Shown piece after piece: positions 1-57,188 of a stretch of 57,188 bases of DNA (position 1 is its first letter; each line of letters starts with the position of its first letter). The stretch comes from an uncultured SAR86 cluster bacterium (GTDB lineage Bacteria; Pseudomonadota; Gammaproteobacteria; Magnimaribacterales; D2472), in assembly GCA_902518715.1 (NCBI GenBank), contig CABYHU010000007.1:1-57188 (forward strand), read 5' to 3'. Position numbers and translations under genes: made by a program. The notes beneath the pieces were generated by a model. The model was given only the letters and a program-made list of their open reading frames with translations. It ran no database searches and was not told the DNA's origin.

Positions 1-9
1 GATGATTAA

Positions 10-573
10 ATGATTTTAGTAATAGATAACTATGACAGCTTTACTTATAACTTAGTCCAGTATATTGGAGAGCTTGGATATGAAGTAATAGTTAAAAGGA
101 ATGATGAAATAACTTGTGAAGAAGTAAGCGCACTAAATCCAGAGAAAATAGTTATTTCGCCTGGGCCATGTACACCTTTAGAAGCAGGCATATCAGTAGA
201 AATTATTAAAACAATTGAAAAACCTATTTTGGGAGTTTGCTTGGGCCATCAGGCAATTGGAGTAGCTTTTGGTGGAGAAATAATTAAGGCTAATGAACCA
301 ATTCATGGCAAGCTCTCATTAATTAATCATAATGAAAAAGGAGTTTTTAAAGATGTTGATAATCCCTACAGTGTTGTTAGATATCATAGCCTAATTGTTA
401 ACCCAGAAAATCTTCCTGATGAGCTTGAGATAACAGCGACTTTAGTTGAAGATGAAAATATAATCATGGGACTATCTCATAAAACAAAACCCATAGTTGG
501 AGTGCAATTCCATCCAGAATCTATTGATACAAAGTTTGGTAAAAAACTTATTAATAACTTTCTTAAATCATGA
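10..573 (+). CDS. trpG: Anthranilate synthase component II (glutamine amidotransferase)
   Basis: It supplies ammonia from glutamine to TrpE in the first committed step of tryptophan synthesis. This is a 187-residue class I glutamine amidotransferase. The PGPCTP oxyanion strand is at about 51-56, the nucleophile Cys77 lies in GVCLGHQ, and the catalytic His168/Glu170 are in FHPES. The family also includes PabA. The call as TrpG rests on the ATGA overlap with trpD and the trpC that follows. The bases before it (1-9) end in TAA directly abutting this ATG, probably the stop codon of an upstream gene such as trpE, but too little is visible to say. Confidence 0.93.
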   Translation: MILVIDNYDSFTYNLVQYIGELGYEVIVKRNDEITCEEVSALNPEKIVISPGPCTPLEAGISVEIIKTIEKPILGVCLGHQAIGVAFGGEIIKANEPIHGKLSLINHNEKGVFKDVDNPYSVVRYHSLIVNPENLPDELEITATLVEDENIIMGLSHKTKPIVGVQFHPESIDTKFGKKLINNFLKS

Positions 574-1583
574 TTGATAACGAATTACAAAAACTAAAAG
601 GAAAAATTGATTTAAGCAGGCAAGAAATGCTCGATGTTATGGATTTAATTATGTCTGGTAGCTTACAAGATAATGAAATAGAAGAATTTCTTATAGCGAT
701 GAATGAAAAGGGTGCATCCATTAATGAAATATCTTCTGCAGCTTCAGTGATGAGAGATAAGTCTCTTAAATTTAATATTGGAGATGGAACTCATATCGAT
801 ACATGCGGGACAGGAGGAACCGGACTTCATATTTTCAACTGCTCAACAGCATCGGCTTTTGTTGCTGCTGCATGTGGGGCAAAGGTCACAAAACACGGCA
901 ATAAAAGTATTTCAAGTAAAACTGGGAGCGCCGACTTTCTTTTAGAAGCAGGAGCAGATATTTCTCATGACAGAAGTTTATTAGAGAGTATTTTTAGAAA
1001 AACTGGCTTTATATTTCTTTTTGCTCCTTTGCATCATTCATCAATGCGATATGTAATGCCAGCGAGACAGAAAATTGGGAAGAAAACTATATTTAATCTT
1101 TTAGGGCCACATACCAATCCGTGCTCTGCTAGGAAACAGCTGATTGGAGTTTACAAGAGATCACTGGTTGAAACTTTCTCAAGCGTAGCTAAGGAACTTG
1201 AAATGGAGCATGTAATTGTTGTCCATGGGAATGATGGATTAGATGAGATCTCAATTACTGATGATTCTTTTATAAGCGAACTCAAGGATGGAAAAATAAA
1301 AAACTATCAGATATCACCTAAAGATTTTGGCCTAAGTTATGGAAATTTTGAATCCATTAAGGCCCTATCTCCTCAAGAAAGCTTTGAAAAAGTATCTCTA
1401 GCATTTGCAGGCAGAGAAGGTTCTGTCCAAGATATGATAGCTATCAATTCAGCAGCTGCATTAAAGCTTTCAGGCATTGTAAAGTCTCTTAAAGAAGGCG
1501 TTGAGCTTTCTAAATCAGCTATGAATGAAGGCCTAGCTCAATCAAAACTCGAAAGTTATGTAAAAATGTCTAATAACTTATGA
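570..1583 (+). CDS. trpD: Anthranilate phosphoribosyltransferase
   Basis: It joins anthranilate to PRPP, the second tryptophan step. It is 337 residues, normal for a free-standing TrpD. The family blocks are present: DTCGTGG (77-83), KHGNKSISSKTGSAD (anthranilate and PRPP contacts), FAPLHH and FNLLGPHTNP. Odd point: the PRPP-binding GTGGD signature reads GTGGT, with Thr84 in place of the usual Asp; the rest of the active site looks intact. It overlaps trpG by 4 bases (ATGA) and trpC by 4 bases, so translation is probably coupled. Confidence 0.94.
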   Translation: MIDNELQKLKGKIDLSRQEMLDVMDLIMSGSLQDNEIEEFLIAMNEKGASINEISSAASVMRDKSLKFNIGDGTHIDTCGTGGTGLHIFNCSTASAFVAAACGAKVTKHGNKSISSKTGSADFLLEAGADISHDRSLLESIFRKTGFIFLFAPLHHSSMRYVMPARQKIGKKTIFNLLGPHTNPCSARKQLIGVYKRSLVETFSSVAKELEMEHVIVVHGNDGLDEISITDDSFISELKDGKIKNYQISPKDFGLSYGNFESIKALSPQESFEKVSLAFAGREGSVQDMIAINSAAALKLSGIVKSLKEGVELSKSAMNEGLAQSKLESYVKMSNNL

Positions 1584-2326
1584 ATATCCTTGATGAAATA
1601 GTTTCAAAAAAAAGAATAAGAGTTAGCAAGGCAAAATCAATTGTATCCATTGAAGATATTCAAAATCAATTAGCAAAATCATCTTCACAAAGTAATTTTA
1701 AAAAAAACTTAGAAAATCAAGCACAAGCGATAATTGCTGAGATAAAGAAGGCATCACCAAGTGCTGGAATTATTGCTGAAGATTTTAATCCAATTTTAAA
1801 AGCGCAAGAATATGAAAAAATGGGCGCAAGAGCATTATCTATATTAACTGAGGAGGACTTTTTTCAAGGAAGTAATAAGGTTCTTCAAGATGTTAAGAAA
1901 GTCACTAATCTCCCCATCCTTAGAAAAGATTTTATTATTGATGATTACCAAATATATGAATCTAAGTTAATAGGTGCCGATTGTATTTTATTGATTACAA
2001 GCATACTCTCAGACTCACAAATTGAAGAGTATGTATCCAAAGCAGAAGCAATAAATTTAGATGTGCTTATTGAAGTGCATGATGAGGAAGAGCTCGCAAG
2101 GGTTTCAAGATTTCATAACGTGCTGATAGGTGTTAATAATAGGAATCTAAAAACCTTTGAAGTTGATCTTATGAATGCTGTTAGATTAAGAAAAAATTAT
2201 GATGGGAATCAAATTTTTATTGCGGAATCAGGAATTAAATCTAGTGCTGATATAGAGTATTTAGTATCCAATGATATAAATGTTTTTTTAATTGGTGAGA
2301 GCTTGATGAGGGGTAATCTTTTTTGA
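1580..2326 (+). CDS. trpC: Indole-3-glycerol phosphate synthase
   Basis: It closes the indole ring from CdRP, the fourth tryptophan step. It is a 248-residue single-domain TIM barrel, not the TrpC-TrpF fusion of E. coli. The AEIKKASPSAG block near residue 55, the LRKDFIIDDYQIYE block and the C-terminal AESGIKS and LIGESLMR phosphate-binding motifs are recognisable. It starts inside the trpD stop (ATGA). Its TGA overlaps the TTG start of the downstream helicase. No trpF, trpB or trpA follows, so those genes must lie elsewhere. Confidence 0.94.
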   Translation: MNILDEIVSKKRIRVSKAKSIVSIEDIQNQLAKSSSQSNFKKNLENQAQAIIAEIKKASPSAGIIAEDFNPILKAQEYEKMGARALSILTEEDFFQGSNKVLQDVKKVTNLPILRKDFIIDDYQIYESKLIGADCILLITSILSDSQIEEYVSKAEAINLDVLIEVHDEEELARVSRFHNVLIGVNNRNLKTFEVDLMNAVRLRKNYDGNQIFIAESGIKSSADIEYLVSNDINVFLIGESLMRGNLF

Positions 2327-3492
2327 AGTTAAGATCATGGCAAGCCGAAGCATTTCCTCTTTGGTGGGATAAACAACAAGGCATCATAAAAGTTGTTACC
2401 GGGGGAGGAAAAACATTTTTTGCCATTCACTGCATTAAAGAATATCTAAAGGCTTCTCCTAAAAAAGATATATTGATCGTTGTTCCATCAATTGCTCTCC
2501 TTGATCAATGGAGCGAGGCTCTTTTAGAAAATAATGTAAATCAAGAAATTGTCCTCAATGGTGGCGGAGAAAAAGTTAATAAGTCAGCAAAAATTATAGT
2601 AACCACTATCGACTCCCTTAAAAATATTCTAGGCATAGTGAATGCAGAAAACTCCCTGCTCATTGTTGATGAATGTCATAAGATTGGAACTGAGAAGAGA
2701 GGGGATATGCTCAACAATAACTGGTCAGCAACTCTTGGATTGTCTGCAACACCAGAAAGAGATTACGATGATAATTTCTATGTAATTATTAAAAAAATCC
2801 TTGGAGACATAATATTTGAATACGACTATATTGATGCAAGAGATGATGAAGTAATTGTAAATTTTAGTCTTCTCTATGCCTATGCACCTTTATTGAAAGA
2901 AGAAGAAAAGAAATATGAAAACTTTAGTAAATCCATCAGAAGAAGGGCTGCCACAATTGGCGGCCACAATATGGACGATTATCCACTCAAAATGCATGTA
3001 TTTAATAGGGCGCGCCTAATTAAAAATTCAAAAAATAGAATTCCATATGGTGTTGATTTAATACAAAAATATAAAAGAGAGAGTTGGATAGTTTTTACCG
3101 AAAATAAAAAACAGGCTAAGGAATTTAACAAAATTATAAATACAAAGGGTTTTAAGTCTGCTCTATACAACACTGATTTAGATAGCACAGAAAGATTAGA
3201 AAACTTAAATAAGTTTAAAAAAGCTGACCTTAATGTATTGGTTACTTGTACTGCTCTTGATGAAGGTTTTGATATGCCAGAGGCAGATGGAGCACTTATA
3301 TTAAGTGCCTCATCAAGTAAAAGGCAAAGAGTTCAGAGAATGGGTAGAGTTCTAAGAATCACTGAGAACAAACCAAATGCACTGATAGTGACAGTTTATT
3401 CATCAAAAACCGAATTTGATAAACTCATGGAAGAAGCAAAGAGATATCATAAAGAGGGAGTGCCAGTTTCCTGGAAAAGACAAGATAGATAG
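2323..3492 (+). CDS. Superfamily II DEAD/DEAH-type helicase, XPB/restriction-helicase-like
   Basis: A 389-residue two-domain SF2 ATPase. Motif I (TGGGKT) is at about 26-31, motif II reads DECH at 116-119, motif III is SATP at 141-144, and motif VI is QRMGRVLR at about 338-345. The N-terminal LRSWQAEA resembles the Q-tip motif of XPB, UvsW and type III restriction helicases. There are no extra nuclease or methylase domains, so it is near the minimal helicase core. The start is a TTG overlapping the trpC stop (TTGA); no alternative ATG precedes the N-terminal motif. It is the last gene of the trp operon. DNA or RNA remodelling is inferred from the family; the substrate is unknown. Confidence 0.85.
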   Translation: MKLRSWQAEAFPLWWDKQQGIIKVVTGGGKTFFAIHCIKEYLKASPKKDILIVVPSIALLDQWSEALLENNVNQEIVLNGGGEKVNKSAKIIVTTIDSLKNILGIVNAENSLLIVDECHKIGTEKRGDMLNNNWSATLGLSATPERDYDDNFYVIIKKILGDIIFEYDYIDARDDEVIVNFSLLYAYAPLLKEEEKKYENFSKSIRRRAATIGGHNMDDYPLKMHVFNRARLIKNSKNRIPYGVDLIQKYKRESWIVFTENKKQAKEFNKIINTKGFKSALYNTDLDSTERLENLNKFKKADLNVLVTCTALDEGFDMPEADGALILSASSSKRQRVQRMGRVLRITENKPNALIVTVYSSKTEFDKLMEEAKRYHKEGVPVSWKRQDR

Positions 3493-4119
3493 TTAAATAT
3501 AATGACTTGTAGAAGTCATTACTTTAGCTGTGAGCTCCATTACTTTCTTAGTAGGACTTTGTAACTCTTCAGCTCCAGATTCATTTGCTTGACCAGCATG
3601 CAAATCTTCGTCTTCTTGCATAGTTTTTAATATTTCAATTGTCTCTTTATCATTCTCAGAGATTTTATCTAAATGTCTTTGGAGGTGTTTTACCACCTGC
3701 TTCTCAGTCTCTTCAACAAAACCTAAACTAGTTTTTTCTCCTAAAGATCCAAAAATTGCTCCAATTGCAAATGATCCTGCATACCAAATAGGATTTAGAA
3801 CTGAAGGTTTTCCATCAAGCTCATCCAATCTTTTTTTACACCAAATTAAATGATCAGTCTCTTCATCGCCAGCATGTATCAAGTGCTCTTTTATTTCAGG
3901 ATCTTTGCAAACCATTGCCTGCCCTCTATAAAGGGCTTGTGCAGCAACTTCACCTGCTAAATTAACTCTCATAAGAGCTTCTGAAAGTTTTCTTTCAGAT
4001 TCTGATAGATTTACATCATTGGATTCTCTATCTGCAGGATAATCCCTATCAGTTCCACTTTTCTTATAAGAAAGAGTTTTCAAAGCTATGTCTAATTCAT
4101 TTACAAATTTATTAATCAT
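3493..4119 (-). CDS. coq7: Ubiquinone biosynthesis di-iron hydroxylase Coq7
   Basis: It hydroxylates demethoxyubiquinol (C6 hydroxylation), a late step in ubiquinone synthesis, at the inner membrane. The 208-residue protein has a ferritin-like di-iron pattern: Glu57, Glu87-x-x-His90, a Glu near 137-139 and Glu171-x-x-His174. A hydrophobic helix at about 111-125 (WYAGSFAIGAIFG) fits membrane association. Coq7 is the alternative to the flavoenzyme UbiF of E. coli. The start overlaps purD by 8 bases, making it the last gene of fis-purH-purD-coq7. Its stop abuts the stop of the convergent helicase. Confidence 0.9.
   Translation of the reverse strand: MINKFVNELDIALKTLSYKKSGTDRDYPADRESNDVNLSESERKLSEALMRVNLAGEVAAQALYRGQAMVCKDPEIKEHLIHAGDEETDHLIWCKKRLDELDGKPSVLNPIWYAGSFAIGAIFGSLGEKTSLGFVEETEKQVVKHLQRHLDKISENDKETIEILKTMQEDEDLHAGQANESGAEELQSPTKKVMELTAKVMTSTSHYI
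3501..3520. terminator. Perfect 8-bp stem-loop at helicase/coq7 convergent junction
   Basis: AATGACTT-GTAG-AAGTCATT forms a perfect 8-bp stem with a 4-base loop inside the last codons of coq7, 8 bases beyond the helicase stop. It could end transcription from either side. It lacks a strong U-tract on the plus strand and has only a mixed AT stretch on the minus strand, so intrinsic termination is uncertain. Confidence 0.4.
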
Positions 4120-5386
4120 TCTTTAATCCTTTTTTCCCAATATCACTTCTGAAGAACATGCCCTCAAAGTTAATTTTAGGGATTGCATTATACGCATTAT
4201 CTATAGCAATTTCTAAGGTCTCACCTAAAGCTGTCATACAAAAAACTCTACCACCCGATGTGAGAATCTTATTATCTACAAACTTTGTACCTGCATGAAA
4301 CAATTTCTCATTTTTACTGAAATGATTTTTTATATCTATTTCCATATCTGTTTCATAATCTTCTGGATAGCCTGATGATGCTAAAACTACTCCACAAGAG
4401 TGCATTGATGACCATTCAATTTGATGGGCATTAAGTTTTTTATTAATCGCATCAAGACATAAATTTGTAAAGCTAGATTCTAATCTGAGCATAATTGGCT
4501 GAGTTTCTGGATCGCCAAACCTACAATTAAATTCTAAGACTTTTATCTCATCTCCTTCTATCATTAGGCCAGCATATAAAAAACCAAGATAGGGAAATCC
4601 TTCAGCCTTTAATCCATTCATTGTTGGAAGCATAACCTCATCGATAACTCTTTTGTGAATCTCATCTGTGACAATTGGAGCAGGGGAGTAAGCACCCATA
4701 CCTCCAGTATTTAGTCCAACATCTCCATCTCCAACAGCTTTATGATCTTGGCTTGTTGCAAGAGGAATAATTTGATCATCACTGACAACAGCAATAAAGC
4801 TTGCTTCCTCTCCATTCAAAAAGTCTTCGATTACCACTCTATTTCCAGCATCCCCAAAGGCATTTGATTCAAATATATCTTCAAGGGCTTTTTCTGCAGC
4901 TTCTCGATCATCACAAATAATAACTCCCTTTCCAGCAGCAAGGCCATCAGCTTTTACAACCGATGGGAAATCAATCTTGTCGAGGTACTCCAGAGCATCA
5001 TGATGATTATCAAAAGACTTATAATTTGCTGTAGGTATACCATATTTTATAAAAAAGTCCTTCGCGAAGGTTTTTGATCCCTCTAGCTGAGCAGCTCCCT
5101 TTCTGGGCCCAAACACTTTTATATTTTTAGACTCAAGAAAGTCAACCAAACCATTAACTAGAGGATCTTCAGGACCGACAATTACAAGTTCAATATTATT
5201 TGAAACACAGAAGTTAGAGACATCCTCATTGTTATTTATATCCAAGGAAATATTCTCTATTTTTTCTTCAAGAAATGTTCCTGCATTGCCTGGAGCAACA
5301 TAAACCTTTTCAACAAATTTATCAGTAGAGCACTTCCATGCCAAAGCATGCTCTCTTCCTCCTGAACCAATTACTAAGATTTTCAT
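4112..5386 (-). CDS. purD: Phosphoribosylamine-glycine ligase (GAR synthetase)
   Basis: It ligates glycine to phosphoribosylamine with ATP, the second step of purine synthesis. At 424 residues it is the usual single-domain length, not fused to PurM or PurN. It opens with GSGGREHALAWK, followed by the VVGPEDPLVNG block and ATP-grasp elements SVVKADGLAAGKGV and LEFNCRFGDPETQ. It starts 3 bases after purH and overlaps coq7 by 8 bases. The fis-purH-purD order matches that of many gammaproteobacteria. Confidence 0.96.
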   Translation of the reverse strand: MKILVIGSGGREHALAWKCSTDKFVEKVYVAPGNAGTFLEEKIENISLDINNNEDVSNFCVSNNIELVIVGPEDPLVNGLVDFLESKNIKVFGPRKGAAQLEGSKTFAKDFFIKYGIPTANYKSFDNHHDALEYLDKIDFPSVVKADGLAAGKGVIICDDREAAEKALEDIFESNAFGDAGNRVVIEDFLNGEEASFIAVVSDDQIIPLATSQDHKAVGDGDVGLNTGGMGAYSPAPIVTDEIHKRVIDEVMLPTMNGLKAEGFPYLGFLYAGLMIEGDEIKVLEFNCRFGDPETQPIMLRLESSFTNLCLDAINKKLNAHQIEWSSMHSCGVVLASSGYPEDYETDMEIDIKNHFSKNEKLFHAGTKFVDNKILTSGGRVFCMTALGETLEIAIDNAYNAIPKINFEGMFFRSDIGKKGLKND

Positions 5387-5389
5387 TTG

Positions 5390-6925
5390 TTAATGCCTGA
5401 AATGTCTTACGCCAGTAAAAACCATAACCATTTTATGTTCGTTTGCAGCATCTATAACTTCTTGATCTCTGACAGACCCACCGGGTTGTATTATTGATTT
5501 GATTCCACTGCTAGCTGCTTTATCAATACCATCCCTGAAAGGAAAGAATGCATCTGATGCCATGCACGATCCTTCAACATTCAAGCCTTCTTCTTTGGCT
5601 TTTAAGCTTGCAATTTCAGCACTAATAACTCTGCTCATTTGACCTGCTCCAATACCAATCGTTTGTCCATCTTTCGCGAATACAATAGCGTTTGACTTTA
5701 CGAATTTAGCTACCTTCCAAGCAAACATAAAATCATTTAATTGCTCCTGAGAAGGTTTAAGATCAGAAACTACTTTTAGATCATCTATAGAAATAATTTT
5801 TGTGTCCTCATCTTGCACAAGTACACCACCTGAAACAACCTTAAACTGATTACCAACCACGTCTCCATCAAGATCACATCTTAGAACTCTTATATTTTCT
5901 TTTTTCTTTAAGACACTTAGGGCATCTATATCAAACTTAGGAGCAATTATTACTTCAACGAACTGATTTTCCAGTATTTCTTCTGCCAAACTTGATTCAA
6001 GCGCCCTATTAATTGCAATTATTCCACCAAAAGCTGAAGTTGGATCAGTTTGAAAAGCTTTTCTATAGGCTGTTTTAATATCTTCAGACTCACTAACTCC
6101 ACATGGATTAGCATGCTTTACAATCACGCATGCAGGCTTTTGGAACTGCTTTAGACATTCCCAAGCAGCATCTGAATCCGCAATATTATTATATGAAAGT
6201 TCTTTTCCCTGAAGTATGTCCGCATTAGCTATATTCTTTTTTTGAGAAGAATCTTTTAAATATAGTTTTGCTTTTTGATGGGGATTTTCCCCATATCTTA
6301 AAACTTTTGGATTAGATAAATCCATAATTACATTTTCATCATTTTCTGAATCCATGTATTGATGAATTGCTCTATTGTATTGGCTCATTTTTTTAAAAAC
6401 TTTTGCAGCTTGTTTTTTTCTGAATTCGTAACTAATACCACTCTTTGAATCCCATTCACTAATCATTTCCTCATAGTCGTTTGGATCAGACAAAACCAAT
6501 ACATCTTTGAAGTTTTTTGCTGCTGCCCTGATCATTGTTGGGCCACCGATATCAATTTGCTCTATTGCTTCTTCAAACGAACATCCAGATTTTATTGTTT
6601 CCTCAAAGGGATACAAGTTAACAACAACGATATCAATCTCTTTATAACCCATTGATTTCAATACATCTGTATCTTCTCCACGACGAGCCAAAATGCCAGC
6701 ATGTATTTTTGGATGAAGTGTTTTTACTCTTCCATCCATCATTTCTTTATGTCCTGTATATTCTGAGACCTCTATTACATTATCAGTAATTTTTTTGATT
6801 GCTTTATATGTCCCCCCAGTAGAAATGATTTCTACATTCCTCTCTAAAAGGAATGAAACTAAAAGATCTAAATTAGTTTTATCAGAGAGGCTTACCAAGG
6901 CTGACTTAGGCGAAATATTTTTCAC
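5390..6925 (-). CDS. purH: Bifunctional AICAR formyltransferase / IMP cyclohydrolase
   Basis: It carries out the last two steps to IMP. The 511-residue protein has an N-terminal MGS-like cyclohydrolase domain (STGGTYKAI near 35-43, DGRVKTLHP near 64-72) and a C-terminal transformylase domain with the catalytic Lys270-His271 pair in VKHANPCGV. Length and both domains are normal. It overlaps fis by 4 bases and precedes purD by 3 bases, so fis, purH and purD are very probably co-transcribed. Confidence 0.96.
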   Translation of the reverse strand: MKNISPKSALVSLSDKTNLDLLVSFLLERNVEIISTGGTYKAIKKITDNVIEVSEYTGHKEMMDGRVKTLHPKIHAGILARRGEDTDVLKSMGYKEIDIVVVNLYPFEETIKSGCSFEEAIEQIDIGGPTMIRAAAKNFKDVLVLSDPNDYEEMISEWDSKSGISYEFRKKQAAKVFKKMSQYNRAIHQYMDSENDENVIMDLSNPKVLRYGENPHQKAKLYLKDSSQKKNIANADILQGKELSYNNIADSDAAWECLKQFQKPACVIVKHANPCGVSESEDIKTAYRKAFQTDPTSAFGGIIAINRALESSLAEEILENQFVEVIIAPKFDIDALSVLKKKENIRVLRCDLDGDVVGNQFKVVSGGVLVQDEDTKIISIDDLKVVSDLKPSQEQLNDFMFAWKVAKFVKSNAIVFAKDGQTIGIGAGQMSRVISAEIASLKAKEEGLNVEGSCMASDAFFPFRDGIDKAASSGIKSIIQPGGSVRDQEVIDAANEHKMVMVFTGVRHFRH

Positions 6926-7191
6926 TTTATAATCCCATATTTTTTTAGTTTTGTTCTAAAAGTACCTCTATTAATGCCAAGGATCTTTGCTGCTTTGGAT
7001 TGATTATTATTTGTATGCTGCAGAATAAAATTAAATAATGGAGTTTCAACCTCACGCATAACTAAGTCATAAACATCTCTAGGTTCCTGCGAGTCTAAAC
7101 TTTTAAAATATAGATTTAGGGCCTTTTTTACATCCTCATTAAGACTTTTGTTTTTGCCTACTAAAACTTTCTTATTTTCTTTCAAATGCAA
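6922..7191 (-). CDS. fis: DNA-binding protein Fis
   Basis: A small nucleoid-associated regulator of 89 residues (E. coli Fis is 98). The C-terminal helix-turn-helix at about 62-84 (NQSKAAKILGINRGTFRTKL) is the conserved Fis/NtrC-type DNA-binding unit, and EVETPLFNFILQHT is the dimerisation helix. The flexible N-terminus is weakly conserved. In many gammaproteobacteria fis follows dusB; no dusB is upstream here, but the fis-purH link is kept with a 4-base overlap. It probably bends DNA at promoters and origins. Confidence 0.88.
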   Translation of the reverse strand: MHLKENKKVLVGKNKSLNEDVKKALNLYFKSLDSQEPRDVYDLVMREVETPLFNFILQHTNNNQSKAAKILGINRGTFRTKLKKYGIIK

Positions 7192-7248
7192 AAAAATTAT
7201 TGATTGATCTTGTAGTTTACAATTGATTAAAAAATGATCAATACTACT

Positions 7249-7815
7249 TCATACATTTATGATAGTTTTTTCAACATCCTTCATCGAGATCACAGAGATT
7301 TTTTCATTTTCTACTTCAATTTCGGTTATTGATGCATTGTCTGGATAAAAATGTAACAACCTATCTTTTTTGATTGCATAGCCAACAAGAACATTTATGA
7401 CCATGAAGTGGCAAAAAATGATGGAATTATTTTTAAGTCCAAAAGTCTCAGTAATAATTCGCTCCCTCCAGTTTTTAATGTCATCAGGAAGCGTTTCTAT
7501 TTTCCTTGTACTAATATCTTTAAGCCATTCAAATCTTATATCCGAATCAATATCCTCTGCGGGTATCTCAACAAAACTTTCATTTATATCAAAATCAACA
7601 TCAATACCTTCAGAGGCATAACTAAGAGTTTCTATAGCTCTTTTTTTTGGACTTGAGATGAAATCATATCCTTTGGAAAAAATACTTTTTGTAAAATCAT
7701 TAATTGATTTAGCTTGATCAACACCTTTTTTGCTTAAACCAGGATCCCTATCATCTCCATCCCAAGTTGAAGCAGCTTCCCCGTGACGGATGAGGATTAT
7801 TTTTTTCTTATGCAT
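7249..7815 (-). CDS. Histidine phosphatase family protein (SixA/phosphoglycerate mutase-like)
   Basis: A 188-residue protein with the family RHG signature at residues 10-12 (IRHGEA), an SSPKKRAIET block and a second catalytic histidine at about 136 (FCHFM). This defines the histidine phosphatase (branch 2) fold. The substrate cannot be read from sequence; SixA-like phosphohistidine phosphatase, alpha-ribazole phosphatase and phosphoglycerate phosphatase are alternatives. There is no signal peptide, so it is cytoplasmic. It lies divergent to rsmE with only about 30 bases between the starts and 57 bases upstream of fis on the same strand. Confidence 0.75.
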   Translation of the reverse strand: MHKKKIILIRHGEAASTWDGDDRDPGLSKKGVDQAKSINDFTKSIFSKGYDFISSPKKRAIETLSYASEGIDVDFDINESFVEIPAEDIDSDIRFEWLKDISTRKIETLPDDIKNWRERIITETFGLKNNSIIFCHFMVINVLVGYAIKKDRLLHFYPDNASITEIEVENEKISVISMKDVEKTIINV

Positions 7816-7833
7816 TAATGTTTGAGAACAATT

Positions 7834-7839
7834 TATAAT
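7834..7839 (+). promoter_or_regulatory. Candidate -10 box of rsmE with possible leaderless start
   Basis: A perfect TATAAT ends 6 bases before the ATG at 7846, so a start site 7 bases downstream would fall on the A of the start codon. The -35 region (TGCATT near 7811) is weak. TATAAT-like strings are common at this base composition, so this is only a candidate. Confidence 0.3.
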
Positions 7840-7845
7840 TATTTA

Positions 7846-8568
7846 ATGAAGCTCCATAGAGTATATTACAAAGAATTTAGTCGAACAGATAAAATTTCAA
7901 TTGATAACAAATCTAAGATTAATCATTTGAGGAATGTTCTTAGGCTCTCAGAGGGATCTAAGTTAGATGTATTCGATGGAGAGGGTAATTCATCCATTTG
8001 TAAGATAGTATCGCTTGAGAAAAAAAAGATAGTATTGGAGCAAATTGGCGACATTGAATACCAGCAACCAGAGAGAATCAACTTAAAAGTCTTAATGCCT
8101 TATATAAAAAAAGAAAACCTTTTTTTTGCTATCCAAAAAGTAACAGAAATCGGTGTTAGTAATATCTCATTGTTCAGACCGGACAATGTTGATCAAAGCA
8201 TTAGCAAGAAAGACCTATCAAAAATTAATGAAAAAGCTTCATCAATTATTACTCAGGCATGTGAACAAAATGGATCGAATATAGTTCCTGATTTCCAAAT
8301 ATATGAAGACCTATCATCAGCAATTGATCATGATAGCTTTAGTATTTTTTTTGATTTGGATGCTACTAATGACTTTCAGTCTATCAAGAACTTTGAAGAT
8401 AGAATTACCTTAATCACAGGACCTGAATCTGGATTTAGCAAAAAAGAGAGAGAATTTCTCAATGCTACAACTAGTCACAATATTTCTCTTGGTAAAAATA
8501 TTTTAAGAGCAGAAACTGCTCCTATAACGGCATTATCAGTTATAAAAAGTAATCTTGGTTTATTATAG
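7846..8568 (+). CDS. rsmE: 16S rRNA (uracil-1498-N3)-methyltransferase
   Basis: It methylates U1498 of 16S rRNA in the assembled 30S subunit. I chose the ATG at 7846 (240 residues, MKLHRVYY) over a TTG at 7822, because the family begins with a short R-I/V-Y strand and E. coli RsmE is 243 residues. The PUA-like N-domain has NHLRNVLRLSEG. The SPOUT knot has LITGPESGFSKKERE and the C-terminal LGKNILRAETAPITAL, which binds AdoMet. It precedes gshB as in E. coli. Confidence 0.93.
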   Translation: MKLHRVYYKEFSRTDKISIDNKSKINHLRNVLRLSEGSKLDVFDGEGNSSICKIVSLEKKKIVLEQIGDIEYQQPERINLKVLMPYIKKENLFFAIQKVTEIGVSNISLFRPDNVDQSISKKDLSKINEKASSIITQACEQNGSNIVPDFQIYEDLSSAIDHDSFSIFFDLDATNDFQSIKNFEDRITLITGPESGFSKKEREFLNATTSHNISLGKNILRAETAPITALSVIKSNLGLL

Positions 8569-8572
8569 ATTG

Positions 8573-9493
8573 ATGGGAAACTCAATTTTATTTATAACAG
8601 ACCCCTTTGATTCTCTAAAACAAGAAAAAGATACCTCTATATTTATTATGAAAGAGGCATTAAGAAGAGATTATGAGGTTTTTCAGTGTGAGATGAGTGA
8701 TCTTACACTTAAGCAAAGACTATCATCACAATGCTCACAAATAATCAATAATAATGACACTCTAGAAACAGCAAAAAAGAATGAAATTGATTTAACAAGT
8801 TTTTCATTTTGCTTTATGAGAAAAGATCCACCGGTTGATCAAGACTATATGAATTGTTTACATCTATTAAATGTGGCATCGCAGGATGGAGCCAATATAA
8901 TCAACAATCCAAATGCCATAAAAATTTTTAATGAAAAGATTTTTGCTATGGAGTTTATCGATCTTATGCCTCCTACAATTATTTCAGCAGATTCAACAAA
9001 AATAGAAGAATTCTTAAAAATTCATGAGGAGATTGTCATAAAACCTCTTAATGGGATGGGCGGAGATAATATTCACAAGGTTTCAACTAATGACCCAAAA
9101 AGTTTGGCAAAAGTTATAGATCTAACAGAAGACTCTGAAACACAAATTATTGGTCAAAAGTTTCTTCCAAAGATTAATGAAGGAGATTTTAGAGTTCTTG
9201 TGATAAATGGAGAACCTTTTGAGTATTGCTTGGCTAGAATACCAAAGGATGGATCATTTCTAGGAAATTTAGCACAAGGAGGTAAGGGAGTAGCTAAGAA
9301 AATTACTTCTAATCAGAAAGAAATTGGAGAAAAAGTTGGTGCTAGATTAAAAAGTGAGAATATACTTTTTGCAGGTATCGACATAATTGATGACAAACTA
9401 ACTGAAATAAATATAACTAGTCCTACCTGCGCAGTTGAAATTTTCGACCAAACTGGTGAAAACCCAATAACAAAGATTTTTGATTCCCTATGA
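8573..9493 (+). CDS. gshB: Glutathione synthetase
   Basis: It joins gamma-glutamylcysteine and glycine with ATP. I start it at the ATG at 8573 (306 residues; E. coli 316) because MGNSILFITDPFDSL matches the family start better than an upstream TTG inside rsmE. The ATP-grasp elements are clear: VIKPLNGMGGDNIHKV, the GDFRVLVINGEP strand and the C-terminal EINITSPTCAVEI metal and ATP-binding segment. It sits between rsmE and a tonB-like gene, with which it overlaps by 4 bases. Confidence 0.94.
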   Translation: MGNSILFITDPFDSLKQEKDTSIFIMKEALRRDYEVFQCEMSDLTLKQRLSSQCSQIINNNDTLETAKKNEIDLTSFSFCFMRKDPPVDQDYMNCLHLLNVASQDGANIINNPNAIKIFNEKIFAMEFIDLMPPTIISADSTKIEEFLKIHEEIVIKPLNGMGGDNIHKVSTNDPKSLAKVIDLTEDSETQIIGQKFLPKINEGDFRVLVINGEPFEYCLARIPKDGSFLGNLAQGGKGVAKKITSNQKEIGEKVGARLKSENILFAGIDIIDDKLTEINITSPTCAVEIFDQTGENPITKIFDSL

Positions 9494-10107
9494 GCCATCC
9501 CATTCTTTATAACAAAAACATTAAGAATAGAGTTAACCTTAAAAAATCATTTCTTCTATCGACATTAATCCATGTTTTTTTAATATTCGGTGTTTCTTTT
9601 ATTTTTATTTATAAGCAACCGCTTTTTGATTCTTCCCCAGTAGTAAACATAAAGTTAGCAAATGCGGATGTAGATCAAGACCCAGATTTTTTACCGGAAG
9701 TGAATAACCTAATAAATGGGAAAGGAGCAGAATCATCTAAATTGATTGATGATCAGATCAAACAAAAAACCCTAAAAGTAAAAATGTTAGATGCTAACTC
9801 AGATCAAAATACTATTGAGTCAAAGTACTTAAATGCTTGGCAAAGAAAAATTGAGAGAGTGGGACATAATGTTCTTAAGAAAGAGTATTCTCAATTAGAC
9901 TTAACCCAACTTAGACTGGTTGTTAGCATAGATTCATTAGGTAATTTAATTGACACTAAAATAATCGACTCATCAGGAAACTCAGAAATTGATAAAATAG
10001 CTAAAGAAATTGTAAGACTGGCATCACCATTCGAGCCTTTTTCAGATGAGATGTTAAGTGAGTATGAAGTTTTGCAGGTAGATAGAATTTGGAAATTTGG
10101 GTCATAA
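9490..10107 (+). CDS. TonB-like energy transducer, C-terminal domain protein
   Basis: A 205-residue protein with a basic N-terminus, one membrane helix at about 19-40 (SFLLSTLIHVFLIFGVSFIF), a linker with little proline, and a C-terminal TonB-type domain (about 115-205) containing LRLVVSIDSLGNLIDTKII and ASPFEPF. The SxxxH motif in the helix (SxLIH) is a TonB feature that couples to ExbB/ExbD. The position between gshB and ruvX is that of the TonB homologue in Pseudomonas relatives. Which outer-membrane receptor it serves is unknown. No exbB or exbD is in the window. Confidence 0.82.
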   Translation: MSHPILYNKNIKNRVNLKKSFLLSTLIHVFLIFGVSFIFIYKQPLFDSSPVVNIKLANADVDQDPDFLPEVNNLINGKGAESSKLIDDQIKQKTLKVKMLDANSDQNTIESKYLNAWQRKIERVGHNVLKKEYSQLDLTQLRLVVSIDSLGNLIDTKIIDSSGNSEIDKIAKEIVRLASPFEPFSDEMLSEYEVLQVDRIWKFGS

Positions 10108-10110
10108 GTA

Positions 10111-10500
10111 ATGGTAGTTATTGCCATTGATTACGGAGAAAAGAAGATAGGTCTTGCTGTGGGTAACACCGAAACAATGACTTCATCACCAATTTCAATT
10201 GTTAAAAAAGCAAAGACCGGATTTAATTGGGATGAGTTAAAAGAAAAGATTATGGAGTGGGAGCCTAATAGAATTATCATTGGTAAACCACTTAATATGG
10301 ATGGTACGAAAAGCGATTTTATGGAAAAAGTAGAAAGGTTTGCTAAAAAGCTCAGATCTATAATAGATGTTGAGATTGAATTCTTCGATGAAAGATTAAC
10401 GTCTTTTGAAGCACGTCAATTAGATGAAGATTCTGAAATGATAGATGATGTTGCCGCAAAGATAATTTTAGATAGTTGGTTAAATAATGAGCATTCCTAA
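10111..10500 (+). CDS. ruvX: Holliday-junction resolvase-like YqgF/RuvX
   Basis: A 129-residue RNase H-fold nuclease, implicated in E. coli in 5' end maturation of pre-16S rRNA. The first catalytic Asp is in VIAIDYGEKKIGLAVG (residue 6). IIGKPLNMDG and FFDERLTSFEA supply the Glu, and the C-terminal DDVAAKIILDSWL carries the last acidic residue. It follows tonB by 3 bases and overlaps dnaG by 14. yqgE, which usually precedes it, is absent here. Confidence 0.93.
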   Translation: MVVIAIDYGEKKIGLAVGNTETMTSSPISIVKKAKTGFNWDELKEKIMEWEPNRIIIGKPLNMDGTKSDFMEKVERFAKKLRSIIDVEIEFFDERLTSFEARQLDEDSEMIDDVAAKIILDSWLNNEHS

Positions 10501-12247
10501 AAGCTTCATTGATCAAGTCTTAGACCAAACAGATATCGTTGATGTAGTTGGTAGAAGGGTTCAATTGAACAAAAAAGGCTCAAACTACTGGGGTGTTTGT
10601 CCATTTCATGATGATCATAAACCATCAATGGCTGTCAATCAGGATAAACAGTTTTACTATTGTTTCGTTTGTCAGGCATCGGGAAACTCTATTAACTTTC
10701 TAAGAGATTATGAGAATCTTGATTTCACAGATGCTGTAGAAACATTAGCATCTTCCTTGGGTTTAGAGATTCCATATGAAAAAACCGAGATTCAGGATGA
10801 AAACGACTACTCAATATTAGACGAGGCAGTAAAGGTATTTGAAGCGAAGTTAAAAGAAAGCAAAAAGGCAATTAGTTATTTAAAGTCTCGAAATATATCT
10901 GGGATAACAGCTAAGAAGTTCCAACTTGGTTTTTCGGATGATTCATGGGATAGCCTCTATTCCTCATTTGAAAAGAGATTTGAACAAAAGGTTATGACCT
11001 CATCAGGACTTTTCCTTGAGAAAAATCAAAAGAATTATGACAGATTTAGAAATAGAGTTATCTTTCCTATTAGAAATATAAAAGGTCAGAATATTGCATT
11101 TGGTGGAAGAGTTATAGATCCCGATGACGAACCAAAATACTTAAACTCTCCAGAAACAAAACTCTTCAATAAATCAAATGAACTTTATGGGCTTTATGAA
11201 GCTCGCAGAGAAACAAAAAAAATGGATTCAATAATAGTCGTCGAGGGCTATATGGATGTAATTGCACTTCATGAAAAAGGAATTAAGAATGCAGTTGCAA
11301 CTTTAGGGACTGCAGTTACATCTAATCATCTTTCGAAATTAATGCGTTATTCAAATAATATTTTCTTTGCTTTTGATGGAGATCTAGCTGGAGAAAAGGC
11401 TGCTTGGAAAGCGCTTCAGAATGTACTTCCAATTATCCGTGAAGATACAAGAATAAAATTTGTTTTTTTTGAGGCAGGTGATGACCCGGATAGTTATGTT
11501 AATAAGCATGGAGATAAAGGTTTTATTGATCTCATAAATAATGGCCAAACACTCTCAGAATTTTTCTTTTCAAAGGTTAAAAAAGTAGATGACATAAACT
11601 CTCTTGAGGGAAGATCAAAAATAGCTAGCTATGCATCTGAATTAATAAGAACTATTAATAATATCCCCCTAAGGGAGGCATTTATTTCTGAAACAAGCAA
11701 AATATGTGAAATACCAGTTGAAAAACTTATATCAAAACCCAATCAGCCAAAACCAAAATTATCGTCAGCAGAAGTAAAAGTGGAGCAAAGCAGCAATACA
11801 AAACAGATTGCTTCAATTTATTTAATAATTCATTCTGTTCTTACTGATAGATCGCTCACACAAGATCCAATTTTTGATGAGATTAAAGATGATTCATCAA
11901 TAAGCTTTTTGAAAGAGTTAAGAGAAGTGATAGAAGTTGAATCTGATACTCTTGTTTCAAAGCTTATTGAACGCATCAAATCAAAAACACTTAAAGAACT
12001 TTTTAGTCAGGCAATGGTTTCCGAAATTAAGATTGAACAAGAAGATGCAAGAAAAATGTTTTTCGATTGTATGAACTCATTACTAAAAGACGAGGAAGAT
12101 AGAGAGGAATCTTTAAAAACCAAGTATAATACCGGGTCAATTTCTGAAACCGAAAGAAGAGAGCTTCAACAACTTATTCTTAAGAAACCAGAAATTGATA
12201 ATGAAGACAAAATACTATTAAAAAATCTGTCTTTAAAAAAGGATTGA
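10487..12247 (+). CDS. dnaG: DNA primase
   Basis: It makes RNA primers at the replication fork, recruited by DnaB helicase. The 586-residue protein has an N-terminal CHC2 zinc finger (Cys38, His41, Cys59, Cys62), the RNA polymerase core with FGGRVIDPDDEPKYLNSPET, a TOPRIM domain at about 250-330 (VVEGYMDVIALHE, FAFDGDLAGEKAA) and a divergent C-terminal helicase-interaction domain. It begins inside ruvX, unlike the usual rpsU-dnaG-rpoD order, and is followed by rpoD after 57 bases. Confidence 0.96.
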   Translation: MSIPKSFIDQVLDQTDIVDVVGRRVQLNKKGSNYWGVCPFHDDHKPSMAVNQDKQFYYCFVCQASGNSINFLRDYENLDFTDAVETLASSLGLEIPYEKTEIQDENDYSILDEAVKVFEAKLKESKKAISYLKSRNISGITAKKFQLGFSDDSWDSLYSSFEKRFEQKVMTSSGLFLEKNQKNYDRFRNRVIFPIRNIKGQNIAFGGRVIDPDDEPKYLNSPETKLFNKSNELYGLYEARRETKKMDSIIVVEGYMDVIALHEKGIKNAVATLGTAVTSNHLSKLMRYSNNIFFAFDGDLAGEKAAWKALQNVLPIIREDTRIKFVFFEAGDDPDSYVNKHGDKGFIDLINNGQTLSEFFFSKVKKVDDINSLEGRSKIASYASELIRTINNIPLREAFISETSKICEIPVEKLISKPNQPKPKLSSAEVKVEQSSNTKQIASIYLIIHSVLTDRSLTQDPIFDEIKDDSSISFLKELREVIEVESDTLVSKLIERIKSKTLKELFSQAMVSEIKIEQEDARKMFFDCMNSLLKDEEDREESLKTKYNTGSISETERRELQQLILKKPEIDNEDKILLKNLSLKKD

Positions 12248-12304
12248 AAATAAGTAATTAGTCACTAGATATAGAGAAGTTTTTCAGAATTAAAAAGAGG
12301 ATAA

Positions 12305-14116
12305 GTGGATAAATTTTCAAAACAAGAAGGCTCAAAAATAGCCGAGCTTATAGAGAAGGGAAGAGAACAAGGTTTCCTTACTTATGATGATGTCAATGAT
12401 CATCTTCCTGATGATATTTCGGATCCAGATCAAGTAGAAGAAATTATTGGAATGATTAATGATCTTGGTCTACAAGTTCATGAAAAAGCCCCTGATTTAG
12501 ATACTCTCATGCTTCGAGAGTCAGAAAATACAGATGATATAGCTCTTGAGCAAGCTGCAGAAGCTCTAGCAGCTGTTGAAAACGAAACAGGAAGAACAAC
12601 TGATCCAGTAAGAATGTACATGAGAGAAATGGGTACTGTAGATTTACTTACTCGAGAAGGTGAGATAGAGATCGCTAAAAGAATTGAAGAGGGTATGAGA
12701 GATCTCCTTCTTGCAAGTGCACAATATCCAAGAACTGTTGAATATGTTTTGTCCTACTTTCAGCTTGTCAAAGATGAAGAAAAGAAACTTAATGATCTTT
12801 TGACTGGATTCTTAGAAGAAATGGAAGAAGTACCCTCAGCTGGACCTGGAAGTGAAAAAGCAAAACAGCTTGCAGATAAAAAAGATGATGATGAAAATGA
12901 TGGCGAGTTAGATTTTAAAGAAGTCCAAAGAAGAATGACTTCTCTTAAAAGACAGTACAACAAAACAATGAAAGTGCTGGATAAAAATGGTCGAAGTCAT
13001 AAGAAAACGCAAGAAGAGTTCGAAAAACTTGGAAACATTTTTAAGTTCTTAAAATTCAGTCCAAGAATGTTTGAAGAAATTTGCATTATTGCAAGACATG
13101 ATCTTGAAACAATAAGAAGTCATGAAAGAATCATTCAGACTTTATGTGTGAAGAGTGCAAGGATTCCTAGAAAAGACTTTTTAGAAGCTTTTAAAGATAA
13201 CTTTACAAAAATGACAATTATGCCGTCATTTGTTAAAAACAAGAAATATAAAAAAGACTTGCTAGAAAAAGTTAAACAAGATGTGATGATTTCTCAGAAG
13301 GAGATCAAAGCTCTTGAAGATAAGGTTGGACTAAGCTCAAAAGAGGTCAAAGAGATCAATAGAAGCATGTCTATGGGTGAAACCAAGATGAGACGTGCCA
13401 AAAAAGATATGGTTGAGGCTAACCTAAGACTTGTAATATCTATTGCAAAAAAATACACCAATAGAGGGTTACAGTTCTTAGATCTAATCCAAGAAGGAAA
13501 TATTGGTCTTATGAAAGCCGTTGATAAATTTGAATACCGAAGAGGTTATAAGTTTAGTACTTATGCAACTTGGTGGATTAGACAGGCTATAACAAGATCT
13601 ATTGCTGACCAAGCAAGAACTATAAGAATACCTGTTCACATGATAGAAACTATTAATAAATTGAATAGAGTTTCAAGACAGATGATGCAAGATATGGGAA
13701 GAGAACCAACACCTGAAGAATTAAGTAAAGAGCTTGATATGCCTGAGGATAAAGTAAGAAAAGTACTAAAGATTGCTAAAGAACCTATTTCAATGGAAAC
13801 ACCAATTGGTGATGATGAGGACTCAAACCTTGGAGACTTTATTGAAGATACTGTTATCGAGTCTCCTCTTGAAAATGCAACGGATGAAAGTCTACATTTT
13901 GCCACTGATGATGTTCTATCATCTTTAACCGCAAGGGAGGCAAAAGTTCTCAGAATGAGATTTGGTATTGGGATGAATACTGATCATACTCTTGAGGAAG
14001 TCGGTAAACAATTTGATGTTACTAGGGAAAGGATACGACAGATTGAAGCAAAAGCATTGAGAAAGTTGAGGCATCCAGCAAGATCTAGTCATTTAAGAAG
14101 CTTTTTAGATGATTAA
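12305..14116 (+). CDS. rpoD: RNA polymerase primary sigma factor (sigma-70)
   Basis: The housekeeping sigma factor directing core polymerase to -10/-35 promoters. It is 603 residues (E. coli 613). Region 1.1 is at the N-terminus, then an acidic non-conserved region (about 170-210), region 2 with [20 protein letters not shown] and [17 protein letters not shown], region 3, and region 4 with the [20 protein letters not shown] helix-turn-helix. The start is GTG at 12305, with an AAGAGG ribosome-binding site 4 bases upstream; no ATG fits the conserved N-terminus. It follows dnaG as in the classical macromolecular synthesis operon. Confidence 0.97.
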
Positions 14117-14184
14117 AAAAAGTTTTTGAACTACCTTTATTATTTTTAGTCTAAACTATATCTAGTATTTTTACGGAGAGATGT

Positions 14185-14550
14185 ATGTTTAAGAAGATAT
14201 CACTATTAGTTTTTTTATCAATTCCACTAATGATTCTTGCAGATGATCATGGCAAGAAAGAAGGCAAGTCTCCTAAAGAGATGAAAAAAATGGAAATGAT
14301 GAAGAAAAAAGAAGCACAAATGAAGAAAGAGATGGAAAGATGGGGAAGGTGGAAACCTGAAAACTGTAAAAAAGTCAGTGAGGCCTCAGGATTTTTTCTT
14401 TATGCAGCTGGTGAAGCTATGAAAGAAGGTGAAGGTCATGAAAGTATGGGTCATCAAGAAATGGCTGATAAATTGTATTTAGATGCCCTCGCTTTAGCTG
14501 AGTTAGCAGCTAACTATGCTGTTAACTATGATGCATATTGCAAAAGATAA
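14185..14550 (+). CDS. Small secreted Lys/Met-rich protein of unknown function
   Basis: I do not recognise the family. The 121-residue product has a clear signal peptide (MFKKISLL, hydrophobic core, likely cleavage after Ala19, LMILA-DD), so it should be periplasmic. Residues 22-55 are dominated by Lys, Met and Glu and probably form a long helix. Residues 81-93 hold His85, Met88, His90 and Met93, which could bind a metal. The mature protein has two cysteines (61 and 119) that could form a disulfide. A GGAGAG ribosome-binding site lies 4 bases before the ATG. It is followed by a tRNA gene. Confidence 0.7.
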   Translation: MFKKISLLVFLSIPLMILADDHGKKEGKSPKEMKKMEMMKKKEAQMKKEMERWGRWKPENCKKVSEASGFFLYAAGEAMKEGEGHESMGHQEMADKLYLDALALAELAANYAVNYDAYCKR

Positions 14551-14580
14551 TTAATTAAGGAATTTAACTTATTTTACCTT

Positions 14581-14586
14581 TATAAT
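14581..14586 (+). promoter_or_regulatory. Candidate -10 box for the tRNA gene
   Basis: A perfect TATAAT lies 18 bases before the first tRNA base, giving a predicted start near 14593 and a leader of about 12 bases. No good -35 hexamer lies at 16-18 bases spacing, which lowers confidence. Confidence 0.4.
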
Positions 14587-14604
14587 TACCAGCCTAATTC
14601 TATA

Positions 14605-14681
14605 GGGCCTGTAGCTCAGTTGGTTAGAGCAGTGGACTCATAATCCATTGGTCGGAGGTTCGAGTCCTCCCGGGCCCACCA
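14605..14681 (+). tRNA. tRNA with CAT anticodon, probably tRNA-Ile2 (lysidine-modified)
   Basis: A 77-base cloverleaf with encoded CCA. The acceptor stem is GGGCCTG with CGGGCCC (one T-G wobble at 6-67), the D-arm has AGCTCAGTTGGTTAGAGCA, the anticodon loop is CTCATAA, and the T-arm is GGAGG-TTCGAGT-CCTCC. CAT could mean elongator Met or Ile2. The acceptor pairs C4-G69 and C5-G68 are those by which TilS is reported to pick tRNA-Ile2 over tRNA-Met, and the G27-T43 stem end matches E. coli ileX. I therefore favour Ile2. The 3' end is 1 base from a convergent stop codon. Confidence 0.9.
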
Positions 14682-14682
14682 T

Positions 14683-15312
14683 TTACCCTTCAATAATCCT
14701 GAAATCTCTAATTGCCATTTCTTCAACAGGCTTTCCTGCTGCACCAAGAACATCTTTGTTATATTCATCACTGTTCCTCGCATTTATAGCATCTTGTAAA
14801 GATGGAAATTCACACAAAGCAAAAGGTAGCATTCTTCCATCCTCTACAGCCATATGGGGTGGCTTAAGATGATGAACTTTACAAGCACCTGAAGCAACAT
14901 ATTCCTGCCAGGCCGGCATTACTTTTTCTAACCAGCTCTCTTTATCTTTAAACTCTCTTACCCAAACAAGCCAATATCCATGACCCGGCTTCATCCAGCC
15001 ATCCTCTACTTCAATAATTCTGAAGTCCCTGATTACTTTATTCTCAACAGGCGTTCCGTCAGCTTCAATTACTCCTTGATAATAGTCTGGATCTTCAGTT
15101 CTTGCATAAACTGCCTGATCAAGTGATGGGAACTCAATTACAGCAGTTGTTTTTTCAATCCCTGATTCATAAACTGCCTTAGGCGGACCAAACGAAATAG
15201 GATTTACAACACCATTAGATTTTTCTACATAATTTCCCCATGACGATAATACTTGTTCCCATGTATCTGGTTTAATTACATCCTGAACAGCAACGACCCA
15301 ATAACCTTTCAT
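14683..15312 (-). CDS. Tandem DUF1330-domain protein
   Basis: A 209-residue protein made of two related ferredoxin-like (dimeric alpha/beta barrel) repeats, about residues 1-97 and 105-209. Each begins with a GYW(V/L)V strand, contains an EFPSL(D/Q) motif and ends with IRDFRII. DUF1330 proteins are normally about 95 residues and dimerise; the tandem copy may form the dimer intramolecularly. No catalytic function is established. There is no signal peptide. A strong GGAGGAGCT site lies directly upstream of the ATG. It is downstream of the S9 peptidase on the same strand with a 27-base gap. Confidence 0.78.
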   Translation of the reverse strand: MKGYWVVAVQDVIKPDTWEQVLSSWGNYVEKSNGVVNPISFGPPKAVYESGIEKTTAVIEFPSLDQAVYARTEDPDYYQGVIEADGTPVENKVIRDFRIIEVEDGWMKPGHGYWLVWVREFKDKESWLEKVMPAWQEYVASGACKVHHLKPPHMAVEDGRMLPFALCEFPSLQDAINARNSDEYNKDVLGAAGKPVEEMAIRDFRIIEG

Positions 15313-15339
15313 AGCTCCTCCAATAAATATTTTTTAGCT

Positions 15340-17382
15340 TTAATCGACATCATTCTTATATTTTTCAAACCAAGCAAGTATATGATCAACCTTAGTTATT
15401 AGATTTGACGGTCTGCTTGCAATACCATGCGATGTATTTGGAATTCGGATCATTGCGCTATCAATGCCTCTCAATCTCAATGCTTGATAGAACTGTTCTG
15501 TTTCTGAAATCGGAGTTCTTCTATCGTCTTCTCCAGTGATTAACATTGTTGGAGTAGTGACATTTCCGACAAGAGAAAGAGGAGAGCGTTCCCAATAATG
15601 TTCAAGGTGTTCCCACGGAGGTCCAGGAAATTGATGATATATCTGCCCAACCATAGAATCCGCAGTTAGAGGCTTGCTCAGCCAATTAATTACAGGTTTT
15701 GCTGATACGGCCGCATTAAATCTGTCAGTTAGACCTATTGCATAAGCAGTAGCTATACCTCCAGCACTACCACCTGTAATGAAAAGATTATTTTCATCAA
15801 CAATACCTTTAGCAATTAGGGCATCTATACCTGACATATGGTCTGCAAAATCTTCTGGACTTGAATATTTGTATTGAAGCAATAATGCAAAATCCTCACC
15901 ATAAGATGAACTACCTCTGTAGTTATCATAAAAAACAATATATCCAGAGGCTGCCATCATTTGAAGTTCTGCTGAGAAGTGAGGCCCATAAGCTAGATGT
16001 GGACCACCATGGATTTCAAGTATTAAAGGATACTTTTTAGATGGATCAAAGTTTGGAGGTGTAATATACCAACCATGTATCTCTTCATTATCAAATGAAG
16101 AGTTATATATTATTTCATTAACCTTTCCTAGCTTCCTATAGCCAAGAATATCTTCATTTAATTGGGTTAATGCTTTTGTTTTACCTTTTATCGCAATACC
16201 AACATCAGCAGGCCTATCAGGTTTACCATAGGTATAAGCAGCAGTCCCATTTGCTATATGAAAACCTCCAGAAATATATGGTCTTCCGATTGTCGTGCCA
16301 CCAACATTTGATGCAATTTCATTTAAATCCCCATTTAAGGAGATCTGTTTAATAGTTCTTTCTCCTCTATTATCAAAGGCAAAATAGATAGATTTACTAT
16401 CTTCTGACCAGAATAAATTATCTGCATCATCATCTAGATCTTTTGAAATTATTTTTATCTCCCTGCTTTGGAGATCCATTACAGCTATTCTGCTTGGGGT
16501 ATATGCCAAGGGACGCCTTTCCTTTACGTAAAAGGCAATCATCTCTCCATTGGGTGATATAGCTGGAGATCTTTCCTCACCTGATTGTTTTGTAATTTGT
16601 TTCAATTCATTGTTAGAAACAGAAACAGAGTAAATATCAGCCTCATTACTAACAAGCTCCCAATCATCTGATCTGTATGCAGAGAAGAAAATATCCTTAC
16701 TATCCTTTGACCATGAGACCGAACCATAATGATTAAAATCTCCAGTTGTTAGTTGGCGAGCTGAACCTCCTTCAGCAGGAACAACAAATATATGACGATA
16801 TGAAGGCTCAACAATTCCTCTGCCATCATATTGATATCTTGTAGTAGTAACTGTAATTGGTTTTTTTGCCCAAGATGCTCCATCAGGCTTATCTCTTTCT
16901 TCAATGAGTGATTTGCTTTCAGCTTTTACTCTCATCGTAAATGCTAACCATTTACCATCTGGTGACCATGACAAGCTTGATGGTGATTCTTGCAGTTGAG
17001 AGATTGCCGCAGTTTCACCAGTATCTACCCAATGCATGTGAATCTGAGTTGATCCAGAGTTGTTTGAAACAAATGCAATTCTTCTATTATCCGGTGACCA
17101 GCGTGGAGAGTATGAGTTCTTGATCCCTGAGTACAAAGGTCTATGATCTCCTCCATCTTTTGCTATTCTCCAAAGATTAGATCGCACCCTATCTTTCATA
17201 ATGTCATTGGATTTTCTTACATAAACTATTGCTTCTCCATCAGATGAAACTTGAGGATCAGAAGCCCATTCAAGCTCGAATACATCCATCGCATCAAAAT
17301 AATTAAGATTTTCTTTTGTTTCTGCCCATGGAGAGGCGAGGAAGACTAGCGCTATTAATATAAAACTATTTTTCATGAACAT
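15340..17382 (-). CDS. Secreted S9-family (prolyl oligopeptidase-type) peptidase
   Basis: A 680-residue serine peptidase of the acylaminoacyl-peptidase/dipeptidyl-peptidase type. A signal peptide (about 1-22) predicts export. The N-terminal two thirds is a WD40-like beta-propeller with repeated SPRWSPDNRRIAFVS-type blades. The C-terminal alpha/beta hydrolase has the nucleophile Ser539 in GGSAGG, Asp620 in GEDDRRTP and His652 in NTSHG. It probably trims peptides in the periplasm. Met3 is an alternative start. Exported S9 peptidases suit growth on peptides. Confidence 0.88.
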   Translation of the reverse strand: MFMKNSFILIALVFLASPWAETKENLNYFDAMDVFELEWASDPQVSSDGEAIVYVRKSNDIMKDRVRSNLWRIAKDGGDHRPLYSGIKNSYSPRWSPDNRRIAFVSNNSGSTQIHMHWVDTGETAAISQLQESPSSLSWSPDGKWLAFTMRVKAESKSLIEERDKPDGASWAKKPITVTTTRYQYDGRGIVEPSYRHIFVVPAEGGSARQLTTGDFNHYGSVSWSKDSKDIFFSAYRSDDWELVSNEADIYSVSVSNNELKQITKQSGEERSPAISPNGEMIAFYVKERRPLAYTPSRIAVMDLQSREIKIISKDLDDDADNLFWSEDSKSIYFAFDNRGERTIKQISLNGDLNEIASNVGGTTIGRPYISGGFHIANGTAAYTYGKPDRPADVGIAIKGKTKALTQLNEDILGYRKLGKVNEIIYNSSFDNEEIHGWYITPPNFDPSKKYPLILEIHGGPHLAYGPHFSAELQMMAASGYIVFYDNYRGSSSYGEDFALLLQYKYSSPEDFADHMSGIDALIAKGIVDENNLFITGGSAGGIATAYAIGLTDRFNAAVSAKPVINWLSKPLTADSMVGQIYHQFPGPPWEHLEHYWERSPLSLVGNVTTPTMLITGEDDRRTPISETEQFYQALRLRGIDSAMIRIPNTSHGIASRPSNLITKVDHILAWFEKYKNDVD

Positions 17383-17446
17383 TAAAATTTTAGCATGGTG
17401 AAAATATGATACTAATATTCTAATCTTTTAAAAATAATTAATTTAC

Positions 17447-18652
17447 CTATTTCCATGGCGGGAAAGGATCATCTAGTGTTTCCCAATAGGATTCTCCCTT
17501 TAAAAGCTCTTCCTCAGATAAAAGGCAATTATCTAGAGCTTTCAACATTGCATCCTCATCTAGACTTTGACCTATAAAAACTAGTTCTTGTCGTTTATCG
17601 CCAAATGGATCTTCCCATTGTTCTCTAATGGTATTAATTGACTCTTCATCGGTTGGCCAACTATCAGAAGGAACTGAGCTCCAAAACATTCCGGCATAAC
17701 CATATCTTGCAATACCTCCAGCTTGGCTCCATTGACCAGCATACTCATGTCTTGACGCAAGCCAGAAGATTCCTTTAGACCGAATTAATTTCCCATACTG
17801 TTTTGTGCCATGAAGGAATTTATAAAATCTTTCTGGGTGAAAGGGCAGTCTCGCAATAAAGCTAAAACTTCCAATTCCATACTCTTCTGTCTCAGGAACA
17901 TGTTCTCCTCTCATTTCTTTTAACCACCCCGGAGCTTGCTGTGCTCGCTCAAAATCAAAAAGCCCGGTATCCAAAACTTCTTCAACATCAACCTGTCCTT
18001 GTGAAATTGGAAGGATCTGGGCATGAGTATTAAGGCTTTTAAGTATCGCTTTAAGTTTTTCTATATCCTCTGATTCAACAAGGTCAGTCTTACTAATAAG
18101 AAGAATATCTGCAAACTCAATTTGATCCACTAACAGATCGGCAACACTTCTGTCATCATCTTCCCCAAGAGATTCTCCTGAATCTTTTAGATATTTAGCT
18201 TCTTCATAATCTTTAAGAAAATTCACAGCATCCACAACAGTTACCATAGTATCTAACCTAGCAACATCAGATAAAGATACTCCTGTTTCATCAGCAAATG
18301 TAAAAGTTTCAGCAACAGGTAAAGGCTCAGATATTCCCGTTGATTCAATTACGAGATAATCAAACTTTTTTTCTTTTGCTAACTTATTAACTTCCAAAAG
18401 CAAATCTTCTCTTAGAGTGCAGCAAATACATCCATTGCTCATTTCCACTAGTTTTTCTTCACTATGATTTAGTGAGACTTCATTTTTTACGATGCCAGCA
18501 TCAATATTAATTTCACTCATATCATTAACAATGACAGCAACTTTTTTACCTTGACGATTGTTAAGAATATGACTTAAAACTGTAGTTTTACCTGCACCAA
18601 GAAAGCCTGATAGAACTGTTACAGGCAATCTATTTTCAATAGATATATCCAT
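17447..18652 (-). CDS. COG0523 (CobW/G3E-family) GTPase, putative metallochaperone
   Basis: A 401-residue G3E GTPase. The P-loop GFLGAGKTT spans residues 16-24. The metal-binding CxCC motif is Cys75, Cys77 and Cys78 ([10 protein letters not shown]), and the guanine-specificity motif SKTD follows. The C-terminal CobW_C domain (about 265-380) includes the WLASRH segment. Members such as ZagA/YciC and ZigA insert or allocate zinc and other metals and are often Zur-regulated. The metal here is not readable from the sequence. It is divergent from the saccharopine-dehydrogenase-like gene with a 70-bp gap holding an inverted repeat. Confidence 0.87.
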
Positions 18653-18683
18653 ATTTACTTCCTTTAATTACTCCTTTAAATTT

Positions 18684-18708
18684 AACATATGTGTCAAGTA
18701 CTTATGTT
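18684..18708. promoter_or_regulatory. Inverted repeat in the divergent COG0523/dehydrogenase promoter region
   Basis: AACATA and TATGTT form 6-bp arms separated by 13 bases within the 70-bp divergent gap. The spacing suits a dimeric repressor. It does not match the classical Zur box closely. The centre holds GTGTCAAGTA, a decamer repeated in the tolC/parE gap at 22607. Confidence 0.25.
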
Positions 18709-18722
18709 GATAGAATGAAGAT

Positions 18723-19907
18723 ATGAACAAAGATATTGAGATTGTGATCTATGGTGCGACCGGTTTTACTGGTCAGCTATGCGTTAAATACTTTCAATCA
18801 TTAGATCTTGAAATTAAGTGGGCAATAGCAGGAAGAAATCTAGAGAAATTACAGGATGTAGCTAATAAACTTTCTGCAAATGTTGAAATTTTTATTGCTG
18901 ATTCTAATGATGAAGAAGGGTTAAGAAATATTTGCTCAAGATCAAAAGTTGTTTTATCAACCGCTGGTCCATTTCATAGATATGGATCAAAACTTGTTGC
19001 AGCATGTGTTGAAAATGGAACGCATTATGTTGATATCACAGGCGAGAACTTTTGGGTTAAAGGGTTGATTGAGAAATATCATGAGGAAGCATCAAGAAAA
19101 GGGATAAGAATAATTCCATCTTGTGGGTTTGATTCAATACCTTCAGATATTGGAACTTTCTTTGCTGTTAGATCTTCAAACAAGCCAGTAAAAAGAGTTG
19201 ACTCGTTTCACTCTTGGAAAGGAGAAGCCTCTGGTGGAACTATAGAGACAATGTTTGCCATGGGAGATTTAGATCTTGGAAAAGAAATCCGTGACCCTTT
19301 TCTTCTTAATCCGGAAGGATCATATACAAATGAGCAAAAGAAATTAAGCTCCGATGTGTTCAAGATTTCTAAACAGAAAGATTTAAATGCATGGTCAGGC
19401 CCATTCGTGATGGCAGGCGCTAATACTAGAGTAGTAAGGAGAAGTGAGGCTCTATTGACCGAACGTCAGAAGTCTTACGGAAATAATTTCACATATCAGG
19501 AGCATGCTTTTCATACAAGTTGGGGTAAAGCCTTCTTTTCAACTCTTGGACTAGGGTTGCTAGGTTTAACTCTTGTATCACCTTTAAGAAAAATTGTTAG
19601 ATCATTCTTAAGAAAACCAGGAGAGGGGCCTTCTTTAGAGGTTCAAGAAAATGGCTGGTTTGATTGTAAATACTTAGTTGAAAATGAGGATGGCCAGAAG
19701 TCTCTTTATAGAATGTCTGGCAAAGGTGATCCTGGCTATAAAGTTACATCTAAGTTTGCAGCTGAATGTGCATTATCATTACTTGAAGATCCAGAATCTC
19801 TCCCAGGAGGTAGAGAGTATGGAGGAGTCCTTACAAGCGCATCAGGACTTGGAAATGTATTAGTTGAAAGACTTAAAAATGCGGATATACATTTCGAAGC
19901 GCTCTGA
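18723..19907 (+). CDS. Saccharopine-dehydrogenase-like NAD(P)-binding oxidoreductase
   Basis: A 394-residue protein with an N-terminal Rossmann fold (YGATGFTGQL near residues 10-19) and the arrangement of the saccharopine dehydrogenase/trans-acting enoyl reductase family: LSTAGPFHRYGSKLV, the YVDITGE strand and CGFDSIPSDIGT. A hydrophobic patch near 277-290 (LGLGLLGLTLVSPL) may touch the membrane. In mycobacteria relatives reduce lipid intermediates; here the substrate is unknown and true lysine-pathway activity is unlikely. It is the first gene rightward from a divergent promoter shared with the COG0523 GTPase, and coaD follows after 38 bases. Confidence 0.8.
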   Translation: MNKDIEIVIYGATGFTGQLCVKYFQSLDLEIKWAIAGRNLEKLQDVANKLSANVEIFIADSNDEEGLRNICSRSKVVLSTAGPFHRYGSKLVAACVENGTHYVDITGENFWVKGLIEKYHEEASRKGIRIIPSCGFDSIPSDIGTFFAVRSSNKPVKRVDSFHSWKGEASGGTIETMFAMGDLDLGKEIRDPFLLNPEGSYTNEQKKLSSDVFKISKQKDLNAWSGPFVMAGANTRVVRRSEALLTERQKSYGNNFTYQEHAFHTSWGKAFFSTLGLGLLGLTLVSPLRKIVRSFLRKPGEGPSLEVQENGWFDCKYLVENEDGQKSLYRMSGKGDPGYKVTSKFAAECALSLLEDPESLPGGREYGGVLTSASGLGNVLVERLKNADIHFEAL

Positions 19908-19945
19908 TATTTCCAAATAGATAACAATTTAGGTATTATTTTGCT

Positions 19946-20428
19946 ATGAAAGTAGCAATCTACCCTGGTTCATTCGACCCAATTACGGTTGGACACATGG
20001 ATATTGTTGAAAGAGCAACTGTGCTCTTTGACAAGGTTATTATTAGCGTTGCCGAGACAGATATGAAAAATCCACTTTTTTCTTCTGAAGAAAGATTAGA
20101 CTTAGTGAGCTCAATCTATGCTGATAATGAAAAGATTGAGGTTGTTGCATTTAAAAAGAAACTTACAGTTGATCTTGCAAGGGAAAATAATGCATGTGCC
20201 ATCATTAGAGGTTTGAGAGCAGTATCTGATTTTGAGCATGAGTTTCAACTAGCTACAATGAATAGGGCACTTGCTCCAGACATAGAAAGCATTTTTTTGA
20301 CTCCTAAGGACACACTCATTTATGTATCATCAAGTCTAGTTAAGGAAATTGCTAGTTTAGGAGGAGATATTTCAAATTTTGTTCATGAAAATGTAGAAAT
20401 GGCTCTTAAAGCGAAACTAAATCATTAG
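19946..20428 (+). CDS. coaD: Phosphopantetheine adenylyltransferase
   Basis: It adenylates 4'-phosphopantetheine in the penultimate step of coenzyme A synthesis. The 160-residue protein is of standard length with the nucleotidyltransferase signature YPGSFDPITVGHMDIVERA (the TxGH version of HxGH), the IIRGLRAVSDFEHEFQ substrate loop and ISSS-type ATP motif (YVSSSLVKEIA). Its stop TAG overlaps the convergent mutM stop TAA. coaD next to mutM is a common pairing in proteobacteria. Confidence 0.95.
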   Translation: MKVAIYPGSFDPITVGHMDIVERATVLFDKVIISVAETDMKNPLFSSEERLDLVSSIYADNEKIEVVAFKKKLTVDLARENNACAIIRGLRAVSDFEHEFQLATMNRALAPDIESIFLTPKDTLIYVSSSLVKEIASLGGDISNFVHENVEMALKAKLNH

Positions 20429-20430
20429 TT
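20415..20430. terminator. 6-bp stem-loop over the coaD/mutM overlapping stops
   Basis: AACTAA-ATCA-TTAGTT is an inverted repeat that contains both overlapping stop codons (20425-20428). It is AT-only apart from one C-G pair and has no U-tract, so it is a weak candidate for bidirectional termination or processing. Confidence 0.25.
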
Positions 20431-21234
20431 CTGGCAGCTCTTACAATAAAAAGTTGATCTCTGATTCTGGACAAACCTAAGAATCTTCTCATTACAAACT
20501 CTACATTCTTCATTCTCTCGATCATAAACGTTTAACTCAATCTTAAAATAACCTTTATTACCATCTGCAGAGTAAAAGTCTTTTAGAGTAGTTCCACCTT
20601 TAGTTATTGCTTCTTTGATAATCCTTTTTGTATTTTTCACTATTTCTTCGCATTGACTTTTATTTAAATACTTAATTTTTCTCCTAGGAGAAATACCTGA
20701 GCTGAATAATATCTCGCAAGCATAAATATTTCCTATACCTACTACATTCTTTTGATTCATTAAAAAGCTCTTTGTGGATACTCCTGCTTTCTTTATTTTT
20801 TTATAGAGATATTCAGAATTGAAGTCATCTTCAAGTGGTTCTGGGCCGAGATGCTTTATCAAGAAATGATATTGGGGATCTGTTGATAAGTGGAGAGACC
20901 CAAATCTTCTTGGATCATTAAAAATCAGGATTTCTTTATCAAACTCAAAGACAACATGATCATGCTTTCTTGTCTCATTGCTTCCAAGCTTTTGTATTCT
21001 AAAAGTTCCCGTCATACCTAGATGAATTATTATTGTCATTTCATCCAGATTTAAAAATATATATTTTGCTCTTCTGGAGATAGATAATATTTTTACATCT
21101 TTTATTTTGTTAATTAATTTTTCATCTATTGGCCAACGCAAAGATGGATTATTAACAATTATCCGTTTAAGAGTCTTGCCCTTGAAAGGGAGGATGGCAT
21201 TCTTAGTGGTTTCTACTTCAGGGAGTTCTGGCAT
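20425..21234 (-). CDS. mutM: Formamidopyrimidine-DNA glycosylase
   Basis: It removes 8-oxoguanine and FaPy lesions and nicks the abasic site. The 269-residue protein starts with PELPEVETT after the initiator Met, so Pro2 is the catalytic nucleophile and Glu3 its partner. A KYIFLNL strand, the QKNVVGIGNIYACEILF helix-two-turn-helix, and a C-terminal zinc finger (CRVC with CKSC) are intact. It begins at the last base of the tolC stop (position 21234 shared), so the two are probably co-transcribed. Confidence 0.95.
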   Translation of the reverse strand: MPELPEVETTKNAILPFKGKTLKRIIVNNPSLRWPIDEKLINKIKDVKILSISRRAKYIFLNLDEMTIIIHLGMTGTFRIQKLGSNETRKHDHVVFEFDKEILIFNDPRRFGSLHLSTDPQYHFLIKHLGPEPLEDDFNSEYLYKKIKKAGVSTKSFLMNQKNVVGIGNIYACEILFSSGISPRRKIKYLNKSQCEEIVKNTKRIIKEAITKGGTTLKDFYSADGNKGYFKIELNVYDRENEECRVCNEKILRFVQNQRSTFYCKSCQN

Positions 21235-22550
21235 TAATTGAGATAGCCGTTGATCTCATTAATACTTTGAGGGCTTAAAGTCCCTGCCGCTAATTCAAGA
21301 TTTAATTGAGAGAGCAAATAGTCATATTTTGCGTTTGCTAGATTCTTTTCAGCGGTATAAAGATTCTTTTCAGCTTGGAGAAGATCCACAATATTTCTTG
21401 TTCCAACCTCATATCCAACTCTTGTTGCCTCAAGTGCGCTGTTAGCTGAAACAACAGCTTGTTTTTGAGCCTTTAAATTAGCGCCAAGAGTTATGACATT
21501 TGAGAACCCAGATCTAACTTCTTGAATCACTGTTCTTTGCGCAAAAAGTGTTTCTTCAACAGCTCTATTGTATTCGGCATAGGCCTGCCTTCTTCTTGAA
21601 CTGACAGCACCACCCTGAGAGATCGGTATTGAAAGGCTGAGGCTATAGTTCTTTCTTTGTGTCTCACTGGGAGCTTGAAAACCTAAATCTTCAAAACCTT
21701 CATATGTATATTGATTGGTATTTGATTCCGACTCAGTTCCGACAATATTAATTTTTGGTAAGTGCTCAGAGGCTGAGCTTCTCGCTGAATCCTGTGATGC
21801 ATCTCTTCGAAGAACTGATGCTTGAAGTCTGTAGTTATTTTTAAGCGCAATATCAACCCATTCTTGTTTAGTTGTAGGGTTAGGATTTTCTGGAACAATA
21901 TCTGCCTTGAGAGAATCTATCGAGAATATTTCTCTTCCTATTAAAGAATTAAGCTCTTCTCTTGCGTTAAAAAGCGCACCTTCAGAACGAATCTTTGCTG
22001 CCACGCTTAAATCATATGCTAATTGCGCCTCTTGAACTTCCGTAATAGCAGAAAGCCCAACTTCAAACCTCTGTTGGATTTGGTCAAGCTGCTTTTTAAT
22101 TGCTTTTTCTTCTGAAACAGCAGCATTAAGATTATCAATGGCTCTCAAAACACCAAAATATTTTTCTACTGTTCTAATAATCAAATTTTGTTGCGCATAA
22201 GCGAAGTCAGCTTCAGAAGCATCCGTAAGTTTTTTTGATCTTTTAAAGTTAAACCAAGAATCAAGTCTAAAAAGAGGTTGTGTTAATCTAGCGGTAACTG
22301 AGTTGTTATTATAAGCGCTTTGCAACTCATCAAATTGATAATATTCGTTCCAGTTGGTTGATCCGCTCAAAGTAACATTTGGCAGAAGTCCTGCTCTTCC
22401 TTGCACAACAAATTCTTTACCAGCTAAAAGCGAATATTCTGAGGATTTATATTGAGGATCATTATCAAGAGCTTCATTATAAATATCTAAAAGGTTTTCA
22501 GATGCTAAAGGCAAAGAAATGAATGATATTAAAACCAGATTTTTAAACAT
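21234..22550 (-). CDS. tolC: TolC-family outer-membrane efflux/secretion channel
   Basis: A 438-residue outer-membrane factor with a signal peptide (about 1-16) and two copies of the OEP alpha-barrel repeat. The N-terminus reads LLDIYNEALDNDPQYKSSEY, the classical TolC start; the second repeat begins near 225 (ALKNNYRLQASVLRRDASQ) and has the long helices with SNVITLGANLKAQKQAV. It probably serves as exit duct for RND pumps such as the one at 54497 and for type I secretion. It is divergent from parE; E. coli also has tolC near parE. Confidence 0.88.
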   Translation of the reverse strand: MFKNLVLISFISLPLASENLLDIYNEALDNDPQYKSSEYSLLAGKEFVVQGRAGLLPNVTLSGSTNWNEYYQFDELQSAYNNNSVTARLTQPLFRLDSWFNFKRSKKLTDASEADFAYAQQNLIIRTVEKYFGVLRAIDNLNAAVSEEKAIKKQLDQIQQRFEVGLSAITEVQEAQLAYDLSVAAKIRSEGALFNAREELNSLIGREIFSIDSLKADIVPENPNPTTKQEWVDIALKNNYRLQASVLRRDASQDSARSSASEHLPKINIVGTESESNTNQYTYEGFEDLGFQAPSETQRKNYSLSLSIPISQGGAVSSRRRQAYAEYNRAVEETLFAQRTVIQEVRSGFSNVITLGANLKAQKQAVVSANSALEATRVGYEVGTRNIVDLLQAEKNLYTAEKNLANAKYDYLLSQLNLELAAGTLSPQSINEINGYLN

Positions 22551-22570
22551 AACAATAATAATTGGGTTGC

Positions 22571-22613
22571 ATTAAACAACCTTTATGCTATCTGTGTCAA
22601 TATAAAGTGTCAA
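22571..22613 (-). promoter_or_regulatory. Tandem TTGACA promoters for tolC
   Basis: Read on the minus strand there are two TTGACA hexamers 13 bases apart (22608-22613 and 22595-22600). The first pairs with TAGCAT (22585-22590) at 17 bases and the second with TTTAAT (22571-22576) at 18 bases. Both would start transcription just upstream of tolC. Confidence 0.45.
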
Positions 22614-22619
22614 GTAAAC

Positions 22620-22649
22620 TTTACATTAAGGAATTATTTTCTTTATATT
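22620..22649 (+). promoter_or_regulatory. Candidate parE-parC promoter
   Basis: TTTACA (22620-22625) and TATATT (22644-22649) are spaced 18 bases apart on the plus strand, placing a start near 22656 and a leader of about 43 bases before the TTG start of parE. Confidence 0.4.
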
Positions 22650-22698
22650 ACTTAAGCTTAGAGTAAAATAGTTCCAACGCTTATAAAGGTATCTAACA

Positions 22699-24591
22699 TT
22701 GTCAAAAAAGGCTTACGATTCAAAAGCAATTGAGGTTTTGTCGGGTCTCGATCCCGTCAAAAAAAGACCAGGTATGTATACCGATACTTCCTGCCCAAAT
22801 CATCTTATTCAAGAAGTTCTGGATAACTCTGTAGATGAAGCTTTATCAGGTTATTGTAAGCGCATTAAAGTAAATCTTTATAAAGATAATAGCGTTGAAG
22901 TCTCAGATAATGGACGAGGCATGCCTGTTGATGTCCATCCTGAGCATAAGCTAACAGGCGTTGAATTAATTATGTGTAAGCTTCACGCTGGAGCAAAGTT
23001 CTCTGGAGAAGATTATGGTTTTTCAGGAGGGCTTCATGGAGTTGGAGTTTCTGTAGTCAATGCTTTATCCACCAAACTTAATGTAAAAATTAAACGTGAT
23101 TCAAAAGAGTATGAAATAAATTTCTCTGCCGGAGATAAAGACAATGATTTGAAATCAATAGGTGATGTTGGAGCTACGAATTCAGGAACCACAATTAGAT
23201 TTTATCCAGACAAACAATACTTCGAAACATTAGAGATAAACAAAAAGAGCTTAAAACATCTTCTAAAGGCTAAGGCAGTTCTTTGCCCAGGTCTTCAAAT
23301 AGATTACTTTGATGAAAAAAAGAATGAGAGAATTAAATGGATTTTTGATGAGGGGTTGAGTGACTACCTCGATGAGTTCTCAGGTTGTAATGAGAAACTT
23401 CTTGATGAAACTATTATTCTTTCTAAGACTTCCGATGATCAAGCATTAGATGTAGCAGTGAATTGGACTGAAGAGGCTTCAAATAATTTACTCAAAGAAA
23501 CTTATGTGAACTTAATTCCTACTGCATTAGGTGGCTCTCATTTAAATGGGTTTAAATCTGGTCTTCTTGAGGCAATAAAAGAATTCTGTGACTACAGGAA
23601 TTTGATTCCAAAAGGTATAAAAATTAACTCGGATGACATTCTTGCTAACTGCATTTTTGTAATTTCCTCAAAATTAAAGAATCCTCAGTTTGCTGGTCAA
23701 ACTAAAGAGAGGCTTGATTCTAAAGATCATATGAGCTTTGTTTCATCTTCAACAAAAGATTCTCTAAGTATTTGGCTTAACCAACATACCGAAGAGGGTG
23801 AAAAGATTGCGGATCTTGCAATTGCCGCTGCTCAAAAGAGGATTAAAAGCTCAACTAAAGTTGATAGAAAGAAAACATTTAAAGGCCCGGCTCTTCCTGG
23901 AAAGCTTTCAGACTGTAACTGCGATAATATCGAAGAAAGCGAGCTATTTTTAGTTGAGGGAGACTCAGCAGGAGGATCTGCAAAACAAGCTCGAGATAGA
24001 AGGTTTCAAGCAATAATGCCTTTAAGAGGAAAAATTCTTAATACCTGGGATTTAGAAAGTGCAGACATAATAAAATCTCAAGAAATTAAAGATCTTGCGA
24101 CTGCTATTGGATCATTGCCAGGAGATACAGATATTTCCAACCTAAGATATGGAAAGATTTGTATTCTTGCTGATGCCGACTCAGATGGACTGCACATAGC
24201 AACTTTATTATGTGCATTATTCCTCAGACACTATAAGAATTTAGTAACTTCAGGAAAAATCTTTGTCTCCATGCCTCCGTTATATAGGATTGATGCTGCA
24301 AAAGAAGTTTTTTATGCCCTAGATGAGAATGAAAAAGAATCTATTGTTAAGAAGATTAAAAAACAGAACTCGAAAATTAAGATAGATATTCAAAGATTTA
24401 AAGGGCTTGGAGAAATGAATCCGTCTCAATTAAGAGAGACGGTTATGAAGCCTGAATCAAGAAGATTAGTTCAACTAACTTTAAGTAGTTCTGATAATGC
24501 AAACTCAGTATTTGATCTACTGCTTTCTAAAAAGAGAGCCCCAGATAGAAAAGAATGGCTTGAAAAGAAAGGTAACTTAGCGGAGATTTAA
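22699..24591 (+). CDS. parE: DNA topoisomerase IV subunit B
   Basis: The ATPase subunit of topoisomerase IV, which decatenates daughter chromosomes. The 630-residue protein has the GHKL ATPase domain ([36 protein letters not shown]), the transducer with QTKERL, and a TOPRIM domain with [15 protein letters not shown]. The N-terminus ([20 protein letters not shown]) and the short length identify ParE, not GyrB (about 800). The start is TTG, 7 bases after AAAGGT. Its TAA overlaps the parC ATG by one base. Confidence 0.96.
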
Positions 24592-26843
24592 TGACTAAAG
24601 AAAATTTAGATAAACAAAGCATTAAAAAATATGCAGAAAATGCATATCTCAATTATTCGATGTATGTCATTTTGGATCGAGCTTTGCCCAATATTGGAGA
24701 TGGGCTGAAGCCAGTACAAAGAAGGATTTTATATGCAATGTCAGAACTTGGACTAAATGCATCATCAAAGTATAAGAAATCTGCTAGAACTGTTGGAGAT
24801 GTAATAGGTAAATTCCATCCGCATGGTGATAGTGCTGCTTATGAAGCGATGGTTTTAATGGCACAAGATTTTTCATTTAGGTACCCATTTGTAGATGGTC
24901 AAGGAAATTGGGGATCGCAAGATGATCCTAAATCTTTTGCGGCAATGAGATATACAGAATCTAAACTAACAAAATTTTCAGACCTTCTAATAGATGAGTT
25001 AAAGCAAGGGACAGTGGATTGGCAGCCAAATTTTGATGGATCACTTCTTGAGCCAGTAATCTTTCCAGCAAAAGTTCCATCGATTTTACTTAATGGAACT
25101 ACAGGCATAGCAGTTGGTATGGCTACAGATATCCCATCACACAATATGACAGAGGTAATTGACGCAACTATCCATGTTTTAGAAAACCCTAAGACTTCTG
25201 TTGACCAAATTCTCAAATATATAAAGGGACCAGATTTTTCTAACGAGGCTCCAATTGTTGCATCTCCAGAAGAGTTAAATGAAATGTATAGCATTGGAAG
25301 AGGTGCTTTTAAAATGAAGTGTGCTTGGAAAAAAGAAGGTAATGACATCATTGTAACTGACCTCCCTCACCAAACGTCTGGCTCAAAAGTTTTAGAGCAA
25401 ATTTCAAATCAAATGATAAATAAAAAACTTCCAATGATTGTTGACCTAAGAGATGAGGGCGATCATGAGGAGCCAACAAGATTAGTAATAAGCTTAAAAT
25501 CGAATCGAGTTAATGCAGAGGATCTCATGAATCATTTATATGCATCAACAGACTTACAGAAAAACTACAGGGGTAACTTTAATTTAATTTCTCTAAAAGG
25601 GTCACCTAAGGTTTACTCAATAAAAGATCTTCTAAGCGACTGGATAGCATTCAGGAAAACAACAGTAACTAGAAAGCTCGAACACAGGCTTGATCAAGTA
25701 GATGATAGATTACATATATTAGAAGGCTTATTAATTGTCTATCTCGATCTAGATAAAGTAATTAAGATCATCAGAAAATCAGATGATCCCAAAAAAGAAC
25801 TTACTAAGAAATTCAAAATATCTGATATTCAGGCTAATGCAATATTAGAGATAAAACTTAGACAGCTTGCAAAACTTGAACAAATTAAATTAGAAGAAGA
25901 AAGTGATGCACTTAAAAAAGAGAAAAAAGAACTTGAGAAGATTCTTAATTCAAAGGCAAGATTGAAAACCTTTATTAAAAATGAATTAAAAGAAATAAAA
26001 GAAAACTTTGGAGATGACAGAAACTCTCCAATTATTGAATCTTCAAGCGCAAAGATGTTCTCTGAGGAAGATACCATTACATCCGATCCTGTAACAATTG
26101 TCCTTTCAAATGCGGGTTGGATTAGAAGTGCCAAAGGTCACGAAATAGATCCTTCAACTCTTTCCTATAGGGGAGAGGATAAATTAAAAGACTTTAGTCG
26201 AGGAAGAAATAATCAACCCTGTGTATTTATTGATGCTCTTGGCAAAGCTTATACATTGCCTGCGCATACACTCCCTTCTGCAAGAGGTCTGGGCGAGCCA
26301 CTAACAGGAAGAGTTACTTCTAGCTCAGGAGTTGAGTTTATGAGTGTTGCAATTGGAAAAGGTGAGGATAAGTTTCTTATTGCCAATACATCTGGATATG
26401 GATTTCTCGCAAACTTTGAAGATATGATCTCCAATAAGAAAACAGGTAAAGCGTTTATGAGGGTTCCTGACGGCGCTGAGATTCTTCCTTGTGAGAAAAT
26501 TATGCAAGATGATAAATATATAGCTGCTGTAACCAACTTTGGGAAGTTATTAATTTTTAATTTGGATGAGCTCACGGTCCTAGCAAAAGGCAAAGGCACT
26601 AAAATAATAAATATTCCTAAAAAACAGTTTGTTGAAAAGAAGGAAAGATTAATTATTGTAAAACCGTTTAGCGAAGGATCTAAATTAAATATTCAAAGAG
26701 ACAATGGAAATATTAGGACGTTTTCTCCAAAAGAACTAGAAGGATTTAAACATGAGCGAGCAAAAAGAGGACGATCTTTACCTCAAGGTTATAAAAGGGT
26801 TTTATCGATAACGGTTGAAAGACCTGAATCTACTTCCAATTAG
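24591..26843 (+). CDS. parC: DNA topoisomerase IV subunit A
   Basis: The DNA-cutting subunit of topoisomerase IV. At 750 residues it matches ParC (E. coli 752). The active tyrosine is Tyr121 (AAMRYTESK). The quinolone region reads [12 protein letters not shown] with Ser81 and Glu85, the unmutated state at both usual resistance positions. A coiled coil occupies about 420-470, and the C-terminal beta-pinwheel (500-750) is reduced in motif strength as is usual for ParC. It overlaps the convergent phosphofructokinase gene by 14 bases. Confidence 0.96.
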
Positions 26844-26856
26844 GTAGCTTTTTCTT
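26830..26856 (+). terminator. Intrinsic terminator spanning the parC/pfp overlap
   Basis: CTACTT-CCAATT-AGGTAG folds into a 6-bp stem (one G-T pair) followed by CTTTTTCTT. The hairpin covers exactly the region of overlapping stops, so the parC terminator lies in the 3' coding end of the opposing gene. On the minus strand no U-tract follows. Confidence 0.45.
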
Positions 26857-28083
26857 AGCAAGAATTAATTTTGGTTCTTCTAGCTTTGGAAGACCATTCT
26901 TATAATTTACCGGTCCTTCACCTTGAATCAAAGGACTAAAATAATCTATACCTTTCTTAGTTATTCCAAAGCCATCTTTTGTAATAAAGCTTTTTGGTAG
27001 TTTTTTTTCTACATTTGCTATTTTAGAGAGTTTCGCAGGAACTATTTCCCAAGAATATTTAGAAGTCTTTTTTCTTTTTATTACTGGCATGACACCATTC
27101 ATACCTTTAACTGCATATTTAACGGCATATCTTCCAACCGCTTCAGCATGATCTAAATCAACTTTTGAAGAAATATGCCTCGCACTTCTTTGAAGATAAT
27201 CAGCCACTGCCCAATGATTTTTAAGTTTTAGTCTTCGAGAGATAAGATTTGCTAAAAAAGGAGCAACTCCACCAAGTTGCGCATGGCCAAAAGCATCTTT
27301 TATATCAGCTTCAGCAAGAAACTTATTTTTATTATTCTTTATTCCCTCTGAAGCTACAACAACACAGTAACCTAATTTGTTTACAGTCTCTTTTACTTTT
27401 TTTAAAAAAGCAGTTTGATTAAAAGTAATCTCCGGAAGAAGAATTATGTGAGGAGCATCAGAGTTATCTTGTTTTGCAAGAGCTGAAGATCCAGCAATCC
27501 ATCCAGCATGTCTTCCCATTACCTCTAGGATGAAGACTTTTGTAGAACTCTCCATCATTGATTGAACATCAAGACTTGCTTCTTGAGTCGATATCGCAAC
27601 ATATTTTGCAACTGACCCAAACCCTGGACATGTATCCGTAACAGCCAAATCATTATCAACTGTTTTAGGTATTGCGATACAGGTTAAATCATAGCCAAGA
27701 CTTTTACTTATTTGAGATACTTTATATGCAGTATCTGCAGAATCATTCCCACCATTATAAAAAAAATAACCAATATCATGAGCTTTAAAAACCTCTATAA
27801 GCCTTTTATATTCTTTTGCATTTTCATCTAAGCTTTTAAGTTTGTATCTGCATGATCCAAATACACCACCTGGCCTGCAATATAATGATTCAATAAGTTT
27901 TTTTGATTCTTTAGAGGTATCAATCAGGTTCTCGCGAAGTGCTCCAAGTATTCCATTTTGCCCTGCATAAACTTTATTTATTTGATTTGGGAATTTCTTT
28001 GCTTCCTGAATAACTGCAGCAGCAGTTGCATTAATGACAGAAGTTACACCACCGGATTGAGCATAAAAAGCATTTTTTTTCAT
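26830..28083 (-). CDS. pfp: Phosphofructokinase, PPi-dependent type
   Basis: It interconverts fructose 6-phosphate and fructose 1,6-bisphosphate. The 417-residue protein has GGND at 111-114 (ATP-PFKs have GGDG) and Lys140 directly before TVDND (ATP-PFKs have Gly in GTIDND). In the family these replacements mark pyrophosphate as phosphoryl donor, making the reaction reversible. The catalytic Asp143 and the [10 protein letters not shown] block are intact. It is a single gene divergent from mpl. The donor assignment is inferred from these residues. Confidence 0.85.
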
Positions 28084-28140
28084 AGCTTAAGTAAAGATTT
28101 AACTATGCTAGCAAAAATGTTCTAATTATTAAAAGTATTT

Positions 28141-29451
28141 ATGAAAATTCATATCCTAGGAATCTGCGGAACATTTATGGGAGGATTGGCTCGAATTTTA
28201 ATTGAGTCTGGTCATAAGGTTACTGGATCAGATAACAATTTTTATCCTCCAATGTCAGATCAACTAAGAGAATTAGATGTTGAATTAACAAAAGGATTTG
28301 AGCCGTCCTCAATGCCTGAAGCTGATCTATACGTAATTGGGAATGCACTTTCTAGGGGAAATAAGTGCGTGGAAGAAATTTTAAACAAAAACCTCCCTTA
28401 TAAATCTGGACCCGAAATGCTTGGCGACATTATCAAAGATAGATTTGTGATAGCTGTCTCTGGGACTCACGGAAAAACGACAACATCCTTCATGATTGCA
28501 AAGATATTTCAGTCTTTGGGTAAAGATATAGGTTATCTCATAGGAGGTATATCACCTGATTTCTCATTCTCTGCAAAAATAGGTAGTGATGAAATCTTCA
28601 TAATTGAGGCAGATGAATATGATTCTGCATTTTTTGACAAGAGATCAAAATTTATACATTACTCTCCAAATATTCTTTTGATAAATAATATTGAGTTTGA
28701 TCACGCAGATATATTTAACAATTTAGATGAGATAAAAAAACAATTCCATCACTTATTAAAAATTATACCGAGCAGCGGAAAAATAATTCTATTTAACCAT
28801 GATAAAAATGCATTAGACGTTATAAATGAGGGATGCTGGGCAGATATTATTGAAATTAATGGAAATGCCAGCAGGGCAAGCTTTGCTTCATCTTCTTCAA
28901 TGATTAAATTTGATGGAAAGTCAGTCTGTATAAACGATTTACCTTTTTATGGTTCTCATAACAATCTGAATGCAGCTGCAGCAATAATTTCTTCTGCATC
29001 TTATGGAATAGATCTTAATGATGCTTATGACGGGCTAAAAGATTTTAGTGGCGTACTTCGCAGACTCGAAGAGAAGGGGACTTTTAATGGAATAACAATA
29101 CTAGACGACTTTGCGCATCATCCAACAGCAATAAAATCTACTATTCAAGCAGTTCAAGAAAAATATAACGGAAAAAATATACTAAATATTATAGAGCTTG
29201 GGTCTAACACAATGTCGGGAGGTTTTCATGGAGAAGAACTGTTTTCTATTGATAGTTTAGATAGTGATATCCTATGGCTGGATCATAAATCAATTCTTAA
29301 AAATAATAAGGGGAATATTTATAACTCCCATGATGATTTGATTGAATCGGTCTCAAAAAATTGTTCACATTTTGATATCATTTTAATAATGACCAATAAA
29401 AATAGTAGAAATATCTATGAACCTTTAAGAGACATCATTGAAGCCAATTAA
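28141..29451 (+). CDS. mpl: UDP-N-acetylmuramate:L-alanyl-gamma-D-glutamyl-meso-DAP ligase (murein peptide recycling)
   Basis: It reattaches recycled murein tripeptide to UDP-MurNAc. It is a Mur ligase of 436 residues (E. coli 457). It opens with the Mpl-type KIHILGICGTFMGGLA (MurC has a different glycine loop), then the ATP loop GTHGKTTTS (about 108-116), the EADEYDSAFFDKRSKF segment typical of Mpl, and the C-terminal DDFAHHPTAIKSTI. It overlaps the following LON-domain gene by 14 bases. Confidence 0.93.
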   Translation: MKIHILGICGTFMGGLARILIESGHKVTGSDNNFYPPMSDQLRELDVELTKGFEPSSMPEADLYVIGNALSRGNKCVEEILNKNLPYKSGPEMLGDIIKDRFVIAVSGTHGKTTTSFMIAKIFQSLGKDIGYLIGGISPDFSFSAKIGSDEIFIIEADEYDSAFFDKRSKFIHYSPNILLINNIEFDHADIFNNLDEIKKQFHHLLKIIPSSGKIILFNHDKNALDVINEGCWADIIEINGNASRASFASSSSMIKFDGKSVCINDLPFYGSHNNLNAAAAIISSASYGIDLNDAYDGLKDFSGVLRRLEEKGTFNGITILDDFAHHPTAIKSTIQAVQEKYNGKNILNIIELGSNTMSGGFHGEELFSIDSLDSDILWLDHKSILKNNKGNIYNSHDDLIESVSKNCSHFDIILIMTNKNSRNIYEPLRDIIEAN

Positions 29452-30028
29452 CTTACCAATCTTTCCTTTAAAATTAGTTGTTCTCCCAGGAACAATCCAG
29501 GGTTTGCAAATCTTTGAACCTCGCTATCTAAATATGGTCAAGCAGTGCATGTCTAGTGCTTCAAATTTTGTTATTTCCTACAAATCAGACAGATTTGATG
29601 ATTTTGATTTTGGTATTGAGAAAGTCGGAACATCGGTACAGATCGTAGACTTTAATAATTTACCAAATGGATTATTAGGAATAACAGTTAAGGCTGAATC
29701 AAAAGTTTCTTTAAATAATATAATACAGCTCGAAGATAAGTCCTATTTAGGTGAGGTTCTTCCATTGACTGAGCCTGAAGTTGACGACCAATCTCTCTTA
29801 GCAAAGTATCCAGATCTTATTGAAGTTTTAGTTAAGCTTAAAGAGCATCCAGAAATTAAAACACTGCAACTTGACATTGATTTAGACTCTGCCGACTCTG
29901 TCTCATATCACCTAGGGAATTTAATTCCGTTAACAGCGGATGAAAAGCAAACGCTTCTAACAGCATTTGATGCTGATCAAAGATTTAAAATATTATCAAA
30001 GATTCTTGAATCAATAAGAAAGACCTAA
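29438..30028 (+). CDS. LON substrate-binding-domain protein (no protease domain)
   Basis: A 196-residue protein equal to the Lon N-terminal domain alone. It begins with NLPIFPLKLVVLPGTIQGLQIFEPRYL, the family signature, and has the two-lobed beta then alpha layout. It lacks the AAA+ and Ser-Lys protease modules, so it is not a peptidase. The role is unknown; it may bind unfolded protein. Such stand-alone proteins are common in proteobacteria. It is coupled to mpl by a 14-base overlap and its stop abuts the convergent MDR stop. Confidence 0.85.
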   Translation: MKPINLPIFPLKLVVLPGTIQGLQIFEPRYLNMVKQCMSSASNFVISYKSDRFDDFDFGIEKVGTSVQIVDFNNLPNGLLGITVKAESKVSLNNIIQLEDKSYLGEVLPLTEPEVDDQSLLAKYPDLIEVLVKLKEHPEIKTLQLDIDLDSADSVSYHLGNLIPLTADEKQTLLTAFDADQRFKILSKILESIRKT

Positions 30029-30038
30029 TTAGATCTTT
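30019..30038. terminator. Imperfect inverted repeat centred on the LON-domain/MDR junction
   Basis: AAAGA and TCTTT arms, with an inner CT/AG and one C-A mismatch, are centred exactly between the two abutting stop codons (30028/30029). Abutting TAA/TTA codons are intrinsically palindromic, so part of the symmetry is automatic. A weak terminator candidate. Confidence 0.22.
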
Positions 30039-31033
30039 AGCATTTGTTTTCCTTGATTTTGTCCTGTAAATAATCTATTCAATGTTTCTGGACAGTTCTC
30101 AATTCCTTCCTGGATATCCTCTCGATGTTTGATTTTTCCTTCCATTGCCCATTTAGAAATATCATCAATTGCTTCACCAGCTCGGCCATAGTAATCCAGA
30201 ACCAAAAATCCCTGCATTTTAGCTCTTCTTACAATAAGCATAGTAAGATTTCTTGGCCCTACAGGCATTTGCTCTCCTGTGTAATTTGAGATACTTCCAC
30301 AACAAATAATTCTTGCATTTATATTAATTAAAAAAAGCACTGTCTCCAAAATAGGTCCGCCTACATTATCAAAATAAATATCTATTCCATCTTTAGCTAG
30401 CTTAGTTAACTCTTCTGCAACATTGGAATTCTTATAATCAATTACATCATCTACTCCGCACTCTTTTAACCATGAACATTTTTCATCTCCACCAGCTATT
30501 CCAATTACATGACACCCTTTAATTTTTGCAATCTGACAAACCATTGCTCCTGTGGCTCCAGCTGCTCCAGAGACAACAACAGTCTCACCGGGTTGAGGAT
30601 TGCCAACATCCAGCAGGCCAAAGTAGGCAGTAATTCCTGTTGATCCAAAGATATTTAACATAGTAGGTATGGGCAGAACGTCGGGCACTTTGCGCATTGT
30701 CTTTAAGTCATTTTCTGAGGGAATATGATGAGTCTGCCATCCAATCATGCCACTTACTAAGTCGCCTTCAGAAAAATTCCCATTTTTTGATTCAATAATT
30801 TTTCCTATCCCACCTGATCTAACAACTTCATCAATTTGAACCGGAGGCAGATATCCAGGCAAATCCGTTAACCACATTCTCTGAGTTGGATCAAAAGATA
30901 AGTATTGATTTTCTATAAGAACTTCTCCATCTTGAATATCCCTTACTTCTTCTTTTATAAGCTCAAAATTTTCATTTTTAACAAGACCTTCAGGTCTCTC
31001 TTTTAAAACCCATTTTGTATTTGTCACTGACAT
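30029..31033 (-). CDS. NADP-dependent MDR oxidoreductase (prostaglandin reductase/CurA-like)
   Basis: A 334-residue zinc-free medium-chain dehydrogenase/reductase. The N-terminal segment with LSFDPTQRMWL and the Rossmann loop VVSGAAGATGAMVCQIAK (about 150) place it with leukotriene B4 12-hydroxydehydrogenase/curcumin-reductase proteins that reduce alpha,beta-unsaturated ketones with NADPH. No zinc-ligand cysteine pattern is seen. The physiological substrate is unknown. It lies downstream of the small membrane-protein gene on the same strand with a 76-base gap. Confidence 0.88.
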   Translation of the reverse strand: MSVTNTKWVLKERPEGLVKNENFELIKEEVRDIQDGEVLIENQYLSFDPTQRMWLTDLPGYLPPVQIDEVVRSGGIGKIIESKNGNFSEGDLVSGMIGWQTHHIPSENDLKTMRKVPDVLPIPTMLNIFGSTGITAYFGLLDVGNPQPGETVVVSGAAGATGAMVCQIAKIKGCHVIGIAGGDEKCSWLKECGVDDVIDYKNSNVAEELTKLAKDGIDIYFDNVGGPILETVLFLININARIICCGSISNYTGEQMPVGPRNLTMLIVRRAKMQGFLVLDYYGRAGEAIDDISKWAMEGKIKHREDIQEGIENCPETLNRLFTGQNQGKQMLKI

Positions 31034-31109
31034 CTTTGCTCCTCCACAAATAAAGCTTTATAAATTAATAAATCGAATAATACACCTTGAGGTAGCTCTA
31101 ACAAAAGAA

Positions 31110-31523
31110 TTATTTAAAGATTATTGGCGGTATATTTGATTTGTTTCTATACCAATTTATAGTTTTCAGGATTAGGTTTGTTTTAATAATTCTTTTTTCT
31201 AGCTTAAATTTTCCTGGATAGTCACTTAACATAAGTCCAACCAAAATCGTCAGTAACCCCTGACCAGGAAGAACAAGCATCAAAATCCCACCCATAATCA
31301 AGCAATAACCAATGATATTCTTTAATGCTAAGGTAATTATCCAAAAAATAGGATTCTTATCCTTGTACTCAGATATTCCTCTTTTATCATTTAAAAAATA
31401 GTCATATGGTATTTTTTTTATAAAGTAGCCGATTGAAAGAGCGCTTATTACTAAAATAGCAATTGAGCTGATTCCAAGAATGAAGAATATATCAACAATA
31501 TTTTCTGACAAATATTTTTGCAT
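31110..31523 (-). CDS. Small PGPGW-type integral membrane protein
   Basis: A 137-residue membrane protein with a first hydrophobic helix at about 9-35 and two more in 63-95, including a LPGQGLLTILVGLMLSDYPGK stretch that resembles the glycine/proline PGPGW family, followed by a basic C-terminal tail. No enzymatic motif is visible and the function is unknown. It is divergent from rsfS, with a 60-base AT-rich gap. Confidence 0.62.
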   Translation of the reverse strand: MQKYLSENIVDIFFILGISSIAILVISALSIGYFIKKIPYDYFLNDKRGISEYKDKNPIFWIITLALKNIIGYCLIMGGILMLVLPGQGLLTILVGLMLSDYPGKFKLEKRIIKTNLILKTINWYRNKSNIPPIIFK

Positions 31524-31583
31524 AATTAATTAATAATAATATCTTTTTTTATCATATACTTAATGAATTAAAACAAAAACAAC

Positions 31584-31931
31584 TTGGCAAAGACTTCATT
31601 AAAAAAACTCTGCATAAACTCCCTTGAGGAATTAAAAGCTAAAGACATTGTATGCATCGATTTAAAGAAGATTTCTTCCTTTGCAGATGAAATGATTATT
31701 GCATCAGCCACTTCATCAAGGCATGCAAAAGCACTATCAGATAGAGTTGTTGAAGACCTTAAAAGTAATAATATTTTAGTTTTAGGAGTTGAGGGACAGG
31801 ATACCTCAGATTGGATTTTAATTGATTGTGAAGACCTAGTAATAAATATAATGAATAATGAAACACGCGTTTACTATGATTTAGAAACACTATGGGGGTA
31901 TGAGGACGCCACTTCAAATTCTAATTTATGA
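31584..31931 (+). CDS. rsfS: Ribosomal silencing factor RsfS
   Basis: It binds ribosomal protein L14 and keeps subunits apart in starvation. At 115 residues it is of normal length (E. coli RsfS 105), with the family blocks DIVCIDLKKISSFADEMIIA, GVEGQDTSDWILIDCEDLVI and the YYDLETLW tail. The start is TTG at 31584; no ATG fits the conserved N-terminus. nadD, the usual upstream neighbour, is not here. It overlaps rlmH by 4 bases (ATGA). Confidence 0.93.
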   Translation: MAKTSLKKLCINSLEELKAKDIVCIDLKKISSFADEMIIASATSSRHAKALSDRVVEDLKSNNILVLGVEGQDTSDWILIDCEDLVINIMNNETRVYYDLETLWGYEDATSNSNL

Positions 31932-32392
31932 GATTAGAAGTTATATCAATATCTAATAAGCTAACCAAATGGGAGGACGAGACTTTAAGATTTTATTTAA
32001 AACAGATTTCGTCATTTGCCAACATATCTATACAAAATATCAAGCCTGCTCAAGGAAGAAACTTAAGCATAAGAGAAGTTCAAACTAATGAAGAGAAAAA
32101 TATCTCAAAAAGAATTAAGACCGATTCATTAATAATTTCCTTTGATAGAAAAGGTAAACAGCTTGATAGCTTGCAATTCGCAGATCTTACTCAAAAATTC
32201 TTAAGTTCAGGAAGGAGCTGCAGTCTTATCATTGGAGGATCTTATGGGTTGAGTGAGTCATTTCTTGCAAAATCAGATCATGTAATTTCATTTTCTGCAT
32301 TAACTTTTCCCCATAAATTATTTAAGATTTTACTTATTGAGCAGCTTTATAGGTCTATAACAATTATACAAAATAAGTCTTACCACAAATGA
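31928..32392 (+). CDS. rlmH: 23S rRNA (pseudouridine-1915-N3)-methyltransferase
   Basis: It methylates pseudouridine 1915 of the 70S ribosome. The 154-residue SPOUT protein has the AdoMet knot IIGGSYGLSESFLAKSD and ends ITFPHKLFKILLIEQLYRSITIIQN-like (family LPHQ-R-ILLEQLYRA) with the C-terminal SYHK (family YHR/K). It is coupled by 4-base overlaps to rsfS and mrdA, the conserved gammaproteobacterial order. Confidence 0.95.
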   Translation: MRLEVISISNKLTKWEDETLRFYLKQISSFANISIQNIKPAQGRNLSIREVQTNEEKNISKRIKTDSLIISFDRKGKQLDSLQFADLTQKFLSSGRSCSLIIGGSYGLSESFLAKSDHVISFSALTFPHKLFKILLIEQLYRSITIIQNKSYHK

Positions 32393-34221
32393 CAGAAATA
32401 AATGAAACATACAAGGAAAAAATAAGCTTTAATAAAAGACTTATTTTTCTCTATGTTACTTTTGGCATTCTTGGAGTAGTTTTTTACTACCAAATATTTA
32501 ATTTACAAATCTCAAATTATTCGGAATACGAAATTGCAGCTATAAACAATAAAAATGAGGAAATATCAGTTCAGCCCTTAAGAGGAATTATTTTTGATAG
32601 AAATGGGGAAATATTAGTAAATAACGTACCAACTTTTGATTTGATTACTAAACCTTTTTTTATTGATGATCCAGATGATTTTCTCTTGAAACTCTCTTCT
32701 TTTTTAGAAATTAATGAAGAGGATAAGAAAGCATTTTTATTACAATTTGAAAAAGCAAAGACATTAAATAAAGAATTAACCTTGAAGCAATCCATTTCAG
32801 ATGAAGACAAGGCAAAATTTTTAGTCAGGAGTCATATGTTTGAAAATGCCTATGTTGGAAAAAGGTATTTACGTAATTATTTATATCCTGAGATCTTCTC
32901 GCACTCAATTGGTTATGTTGGTAAACCTAATGAAGATGAGCTAGATGAAATTTATGAGTTAAAAAGTCTAAATACGAAGATTAACTTTACTTATACAAAT
33001 CAATTAATTGTTGGTAAAACAGGCTTGGAATTTGTTTATGAGGATATTTTAAGCGGAGAATTTGGTAATAACCTCAGAGAGGTCGATGCCAGAGGAAAAA
33101 CATTGGATGAGAAGATTTCTTCTGAGTCAAAAGTAGGCAATAATTTATATACTAGCCTTGATTTAAAGTCTCACCAGGCAGCTCATAAATCTTTAAATAA
33201 CAGAAAAGGAGCAGTTGTAGCAATAGATATAAATGATGGTTCGATAGTTACACTCTTTAGTTCACCAACCTTTTCAACAAATCAATTAGCAAATGGCATC
33301 TTACAAAAAGATTTTGATGAGCTCTTGTTAAGTGAGGAAAAACCATTTTTTAACAGAGCATTAAGAGGTAGATATCCACCTGCCTCATCAATAAAACCGG
33401 CTATTGCAATGTATGGAATCGAAGAGGGATTGATTGATTGGAATTTCTCAATTTTTGATGAGGGATTTTTTACATTACCAGAGGATGGAAGGATTTATAG
33501 AGATTGGAAAGAAGGAGGGCATGGCGACACAAATTTATTCAAAGCCATAACCCAAAGCTCAAATACCTATTTTTTTGATTTGGCATATAGATCTGATATC
33601 AATCAACTCAATAAACATCTATCGTCTTTGGGTTTTGGTAACAAAGCATGCATTGATTGTTTTGAAGAAGATCAAGTTTTTGTTCCAGAACCGTCATGGA
33701 AATTAAATAAACACAACTTTGGTTGGTTTAAAGGTGACACTGTAAATATGGGAGTTGGGCAAGGTTATTTAGTTTCAACCCCAATTCAATTAGCCAAATA
33801 TGCATACATAATGGCTAACAAAGGAAAATTTTCTGATTTGTCTCTTAAAAAAGACTTAGTTAAAAGTGAAAAAAGCATTGAATTCAATAAATTCTCAAAT
33901 GATGACTGGTTTAAACTTCATGAGTCTATGGTTAATGTAATAGAGGGAAACACTGGAACAGCACGAAGATTGAGAGAAAAAAAGAACTATATTGTCGCAG
34001 CCAAAACAGGGACTGCTGAATTAGTATCTGGAGATAACAGAGAACAATACTCTGAAACAAGACTTGATGATAGTCTAAGAGATCATGCACTTATTATTGC
34101 TTTTGGACCAATGCCAAATCCCAGATATGCTGTTAGTGTCGTCGTTGAAAATGGAGAAAGTGGTGGATCTGTTGCTGGACCAGTTGCAATTTCAGTATTA
34201 AATTCTTTGATTCAAGAATGA
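32389..34221 (+). CDS. mrdA: Penicillin-binding protein 2 (elongation transpeptidase)
   Basis: The class B transpeptidase of the rod complex, partner of RodA. The 610-residue protein has an N-terminal cytoplasmic stretch, one membrane helix at about 18-36, a PBP dimerisation domain and a transpeptidase domain. Active Ser333 with Lys336 (SSIK in YPPASSIKP, where GSTVK is usual), the SSN triad at 390-392 and the KTG triad near 540 (AKTGTAE) are all present. It overlaps rlmH and mrdB by 4 bases each. Confidence 0.95.
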   Translation: MTEINETYKEKISFNKRLIFLYVTFGILGVVFYYQIFNLQISNYSEYEIAAINNKNEEISVQPLRGIIFDRNGEILVNNVPTFDLITKPFFIDDPDDFLLKLSSFLEINEEDKKAFLLQFEKAKTLNKELTLKQSISDEDKAKFLVRSHMFENAYVGKRYLRNYLYPEIFSHSIGYVGKPNEDELDEIYELKSLNTKINFTYTNQLIVGKTGLEFVYEDILSGEFGNNLREVDARGKTLDEKISSESKVGNNLYTSLDLKSHQAAHKSLNNRKGAVVAIDINDGSIVTLFSSPTFSTNQLANGILQKDFDELLLSEEKPFFNRALRGRYPPASSIKPAIAMYGIEEGLIDWNFSIFDEGFFTLPEDGRIYRDWKEGGHGDTNLFKAITQSSNTYFFDLAYRSDINQLNKHLSSLGFGNKACIDCFEEDQVFVPEPSWKLNKHNFGWFKGDTVNMGVGQGYLVSTPIQLAKYAYIMANKGKFSDLSLKKDLVKSEKSIEFNKFSNDDWFKLHESMVNVIEGNTGTARRLREKKNYIVAAKTGTAELVSGDNREQYSETRLDDSLRDHALIIAFGPMPNPRYAVSVVVENGESGGSVAGPVAISVLNSLIQE

Positions 34222-35315
34222 GATATTTAGACTTTAAAAAATTTTCTATTTACTATGATCCTTACCTAATAATATCTATTACTCTGCTATCTATACTAGG
34301 ACTTTTCTTTCTATATAGCGCATCAGATGGGAATACCTCTGTTTTAATTAAACAATTAATCTTTGTTTTTTTTGGTTTAATCTTAATGATCATACTTAGC
34401 CAACCTGATCCCCAAATTTATTATTCATATTCCGGATTTTTTCTGCTTTTCAGCATTATCCTAGTATTTGTTGCAATCTTTTTTGGACCGGAGATTAATG
34501 GCGCAAATAGATGGATAAGCTTTGGTTTTATAACACTTCAACCTTCAGAATTATGTAAGATTTTTCTACCAATATTTATTGCATCCTATCTTTATGGAGT
34601 TAAGTTACCCATTAACTTGAGCAATACATTTTTAACAATCTTTTTAATTTTAATAGTTTTTCTTATTGTCTCATCCCAGCCCGACTTGGGTACTGCAATC
34701 GTAATACTTCTTTCTGGATTATATGTATTATTTTTAGCAGGCCTAAGCTGGACATTCATTGGTTCTGCATTTGCTATTTTTGTAATTTCACTTCCGTTTT
34801 TATGGAATAATTTTTTAGAACCTTTCCAAAGACAAAGAATTGCGACATTGTTTAATCCAGATCTTGACCCTTTTGGATCTGCATGGAATATCACACAATC
34901 AAAAATTGCTATTGGATCAGGAGGTATTTTTGGGAAAGGCTTTGGAGAAGGCACTCAATCTCACCTGAATTTTCTTCCTGAAACAGAAACAGATTTTATA
35001 TTTGCAGTTATTGCTGAAGAATTTGGCTTGGTTGGATTAACAATCTTAATAGGTTTATATTTTTTTATTTTTATTAGGTGCTTCTATTTATCAATAAATG
35101 CAAGAGATAGATTCTGCAGACTTGTTATTGGAGGGCTATCTCTAGTTTTTATATCAACACTATTCATTAATATTGGAATGGTTATTGGGCTTTTACCAGT
35201 TGTTGGGATGCCATTGCCACTAATTAGCCAAGGAGGCTCATCTTTAATTTCTTTTTATATAGCATTTGGCATAATAATATCTATGGCATCTCATAAAAAA
35301 TTGGTACCAAGGTGA
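34218..35315 (+). CDS. mrdB: Rod-shape glycosyltransferase RodA (SEDS family)
   Basis: The SEDS peptidoglycan polymerase of the elongasome, acting with PBP2 in the inner membrane. The 365-residue protein has about ten hydrophobic helices. The family signatures are present: NGANRWISFG, LQPSE, SQPDLGTA (with the essential SEDS Asp), the QIARTLFNPDLDP-like loop and the C-terminal GMPLPLISQGGSS. It shares ATGA with mrdA, and GTGA with mltB. Confidence 0.96.
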   Translation: MRYLDFKKFSIYYDPYLIISITLLSILGLFFLYSASDGNTSVLIKQLIFVFFGLILMIILSQPDPQIYYSYSGFFLLFSIILVFVAIFFGPEINGANRWISFGFITLQPSELCKIFLPIFIASYLYGVKLPINLSNTFLTIFLILIVFLIVSSQPDLGTAIVILLSGLYVLFLAGLSWTFIGSAFAIFVISLPFLWNNFLEPFQRQRIATLFNPDLDPFGSAWNITQSKIAIGSGGIFGKGFGEGTQSHLNFLPETETDFIFAVIAEEFGLVGLTILIGLYFFIFIRCFYLSINARDRFCRLVIGGLSLVFISTLFINIGMVIGLLPVVGMPLPLISQGGSSLISFYIAFGIIISMASHKKLVPR

Positions 35316-36340
35316 AAAAACTTTTTTTTGTTACATTATTAATTCAATTTAATTTTATTCAATCTGATTACTCAGTTCATCCAAGAGCAGATTTTGTTGT
35401 TAATGAACTGGTCAACTCTTATGGTTTCGATGAGAAGGAAGTCTTGGAAGTTTTAAAAAATGCTAAAAAGCAGCAAACGATTATTGATAGGATTTCAACT
35501 CCAGCTGAATTTACCATTACATGGGATGCATATAGAAACATATTTATTGAAGAGAAAAGAATAAAAAATGGTAAAAAATTTATTGAGGACAACCTGCCAG
35601 CTCTTAAAAAGGCTGAGAAAGAGTTTGGAGTTCCAAAAGAAATCATCACAGCAATCTTGGGTGTGGAAACAAGATATGGCAATATTCAAGGCAAGGATAG
35701 AGTACTAGACTCTCTCACAACACTAGGTTTTGACTACCCTAGAAGAGCAGAATTCTTTAGGAATGAGCTAATTAAATTTTTCATACTTACTAGAGAAAAT
35801 AATCTTGATATTTACAGTGTGAAAGGATCTTATGCTGGAGCTATGGGGTATGGGCAATTTATTTCATCCTCATACTTGGCATATGCTATTGATTATGACG
35901 GAGATAGTTATGCAGACCTTTTTGGTTCAAAAGAAGATGCTATTGGAAGTATTGCAAATTATTTGAGTATTCATGGATGGAATGCAGAGGCTGACATAGT
36001 TCTAAAAATAGATCATAACAATGTCAGAAAGCCCTATAATCTTGATGGTAAGTTTATTCCAGTAAAACTAGAGCAAGGAGAGGATATTTTCTATGAGATT
36101 CAAAATGGAGATACCTTATCTCAAATAGCTTTAGATAACGATATGAGACTTTCAGAGTTGATGAAATTGAATGACATAAAAGATAAAGATGAACTAATGG
36201 CAGGAAAAAAGATCAAAATTAATAAAAAAAGTAATACATATTTTATCGGTACAGAAAATTTTGTTGCAATTACAAAATATAATTACAGTCACTTTTATGC
36301 AATGGTGGTTTACAATCTAGCAAGGGAGTTAGGATTATGA
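35312..36340 (+). CDS. mltB: Lytic murein transglycosylase B with an inserted LysM domain
   Basis: It cleaves the glycan backbone with 1,6-anhydro formation. The 342-residue protein has a short signal peptide but no clear lipobox, so it is probably soluble periplasmic. The catalytic Glu119 sits in LGVETRYGN, followed by DSLTTLGFDYPRRAEFFRNEL and the GAMGYGQFISSSY block. Odd point: a LysM peptidoglycan-binding module (about 259-304, with YEIQNGDTLSQIA) sits before the last MltB helix (ITKYNYSHFYAMVVYNLARE). The start is GTG overlapping the rodA TGA. Confidence 0.9.
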   Translation: MKKLFFVTLLIQFNFIQSDYSVHPRADFVVNELVNSYGFDEKEVLEVLKNAKKQQTIIDRISTPAEFTITWDAYRNIFIEEKRIKNGKKFIEDNLPALKKAEKEFGVPKEIITAILGVETRYGNIQGKDRVLDSLTTLGFDYPRRAEFFRNELIKFFILTRENNLDIYSVKGSYAGAMGYGQFISSSYLAYAIDYDGDSYADLFGSKEDAIGSIANYLSIHGWNAEADIVLKIDHNNVRKPYNLDGKFIPVKLEQGEDIFYEIQNGDTLSQIALDNDMRLSELMKLNDIKDKDELMAGKKIKINKKSNTYFIGTENFVAITKYNYSHFYAMVVYNLARELGL

Positions 36341-37488
36341 AAAAATTATTGTTCTTATTATTTGGTTTGATTTCTATTGAGTCTTTCGCCCAGTCTTTCA
36401 TTCCAAATACTCCAACTCTTGATCTAAAAAGCTATATTTTAATAGAGCCTAATACGAATACAGTTATCGCGAGCTTTAACGAAGATGCTCCAATCGAGCC
36501 AGCAAGCATGACTAAAGTGATGTCCAGCTATGTCGTAGCTGACCAAATTGCAAATGACTTTTTAAGCTTGGATGATAGTGTGCTCATTAGTGAAAAAGCA
36601 TGGAGAATGGAAGGTTCAAAAATGTTTATTGAGCAGGGTAAAAGAGTAAGTGTTCTTGACCTGCTCAAAGGAATTATAATTCAGTCAGGTAATGATGCCA
36701 CAGTGGCATTAGCTGAATATGTTGGAGGCACTGAGGATGGATTTGTAGATTTGATGAATTCATATGCTGCATCAATGGGTTTATCAAATACTTTATTTCA
36801 AAACTCTACTGGGCTACCGGATGGAAATCATTTTTCTAGTGCTAAGGATTTGGCAATAATGACAAGTTTGTTAATTGATAATTTTCCAGAAACATATAGT
36901 TTATATAAAGAAAAATATTTCACCTTCAACAACATAAGGCAGCCAAATAGAAACCGTCTTCTATGGAAAGACAATTCTTCTGACGGGGTAAAGACAGGGC
37001 ATACAGAATCTGCTGGATATTGCCTAATAAGCTCTGCAAAGAGAAATGACATGAGGCTAATAGCTGTTGTGGCAGGTGCTAAATCTGATAAAGAGCGCTT
37101 TAATGATACTCAAAGATTGCTTGAATATGGGTTTAGATTTTATTCAACCCAAGAAGTAATTAAAAAAGATAATGCTCTCAAAGATGTTGATGTATGGGGT
37201 GGTAAAAAGAATCTGGTTTCGCTGGGTTCTGAAAATAATATTAAGTTAACTCTTCCTAGAACTACTTTTAAAAACATCACAATTAGCTATGACTTTCAGA
37301 ACAATTTAAGAGCTCCAATCAAAGAAGGACAAACTCTTGGGACATTGGTAATTAAAGACGGAGAAAAAACTTTACATACCGAAAATTTGGTTGCTTTAAA
37401 TGACGTTGAAGCAAAAGGATTCTTTGGCAGATTGTGGGCAAGCTTAGTATTGTGGTTTAGAGGTTTATTTGGCCTAGGTGATGCCTAA
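36337..37488 (+). CDS. dacA: D-alanyl-D-alanine carboxypeptidase (PBP5/6-like)
   Basis: It trims the terminal D-Ala from murein pentapeptides. The 383-residue protein has a signal peptide (about 1-19, FAQS). The active site is Ser57 with Lys60 (PASMTK), SGN at 117-119 and KTG at 219-221. A beta-rich C-terminal domain (about 285-365) precedes an amphipathic tail (FFGRLWASLVLWFRGLFGLG) that should anchor it to the membrane surface, as in PBP5. It overlaps mltB by 4 bases; rlpA, often between them, is absent. Confidence 0.95.
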   Translation: MKKLLFLLFGLISIESFAQSFIPNTPTLDLKSYILIEPNTNTVIASFNEDAPIEPASMTKVMSSYVVADQIANDFLSLDDSVLISEKAWRMEGSKMFIEQGKRVSVLDLLKGIIIQSGNDATVALAEYVGGTEDGFVDLMNSYAASMGLSNTLFQNSTGLPDGNHFSSAKDLAIMTSLLIDNFPETYSLYKEKYFTFNNIRQPNRNRLLWKDNSSDGVKTGHTESAGYCLISSAKRNDMRLIAVVAGAKSDKERFNDTQRLLEYGFRFYSTQEVIKKDNALKDVDVWGGKKNLVSLGSENNIKLTLPRTTFKNITISYDFQNNLRAPIKEGQTLGTLVIKDGEKTLHTENLVALNDVEAKGFFGRLWASLVLWFRGLFGLGDA

Positions 37489-38305
37489 ATTAGCATCTTA
37501 CAACGGCAAAGTTGATTCAATAGAAAATATTAAAGTCTCTCCGATGTCGAGGGCGTTCCTTTTTTCAGATAGCGTTTATGAAGTTATTTCTTTTTATAAG
37601 AAAAAGTTTATTGATTTTGAAACTCATCTTGATCGTCTCAAACACAGCCTCAATGAAACTAAAATATCTTGTTCTATTGAGGACTGTAAAACTGAAATAG
37701 TAAAACTTTTAAATGAATCCAAATGTGAAGATGGATATATTTATTACCAAGTCTCAAGAGGAGTTGATTCTATAAGATCTCACTTCTTCAAGGAGAGTGA
37801 TTGTGAAAGATTTGGGTTTATTGAAGAATTTTCTTTTTTTAATCAATCACCCTTAAAGGTCATGTTGGTTGATGATATTCGTTGGCAGAGATGCGATATT
37901 AAATCAACCTCATTGCTTGGTAATGTGCTTCAAATGAATGATGCCAAAAGTGCTGGTTGTAATGAAATATTAATGCATAAAAATGGTGAGCTTACTGAGG
38001 GCGGCGCAAGCAACATTTTTTTTGTTAAAAATAAGACTATTTTTACACCGGAACTATCTTCCAACATTTTGCCAGGTATAACGCGACATCAGGTTATTAA
38101 AATAATTAATGACAAGAAGCTAAATTTTGAAGAAGGATCTTATGGCATAGATGATTTAAAGGAGGCTTCATCAATTTGGTTTACCAGCACCACAAAGGGA
38201 ATTGTAGGCGTTGAGGAAATAGTTAATCTTGAAACTAAAATTAATCCCGAATGTGAATTACTTGAGATTTGTAAAAATGCATTTGTAAAAAGGTATTTTA
38301 GCTAG
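37481..38305 (+). CDS. dat: Class IV aminotransferase, probable D-amino-acid transaminase
   Basis: A 274-residue PLP enzyme from the ATG at 37481; a GTG one codon earlier is less likely. RAFLFSDSVYEVI matches the D-alanine transaminase start (family GLFFGDGVYEV). The PLP lysine lies in DIKSTSLLGNV, and GELTEGGASNIFFV is the cofactor loop. The position right after dacA suggests D-Ala/D-Glu supply or recycling for the wall. Branched-chain aminotransferase is the main alternative. It overlaps dacA by 8 bases and convergent holA by 8 bases. Confidence 0.85.
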   Translation: MPKLASYNGKVDSIENIKVSPMSRAFLFSDSVYEVISFYKKKFIDFETHLDRLKHSLNETKISCSIEDCKTEIVKLLNESKCEDGYIYYQVSRGVDSIRSHFFKESDCERFGFIEEFSFFNQSPLKVMLVDDIRWQRCDIKSTSLLGNVLQMNDAKSAGCNEILMHKNGELTEGGASNIFFVKNKTIFTPELSSNILPGITRHQVIKIINDKKLNFEEGSYGIDDLKEASSIWFTSTTKGIVGVEEIVNLETKINPECELLEICKNAFVKRYFS

Positions 38306-39278
38306 CACAAATTCTAATTATAAGTCTCTCAACTTCCTTCCATGTATCAAGTCTTTTAATGCCCTTAAAAGTTTTCTCAATCTCAAAAATATCTTTACTA
38401 AGATTTAATAGATTAGACTCCATTTTTTTTATAAAAGATAAGTAGGAACCAATCTTTGAGTTCCACATTTTTGTATTTTCAAGATATCCTTTAGGCGAAG
38501 CGCTTTTCTTTGCCATAAGTGACGTACTTATTAACTTATCTAAAACCCATATCACTAGTGCAAGAGAGTTTGGATCATTGTGTTTAATTTGCCTAAGGAT
38601 TTTAATTGATTTCTTTTCATCTAAATTCAATAAACAATCTTCTAGCTCATAAGCATTATGGATTGAACTACTTATGGAGTTTTCAAGTGAAACCGAATCT
38701 TTTTTAGCTGTATGTAATATCTTTAGGGTTTCAATATCATTTCTATGCGCAACTAAGTTACTAGAGTTCAATTCAAATAAATGCCTTGCAACCCTGTCTG
38801 CATCTTTTTTATCAAGAAAGTTGAGCTTATCTCTTAACCATTTTTTTTCATCGAGTGGTTTTAATTTTGTGCATTCAACGATTTGTATAAATTCTTTATT
38901 ATCTTTGATCCATTTTGTGTTCGGGCTTATAGATTCAGAAATACTATCAATAATGATCTTAATATTGTTCATGTTATCTAAATCAATCTTTTCTAATGTT
39001 TCAGAAAGAGCCTTTGGAAACCTTCCTTCACTATGAACTATCTTAATTATTATCTGTGACCCAAATAAACCACCTCCAATATTGTTTTGAATTGCTGACA
39101 AAAGACCATCTGATTCATTAGCCTCAAAGATTATTGTTTCACCATAGCCTTGGTTAGCAAAATCTTTTGTTAAAAAGTCTTTTACCTCATTCTTTAGTAT
39201 CATCTCTTTTCCATAAATGAGACTAAGCACAGCGCTTCCTCTAAGATTATTTTTGAAGTTGAGACTACTTATCTTCAT
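38298..39278 (-). CDS. holA: DNA polymerase III subunit delta
   Basis: The clamp-loader wrench that opens the beta clamp. It is 326 residues (E. coli 343), strongly diverged, but with the delta layout: an N-terminal region containing IYGKEMILKNEV, the AAA-like lid, and a C-terminal helical collar with SLALVIWVLDKLI. The context leuS-lptE-holA is the conserved gammaproteobacterial order and supports the call. It overlaps lptE by 14 bases. Confidence 0.88.
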   Translation of the reverse strand: MKISSLNFKNNLRGSAVLSLIYGKEMILKNEVKDFLTKDFANQGYGETIIFEANESDGLLSAIQNNIGGGLFGSQIIIKIVHSEGRFPKALSETLEKIDLDNMNNIKIIIDSISESISPNTKWIKDNKEFIQIVECTKLKPLDEKKWLRDKLNFLDKKDADRVARHLFELNSSNLVAHRNDIETLKILHTAKKDSVSLENSISSSIHNAYELEDCLLNLDEKKSIKILRQIKHNDPNSLALVIWVLDKLISTSLMAKKSASPKGYLENTKMWNSKIGSYLSFIKKMESNLLNLSKDIFEIEKTFKGIKRLDTWKEVERLIIRICAS

Positions 39279-39744
39279 GGGTCTTTAAATAAAGAACTAT
39301 TTTTTTATTTAAATCTTCAATAATTTCAACACGCATTAATTTTTCTAATTCTTTTTGTGCCAGAGGATTAAGGCTTTGAGAATTAAATCTTCTTGAAGAA
39401 CTAATCTTTTTAGTATGCTCTTCGTCATTAAGGATATTTACCTGAATAATCCCAACAACTTCACTTTCAAGGGAGCCTAGATTTTCACCACCATAAAAAT
39501 TATTTTCTTTGAACTCAAACTTCATAATATTTACTTCTGTTAACGATGCCTCATTTTCTTTAACAAAAATACTTAGATTATTTTTTATCTTTACAGGTAC
39601 AGATAGATCAAACTTAATTTTACTTACAATAATTTCAGAGTCTGAATTAACTGGACTAAATGAACAGCTAAGAATTGCTATATTAAGGAAAATTAGGGTT
39701 GCTAGATTACGAAATTTATTAGTTTTTCTTTTACATAGATACAT
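39265..39744 (-). CDS. lptE: LPS-assembly lipoprotein LptE (by context)
   Basis: A 159-residue lipoprotein: basic n-region (CKRKTNKFRN), hydrophobic core and an IAILSC lipobox with the lipidated Cys at 27. The mature part is a beta-alpha sandwich typical of LptE, plug of the LptD LPS translocon, but sequence similarity is low and the name rests mainly on the leuS-lptE-holA order. The 43-base overlap with leuS is long, yet the ATG at 39744 is the only ATG, GTG or TTG in frame before the lipobox, so I keep it. Confidence 0.78.
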   Translation of the reverse strand: MYLCKRKTNKFRNLATLIFLNIAILSCSFSPVNSDSEIIVSKIKFDLSVPVKIKNNLSIFVKENEASLTEVNIMKFEFKENNFYGGENLGSLESEVVGIIQVNILNDEEHTKKISSSRRFNSQSLNPLAQKELEKLMRVEIIEDLNKKIVLYLKTHEDK

Positions 39745-42101
39745 TTCTTGATTTCCTTATCGCCAAGTAAATCATCCACATTTTTAATAGACTTAGCAAC
39801 ACTTTCGATTTCATCTTGTTCTAAGTTTGATGATATTTCTATTTTTCCTCTAACTTTTCCATTAATCTGGACAACTAACTCAAATGTATCAGTGACCATT
39901 AAATCTTCATCAAAAGTCGGCCAGCTGTCTTCAATTTCTGAGCCATTCTCAAAAAAGTTATTCCATAGAGTTTCACATATATGCGGCGCTATCGGATAAA
40001 GCATTTGCAGGATTGATGCGATGAATTCATTGAGGCAGAATTGATCATTTTCAGATGATATTTCACCTTTAATCTGATCTGGCGTTGAATTTAAAAGTTC
40101 CATACATGCCGCAATTACTGTGTTAAAAGCATATCTATTTTCATAGTCATCAGTAACTTTTTTGATAGTTAAATGGATTTTTCTTCTAAAGTCTTTCTGA
40201 CTGTTATCTAACTCACCTTGTATCTTTACTTTTTTAAACTTTTTATCATGAGTAAAGCTCCAAAGTTTTTTTAAGAATCTAAAAGCTCCTTCTACAGCAG
40301 TTTCAGACCACTCTAAACTTTGCTCCGGAGGAGCGGTAAACATCATGTAAAGACGTATCGTGTCTGCACCATAATTATCAATATATTGTTGTGGGTCAAC
40401 TGTGTTGCCTTTTGACTTTGACATTTTAGACCCATCTTTAAGAACCATTCCTTGAGTAAGTAATTTTTTAAAAGGCTCATCACCCTCTACTAAGCCAATA
40501 TCTCTCATAGCCTTATGGAAAAACCTTGAATAAAGAAGATGTAAGATAGCATGTTCAATACCGCCAATATATAGATCAACTGGAAGCCAATATGCTGAAT
40601 TTTCATCTAAAGCTTTGTTGTTGTTATCTGCTGCTGTAAATCTTGCATAATACCAGGACGAATCTACAAAAGTATCAAATGTATCAACTTCTCTTGTTTC
40701 GTTGGAGCTAATTTCAAAGAAATCATTATTTTGACTGAGTGGTTTTGGAGACTCTCCATCTTTTACTTTTGGTAACTCAACAGGCAGATCTGTTTTCTCT
40801 AAAAAAATAGGCTCATCATTTTTATAGACTACTGGTATTGGACATCCCCAAAATCTTTGTCTGCTGACGCCCCAGTCACGTAATCGAAAATTCTCAATGC
40901 CCTTACCTATTTTTTCTTTTTCAAGGAAGCTATTAATATCTTGGATTGCATTTTCTGAAGTCAAACCATTAAATTTCTCAGAGTTAATGAGCTCACCTTT
41001 TTCAGAGGAGGGCAGTTCATCAGCTTTTATGACTTGCTTAATATCTATACTATATTTGAGAGCAAACTCATGATCTCTTTCGTCATGAGCTGGAACTCCC
41101 ATCACTACTCCTGTTCCATAATCCATTAGGACATAATTGGCAATCCAGACATCAAGATCAATTCCTGTAAAAGGATGTTTAACTTTTAAATTTGTTTTTA
41201 ATCCCAACTTATCAGCCTTAGCCATATCTGCTTCAGCCATCTTTGTTTCATTGCATTTTTTAATAAAGTCGTCTATCTCAGAATCTTGATTGGCTAAATT
41301 CTGAGAAATTGGGTGATTTGGTGATATCGCAAGGTATGTAACCCCATATATAGTATCAATTCTTGTTGTAAAAGCAGTTAGCTTCTCTCCACTAGAGAGA
41401 GAAAAACTTATTTCTGATCCAAAAGATTTTCCAATCCAATTTTTTTGCATTGACTTTACATTTTCAGGCCAATCAAGGTTTTCTATAGAAGTAAGAAGTT
41501 CATCAGCATAATCTGTAATTTTTAAAAACCATTGGTCAATTTCTCTTAACTCTACAGTTGCTCCCGATCTCCATCCTTTTCCATCTATAACTTGCTCATT
41601 TGCAAGCACTGTCTCATCAACTGGATCCCAATTAACTAGAGATTTCTTTCTATAAACTAGACCTTGCTTGTGGAGAAGACTAAAAATTTCCTGCTCCCAC
41701 TTATAATAGTTTGGATCACAGGTTTTAAGCTCTTTTGACCAGTCATAGCTAAATCCAAGTCTTTTGAGTTGTGATTTCATATTCTCAATGTTTTGTTCTG
41801 TCCAACTTTGTGGATCAACTTTATTTTGAATAGCTGCGTTCTCAGCAGGCAGTCCAAAGGCATCCCAGCCCATGGGCTGAAAGACATTGAATCCTCTCAT
41901 CCTTTTATATCTAGAAATAACGTCCCCAATTGTATAATTCCTCACATGTCCCATATGAAGTTTTCCAGAGGGATATGGGAACATAGACAAGCAATAATAT
42001 TTCTCTCTATCATCTGGAGCAGTCTTATATTTATTTGTATTTTCCCATTCAGATTGAATGCTAGATTCGATTTGTTCTGGATTATATTGTTCTTCAAGCA
42101 T
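39702..42101 (-). CDS. leuS: Leucyl-tRNA synthetase
   Basis: It charges tRNA-Leu. It is 799 residues, at the short end for bacterial LeuRS (E. coli 860). The HIGH motif appears as PSGKLHMGHVRNY (about 42-55), the CP1 editing domain has TRIDTIYGVTYLAISPNHP, and the KMSKS loop is intact (GSKMSKSKGN). The C-terminal domain has QINGKVRGKIE. It overlaps accC by 8 bases, so it appears to be in one operon with aroQ-accB-accC. Confidence 0.97.
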   Translation of the reverse strand: MLEEQYNPEQIESSIQSEWENTNKYKTAPDDREKYYCLSMFPYPSGKLHMGHVRNYTIGDVISRYKRMRGFNVFQPMGWDAFGLPAENAAIQNKVDPQSWTEQNIENMKSQLKRLGFSYDWSKELKTCDPNYYKWEQEIFSLLHKQGLVYRKKSLVNWDPVDETVLANEQVIDGKGWRSGATVELREIDQWFLKITDYADELLTSIENLDWPENVKSMQKNWIGKSFGSEISFSLSSGEKLTAFTTRIDTIYGVTYLAISPNHPISQNLANQDSEIDDFIKKCNETKMAEADMAKADKLGLKTNLKVKHPFTGIDLDVWIANYVLMDYGTGVVMGVPAHDERDHEFALKYSIDIKQVIKADELPSSEKGELINSEKFNGLTSENAIQDINSFLEKEKIGKGIENFRLRDWGVSRQRFWGCPIPVVYKNDEPIFLEKTDLPVELPKVKDGESPKPLSQNNDFFEISSNETREVDTFDTFVDSSWYYARFTAADNNNKALDENSAYWLPVDLYIGGIEHAILHLLYSRFFHKAMRDIGLVEGDEPFKKLLTQGMVLKDGSKMSKSKGNTVDPQQYIDNYGADTIRLYMMFTAPPEQSLEWSETAVEGAFRFLKKLWSFTHDKKFKKVKIQGELDNSQKDFRRKIHLTIKKVTDDYENRYAFNTVIAACMELLNSTPDQIKGEISSENDQFCLNEFIASILQMLYPIAPHICETLWNNFFENGSEIEDSWPTFDEDLMVTDTFELVVQINGKVRGKIEISSNLEQDEIESVAKSIKNVDDLLGDKEIKKCIYVKEKLINFVI

Positions 42102-43440
42102 TTTTTAGAAACTCATTTTCAAGATAGTTGATTGTGTGTTTATTTTCTATGAATTTCTCATCTTTAAGCATTTTTTGATGGAATTGATGTGTTGTATTTA
42201 TCCCCTCAATAAAAAACTCATCAAGAGCACTTAACATCCTTTTAATAGCTGATTTTCTGGAACCAGCAAGTGAAATTATTTTTGCTAACATTGAGTCATA
42301 AAATGGCGGTACCTCATAACCGTTATAAATGTGCGAGTCATATCGTATACCAAACCCTCCTGGAATGTGCATCCTAGTAATCTTTCCAGGATTTGGAATA
42401 AAATTCACAGAGTCTTCAGCATTAATTCTGCATTCAATCGCATGTCCTCTGAAATTTATATCACTTTGATTTAAAGTCATTGGCATGCCCAATGCAATTC
42501 TTAGCTGAGCTTTTACTAAATCAAATCCAGTAATCATTTCGGTTACAGGATGCTCTACTTGAATACGAGTATTCATTTCAAGGAAGTAAAAGCATTCATT
42601 TTCATAGAGAAATTCTAGGGTACCAACACCTTCATAATTTAGGTCTTTACAAAGATTTACACAGTTTTCTAAAACTTCATCGAGCTTTTCTTTATTTACA
42701 TCTCTCGCAGGAGCTTCCTCAATTAATTTCTGATGTCTTCTTTGAATTGAACAATCTCTGGTACCTAAATGAATAGCATTTCCTTTTCCATCTCCTACGA
42801 CTTGCACCTCAATATGTCTTGGATTTTCAATAAATTTCTCAAAATAAACGACATCACTGCCAAATCCATTAAGTGCTTCTTGCTTTGCAATTTGTACTGA
42901 ATTAATTAGCTCCTTTGAGCTCCTTACGATTTTCATTCCTCTTCCACCACCACCAGCTGTCGCTTTCACAATAAGTGGATATCCTATTTCCTCTGCTATT
43001 TTTAGAATTTCTTCCTCATTATTAGGCAGACCTTTGTCATAACCAGGTACTCCATCAATACCATATTTGGTAACGATAGATTTTGCAGTTATTTTGTCTC
43101 CCATTTGTCTTATAGTTTGTGAGCTTGGGCCAATGAATTTAAATCCACTAAGATTGCATTGCTCAGCAAAAGAGTGATCCTCAGCTAGAAATCCATACCC
43201 AGGATAAATTGCATCTGATCCAGTAACATCTGCTGCAGATAAAATAGTAGGCGCATCTAGATAGCTTTTAGTAGGATCAGCAGGGCCAACACAAACTGAC
43301 TCATCTGAAAATCTCAAACTTTTAAGTTCTTTGTCACCTTCAGAATAAATACATACGGTTTTTAAACCAAGTTCTTTGCATGCCCTTATGGCACGTAAAG
43401 AGATTTCTCCTCTATTGGCAATTAGAACTTTTTTTGACAT
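42094..43440 (-). CDS. accC: Acetyl-CoA carboxylase biotin carboxylase subunit
   Basis: It carboxylates BCCP-bound biotin with ATP and bicarbonate at the start of fatty acid synthesis. It is 448 residues (E. coli 449). ANRGEISLRAIRACKELG at the N-terminus, the glycine-rich ATP loop KATAGGGGRGMKIV, RDCSIQRRHQKLIEEAP and EMNTRIQVEHPVTE are all present. It starts at the base following the accB stop. Confidence 0.97.
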   Translation of the reverse strand: MSKKVLIANRGEISLRAIRACKELGLKTVCIYSEGDKELKSLRFSDESVCVGPADPTKSYLDAPTILSAADVTGSDAIYPGYGFLAEDHSFAEQCNLSGFKFIGPSSQTIRQMGDKITAKSIVTKYGIDGVPGYDKGLPNNEEEILKIAEEIGYPLIVKATAGGGGRGMKIVRSSKELINSVQIAKQEALNGFGSDVVYFEKFIENPRHIEVQVVGDGKGNAIHLGTRDCSIQRRHQKLIEEAPARDVNKEKLDEVLENCVNLCKDLNYEGVGTLEFLYENECFYFLEMNTRIQVEHPVTEMITGFDLVKAQLRIALGMPMTLNQSDINFRGHAIECRINAEDSVNFIPNPGKITRMHIPGGFGIRYDSHIYNGYEVPPFYDSMLAKIISLAGSRKSAIKRMLSALDEFFIEGINTTHQFHQKMLKDEKFIENKHTINYLENEFLKNA

Positions 43441-43878
43441 TTATTCTAGGGTGATTAAATCTTGAGAAAATTGAACTGGTTCACCATCTTCAACCTCAAT
43501 TGCAACTATTTTCCCGCTAAATTCAGATTTAATTTCATTCATCATTTTCATTGCTTCAACAATACAAACAATTTGTCCAGCATCAATCACATCTCCTACC
43601 TTTACATACGGATCCTTATCTGGTGCTGGCCTTCTGTAGAAAGTCCCAACAATTGGTGATGTAATAGTTTTTGACCCAGATATTGAGGTTTCTTTGGTTT
43701 CAGTATTAATAATAGTCTCGACTTTTCTGTCTGAAGTTGGCTTCTCGACCACAATATCATTTGAAGATTTTCTTGAAATCCTGACGGCTTCCTCGCCCTC
43801 AGTAACTTCAATTTCTGTAAGGTCTGATTCTTGAAGCATCTCGATTAATTTTTTAATTTTTCTTATATCCATACTCAT
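43441..43878 (-). CDS. accB: Biotin carboxyl carrier protein of acetyl-CoA carboxylase
   Basis: It carries biotin between biotin carboxylase and carboxyltransferase. It is 145 residues (E. coli 156). An N-terminal helix (DIRKIKKLIEMLQESDLTEIEV), a linker less Pro/Ala-rich than usual, then a lipoyl-like fold with Lys111 in EAMKMMNEI, the biotinylated lysine, and the PVGTFYR-type thumb region (SPIVGTFYRRPAPDKDPY). It follows aroQ by 5 bases and abuts accC, the common aroQ-accB-accC operon. Confidence 0.96.
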   Translation of the reverse strand: MSMDIRKIKKLIEMLQESDLTEIEVTEGEEAVRISRKSSNDIVVEKPTSDRKVETIINTETKETSISGSKTITSPIVGTFYRRPAPDKDPYVKVGDVIDAGQIVCIVEAMKMMNEIKSEFSGKIVAIEVEDGEPVQFSQDLITLE

Positions 43879-43883
43879 AAAAT

Positions 43884-44315
43884 TTAATTAGAATTAATTG
43901 CTTTTTCTAGGGCAAATTCATAGCCCTTAGTACCCATCCCACATACAACACCCTCTGCAATATCAGAAAAATATGATTTATGTCTAAATTCTTCTCTAGC
44001 AAATATATTTGAAATATGGATTTCATAAAACGGAATGCCAACACCGATAAGAGCATCTCGTATTGAAATGCTTGTATGTGTAAATGCGCCTGGGTTCATC
44101 AGAATCTTTGAAACGTTATCTTCCTTAGCCGCATGAATTTTTTCAACAATTTCATGTTCTGCATTACTTTGAAAGGATGTAAAAGAAACATCGTTCTCTT
44201 TGCAAATTACTGAAAGATTTTTCTCAATATCTTCTAAAGTATCGCTCCCATAAATAGAGTTTTCTCTACTACCTAGAAGATTTAAGTTAGGCCCATTTAT
44301 TAAAAGGATTTCCAT
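43884..44315 (-). CDS. aroQ: 3-Dehydroquinate dehydratase, type II
   Basis: It dehydrates 3-dehydroquinate, step three of the shikimate pathway. The 143-residue type II protein starts INGPNLNLLGSRE; the catalytic tyrosine is in SIYGSDTL, the histidine in NPGAFTHTSIS and EIHISNI, and the closing arginine loop is FAREEFRHKSY. Length and motifs are standard. It leads accB-accC and lies 50 bases after a truncated dsbD-like gene. Confidence 0.95.
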   Translation of the reverse strand: MEILLINGPNLNLLGSRENSIYGSDTLEDIEKNLSVICKENDVSFTSFQSNAEHEIVEKIHAAKEDNVSKILMNPGAFTHTSISIRDALIGVGIPFYEIHISNIFAREEFRHKSYFSDIAEGVVCGMGTKGYEFALEKAINSN

Positions 44316-44365
44316 CAGTCGATTTTATATGCTTTTTCGTGGAAATTAAAAGATTATTGCAGGAC

Positions 44366-44815
44366 TTATAAAGCTGATAACTTGACTTTTATTGGTGTAT
44401 AACAGAACCTTTTTTCAGCACATCCTTGAAAGATTACCTCATAGTTCTTCAGATTTCGTTCTGTTTGGTCTGATATCTTTAAAGCAAGGTTATTCCTAAA
44501 TATTACAGTTTCTCCTAGGAATTCATCTTTATGGACAATTGGATCACCAATTAGATCAAATGCAATCGATTGGTCTTTATTAATAACTTTTATTGAGTTT
44601 TGATATAAATAATACGTTTTTTCTATCTTCCAATTTAGAAAAAGAGAATCTTCAATTTTAGTGACTGTCATTTTAAAAGCATCTTTGGGATCCAGGATCT
44701 CATTACCTAGGACTATTTGGTTTGAAGCTAAAACATTATTTGAAAACATACATATAAAGATTGCGTATAATGAGAGCAGTGATTTTTTAGTACGCAACAG
44801 AACAAAATGAAACAT
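44366..44815 (-). CDS. Orphan DsbD N-terminal (alpha) redox domain protein
   Basis: In full DsbD this domain takes electrons from the membrane domain and reduces periplasmic partners. The 149-residue protein has a signal peptide (about 8-30, NVLA-SNQ), the YYLYQNSIKV and FLGETVIFRNNL strands and FQGCAEKRFCYTP with Cys132 and Cys138, the C-x5-C redox pair spaced as in E. coli DsbD. It then stops: the eight-helix membrane domain and C-terminal thioredoxin domain are absent, and only 50 bases remain before aroQ. A TTG start at 44797 would give a better signal peptide and remove the overlap with the divergent gene. Confidence 0.8.
   Translation of the reverse strand: MFHFVLLRTKKSLLSLYAIFICMFSNNVLASNQIVLGNEILDPKDAFKMTVTKIEDSLFLNWKIEKTYYLYQNSIKVINKDQSIAFDLIGDPIVHKDEFLGETVIFRNNLALKISDQTERNLKNYEVIFQGCAEKRFCYTPIKVKLSAL
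44766..44771 (+). promoter_or_regulatory. Candidate -10 box for the hydrolase-ABC-ilvD-hemB-trxA operon
   Basis: TATAAT preceded by TGCG, an almost extended -10, lies 36 bases before the ATG at 44807, inside the opposing dsbD-like gene. No good -35 lies at normal spacing (TTGAAA is 20 bases away). Confidence 0.3.
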
Positions 44816-45841
44816 TTTTTAATTAACTTTTTCTTAAATATTTTCTTTATTTTACCTAATTGGGCTTTAAAAGTACTAACACTTAGAAAGGAGATTACTT
44901 ATAAAAATGAGGTTTTTGATTATCAATCCATGATTTATATTTCTTTAATATCTTGGTTCATTACAAAATTTGGATTTGCCTTAGACATGTCTGAGTTTTC
45001 CGATGAAATGCGTAAAAAAATGGCGAACTTAAGAATAAAAATAAATAATAACATTGCTCCTAAAAAAATAATTCATAAAGAAGATCTTATTATTGAGCAA
45101 AAGAATAACTTAGTTCTAAGACAGTATTCGCTTGACTCACAAATTTCTGATAAATGTGTTTTGTTCTTTCATGGAGGAGGTTATGCAATATCCGATATAG
45201 ATGTATATGACCCAGTTGTATCTTTTATGTGTGAAGAACTAAATACTAAAATTTTTTCATTGGAGTATAGCCTTTCTCCGGAGAATAAATTTCCTCAAGC
45301 TCTTAAGGAAGCCAACATTGCCTTTGAGTGGTTGAGAAGCCATGGATACAACAAAGAACAAATAATTATCTGTGGTGATAGTGCTGGAGGTCACTTAGCT
45401 GCATCATTATTACATGACCGAAGTTCAAAAGGTAAAGAACTTCCCTATTTGCAGGTCTTAATTTATCCAATGGTATCTCCATCATTAGACTTTCCATCTC
45501 TAGAGAGACTTGGAGAGAATTTCTTACTGACAAGGGAGCAGATGAAGTGGTTCTGGCATTATTTTAGGGCAGAAGAAGCAAATAATTTAGATTCAAGATT
45601 TGATCTGCTAAAAATTGATAATAATAATAAATTTAATACCAAAACAGTTATAATTACCGCCGGTTTTGATCCGCTATGTGATGAAGCAGAAGCATATGCA
45701 GCAAAATTGAATGACATGGGAAAAAATGTGAAGCAAATTCATTATCCTAGTTTATTCCATAGCTTCATCAATATAACTAGATTAAAGACTGCTAAATTAG
45801 CAACAATTGATATTTTTAGGGAAATAAAAAGAAACTTATGA
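44807..45841 (+). CDS. Alpha/beta hydrolase of the hormone-sensitive-lipase family
   Basis: A 344-residue esterase/lipase-type hydrolase. The oxyanion motif HGGG is at 122-125, nucleophile Ser192 lies in GDSAGG, Asp288 in GFDPLCDEA, and His318 in LFHSF. An N-terminal hydrophobic stretch (about 4-20) may anchor it to the membrane or act as an uncleaved signal. The substrate is unknown. It overlaps the ABC ATPase gene by 4 bases, so it is translationally coupled to a peptide-type transporter. Confidence 0.87.
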   Translation: MKHFLINFFLNIFFILPNWALKVLTLRKEITYKNEVFDYQSMIYISLISWFITKFGFALDMSEFSDEMRKKMANLRIKINNNIAPKKIIHKEDLIIEQKNNLVLRQYSLDSQISDKCVLFFHGGGYAISDIDVYDPVVSFMCEELNTKIFSLEYSLSPENKFPQALKEANIAFEWLRSHGYNKEQIIICGDSAGGHLAASLLHDRSSKGKELPYLQVLIYPMVSPSLDFPSLERLGENFLLTREQMKWFWHYFRAEEANNLDSRFDLLKIDNNNKFNTKTVIITAGFDPLCDEAEAYAAKLNDMGKNVKQIHYPSLFHSFINITRLKTAKLATIDIFREIKRNL

Positions 45842-47436
45842 GCAATTTATTAGAAGTAAAAAATCTTACCGTTGGTTTTAAGGTAAGAGATTCTATTTTC
45901 ACAGCTGTAGAGGATGCTTCTTTTGAAATAAATAAAAATGAGACTATGGCACTGGTTGGGGAATCAGGATCTGGAAAATCAGTCTCAGCGATGTCAATAT
46001 TGCAACTTTTACCTGAGGGTAAAACAATCTTTAGAAAGGGTTCATCAATTAAATTTCATCATTCCGAAATATTGGAAATGTCTAATAAACAACTTCAGTC
46101 AATACGCGGAAAGAAAATATCTATGATTTTCCAAGAGCCAATGACATCCCTTAACCCTTATCACAGAGTTGGAAATCAAATTACCGAATCTATTTTAAGT
46201 CATGAAGATATTTCAAAAAAAGATGCAGAGAAGAAAGCAAAAGAGTTAATGGAGCTTGTTGAGATTCCTGATTTAGAAAGGAGATATAAATCCTATCCTC
46301 ATGAATTATCTGGAGGACAGCGCCAAAGAATAATGATCGCAATGTCATTAATAAATGAGCCTGAGCTTTTAATTGCTGATGAACCAACAACAGCCTTAGA
46401 TGTAACTATTCAAGCCCAAATTCTTGATTTAATGAATAGGCTTAAAGAGAAGCTAGGAATGTCAATTCTATTCATAACACATGATTTAGGACTGGTTGAG
46501 AAGTTTAGTGACAGAGTTTGTGTTATGAAAGAGGGTAAAATTGTTGAACAAGGTGTTACAACGGAAATTTTCTCTAATCCAAAACATGAATACACGATCA
46601 AGCTTTTAAAATCAGAGCCTAAAGAAAAGGATAATTTGCATGTTTCAGAGGATAATATTTTAGATATTTCAAACCTCAGTGTTTTTTACAAAATACCATC
46701 AAAACAGCTATTTAAAACTGATAGATTCTGTGCGGTTTCTGACATTTCTTTAAAAATTCCAAGAAATTCAACAGTTGGCGTGGTAGGAGAGTCAGGATCT
46801 GGTAAATCTACACTAGGAAAAGCGATTATAAATCTTCTTGATTTTGAAGGATCAATTAAATTTAATGATAAATCAATTAAAGATCTCAGTTCAGCTGAAA
46901 AGAAATTATTAAAAAAAGATATTCAAATAGTTTTTCAAGATCCTTATGGGTCTCTTTCGCCGAGAATGACAGTTGGTGAAATCATTGGAGAGGGCTTAGA
47001 TATACATTTTGATTTTTCCAATGAAGAAAAGATAGAAAAAATATCAAATGTAATGAAAGATGTTGGATTAGACGATAGCCTCATTTTTAAATATCCACAT
47101 GAATTTTCTGGTGGCCAAAGACAAAGAATCGCAATTGCTAGATCAATAATTCTAAACCCAAAATTCATGATCCTTGATGAGCCAACTTCAGCGCTTGATA
47201 GATCTATTCAGATTCAAGTGATAGACGTTTTAAAAAGATTGCAAGACAAATATAAATTAACATATTTATTTATTAGCCATGATCTGAAAGTAATAAGGTC
47301 TATGTGTGATCAGATTTTTGTTATGAGTGAGGGAAAGTTAGTAGAGCATGGTAAAGCTGATGAGGTTTTTGAAAATCCCAAAAAGGAATATACTCAAAAA
47401 CTTTTAAGAGCAGCACTTAAATATTCATCAAATTAA
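45838..47436 (+). CDS. Fused double-ATPase subunit of an oligopeptide-type ABC transporter (YejF-like)
   Basis: A 532-residue protein with two complete ABC ATPase domains in tandem. Each has Walker A (GESGSGKS near 41-48 and again near 317-324), a signature ([16 protein letters not shown]), Walker B ([23 protein letters not shown]) and an oligopeptide-type C-terminal extension. The layout equals DppD plus DppF fused, as in E. coli YejF (529 residues) and GsiA. No permease or binding protein gene is nearby; those must be elsewhere. Confidence 0.92.
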
Positions 47437-47437
47437 G

Positions 47438-49099
47438 ATGCCAAATAGGAAGTATTCAAAAATATTGCATGATGGTCCACAGCAGGCAGCATCAAGATCA
47501 ATGTTGCGTGGAGCAGGATTCAAGGACGAAGATTTTGAAAAATCTATAGTTGGGATTGCTTCGCTTGGCGCAAGTGTAACTCCATGTAATATGCACCTAA
47601 ACTCCCTTGCAGAAATTGTTGAAGAGTCAGTCAATAATTCAGGATGTAAGGCTGTAACATTTAATACAATTACTGTCTCTGATGGAATTTCTATGGGTAC
47701 GGAGGGCATGAAATATTCCCTCGTTTCAAGAGAAGTCATAGCTGACTCTATAGAAACGGTAGTGGGATGTTTGGGATATGATGGAGTAGTAGGTATTGGC
47801 GGCTGTGACAAAAATATGCCAGGTGTAATTATTGGTTTGGCCAGACTTAATAGACCATCTTTATTCATTTATGGCGGCTCTATAAGACCAAGTGAGCAGA
47901 ACACTGATTATGTGACAGTTTGTGAAAAAACTGGAGAGTTCTCAAAAGGCTCAATCTCTGAAAATGAATTAATCTCTGTTGAAAAGATTTCAGTTGTGGG
48001 ACCTGGATCATGCGGAGGAATGTATACGGCCAATACTATGGCATCTGCAATTGAAGCTTTAGGAATGTCTCTTCCCGGAAGCAGCAGTCAAGATGCAGTT
48101 TCTGATGATAAAAAGAACGATTGTATTAATACAGGAAGAGCAATTGAGAATCTCCTTGAAAAAGATATTAAACCCTCTGACATTATGTCCAAGGAGGCAT
48201 TCGAAAACGCAATCACGGTAGTTATTGCGCTTGGAGGATCAACCAATGCAGTACTTCATCTTATTGCGATGGCGCATGCTATTAATGTTGATTTAGATTT
48301 AGATGACTTTACAAGAATAGGTAAAAGAGTTCCTGTTTTAGCTAACATAAAACCATTCGGTGAAAATTACATGTCCTCACTAAATGAAGTTGGTGGCATT
48401 CAGCCACTAATGAAAATGTTACTAGATGCAGACTTACTTCATGGCGACTGTTTAACTGTTTCAGGAAAAACTATTTCAGAAAATCTTTCAGAAGTTGATC
48501 CATATCTGGATAATCAGACAATTATTAGAGATATATCTAACCCTATTAAAAGTAGTAGTCATTTGCGTATTCTTTACGGCAATTTAGCTCCTGAAGGAGC
48601 AGTAGCTAAGATTACAGGAAACGAAGGGCTAAAATTCACTGGCACGGCTAAAGTATTTGACTCTGAAGAAGACGGAAATGAAGCAATTCAAAATAACCTC
48701 ATCAGTGAGGGAGATGTGGTTGTTATTAGATATGAGGGACCAAAAGGAGGTCCCGGCATGAGAGAAATGTTAAAACCTACCTCAGCAATAATGGGACAGG
48801 GCTTAGGTGACAAGGTCGCATTTATTACTGATGGACGATTTTCTGGCGGAACTCATGGTTTTGTTGTTGGACATATTTCTCCAGAAGCATACGTGGGCGG
48901 ACCCATAGGAGTAATTAAAAATGGAGATAAAATAACAATTGATGCTGAGACAAACTCAATTTCCATCGATATATCTGATGAGGAGCTACAAAAAAGATTA
49001 GATAACTTTAAACCAAATAAAGAGCTTCCTAAAAAAGGTGTCTTATCAAAATACTCAAAAAGTGTACAATCTGCATCCCTAGGAGCTATTACTGATTAA
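47438..49099 (+). CDS. ilvD: Dihydroxy-acid dehydratase
   Basis: It dehydrates dihydroxyisovalerate and dihydroxymethylvalerate in valine and isoleucine synthesis. The 553-residue protein has the three Fe-S cysteines: Cys50 (TPCNMH), Cys123 (GGCDKNMPG) and Cys192 ([14 protein letters not shown]). The C-terminal [23 protein letters not shown] block is intact. The 553-residue form resembles the plant/actinobacterial and marine short IlvD more than the 616-residue E. coli enzyme. The ATG is 1 base after the ABC ATPase stop, and hemB follows after 3 bases. Confidence 0.95.
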
Positions 49100-49102
49100 T
49101 TT

Positions 49103-50095
49103 ATGATTTCAAGGAAATATCCATCAACTAGATTACGAAGATTAAGGCAGTCAGAATCCATAATTGATTTGATCAGCGAATGTGCGGTGACTAAAAATGA
49201 TCTAATCCAGCCTGTATTTGTAAAAGAAGGCTTAAGTGATAAAGAGCCTATAGAATCAATGCCTGGTATCTTTAGATTTGGCGAAGACTCTGTTTTAAAA
49301 GAGATTGAAGAAATCAGCCGACTGGGAATAAGAGCAATAGCTATATTTCCTGTTATAGATCCCTCAAAAAAAGACTCTAAAGGCACCGAAGCCATAAAAA
49401 GAGATAATTTTATTTCAAGAGTATTAGGTTCTATAAAATCTAAATTTCCTGAGATGTTAGTCATTGCTGATGTTGCCTTAGATCCTTATACAGATCATGG
49501 TCATGATGGAATCTTGGAGAATGATGAGATCTTAAATGATCAAACACTAGACGTTCTCGCAGAGCAATCTCTTGTTCTAGCAGAAGCCGGTGCAGATATT
49601 ATTGCTCCTTCAGACATGATGGATGGTCGCATCGGAGTTATTAGAAAAAAATTAGATGAAAATAACTTTGAAGACAAAATAATTTTGTCATATGCGGCAA
49701 AATATAATTCAAAATTCTACGGACCCTTCAGAGATGCCGTTAATTCTAAAAATAATCTAGGTACTTCTGATAAATCTTCTTATCAGATGAATCCTGCAAA
49801 TTCACTTGAAGCCCTTAACGAGGTTGCTATGGATATCGAAGAGGGTGCTGATATCGTAATGGTAAAACCAGGTATGCCTTATTTAGATATTATTTCTAAA
49901 ATTAAAGAAGAATTTAAGGTTCCAACTTTTGCATATCAAGTAAGCGGAGAGTATGCAATGATAATGGAATCAGTTAATAAAGGATGGCTTGATAAAGGTG
50001 TTATAATAGAATCTTTAACAAGCTTCAAAAGAGCTGGTGCAGATGCAGTTCTTACATATTTCGCTAAAGATTTAATAAAGGAATTTAATTTATGA
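49103..50095 (+). CDS. hemB: Delta-aminolevulinate dehydratase (porphobilinogen synthase)
   Basis: It condenses two ALA to porphobilinogen in haem synthesis. The 330-residue protein has the non-zinc metal loop DVALDPYTDHGHDG, with Asp/Ala in place of the zinc-binding cysteines of E. coli, as in Mg-dependent Pseudomonas HemB. Schiff-base lysines lie in the SYAAKYNSKFYGPFRDA and MVKPG blocks. It overlaps trxA by 4 bases. hemC and hemD are about 2.3 kb away on the other strand. Confidence 0.96.
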   Translation: MISRKYPSTRLRRLRQSESIIDLISECAVTKNDLIQPVFVKEGLSDKEPIESMPGIFRFGEDSVLKEIEEISRLGIRAIAIFPVIDPSKKDSKGTEAIKRDNFISRVLGSIKSKFPEMLVIADVALDPYTDHGHDGILENDEILNDQTLDVLAEQSLVLAEAGADIIAPSDMMDGRIGVIRKKLDENNFEDKIILSYAAKYNSKFYGPFRDAVNSKNNLGTSDKSSYQMNPANSLEALNEVAMDIEEGADIVMVKPGMPYLDIISKIKEEFKVPTFAYQVSGEYAMIMESVNKGWLDKGVIIESLTSFKRAGADAVLTYFAKDLIKEFNL

Positions 50096-50415
50096 GTAAT
50101 GTAAAAGAAGTAACAACAGAAACATTTGAAAAAGAAGTTTTAAGTTCAGATGTTCCAGTATTAGTAGATTTTTGGGCTGAATGGTGTGGTCCATGCAAGC
50201 AACTGGCTCCTAGAGTAGAAGAGGCAGCGCAACAATACGGCGAGCAAATAAAGGTTTGCAAAGTTGATATTGAAGAGCATAGAGATCTTGCTGTTCAATA
50301 TGGCATAAGATCTATTCCTTCCTTAATAATTTTTAAATCAGGTGAAGTTTCTGGAGTTCAAGTAGGAGCTCTAACTCAAGAACAATTAGGAGAATTTATA
50401 GATACAGAAATATAG
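50092..50415 (+). CDS. trxA: Thioredoxin 1
   Basis: The cytoplasmic dithiol carrier. It is 107 residues (E. coli 109) with Cys32 and Cys35 in AEWCGPCKQLAP, the DFWAEW buried strand and the cis-proline in IRSIPSLIIF. It overlaps hemB by 4 bases (ATGA), and rho follows after 100 bases. trxA-rho is a conserved gammaproteobacterial pair. Confidence 0.96.
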   Translation: MSNVKEVTTETFEKEVLSSDVPVLVDFWAEWCGPCKQLAPRVEEAAQQYGEQIKVCKVDIEEHRDLAVQYGIRSIPSLIIFKSGEVSGVQVGALTQEQLGEFIDTEI

Positions 50416-50422
50416 GTTTTTT

Positions 50423-50451
50423 TTGCAAAATACTAAAAAAACTTATATTAT
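50423..50451 (+). promoter_or_regulatory. Candidate rho promoter
   Basis: TTGCAA (50423-50428) and TATTAT (50446-50451) are separated by exactly 17 bases in the trxA-rho gap. This places a start near 50458 and a leader of about 58 bases. Confidence 0.45.
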
Positions 50452-50463
50452 CAACCCTTCTTA

Positions 50464-50480
50464 GATATCTTTTTGATATC
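50464..50480 (+). other. Stem-loop in the rho leader
   Basis: GATATC-TTTTT-GATATC forms a 6-bp stem with a U5 loop a few bases after the predicted start site. Rho synthesis is autoregulated through its leader in E. coli; a similar role here is only a suggestion. Confidence 0.3.
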
Positions 50481-50515
50481 AATTCAAATTTTCAGAGGAA
50501 TTTTCAATACAACTA

Positions 50516-51796
50516 ATGAATTTAAGTGAAGTAAAAACTAAAACGATTACCGAGCTTGTTGAGATAGCTGAAAAGCTAGGCTTAGAAGATGTAGGCAGAC
50601 TCAAAAAGCAAGATATCATTTTTCAAATTTTAAAAAAGCAAGCAGATGATGGCATTGATATATTCGGCGGTGGAGTCCTAGAAATCTTAAACGATGGTTT
50701 TGGCTTTTTAAGGTCAGCAGAAGGCTCATATTGTGCTGGACCGGATGATATTTACATCTCACCAAGTCAAATAAGAAAGTTCAGTCTTCGAAAGGGAGAT
50801 GAAATTCAGGGGAAAATAAGGCCTCCAAAGGATAAAGAAAAATACACTGCTCTCGTTCAGGTCGAAACAATTAATGGCGAGTCTCCTGAAAACGCCAAAA
50901 AGAAAATACTATTTGAAAACTTAACTCCATTATTTCCTAATGAAAGATTAGTTCTTGAGCAAGGTAGTGGTTCTAATGAAGATTTATCTGCAAGAATAAT
51001 AGATTTAATAGCTCCTGTTGGTAAAGGACAGAGAGGTTTAATAGTTTCACCTCCAAAAGCTGGTAAGACACTGATGCTACAAAGCATTGCGCATTCAATT
51101 ACTAGCAACAATCCTGAAACCAAGCTGATAGTACTTTTAATAGATGAAAGACCTGAAGAAGTTACTGAGATGACAAGAACTGTAAGGGGTCAAGTAATTG
51201 CAAGTACTTTTGATGAGCCGCCTTCAAGACATGTTCAAGTGGCTGATATGGTTATTGAAAAAGCAAAAAGATTAGTTGAGCATAAGCAGGATGTTGTAAT
51301 TCTTCTTGATTCCATTACTCGACTTGGAAGAGCTTATAATTCAGTTCAGCCTGCCTCAGGAAAAATCTTGAGTGGTGGTGTCGATTCAAATGCTCTTGAA
51401 AGACCAAAAAGATTCTTTGGTGCTGCAAGAAATTTAGAAGAAGGCGGAAGTTTAACAATTTTAGCTACAGCCTTGGTAGATACAGGTTCTAAAATGGATG
51501 AAGTTATCTATGAGGAATTTAAAGGCACGGGAAATATGGAAATCCATCTTGAAAGAAAGATTGCTGAAAAGAGAATTTATCCTGCTATCAATGTAAGAAG
51601 ATCTGGAACAAGAAGAGAAGATCTACTAACTTCTGAAGAAGAGTTAAGACTCATGTGGGCTGTTAGAAAAGTAACAGATCCTATGGAAGACTCTCAGGGA
51701 ATAGAATTTCTAATTGATAGATTAAAATCATTTAAAACCAACTCCGAGTTCTTTGATTCTATGAAAAATGGAAATGGAAAAAAGAAATCTAAGTAA
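50516..51796 (+). CDS. rho: Transcription termination factor Rho
   Basis: The hexameric RNA helicase that ends many transcripts. It is 426 residues (E. coli 419). The N-terminal RNA-binding domain has [12 protein letters not shown] (RNP1-like), followed by the ATPase with Walker [20 protein letters not shown], and [14 protein letters not shown] (Walker B and arginine-finger region), and the R-loop block [21 protein letters not shown] basic C-terminus (KKKSK) ends inside the convergent hemD by 8 bases. Rho is probably important here because the convergent junctions leave little room for terminators. Confidence 0.97.
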
Positions 51797-51801
51797 GATT
51801 T
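51785..51801. terminator. 6-bp inverted repeat over the rho/hemD overlapping stops
   Basis: AAATCT-AAGTA-AGATTT is centred on the 8-base overlap of the two convergent genes (51789-51796). No long U-tract follows in either direction; a weak bidirectional terminator candidate. Confidence 0.28.
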
Positions 51802-52442
51802 AATATTTCAGACTCAAAGTTATCAGCAAAATAATCCAGCTGAGAGTTCTCAAAGCCTAGAGAGTCTACATAATCCTTAATCCTTGATGAGATAGTTACA
51901 AATTTACTATTTATATCTGGATTGTATATTTCTTGGAAATATATCTCAGCGGCCAGTCTGCTTGGAAAGATTACAAAATCTGCATTATCAAAGTCTTTAC
52001 TTAGATCGAAATAAGACGAAAATCTCACTCGTTGATAATTTTGAACAGTGTCAACTTCAGCTCCCTCAGCTTCAAGATAATCAGAAATAATATTTAAGCC
52101 GCCTTGACCTTTAACAATTAAGAACTTCCCGGAACCAATACTACTCTTAATTAGTTTTTTTAGACCCTCAGATCCAGGATCTTCAGGTATTTTTGAGGAA
52201 ATCCCTTTTGTACCCAAAGAGGATTGTGTTCCTGGCCCCATTGCAAAGACATTTTTATCTATTAAATCCTTGTGATGATTAAAAAACTCAACAGAAGGCG
52301 TGCTTTGGAATATAACATCGGTATAGCCAGAAATATCTATAGAGTGATCTAAAAAAGAAAGCTCAAAAAGAGGAATATTTTTTATATTCTTTCTTTTAAC
52401 GAAATTAAAAGTATTCCTTGCTCTTGTATCAACTATGTTCAT
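51789..52442 (-). CDS. hemD: Uroporphyrinogen-III synthase (by context)
   Basis: It inverts ring D and closes hydroxymethylbilane to uroporphyrinogen III. HemD sequences vary greatly. The 217-residue protein has the bilobal pattern, a [14 protein letters not shown] segment like the family IFTSPNAV stretch, a [33 protein letters not shown] strand-helix-strand with the conserved G and Y, and the C-terminal [16 protein letters not shown]. It directly follows and overlaps hemC by 14 bases. Confidence 0.82.
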
Positions 52443-53298
52443 TTAGCAACCTTAAACCATCTAATTCCTTAAAGCGTATAAAGGCCTCCTCTGCATTAAG
52501 TGCAGAGAACTTAATATATTCATTCTTACCATACACCTCTGCTTGCAAAACTTCATCCTTATAATCTAACGCAACTGCTGAATTACAGTCTGCATTAATA
52601 AGATTAAGAAAATTATTACACTCATCAATCTTTCTTTTCATTTCATCATCATTGAAGGGCTCTAATAGGTTAAGTATTTCTTCTCTTTTGTTATTAAAGC
52701 GTAAACAGATTGATCCTTGAGAAATATTTGTAAGGTGATCAAGCTCTGAATAATTTAGATCAAGCTCAAGCCTCTCACATCCAGCTTTTGCAAGAATAAT
52801 GCAATCATATTCACCATCATTTAATTTCTTTACTCGAGTATCAACATTCCCATTAAGATTAACTATTTCTGTAGCTTCTAAGAAGAATTTAGATTGCAAC
52901 TTACGTCTTAAGCTTGAAGTGCCTATTTTCATATTTTTTTCAAATACTGGATCTTCATTCTTTCTGAATATGAGGATGTCATTTCGGGAGTTATATTTTT
53001 CATCTTTTTGGGCTAAGTCATTAGATATATATATTTCATCAAGATCAAAAAGATTTGAGACAGCTGGCATATCTTTTGCAGAATGAATAGCGATATCTAT
53101 TTTTTTGTCCACAAGCAGATCATCTATATCCTCAACAAAGTTTTTTTTATCAAACTGAACTTTATTTTCTCTACTTCTCTTATCGCCAGCAGTGTCTACA
53201 CCTACAATTTCAAAACTAGGTACTCCGATTCTATTCATGGCAATTTCTACCTGTTTTAAAGCAAGCTTTGAAGTTCTTGATCCAATTTTGATTGTCAT
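52429..53298 (-). CDS. hemC: Porphobilinogen deaminase (hydroxymethylbilane synthase)
   Basis: It polymerises four porphobilinogens into hydroxymethylbilane. At 289 residues it is shorter than E. coli HemC (313). IKIGSRTSKLALKQ, AIHSAKDMP, GTSSLRRKLQ and LNGNVDTRVKKL are the conserved blocks. Cys238 (NADCNSAVA) is placed to bear the dipyrromethane cofactor, though the surrounding GGC motif is altered. It overlaps rsmD by 4 bases and hemD by 14. Confidence 0.93.
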   Translation of the reverse strand: MTIKIGSRTSKLALKQVEIAMNRIGVPSFEIVGVDTAGDKRSRENKVQFDKKNFVEDIDDLLVDKKIDIAIHSAKDMPAVSNLFDLDEIYISNDLAQKDEKYNSRNDILIFRKNEDPVFEKNMKIGTSSLRRKLQSKFFLEATEIVNLNGNVDTRVKKLNDGEYDCIILAKAGCERLELDLNYSELDHLTNISQGSICLRFNNKREEILNLLEPFNDDEMKRKIDECNNFLNLINADCNSAVALDYKDEVLQAEVYGKNEYIKFSALNAEEAFIRFKELDGLRLLNEHS

Positions 53299-53846
53299 TT
53301 TTCTAATAAAAGCCCCACAGCATCTCCAACGCTTTTCGATTTAAGTAACTTCAATGAATCGGGAATATCTATTTTATCAAAAGTACTTTTTTCAAAATAT
53401 ATTAATGTACCTTTTTTTATTTTTAGAGATTCTAGAGAAGCAAGAAGACCTTGAATTCTCTCATCAAAAAATGGCGGATCAAAGAATATTAAATCTAATT
53501 CCTCCAGACTTGCACTCTTTAACCACTCAAAAGCATTTTTGATTTCTATTTTGCAACTTTCAGAAATATTCAGCCTTCCAAGATTGGCCTCAATACTTGC
53601 AGCAAACTTTGGCGTTTTTTCGATGAATGTAACTGATTTAGCTCCTCTTGAGATTGCCTCTATGCCAAGCGCTCCAGATCCAGAAAAACAGTCTGCACAT
53701 TTAAGACCCTCTATCTCAAAATTCAACCAATTAAAAAGAATTTCTCTTAACTTATTTGATGTAGGCCTGAGTTTGGAGGAGGAGGGGAAAGAAATATGAT
53801 TTCCTTTCAAAACACCTCCAATTATTCTTATTTTAGAAGTTTTCAA
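53295..53846 (-). CDS. rsmD: 16S rRNA (guanine-966-N2)-methyltransferase
   Basis: It methylates G966 of 16S rRNA. The 183-residue Rossmann methyltransferase has RIIGGVLKGNHISFP at the N-terminus, LRPTSNKLREILFNWL, the AdoMet loop CFSGSGALGIEAISRGA and the catalytic DPPF motif (FFDPPFF). Length is normal (E. coli 198). It overlaps tetR and hemC by 4 bases each, so it is embedded in the tetR-hemC-hemD operon. Confidence 0.93.
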   Translation of the reverse strand: MKTSKIRIIGGVLKGNHISFPSSSKLRPTSNKLREILFNWLNFEIEGLKCADCFSGSGALGIEAISRGAKSVTFIEKTPKFAASIEANLGRLNISESCKIEIKNAFEWLKSASLEELDLIFFDPPFFDERIQGLLASLESLKIKKGTLIYFEKSTFDKIDIPDSLKLLKSKSVGDAVGLLLEK

Positions 53847-54442
53847 AATAAATCTTCTATAAATTGTCTAAGGTTATCTCTTGCTCTTTTAATAGATCTT
53901 ACTGGAATTGGCATTTCGCTATCGGGCAGGGTCAGGGCAATATCCATTTTTTTTGAAATACTTGTTATTCCATGTAAAAAAGACCATATATGAACCGCTT
54001 TGTTAGACGCACTAAGATCATTGAGATTTTTATCATGATCTTTTACTGACTCTAAAAGGGTCTGAAAAGCATTATCAGCAACCTCCAATATATTTGGGAA
54101 CTTTAGAAATTCAACTACTGATTGGCTAAAAAGAAGGTCATAAATATTCTTATTATCAAAGGCAAACTCTAGATAATTATCGCACTTTTCAAAAATATCA
54201 GCGTCTTCACTTCCTTCTACGAATGTATTAAATTCAATAAAACCTTTTACAACTACGTCAGCTAATAGATGCTCCTTTGTTTTATAGTGTCTATAGATTG
54301 CTGTAGCAGAGACATTGCATTCATCAGCAATTCCTCTAAGACTCATTGCTGCATATCCGTTCACTAAAACAAAATTATAAGCAGCCCTGAGGATTTCATC
54401 CCTCAAATTACCATGATGATACTTATGATTTACGGAATTCAT
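53843..54442 (-). CDS. TetR/AcrR-family transcriptional regulator
   Basis: A 199-residue repressor-type protein. An N-terminal helix-turn-helix of about residues 10-57 includes RDEILRAAYNFVLVNGYAAMSLRG and a recognition helix in CNVSATAIYRHYKTKEHLL; the C-terminal helices form the ligand and dimer domain. It is divergent to an RND adaptor gene with only 54 bases between, filled by two matching near-palindromes, so it very probably represses both the pump and its own operon. Its stop is fused to rsmD (4-base overlap). Confidence 0.9.
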   Translation of the reverse strand: MNSVNHKYHHGNLRDEILRAAYNFVLVNGYAAMSLRGIADECNVSATAIYRHYKTKEHLLADVVVKGFIEFNTFVEGSEDADIFEKCDNYLEFAFDNKNIYDLLFSQSVVEFLKFPNILEVADNAFQTLLESVKDHDKNLNDLSASNKAVHIWSFLHGITSISKKMDIALTLPDSEMPIPVRSIKRARDNLRQFIEDLF

Positions 54443-54460
54443 AATGTTGACAGTGTTAAC
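54443..54460. promoter_or_regulatory. Proximal operator of the TetR/RND divergent region
   Basis: An 18-base arm next to the tetR ATG containing the near-palindrome GTTGACAGTGTTAAC (54446-54460). It matches the arm at 54479-54496 in inverted orientation at 14 of 18 positions, and the 15-base core matches directly at 12 of 15. It overlaps the -35 box of the pump promoter. Confidence 0.6.
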
Positions 54461-54474
54461 TTATAATATATAAT
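54447..54474 (+). promoter_or_regulatory. Promoter of the RND efflux operon
   Basis: Consensus TTGACA (54447-54452) and consensus TATAAT (54469-54474) are spaced 16 bases apart. This is the best promoter in the window. The predicted start near 54481 falls inside the second operator, leaving a leader of about 16 bases without an evident ribosome-binding site. Confidence 0.65.
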
Positions 54475-54478
54475 CCAT

Positions 54479-54496
54479 GTTTACAACGTTAACATT
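54479..54496. promoter_or_regulatory. Distal operator of the TetR/RND divergent region
   Basis: The mirrored partner of 54443-54460, holding GTTTACAACGTTAAC (54479-54493) and ending directly at the adaptor ATG. The two sites begin 33 bases apart, about three helical turns, and cover the likely start site of the pump transcript. Confidence 0.6.
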
Positions 54497-55489
54497 ATGA
54501 CAACTTATAAGCATTTTTGCAAAGCTCTTTTTTTCATAGGGATTTCTCTACCTTTTTCACTATATTCTGATCAGCGGCTTGAAGTACTTGAAGTAAAAAC
54601 TAGTCAGTCATATGAAATTTCAAAAAACCTTCCAGGCGAGCTTCTTCCATTTCAGCAATCAAAGATCGCTTTTGAGATTACTGGAAGAATATCGTCAATC
54701 TATGTAGATATAGGAGACAGAGTAAAAAAAGATGATGTACTAGCAAAGCTAGATGACAGCGAAGTAAATGCAAATCTTGAGCAGGCAGTTGCCAGATTAG
54801 ATCTAGCCAATCAAGTTTTAAATAGATTTGAGGATTTAAGAAAAAAAGGTTTCATTTCAATTCAAGACTTTGATAAAGCTAAATCCGAATATTTAGTGGC
54901 AAAATCTCAAGTAAAGTTTTTTGAAGTGAAAAAATCTCAAACTATTTTGAGAGCTCCTTATGATGGCTTTATTCAAAATAGATTTGTTGATGAAGGAACA
55001 GTAATAAATGGCAGTAATCCAATACTGGAAATACTTGATGCGAATAAGGTCGAGGCTCATGTTTCCATTCCTGAAAATCTCGTTAATAATCTTGAAGTAT
55101 CGAATGATTACACTTTTGAGATAGGCCAAGAAAAGGCTAATGGAAAATTTAAAAGATTAGCACCAATGTCAGCTAGCGGATCGAATAGCAGATTGGCAAT
55201 CTTTGAGTTTAGTGATTTTTTCATTCCCGGATCAGTAATTGACTTGATTATAAAAATTGAAAAGAGTGAACAGGGGATATGGCTTCCTATAAATTCATTA
55301 TCACAATCTGAGCAAGGTCTTTGGTCGGTCTATACGGTATCAGATGATGGATCAAATAGGGTTGAAAAAGACCTTGTTCGCATTCTTCATTTTGAAAATA
55401 ACTATGCTTATGTATCAGGTACCCTAAAGGATGGTGATTTAGTAATTCTTGGGGGTTTATCTAAGATCATAGAAGGTCAAACTCTCTAG
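54497..55489 (+). CDS. RND efflux periplasmic adaptor (membrane fusion protein)
   Basis: It links the inner-membrane RND pump to the outer-membrane channel. The 330-residue protein has a signal peptide (about 1-24), a split lipoyl domain (FEITGRISSIYVDIGDRVKKDDVLAKLDDSE and the later TILRAPYDGFI half), a short coiled-coil hairpin at about 93-145, a beta-barrel domain and a membrane-proximal domain. No lipobox is seen. The pump gene starts 4 bases downstream. The outer partner may be the TolC-family protein at 21234. Confidence 0.92.
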   Translation: MTTYKHFCKALFFIGISLPFSLYSDQRLEVLEVKTSQSYEISKNLPGELLPFQQSKIAFEITGRISSIYVDIGDRVKKDDVLAKLDDSEVNANLEQAVARLDLANQVLNRFEDLRKKGFISIQDFDKAKSEYLVAKSQVKFFEVKKSQTILRAPYDGFIQNRFVDEGTVINGSNPILEILDANKVEAHVSIPENLVNNLEVSNDYTFEIGQEKANGKFKRLAPMSASGSNSRLAIFEFSDFFIPGSVIDLIIKIEKSEQGIWLPINSLSQSEQGLWSVYTVSDDGSNRVEKDLVRILHFENNYAYVSGTLKDGDLVILGGLSKIIEGQTL

Positions 55490-55493
55490 AAAT

Positions 55494-57188
55494 ATGGGCC
55501 TCATTAAAGTTTTCCTCGAAAGACCAAGAATACTTATTCTGACATTAATATTTTTCCTTTTAGTAGGTTATTCTGGTTTCAATAATATTCCAAGACAGGA
55601 AATGCCTGAGCTGGCCGAAAGGTGGGGAGTGGTAATTCAAGTCTATCCAGGAGCATCACCAGATCGAATAGAAACTCAAGTAACAGAAATCCTCGAAATT
55701 AAGTTAAGAGAAATTCCAGAAATAAGAAATCTTAACTCAAATTTAAGACAAGGATCTGCTACTACTCTTGTTGAACTTAAAGATGAAGTCTCATTTGATT
55801 TAGTCGAAAAGGTTTGGAGTGAAGTTCAAGATAAGATTGATCTTACCGAACAAGAAATACCCAGTAATGCAAGATTAGAGCTTAGTCGTAATTCTGGTCC
55901 TCCGATATCTGCTCTTTATTCTATTCAGTGGAAGGGCGATGATGAGCCGCCCTTAATCTTAATGTCTAGATTAGCTGAACAGCTCAAAAGAAAACTTGCA
56001 TACTTGGGATCTACAGAAGATGTTGAAATTCATGGAGAAGCTAATGAGGAGATTGTTGTTGAGGTAGACTCAAGAAAGTTATCAAATCTTGGCATTTCAT
56101 TTCAAAATTTATCAAATCTGATCGCGTCATTTGATAATAAAAGGTCTGCAGGTTTAATTTCTAATGCAGATGAAGAAATTTTAATAAAACCTAAGGATAA
56201 CCTTAAAACTATCTCTCAACTTGAGGATATACCAATTGCAAAATATGACTCTCAATTGGTGAAGGTGTCTGATATAGCAAGTGTTTCTCAGCAAGCTGTG
56301 ACCCCAATAGAAAGCTACTCAATCGTAGATGGCAATCCTGCAGTTATTGTTCAAGTAACTGGTTCATTTGATCAAAGAATAGATCAGTATGTTTCAAGAG
56401 CTAATGCGGTTGTGGAAGATTTTAAAAAAGGACTTCCTGAAGAAATATTTGTTTCATCTATATATGAAGAATCTTTATATGTTGAAAAAAGGTTTGATGA
56501 GTTGACCTCAAGTATAGGATTTGCACTATTTTTAGTATTGGCATTAAGTGCATTTTTGTTAGGGTTAAGATCTGCAATATTGGTGGCATTAATTCTTCCC
56601 CTTACACTTTGTTCAGTTTTGTTCATTTGCCAAATGACAGGCTTACCTCTTCATCAAACCTCTACAACTGGAATGATTATTGCCTTAGGTCTTTTAATAG
56701 ATAATGCAATTATTGTTGTAGAAGATTACAGATATCGAAGACTTGATGGCTTAGCTTCTAAAGAAGCTATTTACAAGTCTGTAAAACATTTATTTATGCC
56801 TTTACTCGCTGCGACTGCAACAACCGCGTTAGCATTCATGCCTATAGCAGCCGGAGAGGGACCAAGTAATGAATATGTTGGAGGTATGGCAAAGACACTT
56901 ATAATGGCCGTCACTTCATCACTTTTTCTCTCTTTAACTGTTGTTCTTCCTACACTTCACTATTTAGAGAAGATGCCATTTCTTTCTTCAGATATTTTTA
57001 GCCAAGGTTATAGTTATACTAAACTTTACACTTACTACAGATCCTCATTATTTTGGGCTTTATCAAAGCCTAGAAGAGCAATCTTAGTTTCATTTTCAAT
57101 GCCTCTTCTTGGCTTATTATTGTTTAGTACCTTAGATAGAGATTTTTTTCCAGCAAATGATAGAAATATGTTTCAAGTTAGAGTTGAG
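55494..57188 (+). CDS. RND-family efflux pump (AcrB-like), partial at window end
   Basis: The first 565 codons are visible without a stop, about half of an RND pump of roughly 1000 residues. The N-terminus GLIKVFLERPRILILTLIFFLL is TM1, followed by the IPRQEMPE motif and the porter domain (PGASPDRIETQVT). Helices TM2-TM6 include ALFLVLALSAFLLGLR and the charged relay GLLIDNAIIVVEDYR with two aspartates-type acidic positions. It belongs to the HAE group of hydrophobe/amphiphile exporters. The reading frame runs off the window. Confidence 0.9.
   Translation, partial: MGLIKVFLERPRILILTLIFFLLVGYSGFNNIPRQEMPELAERWGVVIQVYPGASPDRIETQVTEILEIKLREIPEIRNLNSNLRQGSATTLVELKDEVSFDLVEKVWSEVQDKIDLTEQEIPSNARLELSRNSGPPISALYSIQWKGDDEPPLILMSRLAEQLKRKLAYLGSTEDVEIHGEANEEIVVEVDSRKLSNLGISFQNLSNLIASFDNKRSAGLISNADEEILIKPKDNLKTISQLEDIPIAKYDSQLVKVSDIASVSQQAVTPIESYSIVDGNPAVIVQVTGSFDQRIDQYVSRANAVVEDFKKGLPEEIFVSSIYEESLYVEKRFDELTSSIGFALFLVLALSAFLLGLRSAILVALILPLTLCSVLFICQMTGLPLHQTSTTGMIIALGLLIDNAIIVVEDYRYRRLDGLASKEAIYKSVKHLFMPLLAATATTALAFMPIAAGEGPSNEYVGGMAKTLIMAVTSSLFLSLTVVLPTLHYLEKMPFLSSDIFSQGYSYTKLYTYYRSSLFWALSKPRRAILVSFSMPLLGLLLFSTLDRDFFPANDRNMFQVRVE

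Follow-up and report, generated by a model that had tools for sequence, protein, structure and literature searches.

DsbD is the textbook case of electrons hopping between the domains of a single membrane protein. SAR86 bacteria are among the most abundant and poorly cultivated bacteria of the surface ocean, and at one locus of a SAR86-cluster genome the gene for the N-terminal redox domain of DsbD (nDsbD, the alpha domain) stands by itself upstream of aroQ, accB and accC. This raises the question of how the short gene arose, whether selection keeps it and which membrane protein could supply its product with electrons. The window, i.e. the whole stretch of 57,188 nucleotides that was analysed, comes from a genome whose close relatives include the SAR86 single-cell genomes AG-893-L08, AG-359-G23 and AG-461-E16. 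The short gene and its surroundings are as follows:

44366-44815, minus strand: free-standing DsbD alpha (N-terminal) domain of 149 aa, supported by its ORF and by profile and structural matches; signal peptide approximately residues 1-31, domain approximately residues 37-149, cap loop D97-G101, redox pair C132/C138
44316-44365, no strand: gap of 50 bases between the nDsbD stop and the aroQ start, the site of the DsbD transmembrane (TM) and gamma domains in other gammaproteobacteria
43884-44315, minus strand: aroQ (type II dehydroquinase), the conserved downstream neighbour
43441-43878, minus strand: accB, assigned by synteny and similarity to other loci
42094-43440, minus strand: accC
44807-45841, plus strand: alpha/beta hydrolase (Abhydrolase_3), the divergent neighbour, whose start codon lies within the first nDsbD codons

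The first residues of the protein, MFHFVLLRTKKSLLSLYAIFICMFSNNVLAS, read as an export signal, and on the basis of this signal sequence it is predicted to be exported and periplasmic. Residues 38-143 match the Pfam DsbD_N profile (E 5.1e-18; 65.7 bits for a curated cut-off of 25), and phmmer aligned residues 44-142 without gaps to the nDsbD of Escherichia coli (PDB 1l6p; E 4e-13). Since this alignment is gap-free, the numbering offset is constant (29): Y71, D97, F99, G101, C132 and C138 correspond to Y42, D68, F70, G72, C103 and C109 of E. coli, and G131 corresponds to G102. The Cys-x5-Cys motif is intact and the cap loop reads D97-E-F99-L-G101. An AlphaFold2 model, with pLDDT mostly above 90 across the domain, gave 18 structural matches at E<=0.001, all of them nDsbD (best E 2.7e-9), and the nearest solved relatives are the nDsbD of E. 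coli and Neisseria meningitidis (PDB 1l6p, 3pfu, 1vrs, 6dps). The SAR86 protein has in common with these the sequence family, the fold, the Cys-x5-Cys motif, the D-x-F-x-G cap loop and the export signal. However, in E. coli and Neisseria nDsbD is one domain of a membrane protein with TM and gamma domains, whereas in SAR86 it is a separate protein: only 11 residues follow C138, neither a DsbD_TM domain nor a C-terminal thioredoxin (gamma) domain is present in the same polypeptide, and the score against the three-domain DsbD profile (NCBIfam NF001419) is 88.8 bits for a cut-off of 330. The initial annotation, made from the letters of the window, had described an intact domain, with signal peptide and both cysteines, that ends right after the Cys-x5-Cys motif and its closing strand; the profile match, the 1l6p alignment and the C132/C138 pair agree with this description.

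It had also been proposed that the membrane and thioredoxin domains are deleted and not shifted out of frame. The distance to aroQ is exactly the 50 bases claimed, which is too small for any DsbD_TM or gamma remnant, no DsbD_TM match was found near the locus, and the relatives that were read have an open frame. Together, these observations exclude a hidden frameshift. A sequencing or assembly error that conceals a longer dsbD is so improbable that we rejected it, as dozens of assemblies made independently from single cells and metagenomes show the same structure. At the other end of the gene, the starts of nDsbD and of the hydrolase overlap by 9 bases (44807-44815), an arrangement that is kept within the genus; a divergent promoter region of the classical kind would not fit between the two genes.

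Comparison of the locus in relatives revealed that the short form is conserved. It is found in 61 of the 68 genomes of SAR86 families f1-f3 that are at least about 85% complete. Five of the seven exceptions also lack aroQ and in a sixth the contig ends at aroQ, indicating that these six are assembly gaps; the seventh is G078. The aroQ and nDsbD genes are adjacent at all 45 loci read, which comprise 35 loci from the same family (10 genera), nine from two further families and L114. The 35 loci keep the order leuS-accC-accB-aroQ-nDsbD facing abh3-ABC-ilvD-hemB, with one contig stopping just past nDsbD and five loci having accC missing and accB shortened. At the latter (L069, L071, L073, L074 and L075), accC was undetected and the accB match, located between leuS and aroQ, covers only ~40-55 aa, which suggests that part of acetyl-CoA carboxylase has been lost or relocated. 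The truncation is thus not specific to the genome of the window but kept across most of SAR86. A fourth SAR86 family, f4 (8 genomes), has no short gene. In the seven f4 genomes with aroQ (L116-L122), aroQ has hemB as its immediate neighbour and lacks the block nDsbD-abh3-ABC-ilvD beside it. When other gammaproteobacteria are taken as outgroup, the tree built from aroQ, accB, accC and hemB places f4 beside f1, and f2 and f3 together; given this position, the absence of nDsbD in f4 is most simply a loss.

The short gene was expected to be under selection, and this expectation was confirmed. Pairwise dN/dS of nDsbD within the genus is 0.17-0.35 in informative pairs, well away from 1, and neither a frameshift nor a premature stop was found in the pairs within the genus. 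The ratio pN/pS is 0.12 in the cap loop and catalytic segment versus 0.37 in the rest of the domain. Moreover, Y71, D97, G101, G131, C132 and C138 are invariant in 41 diverse SAR86 sequences, most of them at 20-35% identity to the window protein, and the capping position 99 is F or Y in 41/41. In E. coli, the cap loop D68-G72 with F70 and the two cysteines form the active site region; the loop guards these cysteines, when reduced, against oxidation in the periplasm and has to open to admit partners (PMC7347389). The neighbouring aroQ, accB and accC have dN/dS values mostly of 0.03-0.13, so nDsbD evolves faster than they do. Values of ~1.0-1.2 obtained for the ABC gene against L051 are an artefact of a single-hit match on the wrong half of a two-domain protein. 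A recent deletion or a pseudogene is rejected by the conservation and the dN/dS values.

An ancestral position of dsbD before aroQ-accBC in gammaproteobacteria had been put forward, and it is confirmed by what is seen in other genomes: full-length dsbD lies directly upstream of aroQ-accB-accC, on the same strand, at 9 of 20 non-SAR86 gammaproteobacterial loci. Among the rest of the 20, dsbD is followed by accB-accC at one locus, where aroQ was not detected, and at another aroQ comes only after ~5 kb. The SAR86 short gene occupies the same position upstream of aroQ-accB-accC as dsbD does in other gammaproteobacteria. A tree built from alpha domains unites the 44 short proteins of SAR86 in one group (SH-aLRT 98), which falls on the canonical DsbD side, apart from the alpha domains of ScsB. 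Synteny, tree and domain content show that the short gene is the retained 5' part of an ancestral dsbD, and the simplest history is that the beta and gamma domains were lost in a single deletion that preceded the SAR86 radiation. An origin from the alpha domain of ScsB was rejected by the alpha-domain tree and the cysteine spacing. We also observed a tandem pair of alpha domains in DsbD of many gammaproteobacteria (L160, L163, L164, L165, L167, L168, L169, L171, L176 and L177).

The SAR86 form is a recurrent variant of a known system. In two other gammaproteobacterial families, apparently lineages separate from SAR86 (f53 and f124), DsbD is likewise cut to the alpha domain at the same locus, and there nDsbD and aroQ are separated by a tlpA-like redoxin gene. 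One of these families (3 genomes, 2 genera) has an nDsbD of ~220 aa between cutA and the tlpA-like gene; both nDsbD and tlpA-like lie upstream of aroQ, and accB-accC then follow in the two longer contigs. The second has the order nDsbD, tlpA-like, aroQ, accB, accC. The loci with nDsbD, tlpA-like and aroQ in these two families are:

L199, 4348-5555
L200, 4138-5372
L201, 2079-3319
L207, 3625-5349

The aroQ/accB/accC/hemB tree, which covered the first of the two families, places it outside SAR86, and its truncation is therefore separate. In surveys of 383 and 369 gammaproteobacterial genomes, the best ~150 matches were mostly full-length proteins. Two further proteins were noted. A stand-alone DsbD_N protein of 156 aa with a lipoprotein-like signal (LSACSS) is encoded at L202:4575-5045; the same genome has a long copy as well, and the neighbours of the short gene, as judged by eye, appear to be type VI secretion genes. 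At L203:5662-6489, a DsbD_N protein of 275 aa with two hydrophobic segments at its end follows a cutA-like gene; from its sequence, it has the look of a DsbD that has lost an internal part.

A free alpha domain had been predicted to need a separate CcdA- or ScsB-like membrane protein as electron donor. The host genome encodes exactly one protein with DsbD_TM, and it is of the ScsB type, so a single candidate is indeed present; the electron route itself is one that we infer. This protein of 650 aa, encoded on another contig (C3), is the second DsbD_N protein of the genome and matches DsbD_N, DsbD_TM and Thioredoxin_7. It indicates that trans-membrane reducing capacity has not been lost. Its alpha part matches ScsB of Proteus mirabilis (PDB 6c29; E 2.5e-12), and SAR86 has one such protein with alpha, TM and gamma domains. 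The ScsB alpha domain belongs to a separate clade and has Cys-x3-Cys, whereas the free SAR86 domain has Cys-x5-Cys. All 16 ScsB-type copies read keep the alpha Cys-x3-Cys, two TM cysteines and the gamma WCITC motif. Among 57 genomes of the family, 49 have exactly one near-complete DsbD_TM match, three have fragments and five have none; the ScsB-type protein is also present in each of the four genomes that consist of a single contig and have the short gene (G048, G052, G108 and G139). No canonical full-length DsbD was found in SAR86, and such a protein elsewhere in the host genome was rejected as a candidate, the other DsbD_N protein being the ScsB-type one. In several bacteria, ScsC is maintained in its reduced form by ScsB (PMC8900818). 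At the one ScsB-type locus whose ORFs were inspected, no scsC-like neighbour was recognised by eye.

By the most likely mechanism, electrons would pass from cytoplasmic thioredoxin to the membrane domain of ScsB, and from the ScsB gamma domain to the C132-C138 disulfide of free nDsbD once the cap loop opens. The reduced domain would then diffuse to thioredoxin-fold partners, e.g. CcmG in cytochrome c maturation or the disulfide isomerase DsbC. In this way a canonical alpha domain would be the detachable adaptor of another electron pump in the membrane. In E. coli, nDsbD passes electrons to DsbC, CcmG and DsbG (PMC7347389). For the nDsbD of N. meningitidis, the reaction with its partner has rate constants of around 1e5-1e6 per M per s (PMC6210582). 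CcmG is present in 76/76 SAR86 genomes and DsbC_N in 72/76, and the host genome has ccmB, C, E, F, G and H with a ccmA-like ABC gene. Co-occurrence of nDsbD with CcmG or DsbC was uninformative as a discriminating test, since nearly all genomes have both. We infer both steps, from ScsB to the free domain and from there to CcmG and DsbC; the lack of linkage between the ScsB-type gene and nDsbD in the genome counts against this route. The joint reading, in which a remnant of ancestral dsbD was freed before the SAR86 radiation, is reduced by ScsB and serves CcmG and DsbC, has in our estimate a probability of about 0.55.

The loss in f4 also bears on other accounts of what the free domain does. This family keeps ScsB, CcmG and mostly DsbC, none of which therefore strictly depends on the free domain: ScsB's own alpha domain may suffice and may serve all partners, or the true partner of nDsbD may be another protein. 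The free domain would in the latter case be a functional periplasmic reductant with a dedicated partner, such as a TlpA-like thioredoxin or another periplasmic thiol protein, while the ScsB alpha domain serves CcmG and DsbC. Besides the f4 pattern, the tlpA-like gene that adjoins the free domain in the two other truncated families and the alpha Cys-x3-Cys kept in every ScsB sequence read argue for such a partner. However, SAR86 has no tlpA-like gene between nDsbD and aroQ, and no specific partner gene was identified as present in f1-f3 and absent from f4. We consider this explanation rather unlikely.

The same loss, together with a dN/dS above that of the neighbouring genes, would suit a dsbD relic that is by now weakly constrained and has no important function. 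Yet the gene is intact in three families and kept in streamlined genomes of about 1-1.8 Mb, its catalytic residues are invariant among sequences of such low identity, and constraint is strongest exactly at the catalytic and cap-loop segments; a relic is thus improbable. We give still less credit to a redox buffer or thiol-trapping chaperone that receives no electrons from a membrane pump. Sequence does not fix which way the electrons flow, which leaves room for it, but a conserved cap loop, which in E. coli shields the reduced cysteines (PMC7347389), fits a reductant.

The ScsB-driven reading extends to a broader proposal, namely that the alpha domain of DsbD has become a soluble adaptor driven by a non-cognate pump, of the ScsB type in SAR86, in at least three gammaproteobacterial lineages, SAR86 among them. 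We put this forward tentatively, at slightly less than even odds. A literature search with partial journal coverage found no paper describing a stand-alone nDsbD, which is weak evidence of novelty. If the adaptor reading is true, periplasmic electron delivery would be modular and not intramolecular. The long conservation of a natural split form suggests an alpha domain that is able to function in trans. From such a form one would expect cross-talk between pumps of the ScsB type and adaptors of the DsbD type, and it offers a testable view of how thiols are reduced in the SAR86 periplasm.
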